DNA from: Bacillaceae bacterium IKA-2
GTDB lineage: Bacteria; Bacillota; Bacilli; Bacillales; Anaerobacillaceae
NCBI GenBank assembly: GCA_031761875.1
Contig: CP134492.1
Coordinates: 3,286,001 to 3,350,000, forward strand
Length of the DNA: 64,000 bases
Direction: 5' to 3'
The notes below the pieces were generated by a model that saw only the letters and a program-made list of their open reading frames with translations, made no database searches and had not been told where the DNA came from. Below, one piece after another: positions 1 through 64,000 of the stretch (within the stretch, counting starts at the first letter, position 1; every line of letters starts with the position of its first letter). The position numbers and the translations under genes are program-made.

Positions 1-1327
1 TCCAGTTTTCGCTGTCTTTTGGCTCTTCATGTCCGACATACAATTCGCCTGTTTCGTTGTGATACCAAGCAGGAATCTGATGACCCCACCAAAGCTGGCG
101 CGATATGCACCAATCTCTAATGTTCTCAATCCAGTGCAAGTATGTTTTTTCAAAGCGTTCTGGAACAAAATTAACTTTTCCCTCACCTTTTTGTAGTTGA
201 ATCGCTTTTTCTGCTAATGGTCCCATGCTCACAAACCACTGTGTTGAAAGATATGGCTCCACAACAGCACCACTTCGCTCTGAATGTCCAACTGAATGAA
301 GATGCTCTTCAATTTTGAAAAGAATTCCTGCTTCTTGGAGATCTTTAACGATTTGTTTACGGCATTCAAAGCGGTCTAGACCTTGATACTTACCAGCATT
401 TTCATTCATCTTTCCTGACTCATCCATCACAAGCACACGTTCTAGATTATGACGATTGCCAATTTCAAAGTCATTCATGTCATGCGCCGGCGTAATTTTT
501 ACCGCCCCTGAACCAAATTCCATATCAACATAATCATCAGCAACAATCTTAATTTCACGACCTACAATTGGAAGTTTGACTTTTTTACCAATTAAGTGCT
601 TATAGCGTTCGTCTTTGGGGTGAACGGCAACAGCGGTATCGCCTAGCATTGTTTCAGGGCGAGTTGTAGCAACCTCAATATGCCCTGAACCGTCTGCTAA
701 CGGATACTTCATATGGTAAAAGCCGCCTTGTACGTCTTTATAAATTACTTCAATATCTGAAATCGCTGTTTTCGTATGCGGATCCCAATTGATGATGTAT
801 TCACCACGATAAATCAGCCCTTTTTCATACAGCTTAACGAACACTTCTCGAACTGCTTTTGAAAGGCCTTCATCCAATGTAAAGCGTTCACGTGAGTAAT
901 CGAGAGAAAGGCCCAGTTTTGACCATTGTAGGCGGATGAAGTCAGCGTACTCATGCTTCCAATCCCATGATTTTTCTAAAAATTTCTCCCGACCTAAATC
1001 ATAGCGACTTACTCCCTCCTCGCGAAGCTTTCCTTCAACTTTTGCTTGCGTAGCAATTCCAGCATGATCCATGCCAGGTAGCCATAACGCATTATAGCCT
1101 TGCATTCGCTTAGTACGGACCAAAATATCCTGTAAAGTTGTATCCCATGCATGACCAAGATGCAGTTTTCCCGTTACGTTTGGCGGCGGAATTACGATTG
1201 TATAAGACTCTTTACCTTCCTCACTTTTCGCTTCAAAAAACTTACCTTCTAACCAGTACGGATACCATTTTTCCTCTGTTGCTTGCGGATCATATTTCGT
1301 TGGCATTGAAATTTCTTGATTTGACAT
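1..1327 (-). CDS. valS: Valyl-tRNA synthetase, N-terminal part (runs off left edge)
   Basis: Class I aminoacyl-tRNA synthetase that charges tRNA-Val with valine in the cytosol. The first 442 codons are present. The [14 protein letters not shown] signature lies at about residues 47-60 with HLGH as the HIGH motif, and the CP1 editing domain contains [18 protein letters not shown]. The visible part ends at [15 protein letters not shown], so the KMSKS loop and anticodon-binding domain lie outside the window. The ATG at 1327 follows an AAAGGAGGAA ribosome binding site. Expression should be controlled by the T-box leader just upstream. The identity is secure; only the truncation by the window edge limits the entry. 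Confidence 0.97.
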
Positions 1328-1399
1328 TTTTAATTTCCTCCTTTGTTTCGGAAGGTACTAGAGCTAGACACCTTTCCAATTTAAACAATCTATATATTT

Positions 1400-1790
1400 C
1401 CGAAAATAGAAAACTCCCTCCATCCTCAAAGGACGAAGAGAGTAAATTCGCGGTACCACCTTTGTTTGCCATCAATTAGAAAAATGGATTCACACTAGTA
1501 ATAGCGAAATCCATGTACGATCAGCAAAAATAAAGTATCTTTTTTGATCGTACAACAAGCTGTGTCAATGGCACACTTGATTGTTTTTAACGGTTATAAA
1601 CCGGCTTCTTCTACTTGGAAAGACTATGCTTGTCGCCTCTTTAGACGCTTGCCTTAGTTTTTCTGATACTCTCACATTTTAATTCCTAAAGTGTAATAGC
1701 GGTTCAAAGAAGCTGCTCCAGGGTGACTTTCCATCTTTAGCTCCGAAAAAATCTCTCAGCAATGTTACTGTTAAAGGATGTCAAAATGTT
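1400..1790 (-). promoter_or_regulatory. T-box riboswitch of valS (GUC valine specifier)
   Basis: The T-box sequence AGGTGGTACCGCG reads on the minus strand at 1449-1462. It is followed by a 12-bp terminator stem (about 1407-1441, several G-U pairs) and a run of T, 70-130 bases before valS. Upstream on the same strand are a stem I-like stretch with AGTA and GAGAGA motifs and then GGAAAGTCACCCTGGAG. The GTC at complement 1725-1727 is preceded by GAAA, followed by a purine and then a CCTGGAG-like stretch, which is the usual context of a specifier codon, and GTC codes for Val. Uncharged tRNA-Val should stabilise the antiterminator. The 5' boundary is uncertain. Confidence 0.88.
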
Positions 1791-2143
1791 CGATAAACAA
1801 AACAGTCGAATTTCTTCGTTGGCTCTGTTTATCGTTTTTAAACACGCACTTTTTGTAACAATGATTTTTCTCTCTGCTGGTATTACAGATGTACTCTTCC
1901 CAATCTCAGCATATTTATATTTAATTGCATTCGAAAGCTTAGTATGATGCTCTTCACAAAATTAGTAATCATTGTTGTCAAGTTTTTCAACGAGGCTATG
2001 ATCATCCTCTTATTAAAAATAGTTCTTATACTGTATTAACATTTTACATGCAAGAGTCAAAAATCGTCAATAGTTGAAACAAAAATTTACTAACATTATT
2101 GCCGATAATCCGATTTCCATACACTTTTAGGAAATATTCATTC

Positions 2144-2171
2144 ACATTTCTTATGTCGACTGCATATAGTA
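2144..2171 (+). promoter_or_regulatory. Candidate SigK-type promoter of the disrupted small gene
   Basis: AC at 2144-2145, a 17-base spacer and CATATAGTA at 2163-2171 match the SigK pattern (AC, then CATAnnnTA) and lie about 35 bases before the ATG at 2206. This is a match by eye; late mother-cell expression is inferred from it. The bases from 1791 to 2143 hold no gene I can support, only AT-rich sequence between two divergent transcription units. Confidence 0.45.
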
Positions 2172-2229
2172 ATTACAGAAAATAACAGAAAGGAGGAGGA
2201 AATTCATGTTAAAAAAAGGTAAATATCGA

Positions 2230-2234
2230 CTTCC
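2230..2234. repeat. Left copy of 5-bp target-site duplication (CTTCC)
   Basis: CTTCC directly flanks the left IS end and recurs at 4827-4831 directly after the right end. A short target duplication of this size is typical of IS21-family transposition. Confidence 0.75.
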
Positions 2235-2270
2235 TGTGACCGTCAAGTAGAAATGAACACTTTTCGCCAA

Positions 2271-3035
2271 TTAACTTTGAACACTTTCTCCACCAAAAAT
2301 GGAAGATCGGTGCTTCATTCGATAACTGTCATTATCTAAGTGAATAACTTCAGCTCGGTGAATGATCCTATCTAAAATGGCTGCTGTAATACTTGAATCG
2401 CCCATCAACTCGCCCCAATCACTTGGGGCCTTATTTGATGTGAGTATAATAGAAGCATTATTATATAAATAGTTTATTAAATGGAAAAATAGGTTGGCTT
2501 CACGTTGATCCATTGCCATAAACATAAGATCATCAATAATCACTAAATTTGAATTTCTAATTCTGCTCATTCTAGTCTGTGACTTTCGAGTGATTTCTTC
2601 TGTTTTTAACGTATGGATTAAATCACCCATAGAAATAAACGAAACTTTATATCCGCGGTTGATTGCCTCAATCCCTAATCCTATTGCTAATAAAGTTTTC
2701 CCTGCACCTGGCGGTCCCAATAAAATAATGTTGTACAGCTGCTCTACCCATGTTAGCTCTTTTAATTGATTAAACTGTTTTTTACTTAATGATCTCTGTT
2801 CATCAAGATTAAAGTCGATCATCGTTTTATGATACGGAAATGTAGCCCATTTTAAGCGTTTTTCTGTTTGTTTTTCTTCCCGGCGCTTTTGTTCAAATGT
2901 TAATATCGTTAGTAGAAATGATGTATAGGAAACTTCGTTTGATTCTGCTTCTTTAATTAGTCTTGTTATACTAGTAGATGTTTCCGATAATCGGAGTGTC
3001 TTTAATAACTCCTGCACTTGTGCAAACTGACTCAT
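2271..3035 (-). CDS. istB: IS21-family transposition helper ATPase (IstB-like)
   Basis: A DnaC/IstB-like AAA+ ATPase of 254 residues that assists the IstA transposase in target choice and strand transfer. The Walker A motif GPPGAGKT is at about residues 107-114 and Walker B NLVIIDDL at about 163-170; a sensor-1-like ILTSN follows. The start is taken as ATG 3035, which overlaps the istA stop codon as TGATG, the usual istA-istB coupling; one more upstream codon (TTG) is open. The length is normal for the family and no stop or frameshift is seen. It ends 36 bp inside the left IS end. Confidence 0.93.
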   Translation of the reverse strand: MSQFAQVQELLKTLRLSETSTSITRLIKEAESNEVSYTSFLLTILTFEQKRREEKQTEKRLKWATFPYHKTMIDFNLDEQRSLSKKQFNQLKELTWVEQLYNIILLGPPGAGKTLLAIGLGIEAINRGYKVSFISMGDLIHTLKTEEITRKSQTRMSRIRNSNLVIIDDLMFMAMDQREANLFFHLINYLYNNASIILTSNKAPSDWGELMGDSSITAAILDRIIHRAEVIHLDNDSYRMKHRSSIFGGESVQS

Positions 3036-4618
3036 CAAACATCACCTGCCAATACTGACAAATAATCATTTATATCTCTGGTTGCTGGTTTCGTATTCAC
3101 TAACGATTGGTTGTTTTCATGAAGTATTTTAGTTGTTTCATCGTTATCAGTTGGAGGTGTAACAATCATTTGTCGTTGTCGGTCAAGGTACTGAACCATA
3201 TCGATAAAATCTGTTGCACAAAATAGTTTCCGGTTAACACATTCTTTTAAAGCTTCATTAATAATTGACTGCTCATGACATTTTATTTCTTTTGATATCA
3301 GCTGGAGTTGATCCCTAATGTATCGCGGAAACGCTGATTTAATCGTTTCTAGAAAAGAGAGTGCCATATCTGTATTTTCGAATTTTTCTGCTACTGACTG
3401 TATATAAGCTGTAACCCCTTTTGTTCGATCACGCGTATGTTGTCGATCTTGAATTAATTCTCCTTTTGCAACAGACAGTTTATGTTTCGCAAATATTTCC
3501 CCTGTGTCAACTTCAACGATCATTAAATAGGCATCGTCGACTTCAGATATTGCTACTTCTGGATACTTTTCAAATGTTCCGAGAGGAACTGAGTAGCGAT
3601 TAGATTTATACCAAATCGTATTGTCCTTTCGAACCGTCCTTGTTATAATAGATTGGAGTTTAGTTTGACTACCTGCAGGTAAACTGCCAGTAGCCGTTGA
3701 GACTGGTCGTAAGTGTTGCTTTTCAAGGAGAAACACTTCGCACGGTCTTTTTTTTGTTGTGTTATGAATCTTATAATTACCCGTACGCTTCAGCCACGCT
3801 AACCCATCTTCATTCCATTTATCAATATTTTGAAATATCCGATGTTTGGAAAAGTTCACTTTCACAAAACCTACCATATTTTCAATTTTTCCCTTTGTCT
3901 CTGGATCTGCTTTACGACAAACCCAAATCGTTAACTTCCGATCTTCTTTGTACGCTTGAAACTCTTTTGTTAGAATTAAATCACCTCCATTTTCGCTAAC
4001 GACAAGAAGCGCATCTTGATCATAAACGAGTTCCCTAGGAATTCCAGCAAAATATTGAAAGGCATTTTCATGGGTACGTATAACATCTTTGGTGGTGAAA
4101 GGCCGATCCACCCATTCTTTGTATTTGTATCTAGAGTGGGATAGAACAAAAGCTATGAAATAAAGTCTGACCGTTTTTCCCACGATTGTCTTTTGAACTG
4201 TTTGTCCAAAATCTACTTGAATTTGTTCGCCCATCGGTAACTCTGCCACGGCTTCATAATCACGCATAGTTGTTTCTTTAGAAATATCATATGATAGTCG
4301 TAACTCTCTTACATAGGCTCTTACTGTACTTTCAGAAACATCTTTTACCTGTTTCTTTTCTTGTAGCCAATCATAAACCTGGGCAGCTGTCATATCAGGA
4401 TGTGAATACAACCACGAAAGGATCAATTCTTTGAATGGGTCTAGCTTTTTTCTTCTACTTTCAAGTTGAACCACCCATTCACTCATGTCACTTGGCGTAC
4501 TTTTTAAATAGCGATAAACCGTTGTTCTTGAAACCCCTAACTTTCCAGCTACTTTCGATTTACTGAATCCTTGCTTTAGTAATTGCTGAATTTCCATATA
4601 CATTTGCCACTTATCCAC
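3035..4618 (-). CDS. istA: IS21-family DDE transposase (IstA-like)
   Basis: Transposase of about 527 residues. An N-terminal helix-turn-helix (QGFSKSKVAGKLGVSRTTVYRYL) should bind the IS ends. The rve-type catalytic core follows: VDFGQ (first Asp) at about 140, VYDQD near 205 (second Asp) and a C-terminal Glu in KGKIENMVGFVK near 250. The frame is open back to 4633, but GTG at 4618 is preferred because GGAGG lies six bases before it. No internal stop is present. Its TGATG overlap with istB and the flanking target duplication support an intact, recently inserted element. Confidence 0.92.
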   Translation of the reverse strand: MDKWQMYMEIQQLLKQGFSKSKVAGKLGVSRTTVYRYLKSTPSDMSEWVVQLESRRKKLDPFKELILSWLYSHPDMTAAQVYDWLQEKKQVKDVSESTVRAYVRELRLSYDISKETTMRDYEAVAELPMGEQIQVDFGQTVQKTIVGKTVRLYFIAFVLSHSRYKYKEWVDRPFTTKDVIRTHENAFQYFAGIPRELVYDQDALLVVSENGGDLILTKEFQAYKEDRKLTIWVCRKADPETKGKIENMVGFVKVNFSKHRIFQNIDKWNEDGLAWLKRTGNYKIHNTTKKRPCEVFLLEKQHLRPVSTATGSLPAGSQTKLQSIITRTVRKDNTIWYKSNRYSVPLGTFEKYPEVAISEVDDAYLMIVEVDTGEIFAKHKLSVAKGELIQDRQHTRDRTKGVTAYIQSVAEKFENTDMALSFLETIKSAFPRYIRDQLQLISKEIKCHEQSIINEALKECVNRKLFCATDFIDMVQYLDRQRQMIVTPPTDNDETTKILHENNQSLVNTKPATRDINDYLSVLAGDV

Positions 4619-4826
4619 CTTTTTCCTCCACACTGTTGAAAATCTAAGAAACTACTTATCATCATACAGTGTCTTGGTCTTATTTTAAATTTATAGAGAA
4701 AAGGAAATTGTTTCTATAGGTGATGGCCCTACGGTCCATCACCTATAGAAGTGCTACCCTTCCTCCTGGAAAATAAGTGTTCATTCTTATCTGGCGGAAA
4801 CTGTCCAATTTAGTTTATCACTCACA

Positions 4827-4831
4827 CTTCC
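4827..4831. repeat. Right copy of 5-bp target-site duplication (CTTCC)
   Basis: Identical to 2230-2234 and directly adjacent to the right IS end (TCACA on the plus strand). Confidence 0.75.
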
Positions 4832-4995
4832 TCTTTGGTTACGGAGAGCTCGAGATGTTGGCTATCAATTTTTAATTCCATTAACAATTTTTCAACTTGC
4901 ACGGACCGTTTTTTTTCCATCAACGATTGATGTTGCCATACTTGTAATTTTTGTCATTTTATATCTAACCTAGGTTACTGGGATATTGTAATAAG

Positions 4996-5036
4996 AAAAA
5001 GCAGTCAATCTATAGCTCAGATTGACTGCTTTTTTC
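4996..5036. terminator. Bidirectional terminator between ysxE and the disrupted small gene
   Basis: A perfect 11-bp stem (GCAGTCAATCT with AGATTGACTGC) flanked by A and T runs on both sides. On the minus strand the stem includes the last codons of ysxE; on the plus strand it lies 27 bases after the stop of the disrupted small gene. Confidence 0.85.
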
Positions 5037-6041
5037 TTGTTTGAGTAAATGATTGTAAATAAAATGATTTACTCTAGTTAGGGTAATAATTCGTTTTTCT
5101 AGCATTTGTACATACTGTAACTCAGTAATACTGCCATCACGCTTGTTGTAATGATCGATACAATGAAAAATAAGTTCTGGATAAATTAAATAACTTGCAA
5201 ATAATTTTTTTTCTTCTTCTTCAAGAACTAAAAAATTTTGATATGTTCTTAACCACTCAGCGCCTTGATCCTCACTCCATAACGTGTATTGAAATGACTT
5301 GCGAAATGAAATGGCAAGGTCTCGTGCTGGAGTGTCTAACATAGCTTTTTCAAAATTAAACACATATCCATACCCGTTTGGATGGTAAAAAATATGGGAG
5401 CGATCAAGCTTACCGTGGCAGAGAACTGCCCGAAAGCTCTGTTTTTCAAGGCAATGATCATACCACTCTTTTAAATGCTTAGTAGCTGCATCTGCCATCA
5501 TTTGAATACGGCTGAGATGAGTAAGGTAAGTAAGTTCAAATGGTGAGATGAAGGTTTTTCGTTCTGCTTCTTCTGCAAAATACTCCATTTTTAAGCGCCG
5601 CTTTTCCCAACGTCTCAGTAATTCTTGATATGAATGATCAATCGTTTCCTTTGAAAAATCTTGGATTTTTACTGTTAATCCATGTAATTTCCCCAATTGT
5701 TTAAAGACGATTTTTTCTTTGTTTTCTTCAGGAAATTTTTCTTCTTTCCAAAACCATGGCTGCAAGTAATAGGTTTTGCTATCTCGAGTAATTAGAAAGT
5801 CACCGTACTTTGTTGGAATGATTGGGACAACTTGTTTAAAATTAATTTTATCAAGTCTTTTCATCACATGCGTGAACCAATTAGCTTGCTCTTGTGTCAG
5901 ATCAGCTTCCTTTAAGGCAAACGTTCCTTTTTGTGAAACGATCTTTTTTACTTTTCCAAAATGTTCAATTTTTTCTGGATATAAATCATATTGAAAAAGT
6001 ATGTGCCCAATAGAGTTTTGGGGGGCTTTATTGATAATCAT
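5010..6041 (-). CDS. ysxE: Spore coat-associated kinase-fold protein YsxE
   Basis: A 343-residue member of the CotS/YsxE family, a branch of the aminoglycoside-phosphotransferase/choline-kinase fold linked to spore coat assembly. A putative ATP-lysine segment (KGTFALKEAD, about 37-46) and the catalytic-loop region CHGKLDRSHIF (about 211-221) are recognisable. The loop lacks the usual Asp after HG and the usual Asn, and the later metal-binding DxE/D is FNFEKA, so the protein is probably not an active kinase. The start overlaps the stop of the upstream 309-aa gene (ATGA), and both follow spoVID, so a mother-cell sporulation operon is likely. The gene ends within a terminator stem. Confidence 0.85.
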   Translation of the reverse strand: MIINKAPQNSIGHILFQYDLYPEKIEHFGKVKKIVSQKGTFALKEADLTQEQANWFTHVMKRLDKINFKQVVPIIPTKYGDFLITRDSKTYYLQPWFWKEEKFPEENKEKIVFKQLGKLHGLTVKIQDFSKETIDHSYQELLRRWEKRRLKMEYFAEEAERKTFISPFELTYLTHLSRIQMMADAATKHLKEWYDHCLEKQSFRAVLCHGKLDRSHIFYHPNGYGYVFNFEKAMLDTPARDLAISFRKSFQYTLWSEDQGAEWLRTYQNFLVLEEEEKKLFASYLIYPELIFHCIDHYNKRDGSITELQYVQMLEKRIITLTRVNHFIYNHLLKQEKSSQSEL

Positions 6042-6967
6042 CTTGCCACCGCCTTTTCTCCTTCTTTTTCAATCCAATTGCTTATTAATAATACCAATTT
6101 TCTTGAAGTTTCCCAGCTTTGAAAATACGATTTCATGATTTTTGATGTTCCAGCTACTGTTTCATTTATTGAAAGGTCTCTAAATACCGTTTTAAGCTCA
6201 TAAGGCAGTAAACATTCTGTTAATAGTAATAGACCTTGATCTCCTTTTAGCGAAAAATATTCATTCGTTTTGTCTAGTAATAATTCGGTAGAGACAGCTC
6301 CGTTTTTGAGATACCACTCTTCTAATAAATGGCGAATCGGTTCATATCCTTTTACAGGATGAGCGTCACCGCATATCCAAAATAAGGTAAAAACCACTTG
6401 CTTTGCATCGATAAGAGAACTAAAAGGAAGTAAAATAGGGAGCCGTTTTTGATGGATACGATCAAGTAAATGGTCTGCTTTTCGAGTTCTATTTTTCGCC
6501 TCGTAGTAGCTGCGCTCTAATACTAGCTTTGCCATTGGATCAAGAAATGGCAGCTCGTCAATGCTAGCTTTATCTGCATCCAACGTTAGTTGGTCTTGTT
6601 TTTTGAAACGTTGGCAGTCATCGCTTTGCGCTAAGCCATAAGCTAAAATTGATCCAATTAAGCGACCCCATTCTTGTTCTCTACCTTGACATGGAAACTG
6701 TTCTTCAATTTCATCATGGATGGATGTCCAGCCTTTTTCAGAAATAAAAAACGGATCTCCGGCTTTTGTCCGAATCATTCGGTCTAACAAGATTCCAGAC
6801 TTGTTGCTTATTTCATCACGCCATTTCACATGCCATTGCAACAGCTGTTTATCTTTCCAGATCCGAATTCTTTTTTTTCCATATTCGCTATCAAGTATTT
6901 GGTCTTTTTTGAGCCACTTTACGTCTGAGAAGTCATATTCCATCTTAATTTGACGTATCATATCCAT
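6038..6967 (-). CDS. Uncharacterised 309-aa protein between spoVID and ysxE
   Basis: I do not recognise this protein. It is soluble, rich in charged residues and leucine, with no signal peptide or membrane segment. The N-terminal part (MEYDFSDVKWLKKDQIL, then RIWKDKQLLQWHVKWRDE) resembles the start of kinase-fold or pilus-assembly-like coat proteins only loosely. Its position is informative: it lies 83 bases after spoVID and overlaps ysxE by four bases (ATGA), so it is almost certainly co-expressed in the mother cell and may act in coat or cortex assembly. That role is inferred from neighbours, not from any motif. ATG at 6967 or the ATG two codons later could be the start. Confidence 0.75.
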   Translation of the reverse strand: MDMIRQIKMEYDFSDVKWLKKDQILDSEYGKKRIRIWKDKQLLQWHVKWRDEISNKSGILLDRMIRTKAGDPFFISEKGWTSIHDEIEEQFPCQGREQEWGRLIGSILAYGLAQSDDCQRFKKQDQLTLDADKASIDELPFLDPMAKLVLERSYYEAKNRTRKADHLLDRIHQKRLPILLPFSSLIDAKQVVFTLFWICGDAHPVKGYEPIRHLLEEWYLKNGAVSTELLLDKTNEYFSLKGDQGLLLLTECLLPYELKTVFRDLSINETVAGTSKIMKSYFQSWETSRKLVLLISNWIEKEGEKAVAR

Positions 6968-7050
6968 AATTTCGGCACCCTATCCTAAGGCATCTTCAAG
7001 AAAATAATTGATCAGGATGATGGTCTATTTTCTATACGAGGCCTAATTTC

Positions 7051-8490
7051 TTATTGTCTTGCTGGTATATACAAGATTTGTCCCACTTCAACATTAGAAT
7101 CATTTAATCGATTCACTCTAATCAATGCACTTTGGTTGATTTCATACCTGTTAGCTACCATATCTAACGTTTCATCTTCTTGAACGATACACATTTTGAG
7201 TTTTTTAAACTCTTCTCCACCTTTAGTAAGCATCTTTGTTAAATACAATGCATTTTCATTTTCTTCTTTAGCCGATATTACTTCTGCAGGCTCTTCCTGG
7301 AATGGAACTTCAACAAGAACAACTTCTTCCCTAGTATCATTTGTTTGCTCATGTTCAAGTTCTTGTGGCGCTTTTTGGTAGGTCTCATGTTGAATTTCTC
7401 GATCTGTTTCTTTGGCTTTTTGTTGCTCTTGCTTCAGTCTATCTCCAGCAAGACTTTTTAACATTCCATATGAGTTATCCTGCTTTAGCTCTGGCTGCTC
7501 AATCTTTGTTTCAGCCTTTGCTGTTGCCTCTTGCTGGGGTTCCTCTTTAATAACACCAAAGGCAATTGCAGGAATTTTCACTTTAGGTACTTCTGTTACA
7601 AGCTCTACTTGTTTCGTTTCCGCAGACAGTTCGAGCTCCGTTTGAATTCTATCTTTCAGATTAACTTCCTGATAACCGTCCCGATCTTGCTCGCTAGCAT
7701 CTGTTTCATTAGAATTGGGTATAGTTAGTTTAACTGACTCTACTGACTCTTCTTGGCCACCTGAAGCCTCAAATACTACTGCATCATTTTGGTCTTCTAA
7801 TTGATCTTGAGATACCGCTTCTAATCGTTCTTCTCGATCGTCAATTGCTTCTGGAGTTTTCTGCTCATTTGTCTCTTCTAACCAAACTTGCCCCGCTCGC
7901 TCTCCTACACCATCATTTTTTTCAGCGCTGTCGGAAATGTCTCCAAGCTCTGATCCCACTTCTTCATATGCTTCGTAATGAAACGAGCGATCTTCTTCAA
8001 CCGATTCTACTATTTCGTCTCTAGCTTGAGATTTCTCTTTCACTATATTTCCCGTTGACATCCCTGTAATTGCCACATCTGCTGTAAGCTGAATGCAACC
8101 ACGTTCAGGTAAATCATAGTCAAATGACTCTACAAGTACATAAATATCATCTAAACTATTAATTCGCTCTTGCGGTATCGTTACATCAATAGGAAAAAAA
8201 TGTCTAATTTGACCTGTTCCGTCTTCGTTTATTGTTACTTCTTCAATGGAACGAAACCCAACCTGTTCAGAGAGTGACGAGAGCTCTTCAGTAGGATTAC
8301 TATTCCCATTGGAGCGGTATTCACCCGTTAGTTTTAATCCTCCACGAATTAAAACATAATCTCCGCTTTCCTGTACGGTTATATCTGGCTCTAATGACAA
8401 TGATAAAATTTCGTCTACTTCTTGATCTTTATTAAGCCACACCGATTCTTCAATGGAAAATGATAGCTTTGATGAATGATCTTGTGTCAA
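7051..8490 (-). CDS. spoVID: Spore coat encasement protein SpoVID
   Basis: SpoVID (479 aa) sits on the forespore surface and is needed for the coat to encircle the spore, working with SpoIVA and SafA. The N-terminal domain (about 1-155, KLSFSIEESVWLNKDQEVDEILSLSLEP) is the conserved part. A long acidic, low-complexity Glu/Gln/Ser-rich middle follows, and a C-terminal LysM domain (about 430-478, ending VGQILYIPARQ) should bind peptidoglycan or its precursors. The length and layout match the family, the middle being variable between species. A SigE-type promoter lies about 90 bases upstream. The 309-aa gene and ysxE follow in the same direction. Confidence 0.93.
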   Translation of the reverse strand: MTQDHSSKLSFSIEESVWLNKDQEVDEILSLSLEPDITVQESGDYVLIRGGLKLTGEYRSNGNSNPTEELSSLSEQVGFRSIEEVTINEDGTGQIRHFFPIDVTIPQERINSLDDIYVLVESFDYDLPERGCIQLTADVAITGMSTGNIVKEKSQARDEIVESVEEDRSFHYEAYEEVGSELGDISDSAEKNDGVGERAGQVWLEETNEQKTPEAIDDREERLEAVSQDQLEDQNDAVVFEASGGQEESVESVKLTIPNSNETDASEQDRDGYQEVNLKDRIQTELELSAETKQVELVTEVPKVKIPAIAFGVIKEEPQQEATAKAETKIEQPELKQDNSYGMLKSLAGDRLKQEQQKAKETDREIQHETYQKAPQELEHEQTNDTREEVVLVEVPFQEEPAEVISAKEENENALYLTKMLTKGGEEFKKLKMCIVQEDETLDMVANRYEINQSALIRVNRLNDSNVEVGQILYIPARQ

Positions 8491-8580
8491 CGACCTCTCC
8501 TCCTAATTTTATATTTAAATTCCTCCGCTAGTGAAAAATGGGACACGTCCCCTTAAACGGACTTATACCAATACTTTACA

Positions 8581-8609
8581 GATGTATGACAAGACTTAAG
8601 GAAATATGA
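8581..8609 (-). promoter_or_regulatory. SigE-type promoter of spoVID
   Basis: On the minus strand TCATATT (complement 8603-8609), a 14-base spacer and CATACATC (complement 8581-8588) match the SigE consensus (kmATATT, 13-15, CATACAnT) with at most one mismatch. SigE dependence of spoVID is known in B. subtilis. Confidence 0.7.
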
Positions 8610-8815
8610 ATCATTTCAGAAGAATTTTAAAAATATAGCACGTATGTCCTACCTCTTTTAGCACCAGACATCTTAACATTTAATAAAGTTAATATTTTTG
8701 TTCCTGTTGTGATAGAAGGAAAATGTAGAAAGTCTTAGTCTAATATATTGTCCTGCTTTATGCATAGACGAGAAAATAAATTTAGTTTTTTAGTTGTTTA
8801 GTTGTAAAGACTTCT

Positions 8816-9194
8816 TTATTCTTTATTTTTTATATTAGCTTCAAACTGATGTATTTTCGAGACAACATTGGCTGCAGGAGTAACTATTTGTAAAGCTTCT
8901 TTCTAATTTTAATTTGGAGATCCTTTAATAATTGTTGATGGGTTAAAAATCACTACTAATGTATGAATAGGTATTGGGGGAAATTTGTATTTAAGAAGCA
9001 AAGCTTGTAATCGAAGTTTTTGAAGTTTTACTTGGGATATCGGATCTTTAAAAGTTTCTTCTACTTCGTTTTGTTTGCGGATTAGCAGCTTAAAATCACC
9101 GTCAAAATGGAGAGTCCCCGATATGTTTTTAATTTTTAGAAAGTTTTTCAATTTTTGGGGGTCGTATCAGCTCTTTGTTTATCAATATAATCAA
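8816..9194 (-). pseudogene. Decayed NERD-domain protein gene
   Basis: Three fragments in different frames line up with a NERD (nuclease-related) domain protein. A start-like segment with KELIRPPKIEKL is at about 9150-9194. The core KNISGTLHFDGDF, KDPISQVKLQKLRLQALL and NPSTIIK is open from 9151 to 8909. A tail VTPAANVVSKIHQFEANIKN ends at 8816. A block of about 80 residues between the first two parts is missing and the frame shifts before the tail, so this is a relic after internal deletion. An 80-codon frame remains open (8909-9151) but has no convincing start site. It lies between spoVID and hemL. Confidence 0.65.
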
Positions 9195-9258
9195 CTTCTC
9201 AACCCCATCTCAATAAGGACAGTTATATCAATACCTTTAATTCAGTTTAGTTTTGCAT

Positions 9259-9291
9259 AAAAAAGATCTAGCACCACAATAAGTGCTAGAC
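9259..9291 (-). terminator. Terminator of the hem operon
   Basis: On the minus strand TCTAGCAC, an 8-base loop and GTGCTAGA are followed by a TCTTTTTTAT run, about 130 bases after hemL. It also overlaps the end of the small candidate frame at 9286-9393. Confidence 0.8.
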
Positions 9292-9393
9292 CTCCTCATT
9301 ATTAATTTGTCGATCAGTCTCTATTTGTTTTAATAACGTTCTATTCATACTGGTTGCGCCAACATCATTATCTATCACATTCAAACTATCCAT
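9286..9393 (-). CDS. Possible 35-codon gene after hemL
   Basis: A short frame starting ATG 9393 (MDSLNVIDNDVGA) and ending in the terminator stem. It lies 30 bases after hemL on the same transcript. The upstream GGATAAG is only a weak ribosome binding site, and the composition does not clearly mark it as coding. No homology is recognised. It may be chance, or the remnant of a gene tail left by rearrangement next to the NERD relic. Confidence 0.22.
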   Translation of the reverse strand: MDSLNVIDNDVGATSMNRTLLKQIETDRQINNEEV

Positions 9394-9422
9394 AACAGTC
9401 AACTTATCCAAACTATTATTAT

Positions 9423-10712
9423 CTAACCAACAATTCGCGAAAATGCTTTATCTGCAGCTGCAATCGTCTTTTCAATATCTGCGTCTGTGTGTTTCGTTGA
9501 AAGGAACATTCCTTCAAACTGTGAAGGTGCTATTGAAACTCCTTCTACTAACATATAACGGAAATAGGCTGCAAAACGATCTAAATCTGCTGTTTTTGCT
9601 TTTTCATAGTTAGTCACTTTTTGATCTGTAAAGAAGAAGCCGATCATCGAACCTGCTTGGCTTGTTTGATGCGCAATACCATGTTTAGTCGCAGCCTCAG
9701 ACAATCCGTCAGCTAGTTTTTTACCAAGACGGTTAAATTCAAGATAGTGCTCTGGAGTTAGCTGTGATAATGTTTCGTAACCTGCAGTCATGGCTAGTGG
9801 ATTTCCAGATAATGTTCCGGCTTGATAAATTGGTCCACTAGGTGCGATTTGTTCCATAATTTCACGCTTACCGCCGTAAGCGCCAACTGGAAGCCCACCG
9901 CCAATTACTTTGCCGAGGCAGGTAAGGTCAGGCGTGACACCAAATTCACCTTGGGCACAGTGATATCCAACACGGAAACCGGTCATGACTTCATCAAAAA
10001 TTAGTAACGTCCCGTTTTGCTCAGTGATTTCTCGAACTGCTTCTAGATAACCTGGCTCAGGACGAACGACGCCCATATTACCTGCTACCGGTTCAAGGAT
10101 AACTGCTGCAATATCATCGCCATACTCCTTAAAGACATATCGCAGACTTTCTACATCGTTATACGGTACGGTTAATGTATTCATCGCAACCGCTTCAGGA
10201 ACTCCTGGGCTATCGGGTAAGCCTAATGTCGCTACCCCTGAACCTGCTTTAATAAGTAAAGAGTCGCCATGCCCATGATAGCAGCCTTCAAATTTCAAAA
10301 TTTTGTCTCGTCCAGTATAACCTCGAGCTAAACGTAACGCGCTCATTGTCGCTTCTGTCCCAGAGTTAACCATCCTCACAACTTCAACCGATGGCACACG
10401 CTCAATAACTAGCTCAGCCATTTTCGTTTCTAACTCACTTGGTGCACCAAAGCTTGTCCCTAACTCAGCGGCTTTTTTCAAAGCTTCAATGACTTGCTCA
10501 TCAGCATGTCCTAACACAAGTGGTCCCCATGAAAGCACATAATCTATATATTCATTTCCATCGATATCATAAATTTTTGAGCCTTTGCCACGTTCCATAA
10601 ACACCGGCTCCATACCGACTGATTTAAAAGCACGAACAGGACTATTTACGCCACCCGGCATTAATGATTTTGCTTTTGCAAAAGCTTCTATTGATTTATC
10701 AAATGATCTCAT
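9423..10712 (-). CDS. hemL: Glutamate-1-semialdehyde 2,1-aminomutase
   Basis: PLP-dependent class III aminotransferase-fold enzyme (429 aa) that turns glutamate-1-semialdehyde into 5-aminolevulinate, the second step of the C5 haem pathway. The N-terminal [13 protein letters not shown] is characteristic, [15 protein letters not shown] binds the cofactor phosphate, and the PLP lysine is in [18 protein letters not shown] (about residue 268). It is the last gene of the hemA-X-C-D-B-L operon, separated from hemB by a 148-base gap that contains a palindromic simple-sequence repeat (10730-10850). The ATG at 10712 follows AAAGGAGGAAA. The length is standard. Confidence 0.98.
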
Positions 10713-10729
10713 AATTTCCTCCTTTTAGT

Positions 10730-10850
10730 CGGTTTGTTGGTTTGTTGGTTAGTTACTAGTTGGTTAGGAAGGTCAAAGGCTTTAAGAGCTAGTACTTTTG
10801 CTTTTGCCCTTGAAATTGCTTTTCCTTACCAACTTTCCAACTCTTCCAAC
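10730..10850. repeat. Palindromic simple-sequence element, copy A
   Basis: The left arm is built of GTTGGTTT-like units, the core reads GGTCAAAGGCTTTAAGAG followed by CTTTTG units, and the right arm is ACCAACTTTCCAACTCTTCCAAC. It has the same layout and orientation as copies at 16567, 21677 and 50621, and it separates hemB from hemL. Confidence 0.7.
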
Positions 10851-10860
10851 TTATTTTATC

Positions 10861-11832
10861 TTACTCACTCAACCATTTCGCAACGTCTTTAGCAAAATAG
10901 GTAATAATTAAATCTGCACCGGCACGCTTCATACTAGTTAGCATTTCCGTGACAACGGCTCGCTCATCGATCCAGCCGTTTAAGCTTGCAGCTTTGACCA
11001 TCGCATATTCTCCACTAACGTTATAGGCAACAACAGGCGTTGAAAAATTATCTTTTACTTCCCGAATAATATCTAAATAGGATAAAGCTGGTTTCACGAT
11101 TAAAAAGTCAGCTCCTTCTATGACATCACTTTCAGCTTCGCGTAGGGCTTCTAAGCGATTAGCAGGGTCCATTTGATATGTCTTACGATCACCAGCTGAA
11201 GGCGCACTATGAGCTGCATCGCGGAATGGTCCGTAAAATGCAGATGAATATTTGACGGCATACGACATAATCGGAATATTAGTGAACCCAGCTTCGTCTA
11301 ATCCTTGACGAATTGCTGCAACAAATCCATCCATCATATTTGATGGAGCGATAATATCAGCTCCAGCCTTTGCTTGCGAAACAGCAGTTTTTGCTAGTAG
11401 CTCAAGGGTTGGGTCGTTTAATATCGTTCCTTCTTCAACGACACCACAATGTCCGTGGCTAGTAAATTGACATAAACAAGTATCTGCAATCACAACTAAC
11501 TCATTATTAATTGTTTTAATTTTTTTGATTGCTTGTTGAACAATTCCGTCATCACAAAAAGCACTCGTTCCAACATCATCCTTATGTTTTGGAAGACCAA
11601 AAACAATCATTGATAAAATCCCTAAATCAGTAATCGTCTTGACTTCTTCTTCTAATAAATCAAGGGAAATTTGATAAACTCCTGGCATCGAAGCTACTTC
11701 ATTTTTGATATTTTCACCTGCCATTACAAAAATCGGGTAAATTAAATCTTCTTTCTTAAGCACCGTTTCTCTTACCATTGAACGAAGATTTGCCGATGTG
11801 CGTAAGCGGCGATGACGTTTAAATTCTAACAT
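10861..11832 (-). CDS. hemB: Porphobilinogen synthase (delta-aminolevulinate dehydratase)
   Basis: Condenses two 5-aminolevulinate molecules to porphobilinogen (323 aa). The metal-binding stretch [15 protein letters not shown] (about 117-131) has the cysteines of the zinc type. The two active-site lysines are in [15 protein letters not shown] (about 195) and [11 protein letters not shown] (about 248). The start ATG directly follows the hemD stop, consistent with coupled translation. Its stop lies about 10 bases from repeat copy A. Standard length, no oddities. Confidence 0.98.
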
Positions 11833-12612
11833 TTATTTTTCCTCCTTTAGCTTTTCCATTACCGTTTCAAGCATACCTTGTAACGTATATTGGTTTGGCT
11901 CTGTATGAACCGGTAATCTGTGTTTTTTCATTTCCTTTGTTGTAATCGGACCAATAGAAGCAAAAATAAGATTGTCGATATAATCTCGCCAATCTGTTCC
12001 TTCAAGTAAGCGCACAAAATTATCGACTGTAGACGAACTTGTAAAAGTCACAACATCAATTTGGCTTTTTTTAATCAGCTCATACAACTTGGCTTTAGAG
12101 CTCATTTCAATAACAGTTTCATAAACATCTAATTCGGTTACAAAGATATCATTCTCCCGCAGACCATTTCCAATTACATTTCTTGCTAAACTGCCCCTTG
12201 CAATCAATACATTTTCGCCTTTTTTGACTCGTTTTAAAAGTGCAGCTAATAAGCTTTCAGCAACAAAAAGTGGAGGCGTTAGGTCGGCCTTTAAACCATA
12301 GCCTTCTAGAATATCTTCTGTCTTTGTTCCGACAACAGCAATTTTAAATTTCTCTAGTAATGACAGCTCTTTACCACTATTTCTAAATTCTTGAAAAAAG
12401 AAATCAATCCCATTTTTACTCGTAAAAACTAACCAATCATATGTATGAAGCAAATTTAATTCCTTGGTAATATCCGTTTTATCAACAACTGCTCTACAAG
12501 TAATTAACGGCATTTCAACCGGATTGCCACCGTACTTCTTTATTTGCAAGGAAAGAGCAGAGGCTTGTGCCTTTGCCCTCGTCACTAAAATATTTTTCCC
12601 TTGAAGGTCCAT
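11833..12612 (-). CDS. hemD: Uroporphyrinogen-III synthase
   Basis: Cyclises hydroxymethylbilane to uroporphyrinogen III with inversion of ring D (259 aa). The family is weakly conserved; recognisable parts are the start NILVTRAKAQASALSLQI, VFTSKNGIDFFF near residue 62, VVTFTSSSTVDNF near 176 and FASIGPITTKEM near 207. The start overlaps the hemC stop by one base (TAATG), and the stop touches hemB, so position in the hem operon supports the call strongly. Confidence 0.95.
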   Translation of the reverse strand: MDLQGKNILVTRAKAQASALSLQIKKYGGNPVEMPLITCRAVVDKTDITKELNLLHTYDWLVFTSKNGIDFFFQEFRNSGKELSLLEKFKIAVVGTKTEDILEGYGLKADLTPPLFVAESLLAALLKRVKKGENVLIARGSLARNVIGNGLRENDIFVTELDVYETVIEMSSKAKLYELIKKSQIDVVTFTSSSTVDNFVRLLEGTDWRDYIDNLIFASIGPITTKEMKKHRLPVHTEPNQYTLQGMLETVMEKLKEEK

Positions 12613-13544
12613 TACTGATCCAACTCAAGTTTAACCGCATCAAGAATATCTTTTGCACCTCTCTCAAGCAACTTACTGGCTAGTTGGGCGCCAAGTTTCA
12701 CTGCGTCAGTTCCTACCATTCTCTCTTTTAAAATCACTTTACCATCAGGGGAGCCAACAAGACCGACTAAGACGATTTCATTATTGTCATTTAATTCAGC
12801 ATATCCTGCAATTGGTACTTGGCAACCTCCTTCAATTTTATGAAGAAATGAACGCTCTGCTGTAACACATCGATTTGTTATCTCTTCAGTGAACTTGCTA
12901 AGCAACTCGCGTAATTCAGTGTCATCAGTTCGGCATTCAATACCTAGAGCTCCTTGGCCTACTGCTGGAACACATATGTCTTTCGGTAAAAATTCAGTCA
13001 CAACGTCAGCACTCCAACCCATACGCTCTAGTCCTGCTGCTGCTAAAATAATCGCATCATACTCACCGTCACGACATTTCTTCAGTCTGCTATCTATATT
13101 ACCACGGATCCACTTGATTTCTAAATCTGGTCGACGAGCTAACACTTGTGCTGAACGTCGTAAACTACTCGTTCCAACGACAGAACCAGCTTCTAGTTCT
13201 AATAAGCCTTTGCCATTATTAGAAATCCAAGCATCACGCGGATCAACACGCTTTGGCACACACCCAATTGTTAATCCCTCTTGAAGAACGGCTGGCATAT
13301 CTTTCATACTATGAACCGCCATATCTATTTCACTATTAATCATTGCTTGTTCAATCTCTTTAACGAATAACCCTTTTCCACCAACTTTAGATAATGTTAC
13401 ATCTAAAATGATATCCCCTTTAGTTACGATCTTCTTTACTTCAAATTCAAATTCGCCACCTAATTTTTTTAACTGGTCAATAACCCAATTTGTCTGTGTT
13501 AAAGCTAGTTGACTTTTTCTTGAACCGATAATAATTTTTCTCAT
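12612..13544 (-). CDS. hemC: Hydroxymethylbilane synthase (porphobilinogen deaminase)
   Basis: Polymerises four porphobilinogens to hydroxymethylbilane on a covalently bound dipyrromethane (310 aa). Visible: [13 protein letters not shown] at the N-terminus, the catalytic region VHSMKDMP (about 80-87), [10 protein letters not shown] (about 127-136), [10 protein letters not shown] (about 149) and the cofactor cysteine in [13 protein letters not shown] (about residue 242). It overlaps hemD by one base and follows hemX by 24 bases. Standard length. Confidence 0.98.
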
Positions 13545-13568
13545 AATAACCTCCGTGGTGGTTTTAAT

Positions 13569-14387
13569 TTAGTACCATAAATGGAAATTTGATAGTACCC
13601 CTGATAAAAAATAATTAATTAAGATAAGTAAAAATCCTGCTATGTTTAATAAAACTAATGAATAACCGCTGTTTTTCTTTACTACTCGTGAATATAGATA
13701 ATAGCCATATACGATTAACACTAAGGCCGAAGTAATAATTTTCGAATCAAACCAGGGTATATAACCCAGTGCAATAGAGGCCCAAACAAATCCAAGGATA
13801 ACTCCCATTAATAATAACGGGAAGCCCAGTACTGAAAACATAAACGCAAGGTGTTCTGATTTAGATAAATCACCAAACCGGGATAACCGCTTGCTCCAAC
13901 GTTTCTGTTTTAACATTTGATGTTGATAGTAATACATAATTGAAAAAATAAAAGCAAACGTAAAGGCGCCGTAAGCAAGCAAAACTAACGTTACATGAAT
14001 AAAGAGTAACTCAGAAATTAATAGAGCTTGCAATTTTTGCGATATGTCTCCAGTTGGAACAAATACGCTAATTGCCATAATCGCAAATCCAAAAATATTC
14101 GTAAAAAATACAAATAAATCAACCTTAAAAAACCAGTTAATGACAAGTGAAACACTGACAATAATCCAAGCATAAAAAAACAATCCTTCAAAAGATGTCA
14201 TGATTGGGAGGCGATTAAACTCAATCATTCGTAAGACAAAAAATATTGTCTGAAGGACCCAGACAATAGAAAGTAACCAGAAGGAAATACGGTTAACCTT
14301 CTGGTTTTTGTGCAAGAAATCAATGAAATAACCCGTAACACTTAAACAATATAAAAGAACCGTAACGATATATAAAAGATTTAACAT
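13569..14387 (-). CDS. hemX: HemX, membrane protein of the haem operon (CcsA-like)
   Basis: Integral membrane protein of 272 residues with about eight hydrophobic segments, related to the cytochrome c assembly protein CcsA/ResC. In B. subtilis HemX lowers the amount of glutamyl-tRNA reductase (HemA), acting as a brake on haem synthesis. The gene lies between hemA and hemC, the canonical position, 17 bases after hemA. The start ATG 14387 follows AGGAGTT. The membrane topology is clear; the regulatory role is known from the family. Confidence 0.93.
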   Translation of the reverse strand: MLNLLYIVTVLLYCLSVTGYFIDFLHKNQKVNRISFWLLSIVWVLQTIFFVLRMIEFNRLPIMTSFEGLFFYAWIIVSVSLVINWFFKVDLFVFFTNIFGFAIMAISVFVPTGDISQKLQALLISELLFIHVTLVLLAYGAFTFAFIFSIMYYYQHQMLKQKRWSKRLSRFGDLSKSEHLAFMFSVLGFPLLLMGVILGFVWASIALGYIPWFDSKIITSALVLIVYGYYLYSRVVKKNSGYSLVLLNIAGFLLILINYFLSGVLSNFHLWY

Positions 14388-14404
14388 TCCCCAAAACTCC
14401 TCTC

Positions 14405-15769
14405 TTAGGAGCGAACTACTACATCTTTGATGAAGGAAGAAACAACTTCTTGCTTCGCATCAGCTTTTTCTTCCAAAATACATGTCGATTTTTGTGCCTC
14501 AAGTTCGTTTTCAATTGCAAAGATCCTCGTGAATAATTCTAATGATTCTGAAGCTTCTTTTTCAACGGCTAATTCTTTAGCTGCTATAATTGGATCACGT
14601 ATCAATTGATTAATGATACTCTTCATATGCTTATTTAATACTTTTTTATCTCGTTCAGACAAATTTGGTAATTTACGTTCAAGACTTATCATCGTTTCTT
14701 CCTGAACAGAAAGAGCTTTAGTACGTAATGCAGAAATAATTGGAACTACTCCTAACGTACGTATCCAGCATTGGAACTCTGTTAATTCAGCTTTAATCAT
14801 GATTTCTATCTTTTCTGCTTCCTTTTTACGTTCAACCATATTAGCCGTAACAATTCCTTCTAAGTCGTCAATATCGTATAAATAAACACTTTCTAATTCA
14901 CTTAAGCTCGGCTCTATATCACGTGGTACAGCAATATCAACAATAAATAGTGGCCGACCTTTGCGTTTTTTTATAATTGATGCAACCATAGCTTTCGTCA
15001 CAACATATTCTTTCGAACCAGTTGAACTAATTAAAATATCCGCACTAGCTAACGCATCTGTTAGCTCATTTAATGGTCTTGCTTCCCCTAAAAATTTATC
15101 TGCAAGTTCAATTGCTTTTGACATCGTTCGGTTAATAACAGTAACTTTTCCAACTCCATTAGCATGAAGGTGTTTACCTGTTAATTCACTCATTTTTCCA
15201 GCACCAAAAATAAGCACATGCTTACTTTTGAAATCGCCAAAAATTTTCTTCCCTAATTCCACTGCTGCGTAACTAACAGAAACGGCATTTTCACCAATAG
15301 ATGTCTCTGAATGAGCACGTTTAGCTAGCGTAATTGCTTGCTTAAAAAGTTGATTGAAAACGGAACCAGTTGTTTGTTGCTTTTGGGCAAATAGAAAGCT
15401 TTCTTTGATTTGACCCAAAATTTGTGTTTCACCAACAACCATAGAACTTAATCCAGAAGTAACCCTCAATAAGTGCTCAATAGCACGATCATTCTCATAT
15501 ACATCTAAATGATCTTCAAACTCGCTTGCCGGAAGATCAAACCACTGTGATAAAAACGTTTTCATATAGTACTTACCAGTATGAACCTGATCAACAACCG
15601 CATATATTTCTGTCCGATTACATGTCGAAACGATTACAGCCTCGAGGATGCTTTTTGTTTTTATTAGACTATGAATAGCGCATTCAAGTTCTTCCCCTTG
15701 AAATGTAAATTTTTCGCGAATTTCAACAGGCGTTGACTTATAGTTTAAACTAGTAACTAGGATGTGCAC
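14405..15769 (-). CDS. hemA: Glutamyl-tRNA reductase
   Basis: NADPH-dependent enzyme reducing glutamyl-tRNA to glutamate-1-semialdehyde, the first committed step of C5 haem synthesis (454 aa). The catalytic cysteine is in [12 protein letters not shown] (about residue 50). [15 protein letters not shown], the Rossmann motif [10 protein letters not shown] (about 189) and the dimerisation domain with [10 protein letters not shown] (about 317) follow. The start is GTG 15769, with GGGGTG nine bases upstream; an ATG four bases earlier is out of frame. First gene of the hem operon. Confidence 0.97.
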
Positions 15770-15834
15770 GCATTTTCACCCCCAAAGATGGTTTCTATAT
15801 CAGCATATTTTCACGTGCGTAAAAATATTAATTT

Positions 15835-15849
15835 CTTTCATAATTATAA
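15835..15849 (-). promoter_or_regulatory. Possible PerR box overlapping the hemA promoter
   Basis: TTATAATTATGAAAG on the minus strand contains a perfect left half of the PerR consensus (TTATAAT-n-ATTATAA) but only four of seven matches in the right half. TATAAT would also serve as the -10 element. PerR control of hemA is known in B. subtilis. Confidence 0.35.
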
Positions 15850-16035
15850 CATCCAACCTAGCTCATAAAAAAAAGAAGTGTGAACAGAGAGTGAACTTAT
15901 ATGAATGTTTAAATAAACACTCTCAATATCATTTTAATTTGGACTTTATTCATAAATTATTCTATCATGAAAATGAGTGAAAAGAAACTCTAGTAACCTA
16001 GATTCTACTACCAATAAATTTTAGGGGAGAAAAAT

Positions 16036-16512
16036 ATGAAGCGACAAGGAGTTTTTCCAGGAGTTTTATTAATTGGTGTTGGACTAATTTTTCTATTACA
16101 AAATTACAACATTCCTTTTAAGAATGAGATTTTTTCATGGCCATCAATACTACTTATTATCGGTCTTACTGCTTTATTTCAAGCATACATAGGCAAAGAC
16201 TATCACTCGATTTTCACTGGTTTCTTATTAGTAGGTTTAGGCATTCATTTTCATGGTCTACGGTTGTTTTCTTTTTGGCCAGATCATTGGGCCGTGTTTA
16301 CAATCATTATTGGTCTAGCATTTCTTTTGCGTTATAGTAAAACAAAAAAAGACGGACTAGTCCCAGGAATCGGGCTGCTACTCGTCTCTCTAGTTGCTTT
16401 TATTTATACAGGATTTATTGATTTATTCGGCTCATTATTTACATATGTTGAAAATTTTTGGCCAGTAGCTTTAATCGGCGTGGGTTGTTACTTGTTATTT
16501 TTCAGAAAATAG
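16036..16512 (+). CDS. LiaI/LiaF-like transmembrane protein
   Basis: A 158-residue membrane protein with about six hydrophobic segments arranged as repeated pairs (FPGVLLIGVGLIFLL, WPSILLIIGLTALF, FTGFLLVGLGIHF, WAVFTIIIGLAFLL, VPGIGLLLVSLVAF, WPVALIGVGCYLLFF). The recurring G-x-GL with a following W-P is typical of the LiaI/LiaF N-terminal membrane domain (DUF5668 type). It lacks the cytoplasmic C-terminal domain of LiaF and no LiaRS-like genes are nearby. One of the few plus-strand genes in the window, inserted between hemA and ysxC. The start has AGGGGAG upstream. Specific function unknown. Confidence 0.8.
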   Translation: MKRQGVFPGVLLIGVGLIFLLQNYNIPFKNEIFSWPSILLIIGLTALFQAYIGKDYHSIFTGFLLVGLGIHFHGLRLFSFWPDHWAVFTIIIGLAFLLRYSKTKKDGLVPGIGLLLVSLVAFIYTGFIDLFGSLFTYVENFWPVALIGVGCYLLFFRK

Positions 16513-16527
16513 CATTAGCTATTAAAA

Positions 16528-16574
16528 ACCAACACTTCCTCTGGCATTTAACCTGTCAGGAGGAGGAATGTTGG
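16528..16574 (+). terminator. Hairpin after the LiaF-like gene
   Basis: CCAACA-c-TTCCTC pairs with GAGGAA-TGTTGG, giving a 12-bp stem with one bulge shortly after the stop at 16512. There is no T run, and its right arm is the start of repeat copy B, so it may be part of that element instead of a classical terminator. Confidence 0.4.
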
Positions 16575-16715
16575 TAAAGCAGTTCAAAAGAATAGAAGCA
16601 GTTGGTTATCTTTTATCTTTTATCTTTTATCTTTTATCTTTTATCTCTTATCTTTTCCTTACCAACTTTCCAACTTTCCAACTTTCTACTTTCTACTTTC
16701 CACTCTTCAACTTTC
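16567..16715. repeat. Palindromic simple-sequence element, copy B
   Basis: Same layout as copies A, C and D: GTTGGTAAAGCAGTTCAAAAG, then a tandem run of a TATCTTT heptamer (about six units at 16607-16660), then CTTACCAACTTTCCAACTTTCCAAC and further CTTTCTA units. Its right end overlaps the ysxC stop codon. Confidence 0.75.
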
Positions 16716-17333
16716 CTCTTCATTTTCCAACTTCACAATCTTTTTCGGCTTTTTTAAGAAAGATTCAATCGTACTCCATGCTTTTTCTTTTCCATAGCCT
16801 GTTTCTGAAGAAAAAATAACGATAGGGTCGCCCGGGTCTTTATTTAGTTTTTCTCTAATAGCTTTTTCGTGTTTTTCCCATTTACCTTTAGGAATTTTAT
16901 CAGCTTTTGTAGCAATGATGATTACTGGAACATCAAAGTGCTTTAACCATTCATACATGATTACATCATCTTTTGAAGGATCATGACGGATATCAATAAT
17001 CTGAACAACTGCTTTTAAATTTTCACTTTTTGTAACGTATGTTTCAATCATTCTTCCCCAAGCGTCGCGCTCAGTTTTTGGAACTTTAGCAAAACCATAG
17101 CCCGGTACGTCAACGAAGTGCATCACCTCATTGATGATATAAAAATTTAATGTTTGCGTCTTTCCGGGTTTTTGTGATGTTCTTGCCAAATTTTTGCGGT
17201 TAATCATTTTATTAATAAAAGACGATTTCCCAACATTAGAGCGCCCAGCAAGGGCTATTTCTGGTAGCCCCGCATTTGGGTATTGCTCTGGTTTTACTGC
17301 ACTTATCACAATTTCACTTTGGGTAACTTTCAT
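16707..17333 (-). CDS. ysxC: Ribosome biogenesis GTPase YsxC/EngB
   Basis: An essential small GTPase of the TrmE-Era-EngA superfamily (208 aa) that acts in late assembly of the 50S subunit. G1 is GRSNVGKSS (about 30-38), G3 DVPGYGF (about 75-81) and G4 TKAD (about 142-145), with an SSETGYG G5 near 177. The start overlaps the lonA stop codon (ATGA), as in B. subtilis lonA-ysxC. The extreme C-terminus (KLENEEES) is acidic and its codons merge with repeat copy B, so this tail may be species-specific. Confidence 0.97.
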
Positions 17334-19654
17334 TTTTTTTCTCCTACTAAAGCATGCTTTAATACTTCATCTAAGTGTGATACTGGGATAAACGTTAAAT
17401 CCGCTCGAATGCTTTCTGGAATATCATCAATATCTTTTTCATTGTCTTTTGGGATAATGATGATCTTCAAGCCAGCTCGATGCGCACTCATTGTTTTTTC
17501 CTTTAAGCCACCAATAGGTAATACACGGCCTCTTAACGTAATTTCACCTGTCATCCCTACTTCTTTACGCACTGCTCGTCCTGTTAGAGCTGAAATAAGG
17601 GCTGTGGCCATTGTGATCCCTGCTGAAGGGCCATCTTTTGGTGTTGCTCCTTCTGGGACGTGAATATGAATATCGTGTGTTTCATGAAAGGTTGGATCAA
17701 TGTCTAATTCCGCTGAACGAGACCGAATGTAAGAAAATGCTGCTTGGGCAGATTCTTTCATGACATCGCCAAGCTTACCGGTTAATGTTAGCTTACCTTT
17801 ACCAGGAGCAAGGGAAACCTCAATAGACAGAGTGTCACCTCCAGCAGTTGTGTAAGCTAGTCCTGTTGCTGCCCCTACTTGATCGACTTCTTCGGCAATT
17901 CCATAACGGAATTTTGGTTTACCTAACATTTGTTCAACTGTATTATTGGTGACAATGACTCGTTTTTTGTCTCCAGACACAATGATTTTCGCAGCTTTAC
18001 GGCAAAGTGTCGCCATTTGTCGCTCTAAATTTCGAACTCCAGCTTCACGTGTGTAGTAACGAACCACTTTCGTAATTGCTTCATCTTTTACTTGTATTTT
18101 TGATTTATTGAGACCATTTTCTTTTATTTGTTTAGGTAATAAAAACTGTTTACCGATATGAAGTTTTTCTAGTTCCGTATAACCAGGAATATAAATAATT
18201 TCCATTCGATCTAATAATGGTCCAGGAATTGTTCCAACATTATTTGCTGTTGTTACAAACATAACCTTCGACAAATCGTAAGCCTCTTCAATAAAATGAT
18301 CACTAAATGTATTGTTCTGTTCTGGATCAAGCACTTCCAATAATGCAGATGATGGATCACCTCTGAAATCATTGGCCATTTTATCAATTTCATCAAGGAG
18401 AAAAACAGGATTTATTGTTCCGGCTTTTTTCATTCCTTGAATGATCCGACCTGGCATTGCACCTACATAAGTCCGACGATGACCGCGAATTTCTGCTTCA
18501 TCTCGAACTCCACCTAAAGAAATTCGGACAAAGTTCCGATCTAATGATCTGGCAATCGATTTAGCTAACGATGTTTTCCCAACCCCAGGAGGTCCCGCTA
18601 AACAGAGAATAGGACCCTTTATCTGTTTAGTTAACTGTTGTACAGCCAAGTACTCAAGAACTCGTTCCTTAACTTTTTCTAATCCGTAATGATCCTCATT
18701 TAAAATTGTTTCTGTTCGTTTAATGTCTAAGACGTCTGCCGTCTCTTTAACCCAAGGCAAGTTAATGAGCCAATCTATATAATTACGAATGACTGAGCTT
18801 TCTGCAGAAGTTGCTGGCATTTTATCATAGCGCTCAAGTTCTTTTAATACTTTTTCTTCAATAGCTTCTGGCATCATTGCTTCTTCAATCCGCTCTTTAA
18901 AAACAGCCATTTCTCCTTCTTTTCCTTCTTTATCGCCAAGTTCTTTTTGGATAGCTTTCATTTGTTCGCGTAAATAGTATTCTTTTTGTGTTCGTTCCAT
19001 TGATTTTTTTACACGTTGACCAATTTTCTTTTCCAAACCCAGTACTTCTTTTTCATTATTTAAAATTTCAATTAGGTTCCCTAATCGTTCTTTTACAGAA
19101 ATTGTTTCTAAAATTTTCTGTTTTTGAACTATTTTTAATGGCAAATGGGAAGCAACTACATCTGCTAATCGACCCGGCTCAACGATATCTGCAACAGAAG
19201 CCAATGTTTCCGCTGAGATTTTTTTGGAAAGCCTTATATATTGGTCAAATTGAAGCAAAACATTTCGCATCAATGCTTGTTCCTCTGCATCGGCCAACAA
19301 TTCGTCTTCTACTAATGTCATTTCAACTTCGAAAAATTCCTCGTTTTCCAAAAAGCGCTCGACTCTCGCTCTTTGTATTCCTTCTACTAATACACGGATC
19401 GTTCCATTAGGAAGTTTTAACATTTGCTTCACTTTTGCGAGCGTTCCAATTGTATAAATTTCTTCCTTCGATGGTTCGTCAACAGCAATTTCTCTTTGTG
19501 TCGCAAGTAATATGTTGTGATCATTTACCATAACATGCTCTAGTGCCTGTACTGATTTATTTCGACCAACATCTAGGTGAAGTACCATTGTTGGGTAGAC
19601 GAGAATACCTCTTAAGGGCAAGAGCGGAATAATAATTTTATTTTCTTTTTCCAT
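17330..19654 (-). CDS. lonA: ATP-dependent protease LonA
   Basis: Soluble AAA+ protease (about 774 aa) that degrades misfolded and regulatory proteins. An N-terminal substrate-binding LON domain (about 8-200), a coiled-coil region, Walker A GPPGVGKT (about 354-361), Walker [10 protein letters not shown], and a C-terminal Ser-Lys peptidase domain with PKDGPSAG (Ser about 670-680) are seen. The frame is open nine codons further, but ATG 19654 is preferred: GGAGGTG lies eight bases before it and [16 protein letters not shown] matches the family start. It overlaps ysxC by four bases and follows lonB. Confidence 0.97.
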
Positions 19655-19872
19655 ATGTAACACACCTCCGTACAACATCATCTATTGTTTTAATCCAAGT
19701 TTAACTTTTACCTATATTTTTAACTATTATAGAGCAAATTTACCAATGTTAACCTTGTATAATTCTATCTTATCGTACTGTCTTTGTCTAATCTAACTAA
19801 TTTATTAGCTTCTTTAACTCTTAGCTTTGATGAAAAGGTGGACGTCGAGATATTGAAATCCACCTCCATCTA

Positions 19873-21555
19873 TTATATAAATGTTGTTTCTAGATCTGCA
19901 TGCTTATTAGCACTAGCTGGGATGACGTCTTCTTGCTGTAACTCTTCTTCTTTAACAAAAGCAAGATCAAAAACCTGTTGGAGTGTCCCGACACAAATCA
20001 CTTCAATATCTTCTTGTTCTTTAAATATAGCCTGATCATTTCCTTTAGGGATAATGACTCGTTCCACTCCTGCCTGCTTGGCTGCCTCTACTTTTGCAAC
20101 GACTCCTCCAATCGGTTTTACTTGACCATGGATACTTAATTCACCGGTCATCGCTAATTTATTATCAACTTTCAACCCATATATAGCAGAGTAAATAGCC
20201 GTTGCCATTGAAATCCCTGCTGATGGGCCATCAATAGGAGTTCCACCCGGAAAATTAACATGGATGTCATAGTCCTCTGTATAAACGCCCATTTGTTTCA
20301 GTACAGTTAAGACATTTTCCACTGACCCCTTTGCCATACTTTTCCTTTTAATAGAACGAACCCTATTTCCTGTACTTTCTTCTTCAGCAATACCGGTAAT
20401 ATTAATTTTCCCATTTCCTTTGTTTTCATATGCAGTCACTTCAATTTCAATAATAACTCCTGAATTCGGACCATATACTGCAAGTCCGTTAACTAGACCG
20501 ATTTCAGGTTCCTCGTGAATATTTTTCTCTGGACGTGGCGAACGTTGACTAGAGTGGATCACCCACTCTATATCTGAAATTTTTATTTTCTGACGATTCT
20601 CTGATATAGCAATTCCGGAAGAAATTTGAACAATATTTACTGCTTCGCGGCCATTTGTAGCATATTTAGAAATAAGTTCAAAGACACCGTCCTCGCACTC
20701 ATATTCAATTTTTGCGACTGCCCTTTTGGCAACAACAATAATTTCCGAAGGTGTTAACGCACGAAAATAGACTTCTAGGCAACGAGAACGAATTGCTGGT
20801 GGGATTTCACTCGGTGTTCTTGTAGTCGCTCCAATGAGACGGAAGTCAGCTGGTAAGCCGTTTTTAAAAATATCATGGATATGCTGTGGAATTTGTGTAT
20901 TTTCTTCACTATAATAAGCGCTCTCAAAAAATACTTTTCGATCTTCCAGTACTTTTAATAATTTATTAAATTGAATCGGGTGAAGTTCTCCTATCTCATC
21001 GATAAACAAAACACCACCATGAGCCTTCGTAACAGCGCCATGCTTAGGCTGTGGGATTCCTGCTTGACCCATGGAACCTGCTCCTTGATAAATAGGGTCA
21101 TGTACAGAACCAATAAGCGGGTCTGCAATACCTCGTTCATCAAAACGAGCTGTTGTTCCATCCAGTTCTATAAATATACTTGAGGCACGAAATGGAGAGG
21201 CTTTATTTTTCTTTGCTTCCTCCAAAACTAACCGGGCTGCTGCTGTTTTACCAACTCCTGGTGGTCCATAGACAATAATGTGCTGTGGGTTTGGTCCACA
21301 TAATGCAGCACGTAATGAACGGATCCCGTCATCTTGCCCAACAATTTCTGCAAAGCTTTGTGGGCGAACTTTTTCAGAAAGTGGCTCACTTAAATTGATT
21401 GATCTCAACCTTCTTAATTGTTCTAATTCTTTCTTTGATTCTTTATCAACTGAAACCCGTTGTGTACGTTGACTTTTTAAAAGATTCCAAAAGTAAACAC
21501 CAATTATCACACCAAAGAATAATTGAATTAACAACGCTATTCCTGTCCAATTCAT
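19873..21555 (-). CDS. lonB: Sporulation Lon-like protease LonB
   Basis: A membrane-anchored Lon-type protease of about 560 residues, expressed in the forespore in B. subtilis. One N-terminal membrane segment (WTGIALLIQLFFGVIIGVYFW), an AAA+ domain with Walker [10 protein letters not shown] and Walker B GVLFIDEIGEL, then the Lon peptidase domain with DGPSAG (Ser about 445) and a Lys in KPIGGV (about 480). The frame is open to 21627, but ATG 21555 (MNWTGI) is preferred because GGAGG precedes it and it matches known LonB starts. No clear SigF promoter could be assigned by eye. Confidence 0.95.
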   Translation of the reverse strand: MNWTGIALLIQLFFGVIIGVYFWNLLKSQRTQRVSVDKESKKELEQLRRLRSINLSEPLSEKVRPQSFAEIVGQDDGIRSLRAALCGPNPQHIIVYGPPGVGKTAAARLVLEEAKKNKASPFRASSIFIELDGTTARFDERGIADPLIGSVHDPIYQGAGSMGQAGIPQPKHGAVTKAHGGVLFIDEIGELHPIQFNKLLKVLEDRKVFFESAYYSEENTQIPQHIHDIFKNGLPADFRLIGATTRTPSEIPPAIRSRCLEVYFRALTPSEIIVVAKRAVAKIEYECEDGVFELISKYATNGREAVNIVQISSGIAISENRQKIKISDIEWVIHSSQRSPRPEKNIHEEPEIGLVNGLAVYGPNSGVIIEIEVTAYENKGNGKINITGIAEEESTGNRVRSIKRKSMAKGSVENVLTVLKQMGVYTEDYDIHVNFPGGTPIDGPSAGISMATAIYSAIYGLKVDNKLAMTGELSIHGQVKPIGGVVAKVEAAKQAGVERVIIPKGNDQAIFKEQEDIEVICVGTLQQVFDLAFVKEEELQQEDVIPASANKHADLETTFI

Positions 21556-21647
21556 GAAGTCCCCTCCTACATAATTTTCAAGATCCATGCCACTAGTATC
21601 TCCGCTAATAGATAGGGTAATCTCCAAAACAAGAGAAGGGAATAATT

Positions 21648-21676
21648 GTTACTTCTGCTGTAAAGGCAGAAGTAAC
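21648..21676. other. Perfect 11-bp hairpin upstream of lonB
   Basis: GTTACTTCTGC, a 7-base loop and GCAGAAGTAAC form a perfect palindrome about 95 bases before the lonB start and directly next to repeat copy C. There is no T run on either strand, so an intrinsic terminator is unlikely. It could be an operator or part of the repeat. Confidence 0.5.
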
Positions 21677-21793
21677 GTTGGAAAGTTGGAAAGTAGAAAG
21701 TTGGAAAAAAGTTCAAAAGCCTTTACGTACTGCTCTTGCTCTTGCTTTTGCTTTTGACTTTCAAACTTTCCGCTTTTGACTTTCCCTTTCCAG
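21677..21793. repeat. Palindromic simple-sequence element, copy C
   Basis: GTTGGAAAGTTGGAAAGTAG, core AGTTCAAAAGCCTTTACG, CTTTTG-type hexamers, and a right arm of CTTTC/CTTTCC units. It has the same orientation and plan as copies A, B and D, and lies between the clpX terminator and lonB. Confidence 0.72.
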
Positions 21794-21796
21794 CTA

Positions 21797-21837
21797 TAAA
21801 AAACTAGCTAGCGCCCGACGGGTGCTAGCTAGTTTTT
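21797..21837. terminator. Terminator of clpX
   Basis: An 11-bp stem AACTAGCTAGC/GCTAGCTAGTT with T runs on both sides. Since it abuts the clpX stop at 21838, the upstream-side A run on the minus strand is part of the gene end. Confidence 0.88.
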
Positions 21838-23106
21838 TTATGCACTTTCTTTTGGTAATAGATGTTGGATTATTTCACCATCTTTTGTTTCTAAGATCGG
21901 CGTTACTTTATCTGTAACTACTTCAGCTGTAATTTTACACTTAATGATATCGTCCCTTGAAGGAAGCTCGAACATGACATCAAGCATAATCCCTTCAATG
22001 ATCGAACGTAAGCCACGCGCTCCTGTTTTTCGTTCGATTGCATGTTTAGCTACTTCTACTAATGCTTCCTCAGTAAATTCAAGTGCAACATCGTCAAGTT
22101 CTAATAGCTTTACATATTGTTTTACTAATGCATTTTTTGGTTTTGTTAAAATTTCAATTAGAGCTCCTTCATCAAGCGGCTCTAAGCTTGAAATAACTGG
22201 AAGTCGGCCGATGAATTCAGGAATTAATCCAAAACGTAATAAATCTTCAGGTAATACTTTAGCTAGGTATTCACCAGTTTTTAAATCCTCTTGTTTACCT
22301 TCAGATCCAAAACCAATAACCTTTTTACCTAAACGACGCTTAATAATTTGTTCGATCCCGTCAAAGGCACCACCGACAATAAATAAAATATTCGTTGTAT
22401 CAATTTGAATAAACTCTTGATGCGGGTGCTTTCTTCCGCCCTGCGGCGGTACACTTGCTGTTGTTCCTTCAAGTATTTTCAATAGCGCTTGCTGAACACC
22501 TTCACCTGAAACGTCACGGGTAATTGATGGATTTTCAGATTTACGAGCTACTTTATCAATTTCATCAATATAAATAATTCCTTTTTCAGCTTTTTCAACA
22601 TCGTAATCAGCCGCTTGAATCAGTTTCAAGAGAATGTTTTCAACGTCTTCGCCAACGTATCCAGCTTCTGTTAGACTTGTCGCATCAGCAATCGCGAACG
22701 GCACATTTAGAATACGAGCCATCGTTTGAGCTAATAACGTTTTACCACTACCTGTTGGTCCAATCATACAAATATTACTTTTTGAAAGTTCCACATCGTC
22801 TGCCTTTTGGGTTGAATTAACTCGCTTATAGTGATTATATACGGCAACAGATAATGTCTTTTTAGCTTGTTCTTGTCCAATTACATAGTCTTCCAAAATG
22901 TTAATAATTTCCTTAGGTTTAGGGATATCTTGAAAATCAACCTCTTCTTCTGTCCCAAGTTCTTCTTCAACAATTTCTGTACATAATTCAATACATTCAT
23001 CACATATATATACACCTGGTCCGGCTACAAGCTTTCTTACTTGATCTTGCGTTTTGCCACAAAAAGAACACTTAAGCTGTCCTTTTTCATCATTAAATTT
23101 AAACAT
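21838..23106 (-). CDS. clpX: ATP-dependent Clp protease ATP-binding subunit ClpX
   Basis: AAA+ unfoldase (422 aa) that recognises tagged substrates and feeds them to the ClpP peptidase. N-terminal C4 zinc-binding domain (CSFCGKTQ ... CDECIELC, about 12-40), Walker A GPTGSGKT (about 116-123), Walker [10 protein letters not shown], and the IGF loop that docks on ClpP (VIGFGSE, about 268-274). It follows tig, the usual Bacillus order, but is separated from it by 355 bases with its own promoter region and a terminator, so it is probably transcribed separately. Start ATG 23106 with GAGGGGTG upstream. Confidence 0.98.
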
Positions 23107-23414
23107 AAATTTTCACCCCTCAAAGATAGTTCTATATCGTAAATTAGATTATGTTTACTAAGATTCAACAGTTAACCTTCATAATTCTTTATGTATTGGA
23201 TTTTATCATATTTAACTCCAGTGTTGCTAATAGAAGCACCTATACTTTTTAAAATATGTAACTCATTATGTAGAAAGTTATATCAGCTTAATTATTAATG
23301 GACTTATTTCAAAACAGATTCAACGAATAATAGTAACTAACAAAGTCCACACTTAAGTATATGTTATTATGTTAAATTTTACCTCCTTTTTCTTAATTAC
23401 AAGTATTTAATGTA
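23107..23414. other. Intergenic region between tig terminator and clpX
   Basis: About 300 AT-rich bases with no open frame I can support. It should hold the clpX promoter; ATGATAAAAT on the minus strand near 23210 is a plausible -10 region, but no convincing -35 accompanies it. No HrcA (CIRCE) element or clear CtsR-like heptad pair was seen. Confidence 0.4.
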
Positions 23415-23449
23415 TAAAACAAGGCACGAATTTATCTCGCGCCTTGTCA
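23415..23449 (-). terminator. Terminator of tig
   Basis: ACAAGGCGCGA, a 7-base loop and TCGTGCCTTGT (one G-U pair) followed by TTTTAT on the minus strand, 13 bases after the tig stop. Confidence 0.82.
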
Positions 23450-23461
23450 ATATTCAATACT

Positions 23462-24760
23462 TTATTTTCCAGCAAGTTTACTATTTTCGACTAAGAAATC
23501 TACTGCTTTGCGAACTTTTAAATCGCCCTTCAAAGCCTCGATGCCACCTTGTGTTTCTAAAATTTGCTTTAACTCGTCTACTGGACGCTTGTAAAGCTCT
23601 GCCATTTTCTCTAGCTCAGCTGCTACGTCTTCTTCAGAAGCTTCAAGACTTTCTTTCTCAGCAATCGCTTCAAGAGTTAGATTGATCCGAACTCGCTTAT
23701 CAGCATCTACTTTAAACTGCTCACGCATTTTAGTTTCATCTGATCCCGAAAATTGGTAATACATATCAAGACTCATTCCTTGTCCTTGAAGACGTTGACC
23801 AAATTCTTCTAACATGCGGTCAACTTCAGTTGTAATCATTGAATCAGGAATCTCAATTGTCGAATTTTCAGCAGCTGTTTCCACTAGTGTGTCACGCTTA
23901 TTATTATCTGCTTCTATTCCTCTATCTTTGTGCATTTTCTCTTTGATTTCCTTCTTTAAATCTTCTAACGTTTCCACTTCTTCATTGACGTCTTTTGCAA
24001 ACTCATCGTCAAGCTCAGGAAGTTGTTTTCGCTTAATGTCATGCACAGTTACCTTAAAGACAGCCAATTTCCCAGCAAGATCTGGAGCGTGATATTCCTC
24101 AGGGAAAGTTACTTCAACGTCTTTCTCGACTCCTGATTTAACACCAACTAATTGCTCTTCAAAGCCTGGAATAAAAGAATTTGATCCAATTTCAAGTGAA
24201 TAATTTTCTCCTTTTCCACCTTCAAACGGCTCACCGTCCACAAAGCCTTCAAAGTCGATAACTACTGTATCTCCGTTAACAACAGCTTCGTCTTCAACGA
24301 CTGTTAATTCTGCGTGCTTTTCTTGAAGTTGTTTTAATTCTAACTCAACATCCTCGTCTGTAACAATTGTTTCCAATTCTTCTACTTCTAAACCTTTATA
24401 TTCTCCAAGATTTACTTCTGGTTTTACCGTAACTGTTGCTTTTATAATTAAATTTTTACCTTTAGAGATTTCTTCTACGTCAATTTCAGGGCGATCGACA
24501 GGCTCAATTTTTGTTTCCATCACAGCGCCTGCGTATGCTTCTGGTAGTAGAATATCAATAGCGTCTTGGTACAATGATTCTACACCAAAGCGTTGTTCAA
24601 ACATCGGACGCGGTATTTTCCCTTTACGAAATCCTGGAATATTTACTTTTTTTACTACCTTTTTGAAAGCTTCATCTAAAGCTGTATCTACTTTAGCCGC
24701 TTCTACTTCAATTGTAAGAACACCTTGGTTTCCTTCTAACTTTTCCCATTTTGCACTCAT
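23462..24760 (-). CDS. tig: Trigger factor (ribosome-associated chaperone, PPIase)
   Basis: Cytosolic chaperone (432 aa) that binds ribosomal protein L23 at the exit tunnel and folds nascent chains. The N-terminal ribosome-binding domain carries the signature FRKGKIPR (about 44-51). The FKBP-type PPIase domain covers about 160-245 ([20 protein letters not shown]), and the C-terminal chaperone domain is helical and charged. Normal length. ATG 24760 follows GGAGGGAAAG. Gene order ysoA-tig-clpX is as in B. subtilis. Confidence 0.98.
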
Positions 24761-24957
24761 TTATTCTTTCCCTCCAACATTTTCATCGTTAAGTATTTTT
24801 AGCTTGTCTTACTGGATTATATGATAATACACCTTTACAACCATTACATTATAACATAGAGCTAGATGATTTCAACTGTCATACCTTTGGTTTACCTTGG
24901 AAATTTTCTATCTAAGTATTTTTTAAAAAATAAGTATATCCGTTTTTACTTTGAATA

Positions 24958-25046
24958 ATGTCTAGCTCCAAGTCACATCCTTGAGTTACTTCATAGCAGG
25001 TTTGCGACGAGTAACCGCAGGAGCAAGCGCCATCAGCTCGACTGCT
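24958..25046. repeat. GAGCTAGACA-type intergenic repeat, copy 1
   Basis: On the minus strand it begins AAGAAAAGCAGTCGAGCTGA, has GGCGCT in the middle and ends GGAGCTAGACA. It is related to the copies at 40628, 52572, 53190 and 58735, and lies just after ysoA. It is the longest copy. Confidence 0.6.
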
Positions 25047-25053
25047 TTTCTTA

Positions 25054-26079
25054 TTATGTATAACTCTTATATGTTCCCTTTTCTACTTTCATGATCTCGG
25101 TCGCACAAGCAACCATTTCATCGATGTCAACTTCATATTGGCTAGCAATTTCAAAGTCATCCCATTCAAGTCCAATCATTTCTAATCCCACTCTATGAAT
25201 AGCTGCTGCCCATAATTTTGGAGTTAGCGGATTTGGAGAAAGCGGATAAATGGCAAAGAGATAATGCCACCATGTTTGACTAACCATTTCAAACAAACTC
25301 GGATTGTCACTTTCAAGATGAGTAGCTAAAATTTCAATGGTGTTTTTACCAAATTTTTCATGAAACACATCTTCAAGATCTGCAACATTTATGGTAATCT
25401 CTTTACCAAATTTATGTATAGCTATATCTTCATTGACATTTTTTTCTTTTAGTAATTGTAAAGCGATACTCTTTAACACTGGATCGTAATGAACATTTAC
25501 TAAAAACTCTTTTGTTGCTTTAATAAAAACTGTACTAGACATTTTCCCTAGCATTTGTATGGCCAACAATTGTTTTTCAGTTGAACCAAAAGTCAGCATC
25601 TGAATAAGCTCTTCGGGCGGATCTTTCAAATCTTCATCAATTTCAATCTTTGCTCCATCATCTTCCATTTGGCGGCTAAAGTGCAAAAGTTGATAAAATG
25701 ATTCCGCTAAATGAGCTGGTAGCTTCTCTTCAGCGATAATTCCTTCAAGCATACTGACAACTTCATCATACTGGCCAAGTTGAACCAATAATGAAATATG
25801 CACTTGAAGAATATCATAATAATTTCCAATATCTTCTTTGAGCATCTTTTCGGTAACTATTTTTGCTTCGTCAAGTTTACTTTGTTCAATTAAACTTAAA
25901 GCAACGCCGAATCTGCCTTGGGGATGGTCTGGTTCAATTTCTAAGGCTTGTTCAAAAAATGTGCATGCTTTTGAAAACTTCTTCTCTTTTAACGAATCCA
26001 TTCCTTTTACTACAAGCTTTTCGACAAGGCCTGGAAACAAAACTACCTTTTCCTTCACTTTTTTTTGTTTCTCATTCAT
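25054..26079 (-). CDS. ysoA: TPR-repeat protein YsoA-like
   Basis: A soluble 341-residue protein with tetratricopeptide repeats in its N-terminal half (MDSLKEKKFSKACTFFEQALEIEPDHPQGRFGVALSLIEQ, then YDILQVHISLLVQLGQYDEVVSMLEGIIAEE) and a helical C-terminal half of unknown fold. TPRs mediate protein contacts; the cellular role is not known. Its place between leuD and tig is the place of ysoA in B. subtilis, and the length is close. No signal peptide or catalytic motif. The start ATG has GCGAGGG upstream. Confidence 0.85.
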   Translation of the reverse strand: MNEKQKKVKEKVVLFPGLVEKLVVKGMDSLKEKKFSKACTFFEQALEIEPDHPQGRFGVALSLIEQSKLDEAKIVTEKMLKEDIGNYYDILQVHISLLVQLGQYDEVVSMLEGIIAEEKLPAHLAESFYQLLHFSRQMEDDGAKIEIDEDLKDPPEELIQMLTFGSTEKQLLAIQMLGKMSSTVFIKATKEFLVNVHYDPVLKSIALQLLKEKNVNEDIAIHKFGKEITINVADLEDVFHEKFGKNTIEILATHLESDNPSLFEMVSQTWWHYLFAIYPLSPNPLTPKLWAAAIHRVGLEMIGLEWDDFEIASQYEVDIDEMVACATEIMKVEKGTYKSYT

Positions 26080-26186
26080 GAAACCCTCGCTCCACTCTTT
26101 AAGTCACTTCTTTTCAATTTAGTGTACCATTCCCAAAAATGAAATACAACGAAACGTGTTTTTTTATCTCTATATTTAACAAAGAA

Positions 26187-26212
26187 CGGGGAAACTCTAT
26201 TGAGCTACCCCG
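26187..26212 (-). terminator. Hairpin after leuD
   Basis: CGGGG-t-AGCTC, AATA loop, GAGTT-t-CCCCG directly after the leuD stop at 26229. The following TTCTTTGTT is only a partial T run. Confidence 0.6.
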
Positions 26213-26228
26213 ATAATTGCCCTAATCT

Positions 26229-26816
26229 TTAAAGGGCTTTTTGTTTTTCATATTCAACAATTTGATCTTCATAATTCAGCGTAATAGAAACTTCATCCCA
26301 GCCGTTCAAGAGCATATCTTTCCAATATCCATCAATTGCAAAATTTGTTGAAAAAGCTTGATTATCATATACACGTTGTTGTTCAAGATCAACTGTTAAT
26401 TCATAAACACCTTGATTGGCTTTTTCTAACAATTCATTTACTTCTGCATCTTTAAGCTGAATCGCTAATATTCCATTTTTTACACAGTTATTATAAAAAA
26501 TATCTGCAAAGTTTGGAGCGATAATAACTTGAAAGCCATAATCTTGTAATGCCCACGGTGCATGCTCTCTTGAAGAGCCACAGCCGAAGTTTTGATTGGC
26601 GACTAAAATAGTCGCATTCTTATTATGTGATTGATTTAATTCGAAATTCTCATTATTTGAACCATCTGAATTAAAACGCCAATCAAAAAATAAAAATTGT
26701 CCAAAACCAGTTCGTTCAATACGTTTTAAAAACTGCTTCGGAATGATTTGATCTGTGTCAACATTAACACGATTCATTGCTGCCACATTTCCTTTATGAA
26801 TGTTAAAACCAGCCAT
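26229..26816 (-). CDS. leuD: 3-isopropylmalate dehydratase small subunit
   Basis: Swivel-domain subunit (195 aa) of isopropylmalate isomerase, which with LeuC converts 2- to 3-isopropylmalate in leucine synthesis. Family marks: NVDTDQIIPKQFLKRI (about 19-34), NFGCGSSREHAPWAL (about 75-89) and IIAPNFADIFYNNC. Last gene of the ilv-leu operon, 31 bases after leuC, followed by a hairpin terminator. Normal length. Confidence 0.98.
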   Translation of the reverse strand: MAGFNIHKGNVAAMNRVNVDTDQIIPKQFLKRIERTGFGQFLFFDWRFNSDGSNNENFELNQSHNKNATILVANQNFGCGSSREHAPWALQDYGFQVIIAPNFADIFYNNCVKNGILAIQLKDAEVNELLEKANQGVYELTVDLEQQRVYDNQAFSTNFAIDGYWKDMLLNGWDEVSITLNYEDQIVEYEKQKAL

Positions 26817-26847
26817 CTTTGTTGCTCCCTCCTTTTGAAATCTTCTA

Positions 26848-28260
26848 TTAAACTATTGCTGCAGCTAACGAACGAACATCTACAAATTTACCAGTAATAG
26901 CTGCCGCTGCAGCCATAGCCGGACTAACTAGATGTGTGCGAGCACCTTTACCTTGACGTCCTTCAAAATTCCGATTAGAAGTTGAAGCACAACGCTCGCC
27001 TTCAGGAACAAAATCTGGATTCATACTTAAGCACATACTACAACCAGACTCACGCCACTCAAATCCAGCATCCACAAAAATTTGATCTAATCCTTCTGCT
27101 TCTGCTTCCAATTTTATTTTCTGTGAACCTGGAACGACCATAGCTCGTACACCAGACGCTACTTTTCTGCCATTAGCAACTTGTGCTGCTGCTCGTAAAT
27201 CACTCATTCTTGAGTTCGTACATGATCCAATAAACACGTGCTGTACTTCTACATCTGTCATAGCTGTTCCGGCAGTAAGTCCCATATACTCAAGTCCTTG
27301 TTCAATGGCTCTTTTGTCAGCATCATTTGTAGCATCAGCTGGATTTGGGACAACACCGTTAATCCCGATTCCTTGAGAAGGGTTTGTTCCCCATGTAACT
27401 TGAGGCTCAATTTCATTGGCATCAATTTCAACTGTTTTATCATAAACAGCGCCTTCATCTGAAACTAATTCTTTCCACTCAGCAACTGCTTTCTCAAATT
27501 CTTCTCCTTGTGGAGCAAATTCCTTACCTTTTATATACTCAAAAGTAATTTCGTCAGGAGCGATTAATCCAGCCTTTGCACCTGCTTCTATACTCATATT
27601 ACAAACTGTCATTCGCTCTTCCATCGTCATATTTCGGATTGCTTGACCCGCAAATTCAATGACTGAACCTGTTCCAAAGTTAACACCAAACTTTGCAATA
27701 ATTGCTAAAATTACATCCTTTGCCGTCACTCCTAAAGGAAGGTCACCTAATACATTAACTTGCAAAGTATTAGGTTTTGATTGCCATAGCGTTTGTGTGC
27801 TAAGTACATGCTCAACTTCGCTTGTTCCAATCCCAAATGCTAGTGCTCCAAAAGCTCCGTGTGTTGAAGTATGGCTATCTCCACATACAATTGTTTTTCC
27901 AGGTTGTGTTAAACCAAGTTCCGGCCCAATAACATGAACGATTCCGCTATCTGGGCTGTTTAAATCAGCAATTTTAATTCCGAATTCACGACAGTTTTCT
28001 GCTAACGTATCCATCTGTTTTTTTGCTATCTCATCTTTAATAATATAGCGATCTACTGTAGGAACATTGTGGTCCATCGTTGCAAAGGTAAGTTCTGGTC
28101 GACGAACTGTTCTTCCTTTTAAGCGTAATCCTTCAAATGCTTGTGGGGAGGTTACTTCATGAACCATATGAAGGTCAATGTATAAAAGAGTTGGTTTAGC
28201 TGTCTCTTCAACGACGGTGTGTTTTTCCCAAATTTTTTCAATAATTGTCTTTCGTTTCAT
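26848..28260 (-). CDS. leuC: 3-isopropylmalate dehydratase large subunit
   Basis: Aconitase-family [4Fe-4S] subunit (470 aa) of isopropylmalate isomerase. The cluster cysteines are in [12 protein letters not shown] (about 348) and [13 protein letters not shown] (about 408-411). [19 protein letters not shown] and [13 protein letters not shown] are typical of the family. The ATG at 28260 is preferred to the in-frame TTG one codon earlier, with AGGAGAGG upstream. It follows leuB by 12 bases and pairs with leuD. Confidence 0.98.
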
Positions 28261-28272
28261 CAAGATCCTCTC

Positions 28273-29352
28273 CTATGCTAATTGAATATACTCGATTACT
28301 TTTTCAGTCATTTCTTCTGTGTTTAATACCACTTCGCCTTGATTAGCAATGTCGCCTGTGCGGTAACCTGCATCCAAAACTTTTTTAATTGCTGATTCAA
28401 TTATATCTGCCTCTGCTTCCATTAAAAATGAATAGCGCAGCATCATCGCCACTGATGAAATCGTCGCTAGCGGGTTAGCAATATTTTTGCCTGCTATATC
28501 AGGGGCTGATCCGTGAATCGGCTCAAAAAGTCCTGGTCCACCACTGCCGATACTTGCTGAAGGTAACATTCCTAGAGATCCAGTCAACATTGACGCCTCA
28601 TCACTCAAAATATCACCAAACATATTTTCTGTAACAATAACATCAAATTGCTTTGGGTTTCGGATCAATTGCATCGCTGCGTTATCAACGAGCATATGTT
28701 CTAATTCGACGTCTGGATAGTCGGCGCCGATCGCTTCAGCCACTTCACGCCATAACCTACTTGATTCTAGGACATTAGCTTTATCAACAGAAGTAAGTTT
28801 TTTATTTCGAAGGCGCGCTAACTCAAAGCCTTGTTTGACGATTCTTTCAATCTCACTTTTTTTATAGTAAAGGGTATCAACGACCGATTCGCCATCTGCT
28901 TCTTGACGACGTTCTTGAGGTTGACCAAAATATAATCCTCCTGTTAATTCACGCACGATCATTAAATCGACACCTTCAACCACTTCTTTTTTTAATGTTG
29001 AAGCGTCTAATAGGCTATCAAAAGCCTTGACTGGACGTAAGTTAGCATACAGTTGAAGTGCTTTACGAATCCCAAGTAAGCCTTTTTCAGGGCGCATCGA
29101 TCCTGGAAGTGTATCCCACTTAGGACCACCTACTGCTCCTAGAAGAACTGCATCACTATTTTTACAAAGCTTAATTGTTTGTTCTGGAAGTGGTGTTCCT
29201 TCTTCGTCAATAGCGACGCCACCTAATTTCGCGTATTGATACGTAAATTGGTGGTTAAACTGGCTGGCAATTGTATCGAGTACTTTCATTGCTGCTTTGA
29301 TTACCTCAGGACCAATTCCATCCCCGGGTATTACTGTAATTGTTTTGTTCAT
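28273..29352 (-). CDS. leuB: 3-isopropylmalate dehydrogenase
   Basis: NAD-dependent oxidative decarboxylation of 3-isopropylmalate (359 aa, homodimer). Features: [11 protein letters not shown] at the N-terminus, substrate-binding ANLRPVKAF and [10 protein letters not shown], the signature [27 protein letters not shown] (about 239-265) and the NAD-binding [15 protein letters not shown]. Third leu gene of the operon, between leuA (38-base gap) and leuC. Standard length. Confidence 0.98.
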
Positions 29353-29390
29353 ACAATCGTTCCTTCCTTATACAGGCTATTTAAGGGAAT

Positions 29391-32067
<2,677 letters not shown>

Positions 32068-32072
32068 CTTAA

Positions 32073-32588
32073 TTAAATAAACACGACTCGTTGGTCAGTA
32101 TTTGTAATTTTATGGCCTCGCTTAAAAGCTGTTATTCCCGTTCGAGCTAGTTCTTTAATTCCATACGGATGTAATAAATCAATTAATGCCTCAACTTTTT
32201 GCTGATCTCCTGTGATTTCAACAGTGATACTTTCTTTACCCACATCTAAGATGGACCCACGAAACGGGTTAATTAATGCTGCGAGCTCTCCTCGCTGTTG
32301 TGCATTTGCGAATACTTTAATAAGCGCTAATTCACGTGAAACAATTGATTCATCAGTAATGTCTGAAACTTTCAGTACATCAACTTGTTTGTTTAATTGC
32401 TTAATCACTTGCTCAATACTTCTTTTGTTATCAACAATAATTACGAAAGTCATTCTTGATATAGTTGGATTTTCAGTATGTCCAACAGTAATACTTTCAA
32501 TGTTATAGTTTCTTCTCGCTAGCATTCCAGTGACTCGGTTTAAAACACCTGAAATATTGTTTACTGTCGCAGTAATAATGCGCTTCAT
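32073..32588 (-). CDS. ilvH: Acetolactate synthase small (regulatory) subunit
   Basis: A 171-residue regulatory subunit with an N-terminal ACT domain (about 3-77, [28 protein letters not shown]) and a C-terminal ACT-like domain. It binds valine and tunes the activity of the IlvB catalytic subunit. The start overlaps the ilvB stop by four bases (ATGA). Normal length and position. Confidence 0.97.
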
Positions 32589-34312
32589 TCCGGCTTCACT
32601 CCTATCATTTCATGTAACCCTTTACCTGTCGCTACCATTGGATAAACATTTTCTCTTTCTGCAACGCGGAAATCTACTAACACTGGTCCATCATGGGCTA
32701 ACATTTCTGCTACGGCTTTCTCTAAATCAGCTACTTTATCAACTCTCATACCTTTAATGTCATAGGCATCTGCAAGCTTTACGAAATCTGGTTGAACCGG
32801 CATCAATGAATTCGAGTAGCGCTCCTCAAAAAATAACTGTTGCCACTGCCGAACCATCCCTAAACAGCCATTGTTTACAATAACTAACTTAAGAGGTAGC
32901 TTCATTTCTTGGAGAAGGGAAAGTTCTTGTAAAGTCATTTGAAAACCTGCATCACCCATAACTGCAATAACTGGTGTCTTTGGCTCTGCTAATTGTGCGC
33001 CAATTGCGGCTGGGAAGCCAAAGCCCATTGTTCCTAGACCACCAGATGTGACCCAACGATTAGGCTTTTTAAATTTAAAAAATTGTGCCGCCCACATTTG
33101 ATGCTGACCAACGTCAGTTGTAACAATTGCTTCGCCATTTGTTTGTTCATAAATGCACTCAATTAGCTGCTGTGGCTTAATAACTTCCGGATCTTCTTGA
33201 TACCAAAGCGGATATTCTTCTTTAAGTTGTTTTAAATCCTCGTTCCAAACTGAATTTGGTCCTTTTACTCCATTTTGGGCAATTAATTCTTTTATAGCTT
33301 CTTTCGCATCGGCGACAATCGGAATTTTCGTTTCAATATTTTTGCCGATTTCAGCAGGGTCAATATCAATGTGCGCAATCTTTGCACCGGGTGCAAACTT
33401 TTCAAGATTACCAGTTACTCGATCATCAAATCGGCTACCTATACTAATTAATAAATCGCTTTGGTAAATAGCCATATTAGCTGCATATGTTCCATGCATC
33501 CCGGCCATCCCTAAAAATAACTCGTGGTCACCAGGAAATGCACCTAACCCAAGCAACGTACTAGCAACCGGGATTTGCTGTTCCTCCACATATTCTAATA
33601 ATTGTTCACTACCATGAGCATGTAAAACACCTGCACCTACTAAAATCACTGGTTTTTTTGCTTGACTGACAGCTTCCACTAGTTTTCGAATTTGTAGCTT
33701 GTTTGGCATTGTTGTTGGCTGATACCCAGGTAAATGTAGTTCCTGACTATAATCAAACATGCCTATTTGAATAGAGATATCTTTCGGTAGGTCAATCAGA
33801 ACCGGTCCAGGTCTTCCTGTTGTAGCAATATGAAACGCTTCTTTAATTATTCTTGGTATATCATTTACATTACGAACTTGATAATTGTGTTTCGTAATTG
33901 GCATCGTGATTCCCATAATATCCGATTCTTGAAATGCGTCAGTTCCAATTACAGTAGTTGCAACTTGCCCACTGAATACAACTAATGGTAGCGAATCCAT
34001 CATCGCATCAGCAATTCCTGTCACCACATTTGTTGCACCAGGTCCACTTGTAACTACGACAACCCCTGGCTTTCCAGATACTCTTGCATATCCCTCAGCA
34101 GCATGGATAGCTCCCTGCTCATGTCTTGCTAAAATATGACGAATACCGTCTTTGTATATTTCGTCGAATGTAGGTAAAATCGCTCCACCTGGATAACCAA
34201 AAATAATTTCCACCTGTTCAGCTTTTAAAGCCTCAACCAGCATTGACGAGCCTTTCATCATTTGTTTTTTATCATTTGTTACAGCGTCTTTTTTCCTCAA
34301 CCTGGTGTTCAT
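32585..34312 (-). CDS. ilvB: Acetolactate synthase large (catalytic) subunit
   Basis: ThDP-dependent enzyme (575 aa) making acetolactate or acetohydroxybutyrate, the first common step of branched-chain synthesis. [16 protein letters not shown] (about 38-53), the catalytic Glu in [16 protein letters not shown] (about 66), ThDP-binding [12 protein letters not shown] (about 449-460) and [12 protein letters not shown]. First gene of the seven-gene ilv-leu operon and directly under a leucine-type T-box. The N-terminal 20 residues are basic and longer than in many homologues; ATG at the MMKGSS positions is an alternative start. Confidence 0.97.
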
Positions 34313-34440
34313 TTTTATCCCCCTATCAACTTGAATTTACTTTTCAACATAAACTTTAAGCTACCGTTTTATTTAAAGCTAAATATTTTTGATAACGTTG
34401 AAAGACAGCATCATTCAAAATTTCTTTTTTTTAACGTATA

Positions 34441-34742
34441 AAAAACCTTCTCACCCCCATAAATAAGCGCAAAAACGCTTTTGGTAAGGGGTGAAAAGGT
34501 CTCTTTCCACGGTACCACCCTTTTTCATGGCCACTTTTACAAATAGCCACCTTAGGAACGAATGTTATCGTTCATTTTTTGATAACGAGTGACGGTATCA
34601 CTCGACCAACATTACTCAGAAAAGTTATTTCCTTTCACATTAGCACTCGGAGGCTAGTTCACAATAAGGGGTATCACCGTCTTTCAGCATTAACGGCTCT
34701 CTGTAGATACTGCCCTTTTCACTACTTTTCCTCTTCAACGTT
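34441..34742 (-). promoter_or_regulatory. T-box riboswitch of the ilv-leu operon (CUA leucine specifier)
   Basis: The T-box core GGGTGGTACCGTGG reads on the minus strand at 34507-34520. A long terminator stem (34443-34498) followed by a TTTTTTA run precedes ilvB. On the 5' side are GAGGAAAAGTAG (AGTA box), ACAGAGAGCC and the specifier region TGTGAACTAGCCTCCGAG, in which CTA (complement 34655-34657, Leu) sits in the standard GAA-NNN-purine setting. Uncharged tRNA-Leu would allow read-through into ilvB. The 5' end begins about 20 bases after the ilvD stop. The remainder of the 34313-34440 gap shows no gene. Confidence 0.93.
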
Positions 34743-34761
34743 TTACAATATATACTGATTA

Positions 34762-36429
34762 TTAAACCTTCATGACAGCACCAGTATTGGCAGAAGTTAC
34801 TAGCTTTGAATATCGGGCAAGATAGCCCTTTTTTACTTTTAATTCTGGAGCTATCCAAGCTTTTTTACGATTAGTTAGCTCTTCTTCAGAAATATCAAGA
34901 TTTATCGAACGATTTGGCAGATCGATAATAATTCGATCGCCATTTTCTACGAAAGCAATTGGTCCGCCTTCTGCAGCTTCTGGGGAAATATGTCCAATCG
35001 AAATCCCTCTAGAAGCACCTGAAAATCTTCCATCAGTAATTAAAGCAACATCTTTACCTAAGCCTCTACCGATAATAGAAGAAGTTGGCGCAAGCATTTC
35101 TGGCATTCCTGGTCCACCTTTAGGTCCCTCGTAACAAATAACGACGACGTGTCCTGCCTTAACACTGCCATTCTCAATTCCTTCTAACGCCTCATCTTGA
35201 GAGTTAAACACAATTGCTTCACCCTTAAATATTTTGATACTAGGGTCTACACCCGCTACTTTAATCACGCCACCATCAGGTGCAATGTTTCCGAATAAAA
35301 TTGATAAACCGCCAACAGGGCTATATGGATTTTCTTTGCGACGAATAACTTCATCGTTCGTAATTTCGGCGTCTTTTACATTTTCATAAACTGACTTCCC
35401 TGTTATTGTAATACGATCTGGGTGAATTGCTCCTTCTATTGAACAAAGCTCTTTAATAATTGCGCTAACCCCACCCGCGTTATGAACATCTTGCATGGAG
35501 TAATCAGATGCAGGACTAATTTTTGATAAATACGGTACTCGCTCTGCCACTTCGTTGATTCGCTTTAGGTCGTATTCAATTCCAGCTTCGTGGGCGATTG
35601 CTAGTGTGTGTAATACTGTGTTAGTAGAACCACCCATTGCCATATCAAGTGCAAAAGCATCATCAATAGCTTCTTTTGTAATAATATCTCGTGGTTTAAT
35701 ATCTTTTTCAATTAAATTCATTAAATGCTTTGCAGCATCCTTAATTAATATTTTACGATCATCTGACGTTGCTACAATAGTTCCATTTCCCGGCAACGCT
35801 ATGCCTACCATTTCCATTAAACAGTTCATTGAGTTTGCCGTAAACATCCCTGAACATGATCCACATGTAGGACATGCTGATTGTTCAATTTCTAACAATT
35901 CTTCTCGAGACATTTTCCCTGCTTGAAATGCTCCAACTCCCTCAAAAACAGAAGCTAGTGATAAACTTTTTCCATCTTTTGTGCGACCTGCTTCCATTGG
36001 ACCGCCAGTTACAAATACTGAAGGAACATTGGTACGAACTGACGCCATTATCATTCCTGGTGTAATTTTATCACAGTTTGGGATATAAAAAACTCCATCA
36101 AACCAGTGAGCATTAATGACTGTTTCAGCAGAGTCACAAATGAGTTCCCTTGATGGTAGCGAATATCTCATTCCAATGTGTCCCATCGCAATTCCATCAT
36201 CAACACCAATGGTATTGAATTCAAATGGTACTCCACCGGCTTCTCTAATCGCTGCTTTGACAACTTCAGCAAATTTATTCAAATGAACGTGTCCTGGAAT
36301 AATATCAATATATGAATTACAAACTGCGATAAACGGTTTGTTCATATCTTCTTCCTTCACTCCTGTTGCCCTTAGCAAGCTTCTGTGAGGGGCACGATCT
36401 ATACCTTTTTTTATCATATCACTGCGCAT
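34762..36429 (-). CDS. ilvD: Dihydroxy-acid dehydratase
   Basis: Fe-S dehydratase (555 aa) that makes the 2-keto acids of valine and isoleucine synthesis. Cluster and metal ligands are in [11 protein letters not shown] (about 120-130) and [18 protein letters not shown] (about 188-205); the C-terminal [13 protein letters not shown] (about 466-478) is the second family signature. It lies upstream of ilvB but is separated from it by the T-box, so it is either a separate transcription unit or its transcript runs into the T-box leader. ATG 36429 follows AGGAGCTGGAG. Confidence 0.97.
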
Positions 36430-36883
36430 ATTCTCCAGCTCCTAAAATTAAAACTATATAAAGATAATGTTAAACATTGAAAAATAACAAGAAAAGATTT
36501 TTTTGAGTTTACACTTAAATTGAATGTTTCGACTTTTCATAATGTAAGAACAGACTGTTTCATTCTAATTTTTGATATTGTTTATTCTCCCATGAGGGAT
36601 GTGTCTATCGTTTAATTTTAGTATTTGAGGATTATATTACGCTGTTTAACCTCACTGGTCAACCACTTTCTTTAAAATAATTAGATAATTTTGAACACTT
36701 GCGTAAATTGTATCCGCTTACACACTTATGAATAATAGCTTTATTCAGTTTATTTAAATAAACTACAAAAATGTATTTAAAAAAAAATTTCGATTGTTGA
36801 TAAAGCTTTTGATTTTTTGCGATGATGATAACGGTGATAACAAGATAGTTTTTGCTAATATAGAGAAAAAAGAAAACATGAAT
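36430..36883. other. AT-rich region upstream of ilvD
   Basis: About 450 bases with no gene I can support. A 75-codon minus-strand frame (36659-36886) is AT-driven (KNQKLYQQSKFFFKYIF) and has no ribosome binding site. TGTATCCGCTTACA at 36709-36722 matches 13 of 14 positions of the cre consensus (TGWAANCGNTNWCA). The ilvD promoter should lie here; no strong -35/-10 pair was found. Confidence 0.45.
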
Positions 36884-36928
36884 CAAAAAAAAGCCTAAGC
36901 GGCTTAAAATGCAGCTTAGGCTTTTTCT
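36884..36928. terminator. Bidirectional terminator after the tRNA genes
   Basis: AAGCCTAAGC (36891-36900) and GCTTAGGCTT (36914-36923) form a perfect 10-bp stem with A and T runs at the two sides. It lies about 40 bases after tRNA-Arg on the minus strand. Confidence 0.88.
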
Positions 36929-36965
36929 TTGTCTGGGTTTCAGACTTCTAACTTTTCTTGATTAG

Positions 36966-37039
36966 TGTCCCAGGAGAGACTCGAACTCCCGACCCACGGC
37001 TTAGAAAGCCGTTGCTCTATCCAACTGAGCTACTGAGAC
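36966..37039 (-). tRNA. tRNA-Arg (anticodon UCU)
   Basis: The minus strand folds as a cloverleaf: acceptor GTCTCAG/CTGGGAC (one G-U), D-arm GCTC/GAGC, anticodon stem ACGGC/GCCGT with loop TTTCTAA (anticodon TCT), T-arm GGGAG TTCGAGT CTCTC, discriminator A. CCA is not encoded (CTA follows). It reads AGA/AGG arginine codons. It follows tRNA-Gly on the same strand and precedes a terminator. Confidence 0.96.
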
Positions 37040-37172
37040 ATGTTTAATGATTTTCAATAAAATAAATTTAATGATTTGCTCCTGTGGTTACTAGTCGCAC
37101 GAAAACATTGCTTTTGTGCCGCTTCACTTGCTCATCGCAAATCTGCGAGAAGCTTATTCGGCGTTGATAATT

Positions 37173-37246
37173 TGGAGCGGGTGATGAGAATCGAACTCAC
37201 GACCAGAGCTTGGAAGGCTCTTGTTTTACCACTAAACTACACCCGC
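37173..37246 (-). tRNA. tRNA-Gly (anticodon UCC)
   Basis: Acceptor GCGGGTG/CACCCGC, short D-arm GTTT...AAAC, anticodon stem AGAGC/GCTCT with loop CTTCCAA (anticodon TCC), T-arm TGAGT TCGATTC TCATC, discriminator T, and CCA encoded. It reads GGA/GGG glycine codons. About 130 bases of unremarkable spacer separate it from tRNA-Arg, with which it is probably co-transcribed. Confidence 0.96.
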
Positions 37247-37391
37247 ATACTATATTTTAAAATGTTAACGACAAAATATAGTATATAACTATAATGATCA
37301 TTTGTCAACAATTTCAGATTGAATTTATAAAGTTAACTTTGGCTCTCCTTCCATATAATACACAGAGCCTAAATTTTGTTTTCCATAAATG

Positions 37392-37910
37392 TCAAACTAA
37401 TAGAAAGCTTTCGTTCAAGTCTTCAATTTCATTTCCTTTTTGGTCAAAAAAAATAACTTTTATTTCGCAATTATTTTGATAATTAACAATTACATAGCTT
37501 CTTTCGTTTCGCTCTTTAGGTAAACGAAAGCTACCTGGATTAATATAGACTACATTATTTTCTTGAAATGCTGTCGCTATGTGCGTATGTCCAAAGCAGA
37601 CGAGATTTGCCCCTAACTCTTCAGCCCGATATGACAGGTTAACTGCCGAAAATTTGACATTATAAAGGTGTCCATGAGTAATAAAAACTTTTATTGGTTT
37701 TAAGTCGTAGTAGATTTCTCTTTCATAGGCATCGTCGTCATCGCAATTTCCTTCAACAATAAGCAATTTTTCATATTCTGAAAATGCTTTTTTCGGTAAT
37801 TCGGAATCACCACAATGAATGATTGCATCGACTTCATGTTTATGTCGATCTAAAACTTTAAAAAGTTCCTTATCTAATCCATGACTATCACTAATAATTA
37901 AAACTTTCAT
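37392..37910 (-). CDS. ysnB: YfcE/YsnB-type metallophosphoesterase
   Basis: Small calcineurin-like phosphoesterase (172 aa) of the MJ0936/YfcE family. Metal ligands are visible in IISDSHG (about 4-10), IIHCGDSE (about 31-38), VEGNCDD (about 52-58), ITHGHLY (about 76) and CFGHTHIA (about 104-111). The physiological substrate is unknown; YfcE acts on phosphodiesters in vitro. It follows ysnA by 11 bases in the racE-gerM-rph-ysnA-ysnB order of B. subtilis. Confidence 0.93.
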   Translation of the reverse strand: MKVLIISDSHGLDKELFKVLDRHKHEVDAIIHCGDSELPKKAFSEYEKLLIVEGNCDDDDAYEREIYYDLKPIKVFITHGHLYNVKFSAVNLSYRAEELGANLVCFGHTHIATAFQENNVVYINPGSFRLPKERNERSYVIVNYQNNCEIKVIFFDQKGNEIEDLNESFLLV

Positions 37911-37921
37911 AAATAAACCCC

Positions 37922-38515
37922 TTATACCTTTGTTACCAGCAAATTTTTTAATTTTTTTAACGCTAGAGAGCGGTGGCTGATTTCGTTTTTCTCAGCGTCC
38001 GTTAACTGAGCCATTGTTCTTTTTTGGGTTGGAATATACATAATTGGGTCGTAACCAAAGCCATTTTCCCCAATAAGTTCTCTAGTGATTGTACCTTCAC
38101 AAGTTCCATCGACAATAATCGTCTCCTCACCCGGTACAGCTAGGGCAAGCGAGCAGTGAAAGCGTGCTCCTCGGTTTCGATCTGGAACATTTTCCAATTC
38201 AGATAATACTTTTTCTAAGTTTTCTTGATCGTCTTTATTTTCACCTGCATACCGGGCTGAGAAAACACCTGGCCTACCATTAAGGGCATCAACAATCAAT
38301 CCTGAGTCATCAGCTAAGGTAGGAATTTGAAACTTGTTGGCAATTGTTTCTGCTTTTTTTGCAGCATTTTCTTGAAATGTTTCGCCATCTTCAACAACAT
38401 CAATTGTTTCATCTAGGTCCAATAAAGATTTTACTTGAAAACCTAAAGATGCCAATAATTGTTCAAACTCTCGAATTTTCCCTTTGTTTTTTGTAGCTAT
38501 CAAAATTTCTTTCAA
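37922..38515 (-). CDS. ysnA: dITP/XTP pyrophosphatase (RdgB/HAM1 family)
   Basis: House-cleaning nucleotide pyrophosphatase (197 aa) that removes ITP, dITP and XTP. The signature ATKNKGKIREFEQLL (about 7-21), the metal-binding TLADDSGLIVDALNGRPGVFSARYAGE (about 66-92) and GFGYDPIMYIP (about 147-157) are complete. It lies 12 bases after rph and is followed by ysnB, a common Bacillus operon. Normal length. Confidence 0.97.
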   Translation of the reverse strand: MKEILIATKNKGKIREFEQLLASLGFQVKSLLDLDETIDVVEDGETFQENAAKKAETIANKFQIPTLADDSGLIVDALNGRPGVFSARYAGENKDDQENLEKVLSELENVPDRNRGARFHCSLALAVPGEETIIVDGTCEGTITRELIGENGFGYDPIMYIPTQKRTMAQLTDAEKNEISHRSLALKKLKNLLVTKV

Positions 38516-38527
38516 GAACTCTTCCCC

Positions 38528-39286
38528 CTAAGTTTCTTTACTAGGAATTACCCTGATTTTATCCGCTGCCGCCCCCAAAACTTCTCTTTGTGCTACAAAA
38601 AGTTCGTTAACTCCTTTTTCTGCAAGATCTAATAATTTGTTAAGTTGGGCTCTTGAAAAAGTAGCTTCTTCACCAGTACCTTGTAGTTCGACGAACTCAC
38701 CGTTTCCAGTCATAATTACATTCATATCTACATCAGCCTTAGAATCTTCAATATAATTTAAATCTAGGATTTCACCATGCTTAGAATCGACACCAACAGA
38801 AACGGCAGCTAAAAAATCTTTAATTGGATACTTGACGATTTTCCCTGCTGCAATATAGTTTTCAACAGCTAATACTAATGCTACAAAAGCACCTGTAATT
38901 GAGGCTGTTCTCGTTCCTCCATCAGCTTGAATAACGTCACAGTCAATCCAAATTGTTCGTTCACCAATTTTATTTAGATCAACAACAGACCTAAGTGCTC
39001 TACCAATCAGCCTTTGGATTTCCATTGTTCTCCCTGTTACTTTACCTTTCGAAGATTCTCGAATATTCCTTTGCTCAGTTGCACGAGGTAGCATCGAATA
39101 TTCAGCGGTAATCCAACCCTTTCCTTTATTACGTAAAAATGGTGGAACCCGATCTTCAATACTGGCAGTACAGATGACTTTTGTATCCCCAACTGTAATA
39201 AGTACCGATCCTTCTGGGTGTTTTATATAATTTGTTTCTATATGTACTTTTCTTAATTCATCTAATTGACGTTCGTCGACACGCAT
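38528..39286 (-). CDS. rph: Ribonuclease PH
   Basis: Phosphorolytic 3'-5' exoribonuclease (252 aa, hexameric ring) that trims tRNA 3' ends. The family marks are [33 protein letters not shown] (about 58-70), [15 protein letters not shown] (about 85-99) and [23 protein letters not shown] (about 114-136). It starts the rph-ysnA-ysnB gene group; gerM ends 178 bases upstream with its own terminator. ATG 39286 follows AAGGAGGAA. Confidence 0.98.
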
Positions 39287-39409
39287 CCAAATTCCTCCTT
39301 GATTTCATTCATTTTCTATCATACCAATAATTAGTATCTTCTACAAATGTAATACCACTAATTTATTTTTACCGAATCAGGAAAATTAATACTAAATGGG
39401 GGGCACTAC

Positions 39410-39443
39410 ATATAAAAATAAGGTGCCAACTAATTGACACCGC
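39410..39443 (-). terminator. Terminator of gerM
   Basis: GGTGTC, an 8-base loop and GGCACC (one G-U) followed by TTATTTTTATA on the minus strand, about 25 bases after gerM. Confidence 0.72.
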
Positions 39444-39464
39444 GATTCAAAACATCCTACTATT

Positions 39465-40529
39465 CTAATATTTCACTGAATTAACTTTCAGCGGTCTTGC
39501 AACCGGCTCTGATAAAAACTCTCCTGTTACCTTTAAAACTTTATTATCACCATTTACCTCGATTGCTACCTTTTCTATACCTGACTGCTCTGTTAATGAT
39601 AAAACGAGTAGATTTAATACTTCCTCACTTATCGCTGTACCATCAGTGTGATTTAATAATTCTTCATTAAAATTAACTGTGACAATTCCGTTAGCATAAC
39701 TCGGAACGTCTAACAGTTCTACACCATTGCGAAAATCTGTTAGTAAATTTGAAAAACTAGACGGCCCAGCTAATAACTCATTGATGACGGCTTCGATTTG
39801 ATCTACACTAGAATTAACCCTTCTCGTTACCGGGACATAATATGGAGTTTCACCACTTTGAGCTAAGAAATATAATGTTACGGCTTTACTATTTGATAAA
39901 TCGACTAGATTATCCATTTCAAGATTAATTCCATCAGAACGACTAAATCCTTCACCAATAGGTGTTCCATTGACTGGCATTACATCTTGATCATAGCCAT
40001 TAATCCGTATTATTACTTTTTCAACACTATCAAATTGAGTCAATGTCCATGTAATCGATTGAAGAATTTTTAATTCATCTTCTGGACGATAATCTTTGAA
40101 CTGCTCTGAAAAATCAACAACTCCAACCCCGTCTACAATATTGACTCCATAAATTTCAGTTCCAGCTGGTAAAGAAGCTTGAAAACCATTAGGTAAAAGT
40201 TGAGAAACTGGCCCATCATGAACTAAGTATTCTAACGCTTGTTTTGCAACACCCTCTACTTTAGGTAATTGAACTGTTTGCGCAGCGACGAATCCATGTT
40301 GATCAATTAAATATAATTCTCTAACTACCGTTTCAAATACTATTTCATTTGTTAGTCCATCAGATGTATCCTCCTCAAAACTACTATCAAAAGAAATATC
40401 CTCATCAACATAACTAACAGCCGGTGGATCAGTTACATCCATCGTTTGATCCGCCCCAAAACTACAACCAGATACAATAATTGATAGAGCAATTAGCAGT
40501 AGCGCGCCTGCTTTAAAATCTCTAAACAT
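39465..40529 (-). CDS. gerM: Germination/sporulation lipoprotein GerM
   Basis: A 354-residue lipoprotein needed for normal sporulation and germination; in B. subtilis GerM belongs to the SpoIIIA-SpoIIQ channel complex between mother cell and forespore. The lipobox is VSGC with Cys at residue 22 after a hydrophobic leader. Two GerMN domains follow (about 85-190, VAKQALEYLVHDGPVSQLLPNGF, and about 220-335, IEAVINELLAGPSSFSNLL). It lies between racE and rph as in B. subtilis. A SigE promoter is expected but was not clear by eye. Confidence 0.95.
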   Translation of the reverse strand: MFRDFKAGALLLIALSIIVSGCSFGADQTMDVTDPPAVSYVDEDISFDSSFEEDTSDGLTNEIVFETVVRELYLIDQHGFVAAQTVQLPKVEGVAKQALEYLVHDGPVSQLLPNGFQASLPAGTEIYGVNIVDGVGVVDFSEQFKDYRPEDELKILQSITWTLTQFDSVEKVIIRINGYDQDVMPVNGTPIGEGFSRSDGINLEMDNLVDLSNSKAVTLYFLAQSGETPYYVPVTRRVNSSVDQIEAVINELLAGPSSFSNLLTDFRNGVELLDVPSYANGIVTVNFNEELLNHTDGTAISEEVLNLLVLSLTEQSGIEKVAIEVNGDNKVLKVTGEFLSEPVARPLKVNSVKY

Positions 40530-40627
40530 GATTTTCCCTCCTCAGGTGGTTTGTACTACTATGTATACTAGCTTTTTTTAATTTTAGACCAACTCTGAAG
40601 AGGTTTTTTGATTCATAAATTACCATT

Positions 40628-40695
40628 AAGAAAAGTGGAAGTGACTTCGAGCGGCTAGGCGCTGCAGCTAGACAGACGACAAAACTTTAAACTTT
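40628..40695. repeat. GAGCTAGACA-type intergenic repeat, copy 2
   Basis: Plus-strand AAGAAAAGTGGAAGTGACTT, then GGCTAGGCGCTGCAGCTAGACA and an ACTTTCTTAACTTTC tail. It lies between the racE terminator and gerM. Confidence 0.6.
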
Positions 40696-40706
40696 CTTAA
40701 CTTTCA

Positions 40707-40738
40707 TGAAGAAAAGCCCTTATTCATATAGGGGCTTT
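40707..40738 (-). terminator. Terminator of racE
   Basis: AAGCCCC, a loop of about 10 bases and GGGCTT followed by TTCTTC on the minus strand. The stem begins in the last racE codons. Confidence 0.75.
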
Positions 40739-41535
40739 CGTTTTAAAGATATAGTTGTTACTGATAGTCCATTCGTTTCTAACCAGCCTTCAGCAATTCG
40801 TTTAAATCGCTCTTCTTCACCTGTAGTATAAAATCTATGGTCAGGTTTACGGTTTCCAGTATAAAGAAGTCCCTTATGATATAAAAGAGCGCTCACTTCC
40901 CGCGCAGTTTCATCACCTGAGGAAATAATTTCAATTTCTGGACCGATTTCTTTTTGAATAACATCACTGAGTAAAGGATAATGAGTACATCCTAAAATTA
41001 ATGTATCGATCGCTTTGCCTTTAAGAGATTGCAAGCTTTTAGAAACGACTTCATTTGCTTCGTCACCACTAAAAATGCCCCGCTCTACTAAGGGTACAAA
41101 TAATGGACACGGTAAACTTTCAACCTTAATTTTATTATTAATACTCGTTAATGTCTTTTCATAAACGCCACTGCTAATCGTTCCACTAGTGCCAATGACG
41201 CCAACATATTCATTTTTAGTCAATTTTAATGCAGCGATCGCACCTGGATGAATAACACCAATTACTGGTATTTTTAATTCCTTTTTTGCTTCCTGTAATA
41301 TAACTGCGGTCGCAGTATTACAAGCGATTACTAACATTTTTATCTTTTTATCAACTAAATAGTTAATCATTTCCCACGTGTACTTACTAACTTCGTGTTG
41401 CGGTCTAGGTCCATATGGACAACGGGCCGTGTCACCGATATATAAAACCTCTTCTTTTGGAAGTTGCCGTAAAATTTCTTTTGCAACGGTTAACCCACCG
41501 ATACCTGAATCTATCACACCAATTGGTTTATTCAA
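40720..41535 (-). CDS. racE: Glutamate racemase
   Basis: Interconverts L- and D-glutamate for peptidoglycan (and poly-gamma-glutamate where made); 271 aa, cofactor-independent. The two catalytic cysteines are in VIACNTATA (about 71) and ILGCTHYPLL (about 183). IGVIDSGIGGLTV at the N-terminus and GTSGTISSGVYEK (about 113-125) are also typical. Between ysmB and gerM, the same order as in B. subtilis. GAGGGAAA precedes ATG 41535. Confidence 0.97.
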   Translation of the reverse strand: MNKPIGVIDSGIGGLTVAKEILRQLPKEEVLYIGDTARCPYGPRPQHEVSKYTWEMINYLVDKKIKMLVIACNTATAVILQEAKKELKIPVIGVIHPGAIAALKLTKNEYVGVIGTSGTISSGVYEKTLTSINNKIKVESLPCPLFVPLVERGIFSGDEANEVVSKSLQSLKGKAIDTLILGCTHYPLLSDVIQKEIGPEIEIISSGDETAREVSALLYHKGLLYTGNRKPDHRFYTTGEEERFKRIAEGWLETNGLSVTTISLKRKPLYE

Positions 41536-41634
41536 AGATTTCCCTCATTATCATTAATTAACTGCTAAGCAAAGAAAATTCAAAAAAAACGGTAACGCAT
41601 CTTTTTGACCCTTACTGAGAAGCTAAGATTATTA

Positions 41635-42087
41635 TTATTTTTCTTTGCTCATTTCTCCATGTAAATTACTTAATTTTTGTTCTAAACCTTTTACCTCCTC
41701 ATTAGAAAGGTTCAATAACACATCACTTAAATAATCTTGACGTTTTATAATCACTTCTCGAATAATTGTTGCTCCTTTTTCAAGTAAATGAATTCGGACA
41801 ACCCGCCGATCATTTTGATCTTTCAATCGTTCCACTAATCCGTTTTTTTCCATTCGATCGATTAAGTCAGTTGTTGTACTACATGCTAAATACATTTTTG
41901 TTGATAACTCACCAATTGTCATATCTCCATGTTCATGCAGCCATTGCAAAGCAACAAACTGCGGTGGAGTAATTGGAAACTGCGTTAATATTTCTCGCCC
42001 TTTTTGTTTCACTATATCTGCAATCATTCTTAATGACTTTTCTATATTGGCTACTTGCTGCATTTTATCATCAATTTTTTGGTCCAT
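41635..42087 (-). CDS. ysmB: MarR-family transcriptional regulator YsmB
   Basis: A winged-helix MarR regulator of about 150 residues. The winged helix spans about 42-107 (PPQFVALQWLHEHGDMTIGELSTKMYLACSTTTDLIDRMEKNGLVERL) with the wing KDQNDRRVVRIHL; flanking helices form the dimer interface. The frame is open to 42171 (178 aa). ATG 42087 is preferred because GGGAGG lies six bases before it and the extra 28 residues are not MarR-like. Position next to racE matches B. subtilis ysmB. The target is unknown, though it faces the atoE transporter across a short gap. Confidence 0.88.
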   Translation of the reverse strand: MDQKIDDKMQQVANIEKSLRMIADIVKQKGREILTQFPITPPQFVALQWLHEHGDMTIGELSTKMYLACSTTTDLIDRMEKNGLVERLKDQNDRRVVRIHLLEKGATIIREVIIKRQDYLSDVLLNLSNEEVKGLEQKLSNLHGEMSKEK

Positions 42088-42235
42088 ATCCAGCCTCCCT
42101 GAAGATTTACTATCTAGTTCAGTATTCATAATTACATTTTCCTTGTTTTTCACTATAAATTCAAGTCCCACACGACAGACATTCTGAAAAAACCTGTGTT
42201 TTTTACAATAATCTTTAGATTTTCTTTATTAAAAG

Positions 42236-42266
42236 AGCAAAAAAGGGCTATTTATTAAATAGCCCC
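42236..42266 (-). terminator. Terminator of the atoE-like gene
   Basis: GGGCTATTT, a 3-base loop and AAATAGCCC followed by TTTTTTGC on the minus strand, about 80 bases after the gene. Confidence 0.82.
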
Positions 42267-42287
42267 CAATTAAAAACCTATATTCTA

Positions 42288-42307
42288 CTTGAGTGAATTT
42301 CATAATT
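42288..42307. repeat. Single arm of the TGAATTTCATAAT palindromic element
   Basis: GAGTGAATTTCATAATTAC matches the arm of the palindromic elements at 31987, 44932 and 60858. No matching second arm was found, so this is probably a partial copy. It lies just after the atoE-like gene. Confidence 0.4.
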
Positions 42308-42344
42308 ACCTAAAATTAAAAGAATGACCCTTTCCAACTCTTTT

Positions 42345-43661
42345 TTAAAAAAATAGCAATCCAAGACCAATAATGAAGCCTGATACAAAAAGAACTATGA
42401 TACAAAACCCCATAATGTCTTTTGCTTTTAAACCTGCAATTGCCAAAGCTGGTAATGCCCAGAATGGCTGGATCATATTCGTCCATGCGTCTCCCCAAGC
42501 TACTGCCATTGCAGTTTTTGCTGCCGATACACCCAAATTACTTCCAGCTTCTAACATAATTGGTGCCTGCACTGCCCATTGGCCACCACCTGATGGAACA
42601 AAGAAGTTAACAATACCTGCACTTATGAAAGCAAATAGCGGAAATGTCGTTTCAGTTGAAATAACTACAAACCATTCCGACATTAATCCAGCAAGTCCTG
42701 AGGCAACCATCATTCCCATGATCCCTGCATAAAAAGGAAACTGGATAATAATACCACCAGCATTTTTCACTGCATTTGCAACAGAGTCTAAAAAGTTTCG
42801 TGGTGTTTTATGAAATAAAATTCCTAGAAATAAGAAGATAAAATTAACAATATTTAAATTTAAACTGAAACCATTTTGAGATATATAGTATAAAATAAAT
42901 GTTATCCCGAGCAAACCTGTTGCCATCGACAAAATCACACTATTCTCCATCCGTGTTGCCGGAGTAATCTCTTCTGTTGCAGCCTGTTTACTTACTTCAT
43001 CTTCTACAAGTAAGCTTTTGTCAACATGGACAGCTTCCTTATTATTCATCATTAGCCTATTTAAAATAGGTAACGTAACAAAAAGGGCAACAACAATAAC
43101 TAGATTAAAAGTTGAAAAAATTGTTGCACTAGTTGGAATGATCCCAATTAGCTCTTCAGAGAAGTGTCCTGGTGTTGCTATTGTTAATGGGATTGAACCC
43201 GCTAATCCCCCGTGCCAAACGATAAACCCTGAATAAGCACTTGCTATTAAAAGTCGGTAATCAACTTTTGCTACCTGTCTTGCCAATTCTTTAGCAAAAA
43301 GGGCACCAATAACTAAACCAAATCCCCAGTTAATCCAACTTGCAGCTAAACTAACAACTGTAACTAAAATGATTGCCGACCCTGGAGTTTTTGCAAAACT
43401 AGCTAACTTTTTTAAGACATTTTTGAAGAACGGACTGCTTGCCAGTACATATCCAGTAACTAAAACCAGGACCATTTGCATCGCAAATGCTAATAAACTC
43501 CAAAAACCGTCTCCCCAATAAACAACCATGTCTAGCGGTGAACTACTAGTTAGTACTAACCCCAACACATATACTACTAATGTTAAAATAATGACGAATA
43601 AAAATGGATCTGGTAAATAGCGTTGCATAATTCTGTTTGTAAATGCCGTAAGTGTATTCAT
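42345..43661 (-). CDS. atoE: Short-chain fatty acid transporter, AtoE family
   Basis: A polytopic membrane protein of 438 residues with about 11 hydrophobic segments, matching the AtoE/TIGR00366-type short-chain fatty acid permeases. The N-terminus TAFTNRIMQRYLPDPFLFVIILT, WINWGFGLVIGALFAKELAR, GFIVWHGGLAGSIPLTIATPGH and the C-terminal FFVPSGGGQWAVQAPIM are characteristic. A cytoplasmic charged loop lies at about 205-240. It probably imports butyrate or acetoacetate. It is inserted between gerE and ysmB, which are adjacent in B. subtilis, and a perfect cre site lies upstream, so it may be repressed by CcpA on good carbon sources. Confidence 0.92.
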   Translation of the reverse strand: MNTLTAFTNRIMQRYLPDPFLFVIILTLVVYVLGLVLTSSSPLDMVVYWGDGFWSLLAFAMQMVLVLVTGYVLASSPFFKNVLKKLASFAKTPGSAIILVTVVSLAASWINWGFGLVIGALFAKELARQVAKVDYRLLIASAYSGFIVWHGGLAGSIPLTIATPGHFSEELIGIIPTSATIFSTFNLVIVVALFVTLPILNRLMMNNKEAVHVDKSLLVEDEVSKQAATEEITPATRMENSVILSMATGLLGITFILYYISQNGFSLNLNIVNFIFLFLGILFHKTPRNFLDSVANAVKNAGGIIIQFPFYAGIMGMMVASGLAGLMSEWFVVISTETTFPLFAFISAGIVNFFVPSGGGQWAVQAPIMLEAGSNLGVSAAKTAMAVAWGDAWTNMIQPFWALPALAIAGLKAKDIMGFCIIVLFVSGFIIGLGLLFF

Positions 43662-43750
43662 TTGCCCATCACCTCTTTTAAGTTTTTTTATTGCTTAACA
43701 AGATCTTGTAGCAAGACCTACTAAAATAGTATTCAGAAAATCAACAAATA

Positions 43751-43764
43751 TGTAAACGCTTTCA
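43751..43764. promoter_or_regulatory. cre site (CcpA operator) upstream of atoE
   Basis: TGTAAACGCTTTCA matches all 14 positions of TGWAANCGNTNWCA. Read on the minus strand it overlaps a TTTACA -35 element, followed 17 bases later by AATACT, so CcpA binding would block the promoter. Confidence 0.8.
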
Positions 43765-43872
43765 GATGTTATTTTACCGATACTTCAAAAAGTAACATGA
43801 TAGCTACAAACTCTCAACGGTTTTAATTGTAAGTGTTTTCAGATAATTTATTCAAGTTTATTCTATGTAATT

Positions 43873-43931
43873 AAAAAAAGGCTGACCCGTAAACATTTAC
43901 TTTTCCAAAGTAATCATGTTTACAGGCCAGC
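43873..43931 (-). terminator. Terminator of gerE
   Basis: A long imperfect stem of more than 20 bp (GGCTGACCCGTAAACAT... with ...ATGTTTACAGGCCAGC) followed by TTTTTTTAAT on the minus strand, just after the gerE stop. Confidence 0.85.
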
Positions 43932-43938
43932 TGAAGTA

Positions 43939-44163
43939 TTAAATTACTAAATATCCTAACCGCACCAATTCAATAACTGCTTGGGAGCGCCCCTTTACTC
44001 CAAGCTTCTGCATTGTGTTTGAAATGTGATTACGAACAGTCTTCTCACTTATGAATAACTCTTGTGCAATTTCCCTTGTTGTTTTATCTTGAACGAGTAA
44101 ATCAAATACTTCTTTCTCACGTTTTGTGAGTAGTGGTTTAGGACGAAATTCGTGGTCTTTCAA
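43939..44163 (-). CDS. gerE: Late sporulation regulator GerE
   Basis: A 74-residue LuxR-type helix-turn-helix protein, the last regulator of the mother-cell cascade, which tunes coat gene expression together with SigK. The whole protein is the DNA-binding domain: LTKREKEVFDLLVQDKTTREIAQELFISEKTVRNHISNTMQKLGVKGR. Length and sequence match Bacillus GerE closely. A SigK-type promoter precedes it and a strong terminator follows, so it is monocistronic. Confidence 0.98.
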   Translation of the reverse strand: MKDHEFRPKPLLTKREKEVFDLLVQDKTTREIAQELFISEKTVRNHISNTMQKLGVKGRSQAVIELVRLGYLVI

Positions 44164-44224
44164 TTAGTTCACCCTCTCTTGCACGGGCTGCAATTCATAG
44201 GAATATTTTAGTATTTAGCTACGG

Positions 44225-44252
44225 TATCCTATGTTAGAAGATGTTCTAGTGT
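44225..44252 (-). promoter_or_regulatory. SigK-type promoter of gerE
   Basis: On the minus strand AC (complement 44251-44252), a 17-base spacer and CATAGGATA (complement 44225-44233) fit the SigK pattern AC-n-CATAnnnTA; a second AC gives a 15-base spacer. SigK control of gerE is known. Confidence 0.65.
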
Positions 44253-44294
44253 GACTCAGTAATTAAATTGTATAAACTTTTAATTTAGGATATT

Positions 44295-44747
44295 TTAAAA
44301 TGAAGAATGAAGTTTTTCTCTTAAACTTTCAGCCCATATTTCCGGTTTACCTGTTTTTTTATGAACTTGAACCATTCTACCTCTACCAGTTATACAGACA
44401 TCACCATCTTGATTTTTTATCATGTAGTTCAAGTCGCAGGATGTACTTCCTAAAGATTCAATTTTCACTAATACTTGTAAGCGATCATCGAAGAATACTT
44501 GTCGTAAAAAATTGCATTGCAAATCAGCAGTAACTGGGATTGTCTCACTAGATTGGGTAAGCCATTCTTGCATTAGCCCTATTTCTTTAAAAAATTCAAT
44601 ACGACCTTCTTCAAAGTAAACAAACACCTTCGTATTATTTAAATGCCCAAAGGCGTCGGTTTCACAAAAGCGCACTTTAATAGGATATGAATAAGAAAAA
44701 CTATTGATCCACTGTTCATAGTTGTCGATATAAGAAATATTTTTCAT
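44295..44747 (-). CDS. ysmA: YsmA-like hotdog-fold thioesterase
   Basis: An acyl-CoA thioesterase of the 4-hydroxybenzoyl-CoA/YbgC type (150 aa). The fold's signature VRFCETDAFGHLNNTKVFVYFEEGR covers about residues 25-49, with the catalytic Asp in ETDAFGH. The substrate is unknown; nearby fatty-acid genes suggest an acyl-CoA, but that is an inference. It lies between sdhB and gerE as ysmA does in B. subtilis. Confidence 0.9.
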   Translation of the reverse strand: MKNISYIDNYEQWINSFSYSYPIKVRFCETDAFGHLNNTKVFVYFEEGRIEFFKEIGLMQEWLTQSSETIPVTADLQCNFLRQVFFDDRLQVLVKIESLGSTSCDLNYMIKNQDGDVCITGRGRMVQVHKKTGKPEIWAESLREKLHSSF

Positions 44748-44864
44748 CTAACCACGGCTCCTTGAAAAATTAGATTAAACTTACTATCAGTAGCTAGGTT
44801 CTAAGCTGTTCAACTAGCTAACTAAAAATTATTATGAATGAATAGCCATTCAATTTATTGGGTG

Positions 44865-44917
44865 AAAAAAAAGAGACTGACTATTATATAATTCCTTATA
44901 GTCAGTCTCTTTTTTTA
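44865..44917. terminator. Bidirectional terminator after sdhB
   Basis: AGAGACTGACTAT and ATAGTCAGTCTCT form a perfect 13-bp stem with an A run on one side and a T run on the other. Confidence 0.9.
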
Positions 44918-44931
44918 TTTGTTACACTTTT

Positions 44932-45045
44932 ATGAATTGCATAATGGTAATTCAGCGCTACTAAGATACTATATCTAGTTGAGTTGGACCTTCCTCTACT
45001 AGATATAGCTTGATGTAGCTAATATACTGATATTATGAAATTCAT
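44932..45045. repeat. MITE-like palindromic element after sdhB
   Basis: A 114-bp element with ends ATGAATTGCATAAT and ATTATGAAATTCAT (inverted, 13 of 14 matching) and an internal perfect inverted repeat CTATATCTAGT/ACTAGATATAG (44969-44979, 44998-45008). Inner and outer segments resemble the element at 60858. It lies four bases after the sdhB stop and before its terminator, so it would be in the sdh 3' UTR. No coding capacity. Confidence 0.62.
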
Positions 45046-45048
45046 TCC

Positions 45049-45810
45049 TTAAATATTATTGTCGCTACCAAAGAAATTCATAAATGATTGAACTGTTGTA
45101 TCGCGATTTAGTGCTGCTATTGATGTTGTTAATGGAATTCCTTTTGGACATGCTTGAACACAGTTCTGGGAGTTACCACAGTTTGCTAAACCGCCTTCAC
45201 CCATAATTGTCTCAAGGCGTTCTGCTTTATTCATTTCACCCGTTGGATGTGCGTTGAATAGGCGAACCTGTGATAACGGAGCTGGCCCAATAAATGGTGA
45301 GCCACTATTTACATTAGGACACGCTTCTAGGCACACGCCACAAGTCATACATTTAGAAAGTTCATATGCCCATTGGCGTTTTCCTTCAGCCATTCTCGGT
45401 CCAGGACCTAGGTCATACGTACCGTCGATTGGTATCCATGCTTTTACTTTTTTTAATGATTCGAACATTCGTGTACGATCAACAATTAAGTCACGAACAA
45501 CTGGGAACGTTCGCATTGGTTCTAAGCGAATCGGTTGTTCTAATTGGTCAATTAACGCTGTACAGGATTGGCGTGGTTTTCCATTGATCACCATCGAACA
45601 GGCGCCACAAACCTCTTCTAAACAGCTCATATCCCATGTAACCGATGTAGACTTTGCTCCTGATGAATTTACAGGATTTCGTTGCAATACCATAAGAGCA
45701 GAAATAACGTTCATATTCTCACGATAAGGTATTTCAAATTCTTCTTTATATGGCGCTGAATTTGTATCCGCTTGACGAGTGATTATAAATCGAATCGTTT
45801 TTTCGCTCAT
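45049..45810 (-). CDS. sdhB: Succinate dehydrogenase iron-sulphur subunit
   Basis: Electron-transfer subunit (253 aa) of succinate:menaquinone reductase. The N-terminal ferredoxin domain has the [2Fe-2S] ligands in CLEEVCGACSMVINGKPRQSC (spread over about 63-83). The C-terminal domain has the [4Fe-4S] motif CMTCGVCLEACP (about 154-165) and the CVQACPKGIP cysteines for the 3Fe-4S/second cluster. It overlaps sdhA by four bases. Its stop is followed closely by a MITE-like element. Confidence 0.98.
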   Translation of the reverse strand: MSEKTIRFIITRQADTNSAPYKEEFEIPYRENMNVISALMVLQRNPVNSSGAKSTSVTWDMSCLEEVCGACSMVINGKPRQSCTALIDQLEQPIRLEPMRTFPVVRDLIVDRTRMFESLKKVKAWIPIDGTYDLGPGPRMAEGKRQWAYELSKCMTCGVCLEACPNVNSGSPFIGPAPLSQVRLFNAHPTGEMNKAERLETIMGEGGLANCGNSQNCVQACPKGIPLTTSIAALNRDTTVQSFMNFFGSDNNI

Positions 45811-47576
45811 TTTTTCTCACTCACTTTCTTTGTAGTTGAGTAGTCTCGTTTTCTCGGTGGTATTAGAGAAATATCAACTTCTTCATATTCAAATTCAGGA
45901 GCATTTTTCTCCGCGTTGTATTTTGCCTTTGTCGTCTTTAACCATTCTTCATCATTACGTTCTGGAAATTCTGGTTTATAATGGGCTCCACGACTTTCGT
46001 TACGATTGAGGGCTCCAAGTGTAATAACACGAGCTAAATTAAGCATACCTTCGAGCTGACGTGTAAAGGCCACACCTTGGTTACTCCATTTTGCTGTATC
46101 ATTAATGTTAATGTTTTTATAACGTTCCATTAATTCGACTATTTTAGCATCTGTTTCGATGAGACGCTCATTTATACGAACAACGGTTACATTTTCTGTC
46201 ATCAACTCGCCAAGTTCCTTGTGAATTTGATAGGCATTTTCTGTACCATTCATTTTTAAAATAGAATCAAAATTTTCTTGCGCCTCTTTTGTATGGCTCT
46301 CAAAAATTGATGCTGAAACATCATCAGATTTTATTTCTAAATTATTAATGTATTTAACTGCATTAGGTCCTGCTACCATGCCGCCATAAATTGCAGAAAG
46401 AAGCGAATTTGCCCCTAAACGATTAGCACCATGCTGAGAATAATCTACTTCACCAGCTGCAAACAAACCAGGAATATTAGTCATTTGATCGAAATCAACC
46501 CATAGACCACCCATTGAATAATGAACACCTGGAAAAATCTTCATTGGCACTTTACGAGGATCATCACCCATGAACTTCTCATAAATTTCCATAATACCAC
46601 CAAGTTTAATATCTAGTTCCTTAGGATCTTTATGTGAAAGATCTAAGTAAACCATATTTTCTCCATTGATACCTAATTTTTGATTAACACAAACGTCAAA
46701 AATTTCTCTTGTTGCTATGTCACGAGGTACAAGGTTACCAAAAGCAGGATATTTTTCTTCTAAAAAGTACCATGGTTTACCATCTTTATACGTCCAAATA
46801 CGTCCACCTTCTCCACGAGCACTTTCACTCATAAGGCGAAGTTTGTCCTCACCTGGAATTGATGTTGGATGAATTTGAATGAATTCACCATTGGCATAAT
46901 ATACGCCTTGTTCATATAGCTTTGCAGCAGCATATCCTGTATTAATCATTGAGTTTGTAGATTTTCCAAAAACAATACCAGGGCCACCTGTTGCAACGAT
47001 AACTGCGTCACCTTTAAAATGTTCGATTTCAGAAGTAGTTAAATTTTGAGCAACAATCCCTCGACAAATTCCTTCATCATCAATAATCGCCGATAAAAAT
47101 TCCCAACCTTCGTACTTTTTAACAAGTCCCTTTGTTTCAAAACGACGAACTTGCTCATCTAATGCATATAATAACTGCTGACCAGTTGTTGCTCCTGCGA
47201 AGGCAGTACGATGGACTTGAGTCCCACCGAATCGGCGAAAATCTAGTAAACCTTCTGGAGTCCTATTAAACATGACTCCCATACGATCCATTAAATTAAT
47301 AATTCCTGGCGCTGCATCACACATTGCTTTTACCGGTGGTTGGTTAGCTAAAAAGTCTCCACCGTAAACTGAATCATCGAGGTGCAATGCAGGTGAATCA
47401 CCCTCACCTTTTGTATTTACAGCTCCGTTAATGCCACCTTGGGCACAAACAGAGTGAGATCGTTTAACTGGTACTACTGAAAATAAATCTATTTGAAAAC
47501 CCGCTTCAGCTGCTTTTATAGCAGCCATTAAACCTGCAAGGCCACCACCAACTATGACAATTTTTCCTGTACTCAT
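45807..47576 (-). CDS. sdhA: Succinate dehydrogenase flavoprotein subunit
   Basis: Catalytic subunit (589 aa) with covalent FAD, oxidising succinate to fumarate. Dinucleotide motif IVGGGLAGLMAAIKAAEAG (about 6-24), the FAD-linking region SHSVCAQGGINGA (His about 41), the catalytic-site HPTSIPG and SESARGEGGRIWT (about 255-270), and HYSMGGLWVD (about 359-368). The C-terminal domain is normal. Lies between sdhC and sdhB. Confidence 0.98.
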   Translation of the reverse strand: MSTGKIVIVGGGLAGLMAAIKAAEAGFQIDLFSVVPVKRSHSVCAQGGINGAVNTKGEGDSPALHLDDSVYGGDFLANQPPVKAMCDAAPGIINLMDRMGVMFNRTPEGLLDFRRFGGTQVHRTAFAGATTGQQLLYALDEQVRRFETKGLVKKYEGWEFLSAIIDDEGICRGIVAQNLTTSEIEHFKGDAVIVATGGPGIVFGKSTNSMINTGYAAAKLYEQGVYYANGEFIQIHPTSIPGEDKLRLMSESARGEGGRIWTYKDGKPWYFLEEKYPAFGNLVPRDIATREIFDVCVNQKLGINGENMVYLDLSHKDPKELDIKLGGIMEIYEKFMGDDPRKVPMKIFPGVHYSMGGLWVDFDQMTNIPGLFAAGEVDYSQHGANRLGANSLLSAIYGGMVAGPNAVKYINNLEIKSDDVSASIFESHTKEAQENFDSILKMNGTENAYQIHKELGELMTENVTVVRINERLIETDAKIVELMERYKNININDTAKWSNQGVAFTRQLEGMLNLARVITLGALNRNESRGAHYKPEFPERNDEEWLKTTKAKYNAEKNAPEFEYEEVDISLIPPRKRDYSTTKKVSEKK

Positions 47577-47601
47577 TTATATCCGCTCCTTCCGTATTTG
47601 C

Positions 47602-48210
47602 TTAAACAAATGCTAAGATTGAACTAATACCAACATACGTAATCGCGATGAAAACACCTAACGTTACATACGTTGAAATTAGTTGTGACCTTGGAGTAAT
47701 CGTAATTCCCCATGAGACCATAAACGACCAAAGTCCATTTGCGAAGTGAAATGTTGCTGCGACAATTCCAACAATATAAAACGCTAGAATATAAGGGTTA
47801 GAGACAATCTGTGCCATCATATTAAAATCAACTGTTGCTCCACGAAGGGCAGCAATTCTTGTTTCCCATACATGCCAAGCTAAGAAAATTACTGTAATTA
47901 CACCTGAAGTGCGTTGCAATCTGAACATCCAATTGCGTAAATAACTATAACTATTTGTGTTATGTTTCGCTTGAAAGGCAATATAAAGACCATAGATTGC
48001 ATGGAAAAGTAAAGGTAAGAAAATAACAAAGATTTCTAAGACATAACGAAATGGTAAACTTTCCATAAAATGAGTAGCGGCGTTGTAGCTTTCAGCCCCT
48101 CTTGTTGCAAAATAGTTTACTGTTAAATGCACAACTAAAAATAATCCAACTGGTATAACTCCTAATAAGGAGTGCAATTTGCGGTACATAAATTCTCGAT
48201 TCCCGGCCAT
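47602..48210 (-). CDS. sdhC: Succinate dehydrogenase cytochrome b558 subunit
   Basis: Di-haem membrane anchor (202 aa) with five membrane helices, passing electrons to menaquinone. Haem-ligand histidines are in RKLHSLLGVIPVGLFLVVHL (two), LLFHAIYGLYIAF, TVIFLAWHVW and FHFANGLWSFMVSWG. First gene of sdhCAB, with a SigA-type promoter and a probable cre site about 200-290 bases upstream. The long leader (about 200 bases) between promoter and start holds no obvious structured element. Confidence 0.97.
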   Translation of the reverse strand: MAGNREFMYRKLHSLLGVIPVGLFLVVHLTVNYFATRGAESYNAATHFMESLPFRYVLEIFVIFLPLLFHAIYGLYIAFQAKHNTNSYSYLRNWMFRLQRTSGVITVIFLAWHVWETRIAALRGATVDFNMMAQIVSNPYILAFYIVGIVAATFHFANGLWSFMVSWGITITPRSQLISTYVTLGVFIAITYVGISSILAFV

Positions 48211-48417
48211 ACTTTATTTCCCCCTGTTTTCAAAGTTTTGTCAAGGTAATGAAACCATTACTCCAAAATAATGACTTATTCCAACCTTTTTCAATCATTT
48301 ACTCTCTTTATTATTAAATAGCACCCCTCCACAAGCTTATAGTAAACATTAATATGATAGTTTTTTATTTATTAATAAAATAAAATTAACTACCTTTAAT
48401 TATACTGTGACCACTCT

Positions 48418-48447
48418 ATTTTACTCCCTATTTACTGGTAGCGTCAA
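48418..48447 (-). promoter_or_regulatory. SigA-type promoter of sdhCAB
   Basis: On the minus strand TTGACG (complement 48442-48447), an 18-base spacer and TAAAAT (complement 48418-48423). It would start transcription near 48410, giving a leader of about 200 bases. Confidence 0.6.
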
Positions 48448-48485
48448 GATGACTGCGCTATATTATATTTTGTAAATCCTGATTA

Positions 48486-48500
48486 ATGGAAGCGCTCTAT
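48486..48500. promoter_or_regulatory. Probable cre-like site upstream of the sdh promoter
   Basis: ATGGAAGCGCTCTAT fits WTGNAANCGNWNNCW at 14 of 15 positions but TGWAANCGNTNWCA at only 11 of 14. It lies 38 bases upstream of the -35. The remaining bases of 48211-48694 hold no gene I can support. Confidence 0.4.
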
Positions 48501-48606
48501 TACTATTGTTTGAACTTTAACAACCACTCTTAAGTCTTTGTATCACTCAATTAAATAGCTTTTTTTTTAAGGATTTTTATAGTAAATACACTATTAAAAA
48601 CGATTC

Positions 48607-48636
48607 AGACACAAATTGTTAACATTTTGTGTCTGT
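48607..48636 (-). terminator. Hairpin after the Ktr gene
   Basis: CAGACACAAA and TTTGTGTCTG around TGTTAACA form a long palindrome 60 bases after the gene end. The T run (GTTTTTAAT) starts five bases late, so termination is probable, not certain. Confidence 0.5.
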
Positions 48637-48694
48637 TTGCAACTTGTAATTTATCGATAATAAATAAAGAGATAGCAATTTTACCGATTCTCTT

Positions 48695-50044
48695 TTATCC
48701 GATAATAATCCGCTCAGTTGGATATTTATAATGACTTTTTGTTTCTTTCTTTCGAACTGAGAAAAGAAAGGCAATAAGTCCTACACGCCCAATAAACATT
48801 AAAATCATTAAAATCATTTGACTCGGTAAACTTAAATCTGGGGTAATACCCATAGAAAGTCCGGTTGTTCCGAATGCTGAACTCGTTTCAAAAATTATCG
48901 CTATTAGCGCCATATCACTGCTAGTTTCAAAAGCTGCAATTAAAATAATCGCCGAAAATAACATCACAATAAAAACTGAGAGGACTATAAATGCTTTTCT
49001 TTGGTCGTCTTGATGAATTTCGCGCCCAAAAACTTTTACATCCGTTTTTCCTAAAGCAAAGCTACGTATTGTCAAAAACATAACTGCCAACGTTGTCGTT
49101 CTAATTCCACCGCCAACACTCGATGGACTTGCTCCAATGATCATTAGCCCTGACATTAACAGTAAAGTAGCTAAACTTAGGTCAGACATCTCCATCGTTG
49201 ATAAACCACCACTTCTAGCAGTCGCTGAGTTAAATAACGAATAAAATAACTGCTGGTGCCATTCTAAACCAACATAAAAATGTCCGAATTCAAGAGCCCA
49301 AATCGCAATAAATCCAAATAAAAATACGATGAAATAGGTTGACGTTGCAATTTTTGTAAATAAACTGAACTTAAAATTAGGCTCAGTCCTGGAGAAATAC
49401 TGTTTTAACTCCATTAACACCGGGAAACCAATTGCTCCTGCAAAAATAAGTAAGATCACAATAAGTTGAACAAAGTAATCATTCGCAAAGGGAAGTAGCG
49501 ATTGACCAGTTACGTCAAAACCGGCATTTGTAAATGCGCTTAAAGATGCAAAAGCACCTTGATAATAAGCTTCTCCAACTGTGTCAAAATAATTTATGTA
49601 ATAGGTACCTAAAATTAATGCACCGATTATTTCAATACCAAAAGCAACAATTAAAATCCCTCTCATTAAATTTACGAGACCTGAAAAGTTACTTTGATTT
49701 TGGTCAACCATTATTAACATCCGCTGTGATAGAACGATTTTCTTTCCGAAAAGCATCCATACGAAAGTACCCAAGGTCATAATACCAATTCCACCTATTT
49801 GAATAGCTAGTGCTAAAAAAGCGATCCCTACATAGCTATACGTCTCTGAGACATTAACAACCGTTAGTCCTGTAACACTTACGGCACTAACAGAGGTAAA
49901 TACCGCTTCAGAATAGGAAACGTCAACTCCTGGCAGATGAGCGATTGGTAAATATAGCAACAAACTAAACAAGAACATCGCCAAAACATAAGCAAAAATA
50001 ATAACCCGAAATGGGGTCAAAAATTTCCCCTTTGATAATTTCAT
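48695..50044 (-). CDS. Ktr-type potassium uptake channel subunit (KtrB/KtrD)
   Basis: TrkH/KtrB superfamily membrane protein (449 aa) with four pore-forming repeats. The filter glycines are visible in VSVTGLTVV (about 56), TNAGFDVTG (about 172), SATARSGGLST (about 287) and GTTGLSMG (about 405). The protein moves K+ (often Na+-coupled) across the membrane with a cytosolic RCK subunit (KtrA/KtrC). No RCK gene is adjacent. C-terminal TERIIIG is typical. KtrB and KtrD cannot be separated from sequence alone. Confidence 0.92.
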   Translation of the reverse strand: MKLSKGKFLTPFRVIIFAYVLAMFLFSLLLYLPIAHLPGVDVSYSEAVFTSVSAVSVTGLTVVNVSETYSYVGIAFLALAIQIGGIGIMTLGTFVWMLFGKKIVLSQRMLIMVDQNQSNFSGLVNLMRGILIVAFGIEIIGALILGTYYINYFDTVGEAYYQGAFASLSAFTNAGFDVTGQSLLPFANDYFVQLIVILLIFAGAIGFPVLMELKQYFSRTEPNFKFSLFTKIATSTYFIVFLFGFIAIWALEFGHFYVGLEWHQQLFYSLFNSATARSGGLSTMEMSDLSLATLLLMSGLMIIGASPSSVGGGIRTTTLAVMFLTIRSFALGKTDVKVFGREIHQDDQRKAFIVLSVFIVMLFSAIILIAAFETSSDMALIAIIFETSSAFGTTGLSMGITPDLSLPSQMILMILMFIGRVGLIAFLFSVRKKETKSHYKYPTERIIIG

Positions 50045-50167
50045 TAGTTTGTACCTCCAAAATGATTCGGGGATTAGTATACCACATAATTAAATAGATG
50101 ATATAGTGAATTAATCAGGAAAGAGCTATAATAAAAATAGGATCAAATTATCAATTAAATAAAGTGG

Positions 50168-50617
50168 GTGACGAAAATGATCTTTGGTCAAAAAAAGCAA
50201 GAAGTGGTTAACAACTCACCCGATCAAATTCCTTTGTTCGGCTATGAGTTATTAAGGGACGACGTGCTCCCTGAACTTTTGGGAAAAGAGTATCAATCAA
50301 TTTTATACTGGGCTGGTAAAACGTTAGCAAGAAAATATCCTCTTAGTTCAATTGAAGAGATAATTGCTTTTTTTACAAAAGCTGGATGGGGAGAACTTTT
50401 GTTAATTAAGGAAAAAAATGATGAAGCTTTATTTGAACTTACTTCGCCATTATTTGAACAAAAAAAAATTCTTTCTACACCTTTAGAGGCTGGTTTTTTA
50501 GCTCAACAAATTCAGTATATCAAAGAATTTATTACCGAAACAAATGAAACTGTAAAAAATGGTAGAGCAACAAAAATTGTTTATCGAGTTAAGTGGGATA
50601 CCCACGATAGAGTGTAA
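50168..50617 (+). CDS. yslB: DUF2507 protein YslB
   Basis: Soluble 149-residue protein of the DUF2507 family; no biochemical function is assigned. The middle (QIPLFGYELLRDDVLPELLGKEYQSILYWAGKTLARKYPL, about 18-57) is the conserved part of the family and resembles V4R-like ligand-binding domains. It is on the plus strand, divergent from the Ktr gene and convergent with uvrC. Repeat copy D fills the space between its stop and the uvrC stop. GTGGGTGA precedes the ATG. Confidence 0.88.
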   Translation: MTKMIFGQKKQEVVNNSPDQIPLFGYELLRDDVLPELLGKEYQSILYWAGKTLARKYPLSSIEEIIAFFTKAGWGELLLIKEKNDEALFELTSPLFEQKKILSTPLEAGFLAQQIQYIKEFITETNETVKNGRATKIVYRVKWDTHDRV

Positions 50618-50620
50618 GAG

Positions 50621-50742
50621 AAGTTGGAATGTTGGAAAGGTAGTTCAAAAAATTTAGGAACAGTTGTCTATCCTTTGATCTTTGATCTTTATCTTTTATC
50701 TTTTCCTTTCCAACTTTTTCCTTTCCAACTTTCCCCTTTCCC
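50621..50742. repeat. Palindromic simple-sequence element, copy D
   Basis: GTTGGAATGTTGGAAAGG, core AGTTCAAAAAATTTAGG, TTTGATC/TTTTATC heptamers and a right arm CCTTTCCAACTTTTTCCTTTCC. Same plan and orientation as copies A-C. It sits between the convergent yslB and uvrC stops and could act as a terminator for both. Confidence 0.75.
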
Positions 50743-50746
50743 CTTT

Positions 50747-52516
50747 TCATTCTTTTAATTTCTCAAGCAACGCCATCGCAACTTTTTCTGGAATTCCGAT
50801 GTTCTGGATCTGTTCAAGGTTTGCTTGTTTAATTTTTTTTACTGATCCAAAATGCTTTAAAAGAAGTAATTTACGCTTTTCTCCAATTCCCTCGATACCA
50901 TCTAGAACTGAGGCAAACATAGTTTTACTGCGAATTTGGCGGTGGAATGTAATTGCAAAGCGATGAACTTCATCTTGAATTCTTTGTAGTAAATAAAACT
51001 CTTGGCTATCGCGCTTTAACGGTGTAGCTTCTGGAGGATCACCCATTAATAATTGAGATGTCCGGTGATGCTCATCTTTCGCTAAACCACATACAGGAAT
51101 CATTAATCCTAACTCATCCTCGATAACGCTCTTCGCAGCGGATATTTGCCCTTTACCACCATCCACAACTATTAAGTCAGGTAGCGTCTCTTTTTCTTTT
51201 AGTAGCCTTAAATAACGTCTCCTCACGACCTCCCGCATTGACTCATAGTCATCAGGCCCTTGAACTGTTCCGACTTTATATTTTCGATAGCCTTTACGAT
51301 TCGGTTTACCATCCACAAAACAAACCATAGCTGAAACTGGATCAACCCCTTGAATATTTGAGTTATCAAAGGCTTCTATTACATGGGGTGTTGGAATTCC
51401 CAAAGCATGCCCTAAGTTTTCGACTGCTTTTATCGTCTTTGCTTCGTCACGCTCAATTAGGGCAAATTTATCATGTAATCCAGCCTCTGCATTTTTATTA
51501 GCTAATTCTACTAATTCCTTCTTTTGTCCCCGTTGTGGGTGAACCGTTTGGATCCCAATAAATTCACTTGCAAGAACTTTATCTATGGAATTCGGCAGAA
51601 AAATTTCCTTTGGTTTTAAATGCTGTTTTAAACTGTAAAATTGTCCTAGAAAAGTTAGAAATTCCTCATCTGCATCTTGATAAACAGGGAAGATTGATAC
51701 GTCTCGCTCAATTAATTTTCCTTGACGAACAAAAAATACTTGCACACACATCCAGCCTTTATCACAGAAAAAACCAAATACATCACGATCTATATCATCA
51801 ATGATTGATATTTTTTGTTTTTCCATTACCGCTTCAATATGTCGAATTTGATCACGATATTCTTTTGCTCGTTCATACTCTAGTCCTTGTGCTGCTTGCT
51901 CCATTTTCGTTGTCAAATCTTTCTTTATCGATTTATGGCCACCATTTAAAAACCTAGTTATTTCTTCCACTAATTCTTTATTTTTTTTTTCACTTACATG
52001 TTGAATGCATGGTCCCAAGCACTGATTTATATGATAGTAAAGACATACTCGGTCTGGTAGTGTTGAACATTTTCGTAACGGATAAAGCCGATCTAATAGT
52101 TTTTTCGTTTCACTTGCAGCAGCTGCATTTGGATATGGACCAAAATATTTACCTTTATCTTTTTTTACATTTCTTGTCGTGATTAGTCTCGGGTGTTCTT
52201 CCCTCGTCACTTTTAAGTATGGATAGCTTTTATCATCTTTTAACATGACGTTATATTTTGGATCATATTTTTTTATTAAATTAAACTCTAAAATTAATGC
52301 TTCAAGATTAGAAGAGGTAATGATATATTCGAAGTCGACAATCTCACTGACTAATCGTTGTGTTTTACCATCGTGTGAGCCTGTAAAGTATGAGCGAACT
52401 CGATTTTTTAATATTTTCGCTTTTCCAACATAAATAATCGTTTCATGAGCATCTTTCATTAAATAACAGCCCGGCTGTTCTGGTAATATTTCTAATTTCT
52501 GCTTAATATTGTCCAT
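50747..52516 (-). CDS. uvrC: Excinuclease ABC subunit C
   Basis: Nuclease (589 aa) that makes the dual incision in nucleotide excision repair after UvrAB binding. GIY-YIG domain at the N-terminus ([29 protein letters not shown], about 16-44), a UVR (UvrB-binding) motif near 200-235, the RNase H-like C-terminal nuclease with [11 protein letters not shown] (Asp about 390) and [11 protein letters not shown] (Asp about 450), and a tandem helix-hairpin-helix tail. Slightly shorter than some homologues but complete. Confidence 0.98.
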
Positions 52517-52571
52517 CTAAGATTCACCCCGCTTTCCACTTTTTTTAATACTAATAATATTACATTATACA

Positions 52572-52633
52572 AGAAAAGCGCAAGGTGCCCAAAGCTAGAC
52601 CGACACAAAAACTTTTATGCTTTCTTAGCTCTC
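52572..52633. repeat. GAGCTAGACA-type intergenic repeat, copy 3
   Basis: Plus-strand AAGAAAAGCGCAAGGTGCCC, AAAGCTAGACCGAC, then ACTTTTATGCTTTCTTAGCTC. Related to copies at 24958, 40628, 53190 and 58735. Lies between trxA and uvrC. Confidence 0.5.
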
Positions 52634-52673
52634 AACAAAAAAAGCCTACCACCATTTTTGGTCGTAGACTTAT
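52634..52673 (-). terminator. Terminator of trxA
   Basis: AGTCTACGACC, loop, GGTGGTAGGCT (G-U pairs allowed) followed by TTTTTTTG on the minus strand. Confidence 0.85.
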
Positions 52674-52687
52674 TTTTGAAAGTTCAC

Positions 52688-53002
52688 TTATAGATGCTTG
52701 TTTACTAATTCAGCTAGTGCTTCTTTTGGTTGGAAGCCGACTACTTGCTCGACTACTTCTCCATTTTTCATGACTAACAAAGTGGGAATACTCATAACAC
52801 CAAATTTACCTGCAGTTTCTTGATTTTCATCAACATCGACTTTAACTATTTTAATTTTCCCAGCTAATTCTTCGTCAAGTTCCACTAAAACAGGTGCAAT
52901 CATTTTACAAGGTCCACACCAAGGTGCCCAGAAGTCTGCCAATACAATTCCGTCACTTGTTTCATTAACAAAAGTTTGATCTGTTACATTTATTATAGCC
53001 AT
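52688..53002 (-). CDS. trxA: Thioredoxin
   Basis: Small dithiol-disulphide oxidoreductase (104 aa) with the active site WCGPC at residues 28-32 and the cis-proline in [12 protein letters not shown] (about 72). Reduces cytosolic disulphides and supplies ribonucleotide reductase. Located between etfA and uvrC, as in B. subtilis. ATG 53002 follows AGGGAGGAT. Monocistronic by its terminator. Confidence 0.98.
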
Positions 53003-53189
53003 TGTTAAATCCTCCCTATCTTCCTTCTTTTTCCCTCACGTCGTATTGTAACATTATTAAAAGACAGCTCGCTACAAAATTGCTCAGATAATGGATGTTC
53101 AAAATTCCGCCAAACATACAAGTCGATTTTTATTATCTTTTTGTTTGAACACTTCAAATAATAATATCTCCTATTGTGGGATATTTATT

Positions 53190-53232
53190 TAAGAAAATCA
53201 GAAGCGCGAAAATTTTATGCTTTCTTATCTCT
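53190..53232. repeat. GAGCTAGACA-type intergenic repeat, degenerate copy 4
   Basis: AAGAAAATCAGAAGCGCGAAAA followed by TTTTATGCTTTCTTATCTC, the same tail as copy 3 but with the GCTAGAC core lost. Lies just after the etfA terminator. Confidence 0.4.
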
Positions 53233-53262
53233 CAAAAAACGAGCCCGTATGGACTCGCTTTA
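53233..53262 (-). terminator. Terminator of etfA
   Basis: AGCGAGTCC, ATAC loop, GGGCTCGT followed by TTTTTTGAG on the minus strand. Confidence 0.85.
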
Positions 53263-53274
53263 GAAATCAGTATT

Positions 53275-54252
53275 TTATGAACGGACTACTTCCTTCTTGA
53301 ATTCTTCAACTAAAAGTGGCAATATTTCAGCTAAATCGCCGACAATACCATAATCAGCAATCGTAAAGATAGTTGCTTCAGGATCTTTATTAACTGCGAC
53401 GATGCACTTTGAGTTAGACATTCCGGCAACATGCTGGATTGCGCCTGAAACTCCCAATGCAATGTAAAGATCTGGTGTTACAACTTTACCTGTCTGGCCA
53501 ATCTGTAATGAATAATCACAATACTCAGCGTCACAAGCTCCACGTGAAGCTCCTACAGCAGCACCAAGAGTGTCTGCTAGTTCATATAACTTTTTAAAAC
53601 CTTCCTCACTTTTCACACCACGTCCACCTGCAACAACGATTTTTGCTTCAGATAAGTCAACACCACCCGTACTTTTACGGACAATGTCTTTAATAATCGT
53701 ACGTAGATCTTTTATTTCAACCGAAACTGCTTTTGCTTCACCAGTAAGGGACTCGTCTTTTTCTAGTGGCGCAATGTTATTTGGTCGAATTGTCGCTAAA
53801 ATCATTCCATCAGAAACGACTATTTTCTCAAAGGCTTTACCAGCATAAATCGGACGAGTGAAAATAACTTCTTCTCCGTTAACTTCTAAATCAATTGCGT
53901 CAGAAACTAATCCTGCTTGTTTTTTCATAGCAATCCGTGGCGCAAGATCTTTACCCATGGCAGTATGACCCATCAACAAAGCGTCTGGTGCTTCTTCTTC
54001 AATTACTTGTAAAAGTGCTTGAGAGTATGCATCAGGTGTATAAGTTTTTAAATTGTCATCTTCAACTGTTAAAACACGATCTGCACCGTAATTAAATAAT
54101 TCTCCTGCTAAACCGCTTACATTATCTCCCAAAATTGCTACAACAACTTCTCCACCATCTGCTACTTTCTTTCCGGCCGCTATTGCTTCAAATGAAACGT
54201 TACGAAAAGAATTGTCTCGTACATCAGCAAGAACTAATATTTTTCTAGCCAT
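53275..54252 (-). CDS. etfA: Electron transfer flavoprotein alpha subunit
   Basis: FAD-binding subunit (325 aa) of the electron transfer flavoprotein, which takes electrons from acyl-CoA dehydrogenases. The C-terminal FAD domain contains [14 protein letters not shown] (about 207-220), [12 protein letters not shown] (about 237), [25 protein letters not shown] (about 253-277) and the [11 protein letters not shown] motif (about 288). End of the fadR-fadB-etfB-etfA operon, 14 bases after etfB. Confidence 0.97.
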
Positions 54253-54266
54253 AAAAATCCCTCCAG

Positions 54267-55037
54267 TTAAATTACTTTTGCTTCCGTCTTTAATAAAGAT
54301 ACAAGCTCTTTTACTTGAGCACCTGTTTCACCTTGAAGAATTTTCCCTGCTTCTTTTTTCGGTGGCAAGAAAATTTCAATTGTTTTTGTTTTTGCGGCAA
54401 CATCTTCTTCTTCTAAATCAAGATCATCTAACTCTAGTCGCTCTAAAGGCTTCTTTTTCGCTTTCATTATTCCCGGTAAAGATGGGTATCTAGGCTCGTT
54501 TAAACCTTGTTGTGCAGTCAGTAGGACCGGCAAAGAAACTTCGACAACTTCCTTATCTCCTTCAATATCTCTTTCAATTGTTGCTACTGTTCCATCGATA
54601 TCGACTTTAATAACTGATGTTACATGAGGAATGTTTAATTCTTCAGCTATTCTTGGACCAACTTGGCCTGAACCGCCATCAACAGCTACATTACCTGCTA
54701 AAATAATGTCATATTCTTTATCTTTTAATGCTGTTGCAAGGACTTTAGCAGTTGTAAATTGGTCTTTTTCCTCTACTTCTTCACTGTCAATGATAATTGC
54801 TTTGTCTGCTCCCATGGCTAATGCTGTACGGATTTGTTTTTCGGCATCTTCTTCTCCAAAAGAAACAACAGTTACTTCACCACCATGCTTTTCACGAAGA
54901 ACAAGAGCTTCTTCAATCGCATACTCATCGTAAGGATTAATAATGAATTCTGCCCCGTCCTCATTAATGGCACCATTCGTAATTGTAACTTTTTCTTCAG
55001 TATCGAAGGTTCGCTTCATTACTACAAAAATATTCAT
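54267..55037 (-). CDS. etfB: Electron transfer flavoprotein beta subunit
   Basis: AMP-binding partner (256 aa) of EtfA. N-terminal MNIFVVMKRTFDTEEKVTI, INPYDEYAIEEAL (about 37-49), ILAGNVAVDGGSGQVGPRIAE (about 115-135) and the EtfB signature EVSLPVLLTAQQGLNEPRYPSLPGIMKAKKKPLE (about 165-198), where the recognition loop docks on the dehydrogenases. Upstream of etfA in the same operon. Confidence 0.98.
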   Translation of the reverse strand: MNIFVVMKRTFDTEEKVTITNGAINEDGAEFIINPYDEYAIEEALVLREKHGGEVTVVSFGEEDAEKQIRTALAMGADKAIIIDSEEVEEKDQFTTAKVLATALKDKEYDIILAGNVAVDGGSGQVGPRIAEELNIPHVTSVIKVDIDGTVATIERDIEGDKEVVEVSLPVLLTAQQGLNEPRYPSLPGIMKAKKKPLERLELDDLDLEEEDVAAKTKTIEIFLPPKKEAGKILQGETGAQVKELVSLLKTEAKVI

Positions 55038-55078
55038 ACCTTTAACCTCCTTAAATTAAGTAACTTATAACAAAATTA

Positions 55079-55861
55079 TTATTTATCTGTAAAATGAGGT
55101 GGTCGTTTTTCTATAAATGCTCTGATTCCCTCTTGTCCATCTTCTGAATCAAAGGCGACACCAAATAACTCCGCTTCCTTTTTGACACCTTCTTCATAGC
55201 TATAATGATTAACAAATGTCAAAAGCTCAAGACCGAGCTTCATCGAGACTGCACTTTTCTTTGCTAGTTTGCTTGCTAACTCATAAGTCTTCTCAAGTAA
55301 CTCTTCATCATTATAGGTATGATTGGCTAGACCTAAAGTTAAAGCCTCTTTTCCAGAGATAGGCTCACTTGTTAACAACATCTCCGCTGCCTTAGCCACC
55401 CCAACATAGCGAGCTAATCGTTGACTACCAGCGAATCCTGGAATTAAACCGAGCTGTAATTCAGGTAAACCGAGTTTCGTTTTTTCCGAAACAAGGCGAA
55501 TGTGACACGCCATTGCTAATTCAAGACCACCGCCAAGGGCTGCCCCGTGGATTGCAGCAATAACCGGTTTAGAAAATTGTTCAATACGATCAAATAGGTT
55601 TTGACCATACTCGCTTAATTTGGCAAATTCGGCACCATTTTTTACAGTTGTGAATTCTTTAATGTCAGCTCCGGCTGCAAAAAATCTGCCTTGACCATGT
55701 AAAACAATTACTTTTACCTTGTCGTCCTGTTCAAGAACATCAAAAATCGCAGCTAACTCTTGAAGCAATGGTGATGATAGTGCATTAGCAGGTGGATTGT
55801 TAATTGTAATTGTTGCAATACGATCTTCCTCTTTGACAAGGAAATATTGATACTTGCTCAA
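55079..55861 (-). CDS. fadB: Enoyl-CoA hydratase/isomerase FadB
   Basis: Crotonase-family enzyme (about 260 aa) for the hydration step of beta-oxidation. Oxyanion-hole motifs FFAAGADIKEF (about 60) and IHGAALGGGLELAMACHIRLV (about 103-123); catalytic Glu residues in LPELQLGLIPGFAGSQRL (about 132-149). An ATG start at 55885 is open, but AAAGGAG overlaps its first codons and stands eight bases before TTG 55861, so the TTG is preferred. Between fadR and etfB, as in B. subtilis. Confidence 0.94.
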   Translation of the reverse strand: MSKYQYFLVKEEDRIATITINNPPANALSSPLLQELAAIFDVLEQDDKVKVIVLHGQGRFFAAGADIKEFTTVKNGAEFAKLSEYGQNLFDRIEQFSKPVIAAIHGAALGGGLELAMACHIRLVSEKTKLGLPELQLGLIPGFAGSQRLARYVGVAKAAEMLLTSEPISGKEALTLGLANHTYNDEELLEKTYELASKLAKKSAVSMKLGLELLTFVNHYSYEEGVKKEAELFGVAFDSEDGQEGIRAFIEKRPPHFTDK

Positions 55862-55897
55862 ATCACTCACTCCTTTGTTATTCAATGGGTATTGACA

Positions 55898-56485
55898 CTA
55901 GTTTGCTCTCATAGCTTTTAAAAGCAGGGTATGAACCGGCTTTGCGAGCCTTAATAGCTCATACTTATGTTCTTTCATAACCCAGTTTGTTACGACCTCA
56001 TCAATTGTTCCAAAAATCATCTGTCTTGTAATGCGAAGGTCTAGCTCAGCTGAAAATAAGCCTTCTTCAATTCCAAGTAAAACGATCGTATCGATAAGTT
56101 TTAAGTACCCTACTAACACTTCATTAATACGATTTCTTAATTCTATGTTAGATTGCCGTAATTCTAACTGCGTAACGATCGCTAATGAATGGTCTGCTTC
56201 TAATTGTCTGAGGTGCATAGTTATCAATACTAATAACTTCTCTTCAATTGAAGATTCTCCTGCTAATTCATCTTCAATCTTTTGAATAAATTTCCCCATT
56301 TTTTCTTGGAACAAAGAAACGAGTAAATCTTCTTTATTTTTAAAGTACAGATAGATGGTTCCATCAGCTACCCCAGCTTCTTTGGCAATTTTGGAGACTT
56401 GTGAGTGATGATAACCATTTTGAGCGATAATCTTTACAGCTGCATCGATTATCTGTTCATATTTTTGCCCTTTTCGCTTAGCCAA
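55898..56485 (-). CDS. fadR: TetR-family fatty-acid degradation repressor FadR
   Basis: TetR regulator (195 aa) with an N-terminal helix-turn-helix (IIDAAVKIIAQNGYHHSQVSKIAKEAGVADGTIYLYFKNKEDLL, about 12-55) and a helical ligand domain that binds long-chain acyl-CoA. Represses beta-oxidation genes until acyl-CoA releases it. A perfect FadR palindrome lies 29 bases upstream, so it is autoregulated and controls the fadR-fadB-etfB-etfA unit. Confidence 0.96.
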   Translation of the reverse strand: MAKRKGQKYEQIIDAAVKIIAQNGYHHSQVSKIAKEAGVADGTIYLYFKNKEDLLVSLFQEKMGKFIQKIEDELAGESSIEEKLLVLITMHLRQLEADHSLAIVTQLELRQSNIELRNRINEVLVGYLKLIDTIVLLGIEEGLFSAELDLRITRQMIFGTIDEVVTNWVMKEHKYELLRLAKPVHTLLLKAMRAN

Positions 56486-56513
56486 TTCTTCCCCCCTTTC
56501 CTACGTCAAAAAG

Positions 56514-56531
56514 TGAATGATTATTCATTCA
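56514..56531. promoter_or_regulatory. FadR operator upstream of fadR
   Basis: TGAATGATTATTCATTCA matches the B. subtilis FadR consensus TGAATGANTANTCATTCA at every fixed position. It would block transcription of fadR-fadB-etfB-etfA in the absence of acyl-CoA. Confidence 0.9.
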
Positions 56532-56719
56532 TATTTTATTATTTTAGTTCATTGAAGAGTTTATGTCAATCTCATTATCACAATTTACCGACTATTTGTC
56601 ATGTGTTTTTTAGATAATAAGGAAATTATTTTGGAAATAGTAAAGGGATCCTTCATTACAGAAAAAATCGTAAGCACTTAATTTCCTTTCGCCTACCTGC
56701 CGCCGGTGTACTGTGGGCA

Positions 56720-56770
56720 ACAGTAAACTAAGACCAACTCACTAAAAATGTGAATTGGTCTTAGTTTAAT
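56720..56770 (-). terminator. Terminator after lcfA (copy 1)
   Basis: An 18-bp stem (AAACTAAGACCAATTCAC with GTGAGTTGGTCTTAGTTT, one G-U) right after the stop of the ligase gene. It separates lcfA from fadR transcription. Confidence 0.85.
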
Positions 56771-58500
56771 TAACTACTTTTGACTTTATCTTTCTTTGCT
56801 GCTTCTGCTTCTTCCGTCTTTTTCTGTTCTTCTTCTAGAAGTGCACGACGAAGTACTTTACCAACCATTGTCTTTGGTAACTCGTCCCTAAATTCATAAA
56901 AACGCGGTACTTTGTAAGAAGAAAGATGTTTACGACAAAATTCATTTAATTCTTTGTCTGATACTTGATGTCCTTCTTTTAAGACAATAAAGGCTTTCAC
57001 TGTTTCGCCACGGTATGGGTCAGGAACACCAATTATGACAGCTTCTTGAATACTTTCGTGTTCATATAAGACCTCTTCTACATCACGAGGGTAAATATTA
57101 AAACCACCAGCAATAATCATATCTTTTTTGCGATCAACGATATAGAAATAGCCTTCTTCATCCATGTATCCCATATCACCGGTATAAAGCCAACCATTTT
57201 GAATCGTTTGGTGCGTATCTTCTGGTTTGTTCCAGTAGCCTTTCATCACTTGTGGACCACGAATTAACATCTCACCAATTTGTCCATGTTGTGCTTCTTC
57301 ACCTGTTTCCGCATTTAGAATAACAGCTTCGGTATCCGGCCATGGCAAACCAATACTGCCAATAGGACGCTTGCCCCACATTTGATTAAAATGCGTACAT
57401 GGTGATGCTTCAGTTAATCCAAATCCTTCTGAAAGTCTTCCGCCAGTAAGTTTCTCAAATGTTTGTTGAACTTCAACAGGCAGTGCTGATGAACCACTAA
57501 TGCAAACCTCAATCGACGATAAATCATATTTTTTTATATCAGGGTCATTTATTAGTCCGATATACATCGTTGGGGCGCCAGGAAACATCGTTACCTTTTG
57601 TGATTGAATACCTTTTAAAATTTGTTTTGTATCAAATTTGGGGATAATGACCATTTTCGACATATGCATGATTGAGTAGTTCATGCCGACAGTCATTCCA
57701 TATACATGGAAAAACGGTAACGCACATAAGATAACTTCCTCACCATGTTTCATTTTGTACATCCACTTAATTGCCTGAGTTGTATTAGCGACTAGATTAT
57801 AATGCGTTAACATAACTCCTTTAGCCACTCCAGTTGTTCCACCAGTATATTGTAATAAAGCCAAATCTTCTTTTACATCAAAAGATAGTTCAATTTCCTT
57901 GGCCTCACCCTTGTTCATAAACTTAACAAATGAATGAACATTGTCCCCATAAGTTACATCAATTGTAATCCCGGTGTTTTTCTTTTGGATAAAGGGATAA
58001 ATAAGGTTTTTAGGAAATGGTAAATAATCTTTGATTCCTGTTACAATCACGTGTTCAAGGCTTGTCTTTGACCATACTTTCTTTACCCGTTGGTAGACAA
58101 GATCAAGGCAGATCATGACCTTTGCCCCAGAATCAATCATTTGGTGCTCTAACTCCCTTTCCACATAAAGAGGGTTTGTTTGCACAACGACAGCTCCCGC
58201 CATCAATGCTCCATAATAACTAATCACAGACTGAGGAGTGTTAGCTAACATAATGGCAACACGGTCCCCTTTTTTCACACCCAATGACTGAAGTTGATTC
58301 GCAAATTTCAAAGCTGAGTTGTAGAGCTCTAAATAAGTCAGCTCTTTACCTAGAAAATGCAGGGAAATTTTTTGTGGTTGCTTCGCGCTAGCTTCCTTTA
58401 AAAAGCTTTGTAAAGTTCTTTCTGGATAATTAATTGAGAAAGGTATTTCGGTAGGATAATTTTTTGTCCATGCCTTCTTTGATGACAATTCCATTAACAT
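56770..58500 (-). CDS. lcfA: Long-chain acyl-CoA ligase, copy 1
   Basis: Activates fatty acids to acyl-CoA with ATP (576 aa, ANL superfamily). P-loop YTGGTTGVAKGVMLTHYN (about 217-234), HVYGMTVGMN, the A8 region GYWNKPEDT and DRKKDMIIAGGFNIYPRDVEEVL, and the C-terminal catalytic lysine in PKTMVGKVLRR. A paralogue of similar length (58795-60498) lies directly upstream in tandem. Start ATG 58500 has GGAGG four bases before it; an ATG two codons later has a more usual spacing. A cre-like site lies upstream. Confidence 0.96.
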   Translation of the reverse strand: MLMELSSKKAWTKNYPTEIPFSINYPERTLQSFLKEASAKQPQKISLHFLGKELTYLELYNSALKFANQLQSLGVKKGDRVAIMLANTPQSVISYYGALMAGAVVVQTNPLYVERELEHQMIDSGAKVMICLDLVYQRVKKVWSKTSLEHVIVTGIKDYLPFPKNLIYPFIQKKNTGITIDVTYGDNVHSFVKFMNKGEAKEIELSFDVKEDLALLQYTGGTTGVAKGVMLTHYNLVANTTQAIKWMYKMKHGEEVILCALPFFHVYGMTVGMNYSIMHMSKMVIIPKFDTKQILKGIQSQKVTMFPGAPTMYIGLINDPDIKKYDLSSIEVCISGSSALPVEVQQTFEKLTGGRLSEGFGLTEASPCTHFNQMWGKRPIGSIGLPWPDTEAVILNAETGEEAQHGQIGEMLIRGPQVMKGYWNKPEDTHQTIQNGWLYTGDMGYMDEEGYFYIVDRKKDMIIAGGFNIYPRDVEEVLYEHESIQEAVIIGVPDPYRGETVKAFIVLKEGHQVSDKELNEFCRKHLSSYKVPRFYEFRDELPKTMVGKVLRRALLEEEQKKTEEAEAAKKDKVKSS

Positions 58501-58638
58501 TTTTCCTCCTTGACCTTCCTTTCCAAGCGTAAAATTCTAGCTCTGCCCTCTCTATGACAAAGCCTTCATTTTTGTCGTACTATTTGAACCTTGCAGTTCT
58601 GAATAATACTGTAAAGCATTCTCCAACCTCCATTGTAA

Positions 58639-58652
58639 TGAAAACGGTTGCA
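58639..58652. promoter_or_regulatory. cre-like site upstream of lcfA copy 1
   Basis: TGAAAACGGTTGCA matches TGWAANCGNTNWCA at 13 of 14 positions. On the minus strand it lies inside a TTTATT-17-TACAAT promoter-like pair. The same layout occurs before copy 2. The rest of the 58501-58734 gap is otherwise without gene. Confidence 0.68.
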
Positions 58653-58734
58653 ATAATAAAGACATTTGTTCAAATATTTAATTTTTTTTATTTCCAAGTT
58701 TTTAATTAGTAATATCGGATGACAAAGCAGACTT

Positions 58735-58758
58735 AAGAAAAGCACTTGGCGCTAGACA
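58735..58758. repeat. GAGCTAGACA-type intergenic repeat, short copy 5
   Basis: AAGAAAAGCACTTGGCGCTAG followed by ACA, a shortened form of copies 1 and 2. It lies between the two ligase genes, next to the terminator of copy 2. Confidence 0.5.
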
Positions 58759-58759
58759 G

Positions 58760-58789
58760 AGAAAAGCCCTCCAATTAAGTTGAAGGGCT
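58760..58789 (-). terminator. Terminator of lcfA copy 2
   Basis: AGCCCT, inner pairing TCAACTTAATTGGA, AGGGCT followed by TTTCTCT on the minus strand, immediately after the stop of the second ligase. Confidence 0.78.
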
Positions 58790-58794
58790 AAGAA

Positions 58795-60498
58795 CTATTT
58801 TTCTTTAACTTGGTCTTCATGTTTCTTTTTCTCTTCTTCAAGTAGTACTCGTCGCAATATCTTTCCAATCATTGTTTTTGGTAGTTCTTTACGGAACTCA
58901 TATAGTCTCGGTACTTTAAAAGAAGCTAAATGCTGACGACAAAATTGGTCTAACTCTTCTTCTGTTATGGTTTGACCATCTTTTAGAACGATGAATGCTT
59001 TAACTGTTTCGCCACGATAAGGGTCTGGAACACCCACAATACAAACTTCTTGAATTTTCTCGTGTTCATACAAAACTTCTTCAATTTCCCTTGGATAAAT
59101 ATTAAAGCCTCCGGCAATAATCATGTCTTTTTTACGATCGACAATATAAAAGAAACCTTCTTCGTCCATATAACCCATGTCACCAGTTAAAAACCAACCG
59201 TCTTTAAATGTGGCTTGGGTATCTTCTGGACGATTCCAATAACCCTTCATTACTTGAGGCCCTTTAATCATCACTTCACCGATTTCTTTTGGTTGACCCG
59301 GCTCTCCTGTTTCAATGTTTAAAATTGCTGCATCAGTATCCGGCCAAGGTACACCAATACTGCCTGTTTTCCTTTTTCCCCACACGAAATTTGCAATTGC
59401 TACTGGTGACGTTTCAGTTAGCCCATAACCTTCTACTAAACTACCACCTGATATTTTTTCGAAGTTTGATTGAACTTCAAGAGGTAAGGCTGCTGAACCA
59501 CTTAAACAAACTTCAATTGATGATAAATCAAACTCGCTAATTTTAGGATGATTCAAAAGCGCAATATACATTGTAGGTGCCCCTGGGAAAAGAGTAATTT
59601 TATGCTTTTGAATCGATTTTAAGACATCTATTGGATTGAATTTTGGTAAAATAATCATTTTGTGATGATCCATAATCGACAAATTCATTACTACTGTCAT
59701 ACCATAGACGTGAAAAAATGGTAATGCTGCTAACATTTTTTCTTCGCCTTTTTTCAACTTATATGTCCAACGAACACACTGAGTTGTATTGGCAACTAAA
59801 TTATAGTGAGTTAACATTACGCCTTTTGCCGGACCAGTTGTTCCCCCTGTATATTGGAGTAATGCTAAATCCTCTTTTGGATCAATGTCAACTTCTATTT
59901 CTCTAGCGACACCTTCTTCTAGTACTTTCTTAAATTTTAAAATCTTTTCATTGTACTGGACATTGATCGTAATGCCAGTATTCTTCTTTTGAATAAATGG
60001 ATATATAAGACTTTTTGGAAATGGTAGAAAGTCTTGAATGCCAGTAACGATGACATGTCGTAATTTCGTCTTATCAAAGACATTGGCTACTCTCGAATAA
60101 ACGAGATCTAGACAAATCATTATTTCTGCCCCAGAATCATTTAACAGATGTTCAACTTCTCTTTCGACATAAAGTGGATTCGTCTGTACGACAATCCCTC
60201 CAGCGAACAAAGCTCCGTAATAGCTAATGACTGCCTGTGGCGTATTAGCTAACATAATTGCTACCCGATCTCCCTTTTTAACACCTAGTTTTACTAGTTG
60301 GTTAGCAAGTTTTAAGGAAGAAGTATATAGTTCTTTGTAAGTAAGTTCTTTCCCAATAAAATGAATCGCTCCCTTTTCAGGGCTAACTTCCGCTGCCTCT
60401 TTCAAATAACTTTGCAGTGTTCTTTCGTCATATTGAATTGTTGTCGGAATTTCTTTTGGATAATGAGCGAACCATGGATGAGTGACTTTTGTTTCCAT
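58795..60498 (-). CDS. lcfA: Long-chain acyl-CoA ligase, copy 2
   Basis: A second fatty-acid-CoA ligase (about 567 aa), closely similar to copy 1 throughout, including QYTGGTTGPAKGVMLTHYN, HVYGMTVVMN, GYWNRPEDT and DRKKDMIIAGGFNIYPREIEEVL with PKTMIGKILRR at the C-terminus. A tandem duplicate; substitutions are spread over the length, so the duplication is not recent. The frame is open to 60564, but ATG 60498 (METKVTHPW) aligns with copy 1 and has AAGGGGGAAA before it. It has its own terminator and cre-like site. Confidence 0.96.
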   Translation of the reverse strand: METKVTHPWFAHYPKEIPTTIQYDERTLQSYLKEAAEVSPEKGAIHFIGKELTYKELYTSSLKLANQLVKLGVKKGDRVAIMLANTPQAVISYYGALFAGGIVVQTNPLYVEREVEHLLNDSGAEIMICLDLVYSRVANVFDKTKLRHVIVTGIQDFLPFPKSLIYPFIQKKNTGITINVQYNEKILKFKKVLEEGVAREIEVDIDPKEDLALLQYTGGTTGPAKGVMLTHYNLVANTTQCVRWTYKLKKGEEKMLAALPFFHVYGMTVVMNLSIMDHHKMIILPKFNPIDVLKSIQKHKITLFPGAPTMYIALLNHPKISEFDLSSIEVCLSGSAALPLEVQSNFEKISGGSLVEGYGLTETSPVAIANFVWGKRKTGSIGVPWPDTDAAILNIETGEPGQPKEIGEVMIKGPQVMKGYWNRPEDTQATFKDGWFLTGDMGYMDEEGFFYIVDRKKDMIIAGGFNIYPREIEEVLYEHEKIQEVCIVGVPDPYRGETVKAFIVLKDGQTITEEELDQFCRQHLASFKVPRLYEFRKELPKTMIGKILRRVLLEEEKKKHEDQVKEK

Positions 60499-60615
60499 AT
60501 ACAATTTCCCCCTTTTTATACTCCCTTCTAAAGAAATTAAGTGCAAAAAATGAAATCTGCGCACAACTATACTCTCTACTGAATAGTTGGCATTCTCCTC
60601 TTATTTACAGTGTAA

Positions 60616-60629
60616 TGGAAACGGTTACA
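60616..60629. promoter_or_regulatory. cre-like site upstream of lcfA copy 2
   Basis: TGGAAACGGTTACA matches TGWAANCGNTNWCA at 13 of 14 positions and sits within a promoter-like pair ending in TACACT on the minus strand, the same layout as before copy 1. Confidence 0.7.
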
Positions 60630-60705
60630 AAAATAAATACTTTTTTTAAAATATTTAGAATTTTTAAAAAAGAACTAGCGGATGCTAATTCCTGATTTTT
60701 ACTTT

Positions 60706-60789
60706 TTAAGCAACAAAAAATAAATAGATAACTCCTGCAATCATAAATATTCCACAAAAAACAAATAAAACTTTCCAAAGTATCTCCAA
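60706..60789 (-). CDS. Candidate 27-aa single-pass membrane peptide
   Basis: A TTG start (complement 60787-60789), preceded by GGAAGGCGAG four bases upstream, opens a 27-codon frame starting MEILWKVLFVF and ending YLFFVA. Most of it is one hydrophobic helix. It lies between the DUF350 gene and lcfA copy 2, on their strand. Tiny membrane peptides of this kind are common and often missed in Bacillus. No homologue is recognised. The ribosome binding site and hydrophobic pattern support it; the non-ATG start and size weaken it. Confidence 0.38.
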   Translation of the reverse strand: MEILWKVLFVFCGIFMIAGVIYLFFVA

Positions 60790-60857
60790 TTTTCTCGCCT
60801 TCCAATCTATAATGTTGAATTATTTAATAAGCCACTAAAAATCCCGACATCTACTTA

Positions 60858-60931
60858 AATGAATTTCATTCAAAATTTTAGCCACATCAAGTTACATCTA
60901 GTGGCGTAGAATCTACATTATGAAATTCATT
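60858..60931. repeat. MITE-like palindromic element after the DUF350 gene
   Basis: Ends AATGAATTTCATT and TATGAAATTCATT (inverted, 12 of 13) enclose GCCACATCAAG...TAGTGGC. The inner segment, read on the minus strand (CACTAGATGTAACTTGATG), resembles CTACTAGATATAGCTTGATG of the sdhB element, and the ends are the same. It touches the stop of the DUF350 gene. Confidence 0.58.
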
Positions 60932-61341
60932 CACTTAATAATTCCAGCACCAATCACAAAAGAGAGCGCTACTGAAATAATAAATGACAACAACCCAACT
61001 GCTCGATTATCACGAGCAATTTCATCGTCAACTTTAAAGCGCGGAGTTAAAAACTCAAAAATAAAATAACCAAATAATAATAAAGTGAACCCATATGCCC
61101 CCCACATTAACATCGTTAAGATTGAGTCGTTTTGCTGGATTGAGAAGTGGAAGATATTCGCAACCCCAAACAGCTTTCCGCCAGTTGCTAAGGCAACTGA
61201 AACATTGCCTTTTTTCACTTCTTCCCAATTCTTATATTTTGTTACCGTTTCAAGCACCGCCATGGCAACAATGATCGCCAGGACAACAACACTAAAAGTA
61301 GCGGCTGTATAAATAAAATCGATTTGAAATAATGTATCCAC
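60931..61341 (-). CDS. yshE: DUF350 family membrane protein YshE-like
   Basis: A 136-residue membrane protein with four hydrophobic segments (TAATFSVVVLAIIVAMAVL, GKLFGVANIFHFSI, LMWGAYGFTLLLFGYFIF, AVGLLSFIISVALSFVIGAGI), matching DUF350/YjfL-type proteins. The family's function is unknown. It follows mutS2 by 72 bases, as yshE follows mutS2 in B. subtilis. ATG 61341 is preceded by GGAGGCTGGG. Its stop abuts the MITE-like element. Confidence 0.88.
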   Translation of the reverse strand: MDTLFQIDFIYTAATFSVVVLAIIVAMAVLETVTKYKNWEEVKKGNVSVALATGGKLFGVANIFHFSIQQNDSILTMLMWGAYGFTLLLFGYFIFEFLTPRFKVDDEIARDNRAVGLLSFIISVALSFVIGAGIIK

Positions 61342-61412
61342 TTACCCAGCCTCCATGAATTTTATATGTAGGTTATTCAAAAAGGTAAAATCCAACCTTT
61401 TTAAATAACTCA

Positions 61413-63770
61413 TTATTTAAATTCGACGATTGTATTTCCTAATCCTCCCTCATTCATTGCTGCCATCTTAGAAGCTTTTACTTGAGGATGGTTTTTCAAC
61501 AATTGTAGTACTCCTTTTCGTAAAGCCCCTGTTCCTTTACCATGGATAATTGAAACTTGACTATAATTAGCTAAGAGGGCATCATCTAAATATTTTTCAA
61601 CACGTGCCATTGCATTTTCAAAGCGTTCGCCGCGGAGATCAAGTTCAGGTTTGACATGATGCTCAGAGCCTTGAATCCTTGTAATTGGTTTTTTCTCGAT
61701 TTGATTTTGACGATCAATAAGCTGAATGTCTTCAATTCTTACTTTCATTTTCATAACACCGATTTGAACTTGAAATTCTTTTTCTGAAATTTTTTCAGCA
61801 ATGTGACCTTTTTGACCCAAGCTAATCACCTTTACTTCATCGCCTGGGACAAGCTTTTTCTCAAGCTTTTTTGCTAAAAAGTTCTTTTTCTGCTTTGTTT
61901 TAAGTATTGGCGCTGTTTCTTCTAAGCGTTTTTTGGCATCAATAAGCTGGTGTTCTTTAACGACAGTTGTCTGTTTTTGTAATTCTCGAAGTTCCTCAAT
62001 AATAAATTCAGCTTCTTCTTTTGCGTTTTCTACCGCATCATTGGCTTTCTTTTCTGCTTCCTCAAAAACCTGCTCTTTTTCTTTTTCAAAAACTGCAAGT
62101 TTATCTGCTAATTCCTTACGGATCGCTTCTGCTTCTTTACGAATATTTACCGATTCTTGCTTTGCTATTTCCGCTTCTTTTTGAGAAGTTTCCAGAGAAG
62201 AAATCATCTCTTCTACTTTATTTGTTTCAGTTGAGATTTGAGCTTTTGCTTTATCAATGATATCTGAACCCAAGCCTAACCGTTTGGAAATCGCAAATGC
62301 ATTACTTCGACCTGGAACACCGATCAAAAGTCGATACGTTGGGCTTAATGTTTCTACATCAAACTCAACACTCGCATTTACCGCCCCAGGTCGATTATAA
62401 GCATAAGCCTTTAATTCACTATAATGGGTCGTCGCTACAACGCGCGCGCCGCGGCTGTATACATCATCTAAAATTGCAATTGCTAGTGCTGCCCCTTCTG
62501 TCGGGTCTGTGCCTGCACCAAGTTCATCAAATAAAACAAGACTTTCGTGATCGACATGCTCTAAAATATTAATAATATTGACCATATGTGAGGAAAACGT
62601 ACTTAAATTTTGCTCAATCGACTGTTCATCACCAATATCGGCAAAAATTGATTGAAAGACTGCCATTTCAGAGCCTTCCTCGACCGGAACATGCAAACCA
62701 GATTGCATCATTAAAGTCAGTAGACCAATTGTTTTTAATGTGACTGTTTTACCACCAGTGTTAGGACCCGTAATAATAATTGAACTATAATTTTTGCCTA
62801 ACTCTACATCAATTGGAACAACTTCGTCACGCTCAATCAATGGATGGCGTGCTTTTTCTATTTTAATAAACCCATAATCATTTAAATCAGGTTGTGTTCC
62901 ATTTATGATCTTCCCGTATGATGCCTTCGCAAAAATAAAATCTACTTCTGCTAACATGAGAATATTTTCAATGAGCTCCTCAGCGGCTTCAGAAACAAGT
63001 AAAGAAAGAGCTTGCAAAATTTTCTCAACCTCTTGTTTTTCTTTAATTCGAACTTCTCTTAATTGATTGTTAATTGTGACAACAGCTTGCGGTTCAATAA
63101 ACAACGTTGCCCCTGAAGAAGATTGGTCGTGAATAAGTCCTCCAAAGCTACTACGGTATTCTTGCTTGACGGGAATAACAAAACGATCATTTCGAATCGT
63201 AATAATCGTATCTGAGAGCATTTTTTGATTACTGGAAGAGCGAATGACACTTTCTAGTTTTGAACGAACGGCTGCCTCATGACTTTTAATTTGTTGACGA
63301 ACCGTCCTGAGCGTTGGACTTGCTGAATCTAGTACACGCCCGTGATCGTCAATGCAGATAATGATTTCCCGCTCAACATCCGTTAACGGTGTAATAGCTC
63401 TTACTAGTTCTTCTAAAATCGGCAGTTCAATTTCGTCTTCAATCATATTTTCAATAAATTTTTTGAACCTTCTGCCACCATAAATCGTACTAGATACATC
63501 CAAAAGTTCCAACTCGTTTAGCATTCCGCCAATTTGAGCACGTTTTACGCTTGCTCGAATGTCACGGATACCACCTAGTGGAGGCTGACCTTTTAAACGT
63601 AAAACTTTTGCTCCTTCAAATGTTGCGTTTTGGGCTTGCTTGATCTCTTCAAGATTAAGCATTGGCTTAAGTTCCTCAACTATTTTTTTTCCAAGTGAAC
63701 AGCTTACATGTTGAATTAACTGATCTTTCATTTTATCGTACTCAAGGAGACGACATACACGTTGTAACAA
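61413..63770 (-). CDS. mutS2: Endonuclease MutS2
   Basis: MutS-family protein without mismatch-recognition domain (785 aa), with roles in ribosome rescue or recombination control. Core and lever helices, the ATPase with Walker A TGPNTGGKTVTLK (about 333-345) and Walker B ESLVLFDELGAGTDPTEGAAL (about 409-429), a KOW-like and coiled-coil stretch, and a C-terminal Smr nuclease domain (LDLRGERFENAM, about 711, and IHGKGTGALRKG, about 743). Start TTG 63770 follows GGGGTTGGGG. polX ends 12 bases upstream, so they are probably co-transcribed. Confidence 0.97.
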   Translation of the reverse strand: MLQRVCRLLEYDKMKDQLIQHVSCSLGKKIVEELKPMLNLEEIKQAQNATFEGAKVLRLKGQPPLGGIRDIRASVKRAQIGGMLNELELLDVSSTIYGGRRFKKFIENMIEDEIELPILEELVRAITPLTDVEREIIICIDDHGRVLDSASPTLRTVRQQIKSHEAAVRSKLESVIRSSSNQKMLSDTIITIRNDRFVIPVKQEYRSSFGGLIHDQSSSGATLFIEPQAVVTINNQLREVRIKEKQEVEKILQALSLLVSEAAEELIENILMLAEVDFIFAKASYGKIINGTQPDLNDYGFIKIEKARHPLIERDEVVPIDVELGKNYSSIIITGPNTGGKTVTLKTIGLLTLMMQSGLHVPVEEGSEMAVFQSIFADIGDEQSIEQNLSTFSSHMVNIINILEHVDHESLVLFDELGAGTDPTEGAALAIAILDDVYSRGARVVATTHYSELKAYAYNRPGAVNASVEFDVETLSPTYRLLIGVPGRSNAFAISKRLGLGSDIIDKAKAQISTETNKVEEMISSLETSQKEAEIAKQESVNIRKEAEAIRKELADKLAVFEKEKEQVFEEAEKKANDAVENAKEEAEFIIEELRELQKQTTVVKEHQLIDAKKRLEETAPILKTKQKKNFLAKKLEKKLVPGDEVKVISLGQKGHIAEKISEKEFQVQIGVMKMKVRIEDIQLIDRQNQIEKKPITRIQGSEHHVKPELDLRGERFENAMARVEKYLDDALLANYSQVSIIHGKGTGALRKGVLQLLKNHPQVKASKMAAMNEGGLGNTIVEFK

Positions 63771-63782
63771 AACCCCAACCCC

Positions 63783-64000
63783 TTAATTATTTCTATTTAA
63801 ATATTTGACTACATCGACTAGATCCCAGGTATTAATGACTGATTCTTTTTTTAGCCAACCTTTTCTTGCACTTCCTACCCCAATTACGATATCATTTAAC
63901 ATTTCTACACTATGGGCATCTGTATTGACCATAAGCTTAACCCCTTTGGCTTGAGCCTTTTTTAACCAATTTGGTGCTAAATCTAAGCGATTAGGATTGG
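63783..64000 (-). CDS. polX: DNA polymerase X family, C-terminal end (runs off right edge)
   Basis: The last 72 codons of a PolX-type DNA polymerase/3'-5' exonuclease. What remains is the end of the PHP domain: PNRLDLAPNWLKKAQ, the metal-binding VNTDAHSVEML and GVGSARKGWLKKESVINT. The upstream neighbour of mutS2 in B. subtilis is polX (yshC), and the spacing (12 bases) is the same type. The polymerase domain lies outside the window. Another PHP phosphoesterase is possible but less likely given position. Confidence 0.9.
   Translation of the reverse strand, partial: NPNRLDLAPNWLKKAQAKGVKLMVNTDAHSVEMLNDIVIGVGSARKGWLKKESVINTWDLVDVVKYLNRNN

Follow-up and report, generated by a model that had tools for sequence, protein, structure and literature searches.

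A small gene between valS and ysxE, split by an IS21-family element in a Bacillaceae genome, is a candidate for a missed spore gene

The 64,000-nucleotide stretch of the genome of Bacillaceae bacterium IKA-2 analyzed in this work (the window) carries, between valS and ysxE, a small gene that is split by an IS21-family insertion sequence. The gene belongs to a protein family that is conserved among relatives, mostly keeps its place between the same neighbors, is preceded in many genomes by a sigma-K-type promoter motif and co-occurs with spoIVA. We favor with good confidence the reading that it encodes a membrane hairpin protein of an apparently undescribed spore-former family, transcribed late in the mother cell with sigma-K and knocked out here by the IS21 element. 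From these observations we infer that the protein may depend on sigma-K, insert into the membrane and act at the mother-cell or outer forespore membrane in coat or spore maturation. Conserved, found mostly at the same place, provided in many genomes with a late-sporulation-type promoter and lying outside Pfam and NCBIfam, the gene makes a good candidate for a spore gene overlooked so far. The window offers a natural loss-of-function allele of it, and two relatives without the gene (G024 and G028) provide further comparisons.

The insertion sequence spans 2592 bp at positions 2235..4826 (no strand assigned), with the ends TGTGA/TCACA (TGTGAC...CTCACA). Both of its genes are on the minus strand: istB, for the helper ATPase, at 2271..3035 (PF01695, E 1.2e-67; NF038214, 245.8 bits with a cut-off of 200), and istA, for the 532-aa transposase, at 3035..4633 (NF033546, 200.7 bits with a cut-off of 160). 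They overlap in TGATG at 3033-3037, where the istB start lies over the istA end; both reading frames are open, and the products IstA and IstB score above the NCBIfam IS21 cut-offs. By their motif, D141, D205 and E251 of IstA (positions counted in the sequence) are candidate catalytic residues. The terminal inverted repeats are imperfect (36-nt arms, 75% complementarity), a 23-nt direct repeat (74%) lies near the left end at 2241 and 2265, and an 18-bp inverted repeat (94% complementary; 4712..4750, no strand assigned) is located inside the element between istA and the right end. The target duplication CTTCC occurs on the plus strand at 2230-2234, where it is counted within the 5' part of the small gene, and at 4827..4831. 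The first-pass annotation had described a complete element with intact genes and a perfect duplication, and the open frames, the NCBIfam cut-offs passed and the ends and flanks as read bear this out.

In the single-contig genome (4,424,890 bases) the element is present in six full-length copies that are 100% identical, each flanked by a perfect 5-bp duplication (TCTAG, CTTCC, AGGGG, CAGCT, CCAAG and CTCCT). The identity of all six copies and the perfection of their duplications argue for recent movement, and the insertion, which had been called recent, is probably so, judging from the six identical copies. The best three plasmid relatives of the element are 67-72% identical and come from Cytobacillus, Geobacillus and Metabacillus.

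When the element and one CTTCC are removed, an open frame of 56 codons runs from the ATG at 2206 (MLKKGKYRLPLWLRR...YLT). Its 5' part (2206..2234, plus strand) consists of MLKKGKYRL and two bases of the tenth codon; its 3' part (4832..4970, plus strand) covers the predicted helical hairpin region and is identified by a match of 4.5e-26 in the own genome to the joined protein and by homology with relatives. The frame is closed by a premature TAG at 4971-4973, behind which V-T-G-I-L and a TAA at 4989-4991 follow as the remains of a conserved C-terminus (4971..4991, plus strand). This TAG aligns with a Tyr in all six same-genus relatives, where Val-x-Gly and two hydrophobic residues come next, and the V-T-G-I-L of the window fits their Y-V-x-G-hydrophobic-hydrophobic ending (6/6). 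A profile search of the genome also reads through one TAG at 4971-4973. Since the TAG replaces a conserved Tyr and the old C-terminal frame continues behind it, the gene very likely carries two lesions, the IS21 insertion and a nonsense codon.

Protein lengths in 29 relatives are 60-64 aa, with start codons picked by a script according to ribosome-site score and length, a choice that favors ~62 residues. The C-terminal tail, counted from the conserved Asp, is 20 residues long in 155 of the 159 sequences compared (one each with 21, 18 and 17), and that of the joined window frame has 14; this set is redundant, containing many near-identical sequences and the own sequence. On the evidence of these lengths, the original gene is one of ~62 codons, and the 56-codon frame is a shortened version with six residues off the C-terminus. 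The earlier claim of a 56-codon gene thus stands as to the open frame and the reality of the gene and is corrected as to its length. Besides the premature TAG and the ~62-codon length, the first-pass annotation had missed the sigma-K-type promoter in place and the conservation of the gene.

As it stands, reading from the native start ends after 14 codons, at a stop within the element. In the 3' part, no in-frame ATG, GTG or TTG occurs between the last in-frame stop of the element (4746-4748) and the TAG, the start-like codons in this open frame being only of the rarer CTG, ATA and ATT types. Given a 14-codon 5' stub and a 3' part without a start codon, the product is very probably lost. No second copy of the gene was found in the own genome, in which the joined protein matches one place only, and no plasmid-borne copies of the small protein were found with the L016 sequence (one residue different) as the query. 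Because of the target duplication, loss of the element is unlikely to restore the gene precisely. The dN/dS values, calculated over 54 codons, equal 0.12-0.38 in pairs with the window copy and 0.045-0.22 in intact same-genus pairs, and these ranges overlap.

Of 60 relatives searched, 58 have an orthologue of the small gene at E <= 7e-5, among them all six same-genus genomes, and none of the 58 contains an internal stop. The two remaining genomes are G028, without an orthologue, and G024, with a chance-level match only (E 1.35); a profile search gave no match in G024 and an E of 0.36 in G028. Both genomes keep spoIVA and ysxE. Of 319 candidate stretches from the named genome collection, 298 encode relatives of the small protein. 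Most of the 80 named loci retained bear the titles Cytobacillus, Bacillus, Geobacillus, Anoxybacillus, Sutcliffiella, Rossellomorea and similar, with single titles of Pseudomonas, Paenibacillus and Sporosarcina.

In the window, valS (1..1327, minus strand; the N-terminal 442 codons, an open frame without stops that was named in the first-pass annotation and by reading) diverges from the small gene, and ysxE (5010..6041, minus strand; a spore coat kinase-family protein, TIGR02904, 295.1 bits with a cut-off of 263.55) converges with it. A T-box leader of valS is placed at 1426..1916 on the minus strand (RF00230, E 2.2e-16) at 75.5 bits, below the gathering score of 93, and a T-box search of the window at the gathering threshold returned no match. 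All 80 named loci place the small gene between valS and ysxE and in the orientation opposite to theirs. The same holds for 53 of 58 order-level genomes, sometimes with other intervening DNA of up to ~3 kb; the five others retain one of these neighbors, with a contig end close by in L135 and L141. These counts agree with the location between ysxE and valS given at first. At the class level, the fetched stretches of 20 loci contain both neighbors in nine cases, one in eight and neither in three, and five of the 20 have valS with no ysxE match. The first-pass annotation had suggested a homologue search with a check of synteny; the outcome is that homologues of the joined product exist, mostly beside valS and ysxE, and that their frames are open.

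For the ysxE/valS neighborhood, yszA is presumably a further gene name in use. Among the matching literature listed, no title or abstract opening deals with a small protein encoded between these two genes, in a search that reached few subscription papers and no supplements. A survey of sporulation genes across the group does not mention the small gene in the part covered (PMC3533761). As for ysxE itself, the part of PMC12700454 considered here describes ysxE::Tn mutants of one species with normal-looking spores and a strong sporulation defect, and a B. subtilis ysxE homologue that is not needed for efficient sporulation.

The small gene of the window has a sigma-K-type promoter at 2144..2171 (plus strand), composed of AC at 2144-2145, a 17-nt spacer and CATATAGTA at 2163-2171. 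It was classified by its exact match to AC-N16/17-CATAnnnTA, which we take to be the sigma-K promoter consensus. The pattern AC-N15-17-CATAnnnTA occurs upstream of 34 of 59 genes (one upstream region per genome, the own included, within 130 nt, with kinship of the genomes ignored), compared with an average of 0.61 (maximum 4) over 300 shuffles. Exact spacers of 15, 16 and 17 were counted in 3, 10 and 23 of the 59 regions, respectively, and can overlap; as a control, other spacings gave 2 to 10 regions and the other strand gave 3. In a larger set with many near-identical sequences, the motif precedes 78 of 110 genes (shuffles: mean 1.0, maximum 4); of the two counts, that with a single region per genome is the fairer. 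The exact pattern is missing upstream of 25 of the 59 order-level genes, and the same-genus relatives L004 and L006 (2/6) are without the motif. At the class level it is found in 7 of 20 loci, a fading of the signal whether by promoter drift or by strictness of the pattern. Simple patterns for sigma-E, sigma-G and sigma-A matched none of the 59 regions, and that for sigma-F matched two. A sigma-E-like CATACACT at 2118-2125, picked out by eye, was dropped because no -35 stands at a suitable distance from it. The own genome has sigK as one uninterrupted open frame that scores above the family cut-off. The ribosome binding site AAGGAGGAGG at 2190..2199 (plus strand) is strong, in line with the exceptional strength ascribed to it earlier, and the genes of relatives show 5 to 8 of 8 matches to AAGGAGGT ahead of the chosen start.

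The distribution of the family was compared with that of spoIVA in a class sample of 299 genomes. The family is present in 104 of them and a spoIVA match at E <= 0.001 in 211, all of which were used (208 are over the family cut-off). Every family-positive genome has a spoIVA match (104/104) and none of the 88 genomes without such a match has the family, these co-occurrence counts ignoring the relatedness of the genomes. Within one genus, G103 contains both the family and spoIVA, and G062 is without the family and has a weak spoIVA match (5.6e-10). What had been a guess at a sporulation-type gene is thus supported by both the sigma-K-type motif and the co-occurrence with spoIVA. A further 107 spoIVA-matching genomes of the class sample are without the family. 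Because of these genomes and of G024 and G028, the small gene is to be seen as an accessory gene of spore-formers, neither universal nor core. Since G024 and G028 have spoIVA and ysxE without the gene, its loss probably leaves sporulation possible.

Ten residues are invariant in 13 diverse members of the family (P11, R15, P27, F31, Q32, R35, T36, P40, D44 and L48), and thirty closer members have W13, Q23, P27, Q32, R35, T36, P40, T41, D44 and V45 in common. In the AlphaFold2 model of the relative L064 (pLDDT 83.7, pTM 0.58), helices span residues 12-38 and 42-59. With the hydrophobicity of the helices judged by eye from the sequence, the protein is predicted to be a membrane hairpin with a basic N-terminus and two helices joined at an invariant proline. 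The small membrane protein named at first agrees with the two-helix model, its membrane location being a prediction. The window product matches no family in Pfam or NCBIfam, and the 13 members gave weak matches only (best E 0.06 in Pfam and 0.22 in NCBIfam). A Foldseek search of the PDB returned 15 matches at E <= 10 and none at E <= 0.001, the best being helical, e.g. a phage small terminase, and a sequence search of solved structures returned four chains at E 3.4-3.8, with no credible match. The ~62-residue proteins apparently form an undescribed family of spore-formers.

Under the favored reading of a late mother-cell membrane protein, the small gene would have its own promoter in the valS-ysxE interval, used by sigma-K RNA polymerase at a late stage in the mother cell, and the product would form a hairpin within the mother-cell or outer forespore membrane. 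The element would have inserted after base 2234 through the IstA/IstB pathway, by which IS21 elements insert. The 14-codon remnant and a 3' part without a start would then leave no product, and the nonsense codon would also remove the conserved C-terminus. Such a loss would hit late spore maturation, the coat or germination more than spore formation; it probably affects spore quality rather than the forming of spores as such.

Searched at the phylum level, 14 of 398 genomes matched the small protein, comprising seven of the own order (the own genome included) and seven borderline cases outside the class. The best of these remote matches has an E of 1.7e-6 and the rest range from 2.5e-4 to 9.4e-4, with ~0.4 genomes expected by chance at E <= 0.001. 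All seven contain P-[NT]-x-x-D-[VI]-L-I-L, with Asn in six and Thr in L199. L198 and L202, which belong to one genus, have the small frame flanked on both sides by CotS-family kinase genes, whose scores of 124 to 134 bits fall short of the 172.7 cut-off. In L204, of another genus, it adjoins a CotS-family kinase gene scoring above this cut-off (247.1 bits). No valS match was found in the neighborhoods of these three. The other four (L199, L200, L201 and L203), all of one family, have the small frame between pnp and rsmH and no ysxE match; mraZ, examined in L199 only, also lies between pnp and rsmH there. The neighborhood in three of seven remote loci suggests a possible joint role of the small protein with kinases of the CotS family, to which YsxE is related. 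A sharper form of the best explanation would make it a membrane anchor or adaptor that holds these spore kinases at the outer forespore membrane or the coat base. It draws on the adjacency to ysxE in all 80 named loci and on the kinase genes beside the remote loci of two genera; however, ysxE and the small gene converge and so do not form one operon, the pnp-rsmH loci and the class-level loci without ysxE (five with valS, three with neither neighbor) separate the two genes, and the homology of the remote set is borderline rather than certain. We rate the anchor or adaptor role as rather unlikely. More doubtful still is the widest claim, in which an unrecognized ~62-residue hairpin family would extend over spore-forming Bacilli and remote Bacillota as a partner of YsxE/CotS kinases, with this genome as its natural knockout.

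The other alternatives concern the state of the gene and the action of its product. A chance reading of valS-ysxE intergenic DNA would be in keeping with the small size of the joined frame and with its lack of a Pfam or NCBIfam model, but it is rejected by conservation in 58 of 60 relatives, and with the invariant residues and the nearly fixed tail length its probability is practically negligible. It is a tenable possibility, at clearly less than an even chance, that in this lineage the gene had ceased to function or to be needed before the insertion, with the TAG coming first and the element landing in a relic. The in-frame TAG, the slightly raised dN/dS of pairs that contain the window copy and the two relatives of spore-former genotype without the gene all point that way. 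Yet the promoter, the ribosome site and the frame ahead of the TAG are intact, the old frame contains one stop, and more damage would be expected in a long-dead gene. The late mother-cell-type promoter and the two-helix hairpin model would also suit a mother-cell lysis factor or pore of the holin-like type, whereas the Pfam matches include no holin family, the first helix has conserved charged and polar residues, and Foldseek gave no PDB match at E <= 0.001; we consider such a function improbable.

Compared with known systems, the element itself and its insertion are ordinary. It shares with the IS21 family, for which target duplications of 4-8 bp are known, the overlapping istA-istB genes, the TG...CA ends with repeated terminal motifs and the 5-bp target duplications, and it shows no difference of note. 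At the spoVID-ysxE locus, with its TIGR02904 and TIGR02906 kinases, ysxE adjoins the small gene in most relatives; however, the small gene differs in its opposite strand and its own predicted promoter and stands outside the kinase operon. Small sigma-K-dependent sporulation membrane proteins of Bacillus are known as a kind. The protein described here resembles them in being short and, as judged by eye, hydrophobic, in having a sigma-K-type promoter in many genomes and in occurring, within the class sample, only in genomes with spoIVA. In contrast to them, it matches no named family and is set apart by its own FQ..RT...P..D signature and its position between valS and ysxE.

The IS21-family element that splits the small gene also interrupts long frames at three of its other locations in the genome of strain IKA-2. 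The frames hit there encode, as named by reading of the sequence, a 557-residue sensor-like protein (locus L031), a 311-residue aldo/keto reductase-like protein (L034) and a 372-residue glycosyltransferase-like protein (L036). Additionally, a solitary 102-bp fragment of the left end of the element, 97% identical, was found in the same genome (L037 1501-1602; G000:C1:2263959-2264060) and may be what remains of an earlier copy. Within the window copy, an 18-bp near-perfect inverted repeat (94%) with a 3-nt loop is located at 4712-4750, between the start of istA and the right end of the element, and may shield this transposase gene against transcription from outside.

On the valS side of the small gene, the T-box leader of valS lies at window positions 1426-1916; it contains long insertions and scores 75.5 bits, under the Rfam gathering score of 93. 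The gap between the small gene and valS is 0.9 kb in the window and lacks the two-gene ABC transporter-like pair that lies between these genes in the same-genus relative G003 (L131 5328-7225), where a 407-aa permease-like and a 224-aa ATPase-like protein were assigned by inspection. In another three relatives from this genus (L132-L134) the corresponding gap measures 2.7-2.9 kb, similar in size to that of L131.

Outside the class, the seven borderline remote homologues of the small protein occur in two genomic contexts, with CotS-family spore kinase genes adjoining three of them (L198, L202 and L204) and pnp and rsmH flanking the remaining four (L199, L200, L201 and L203).
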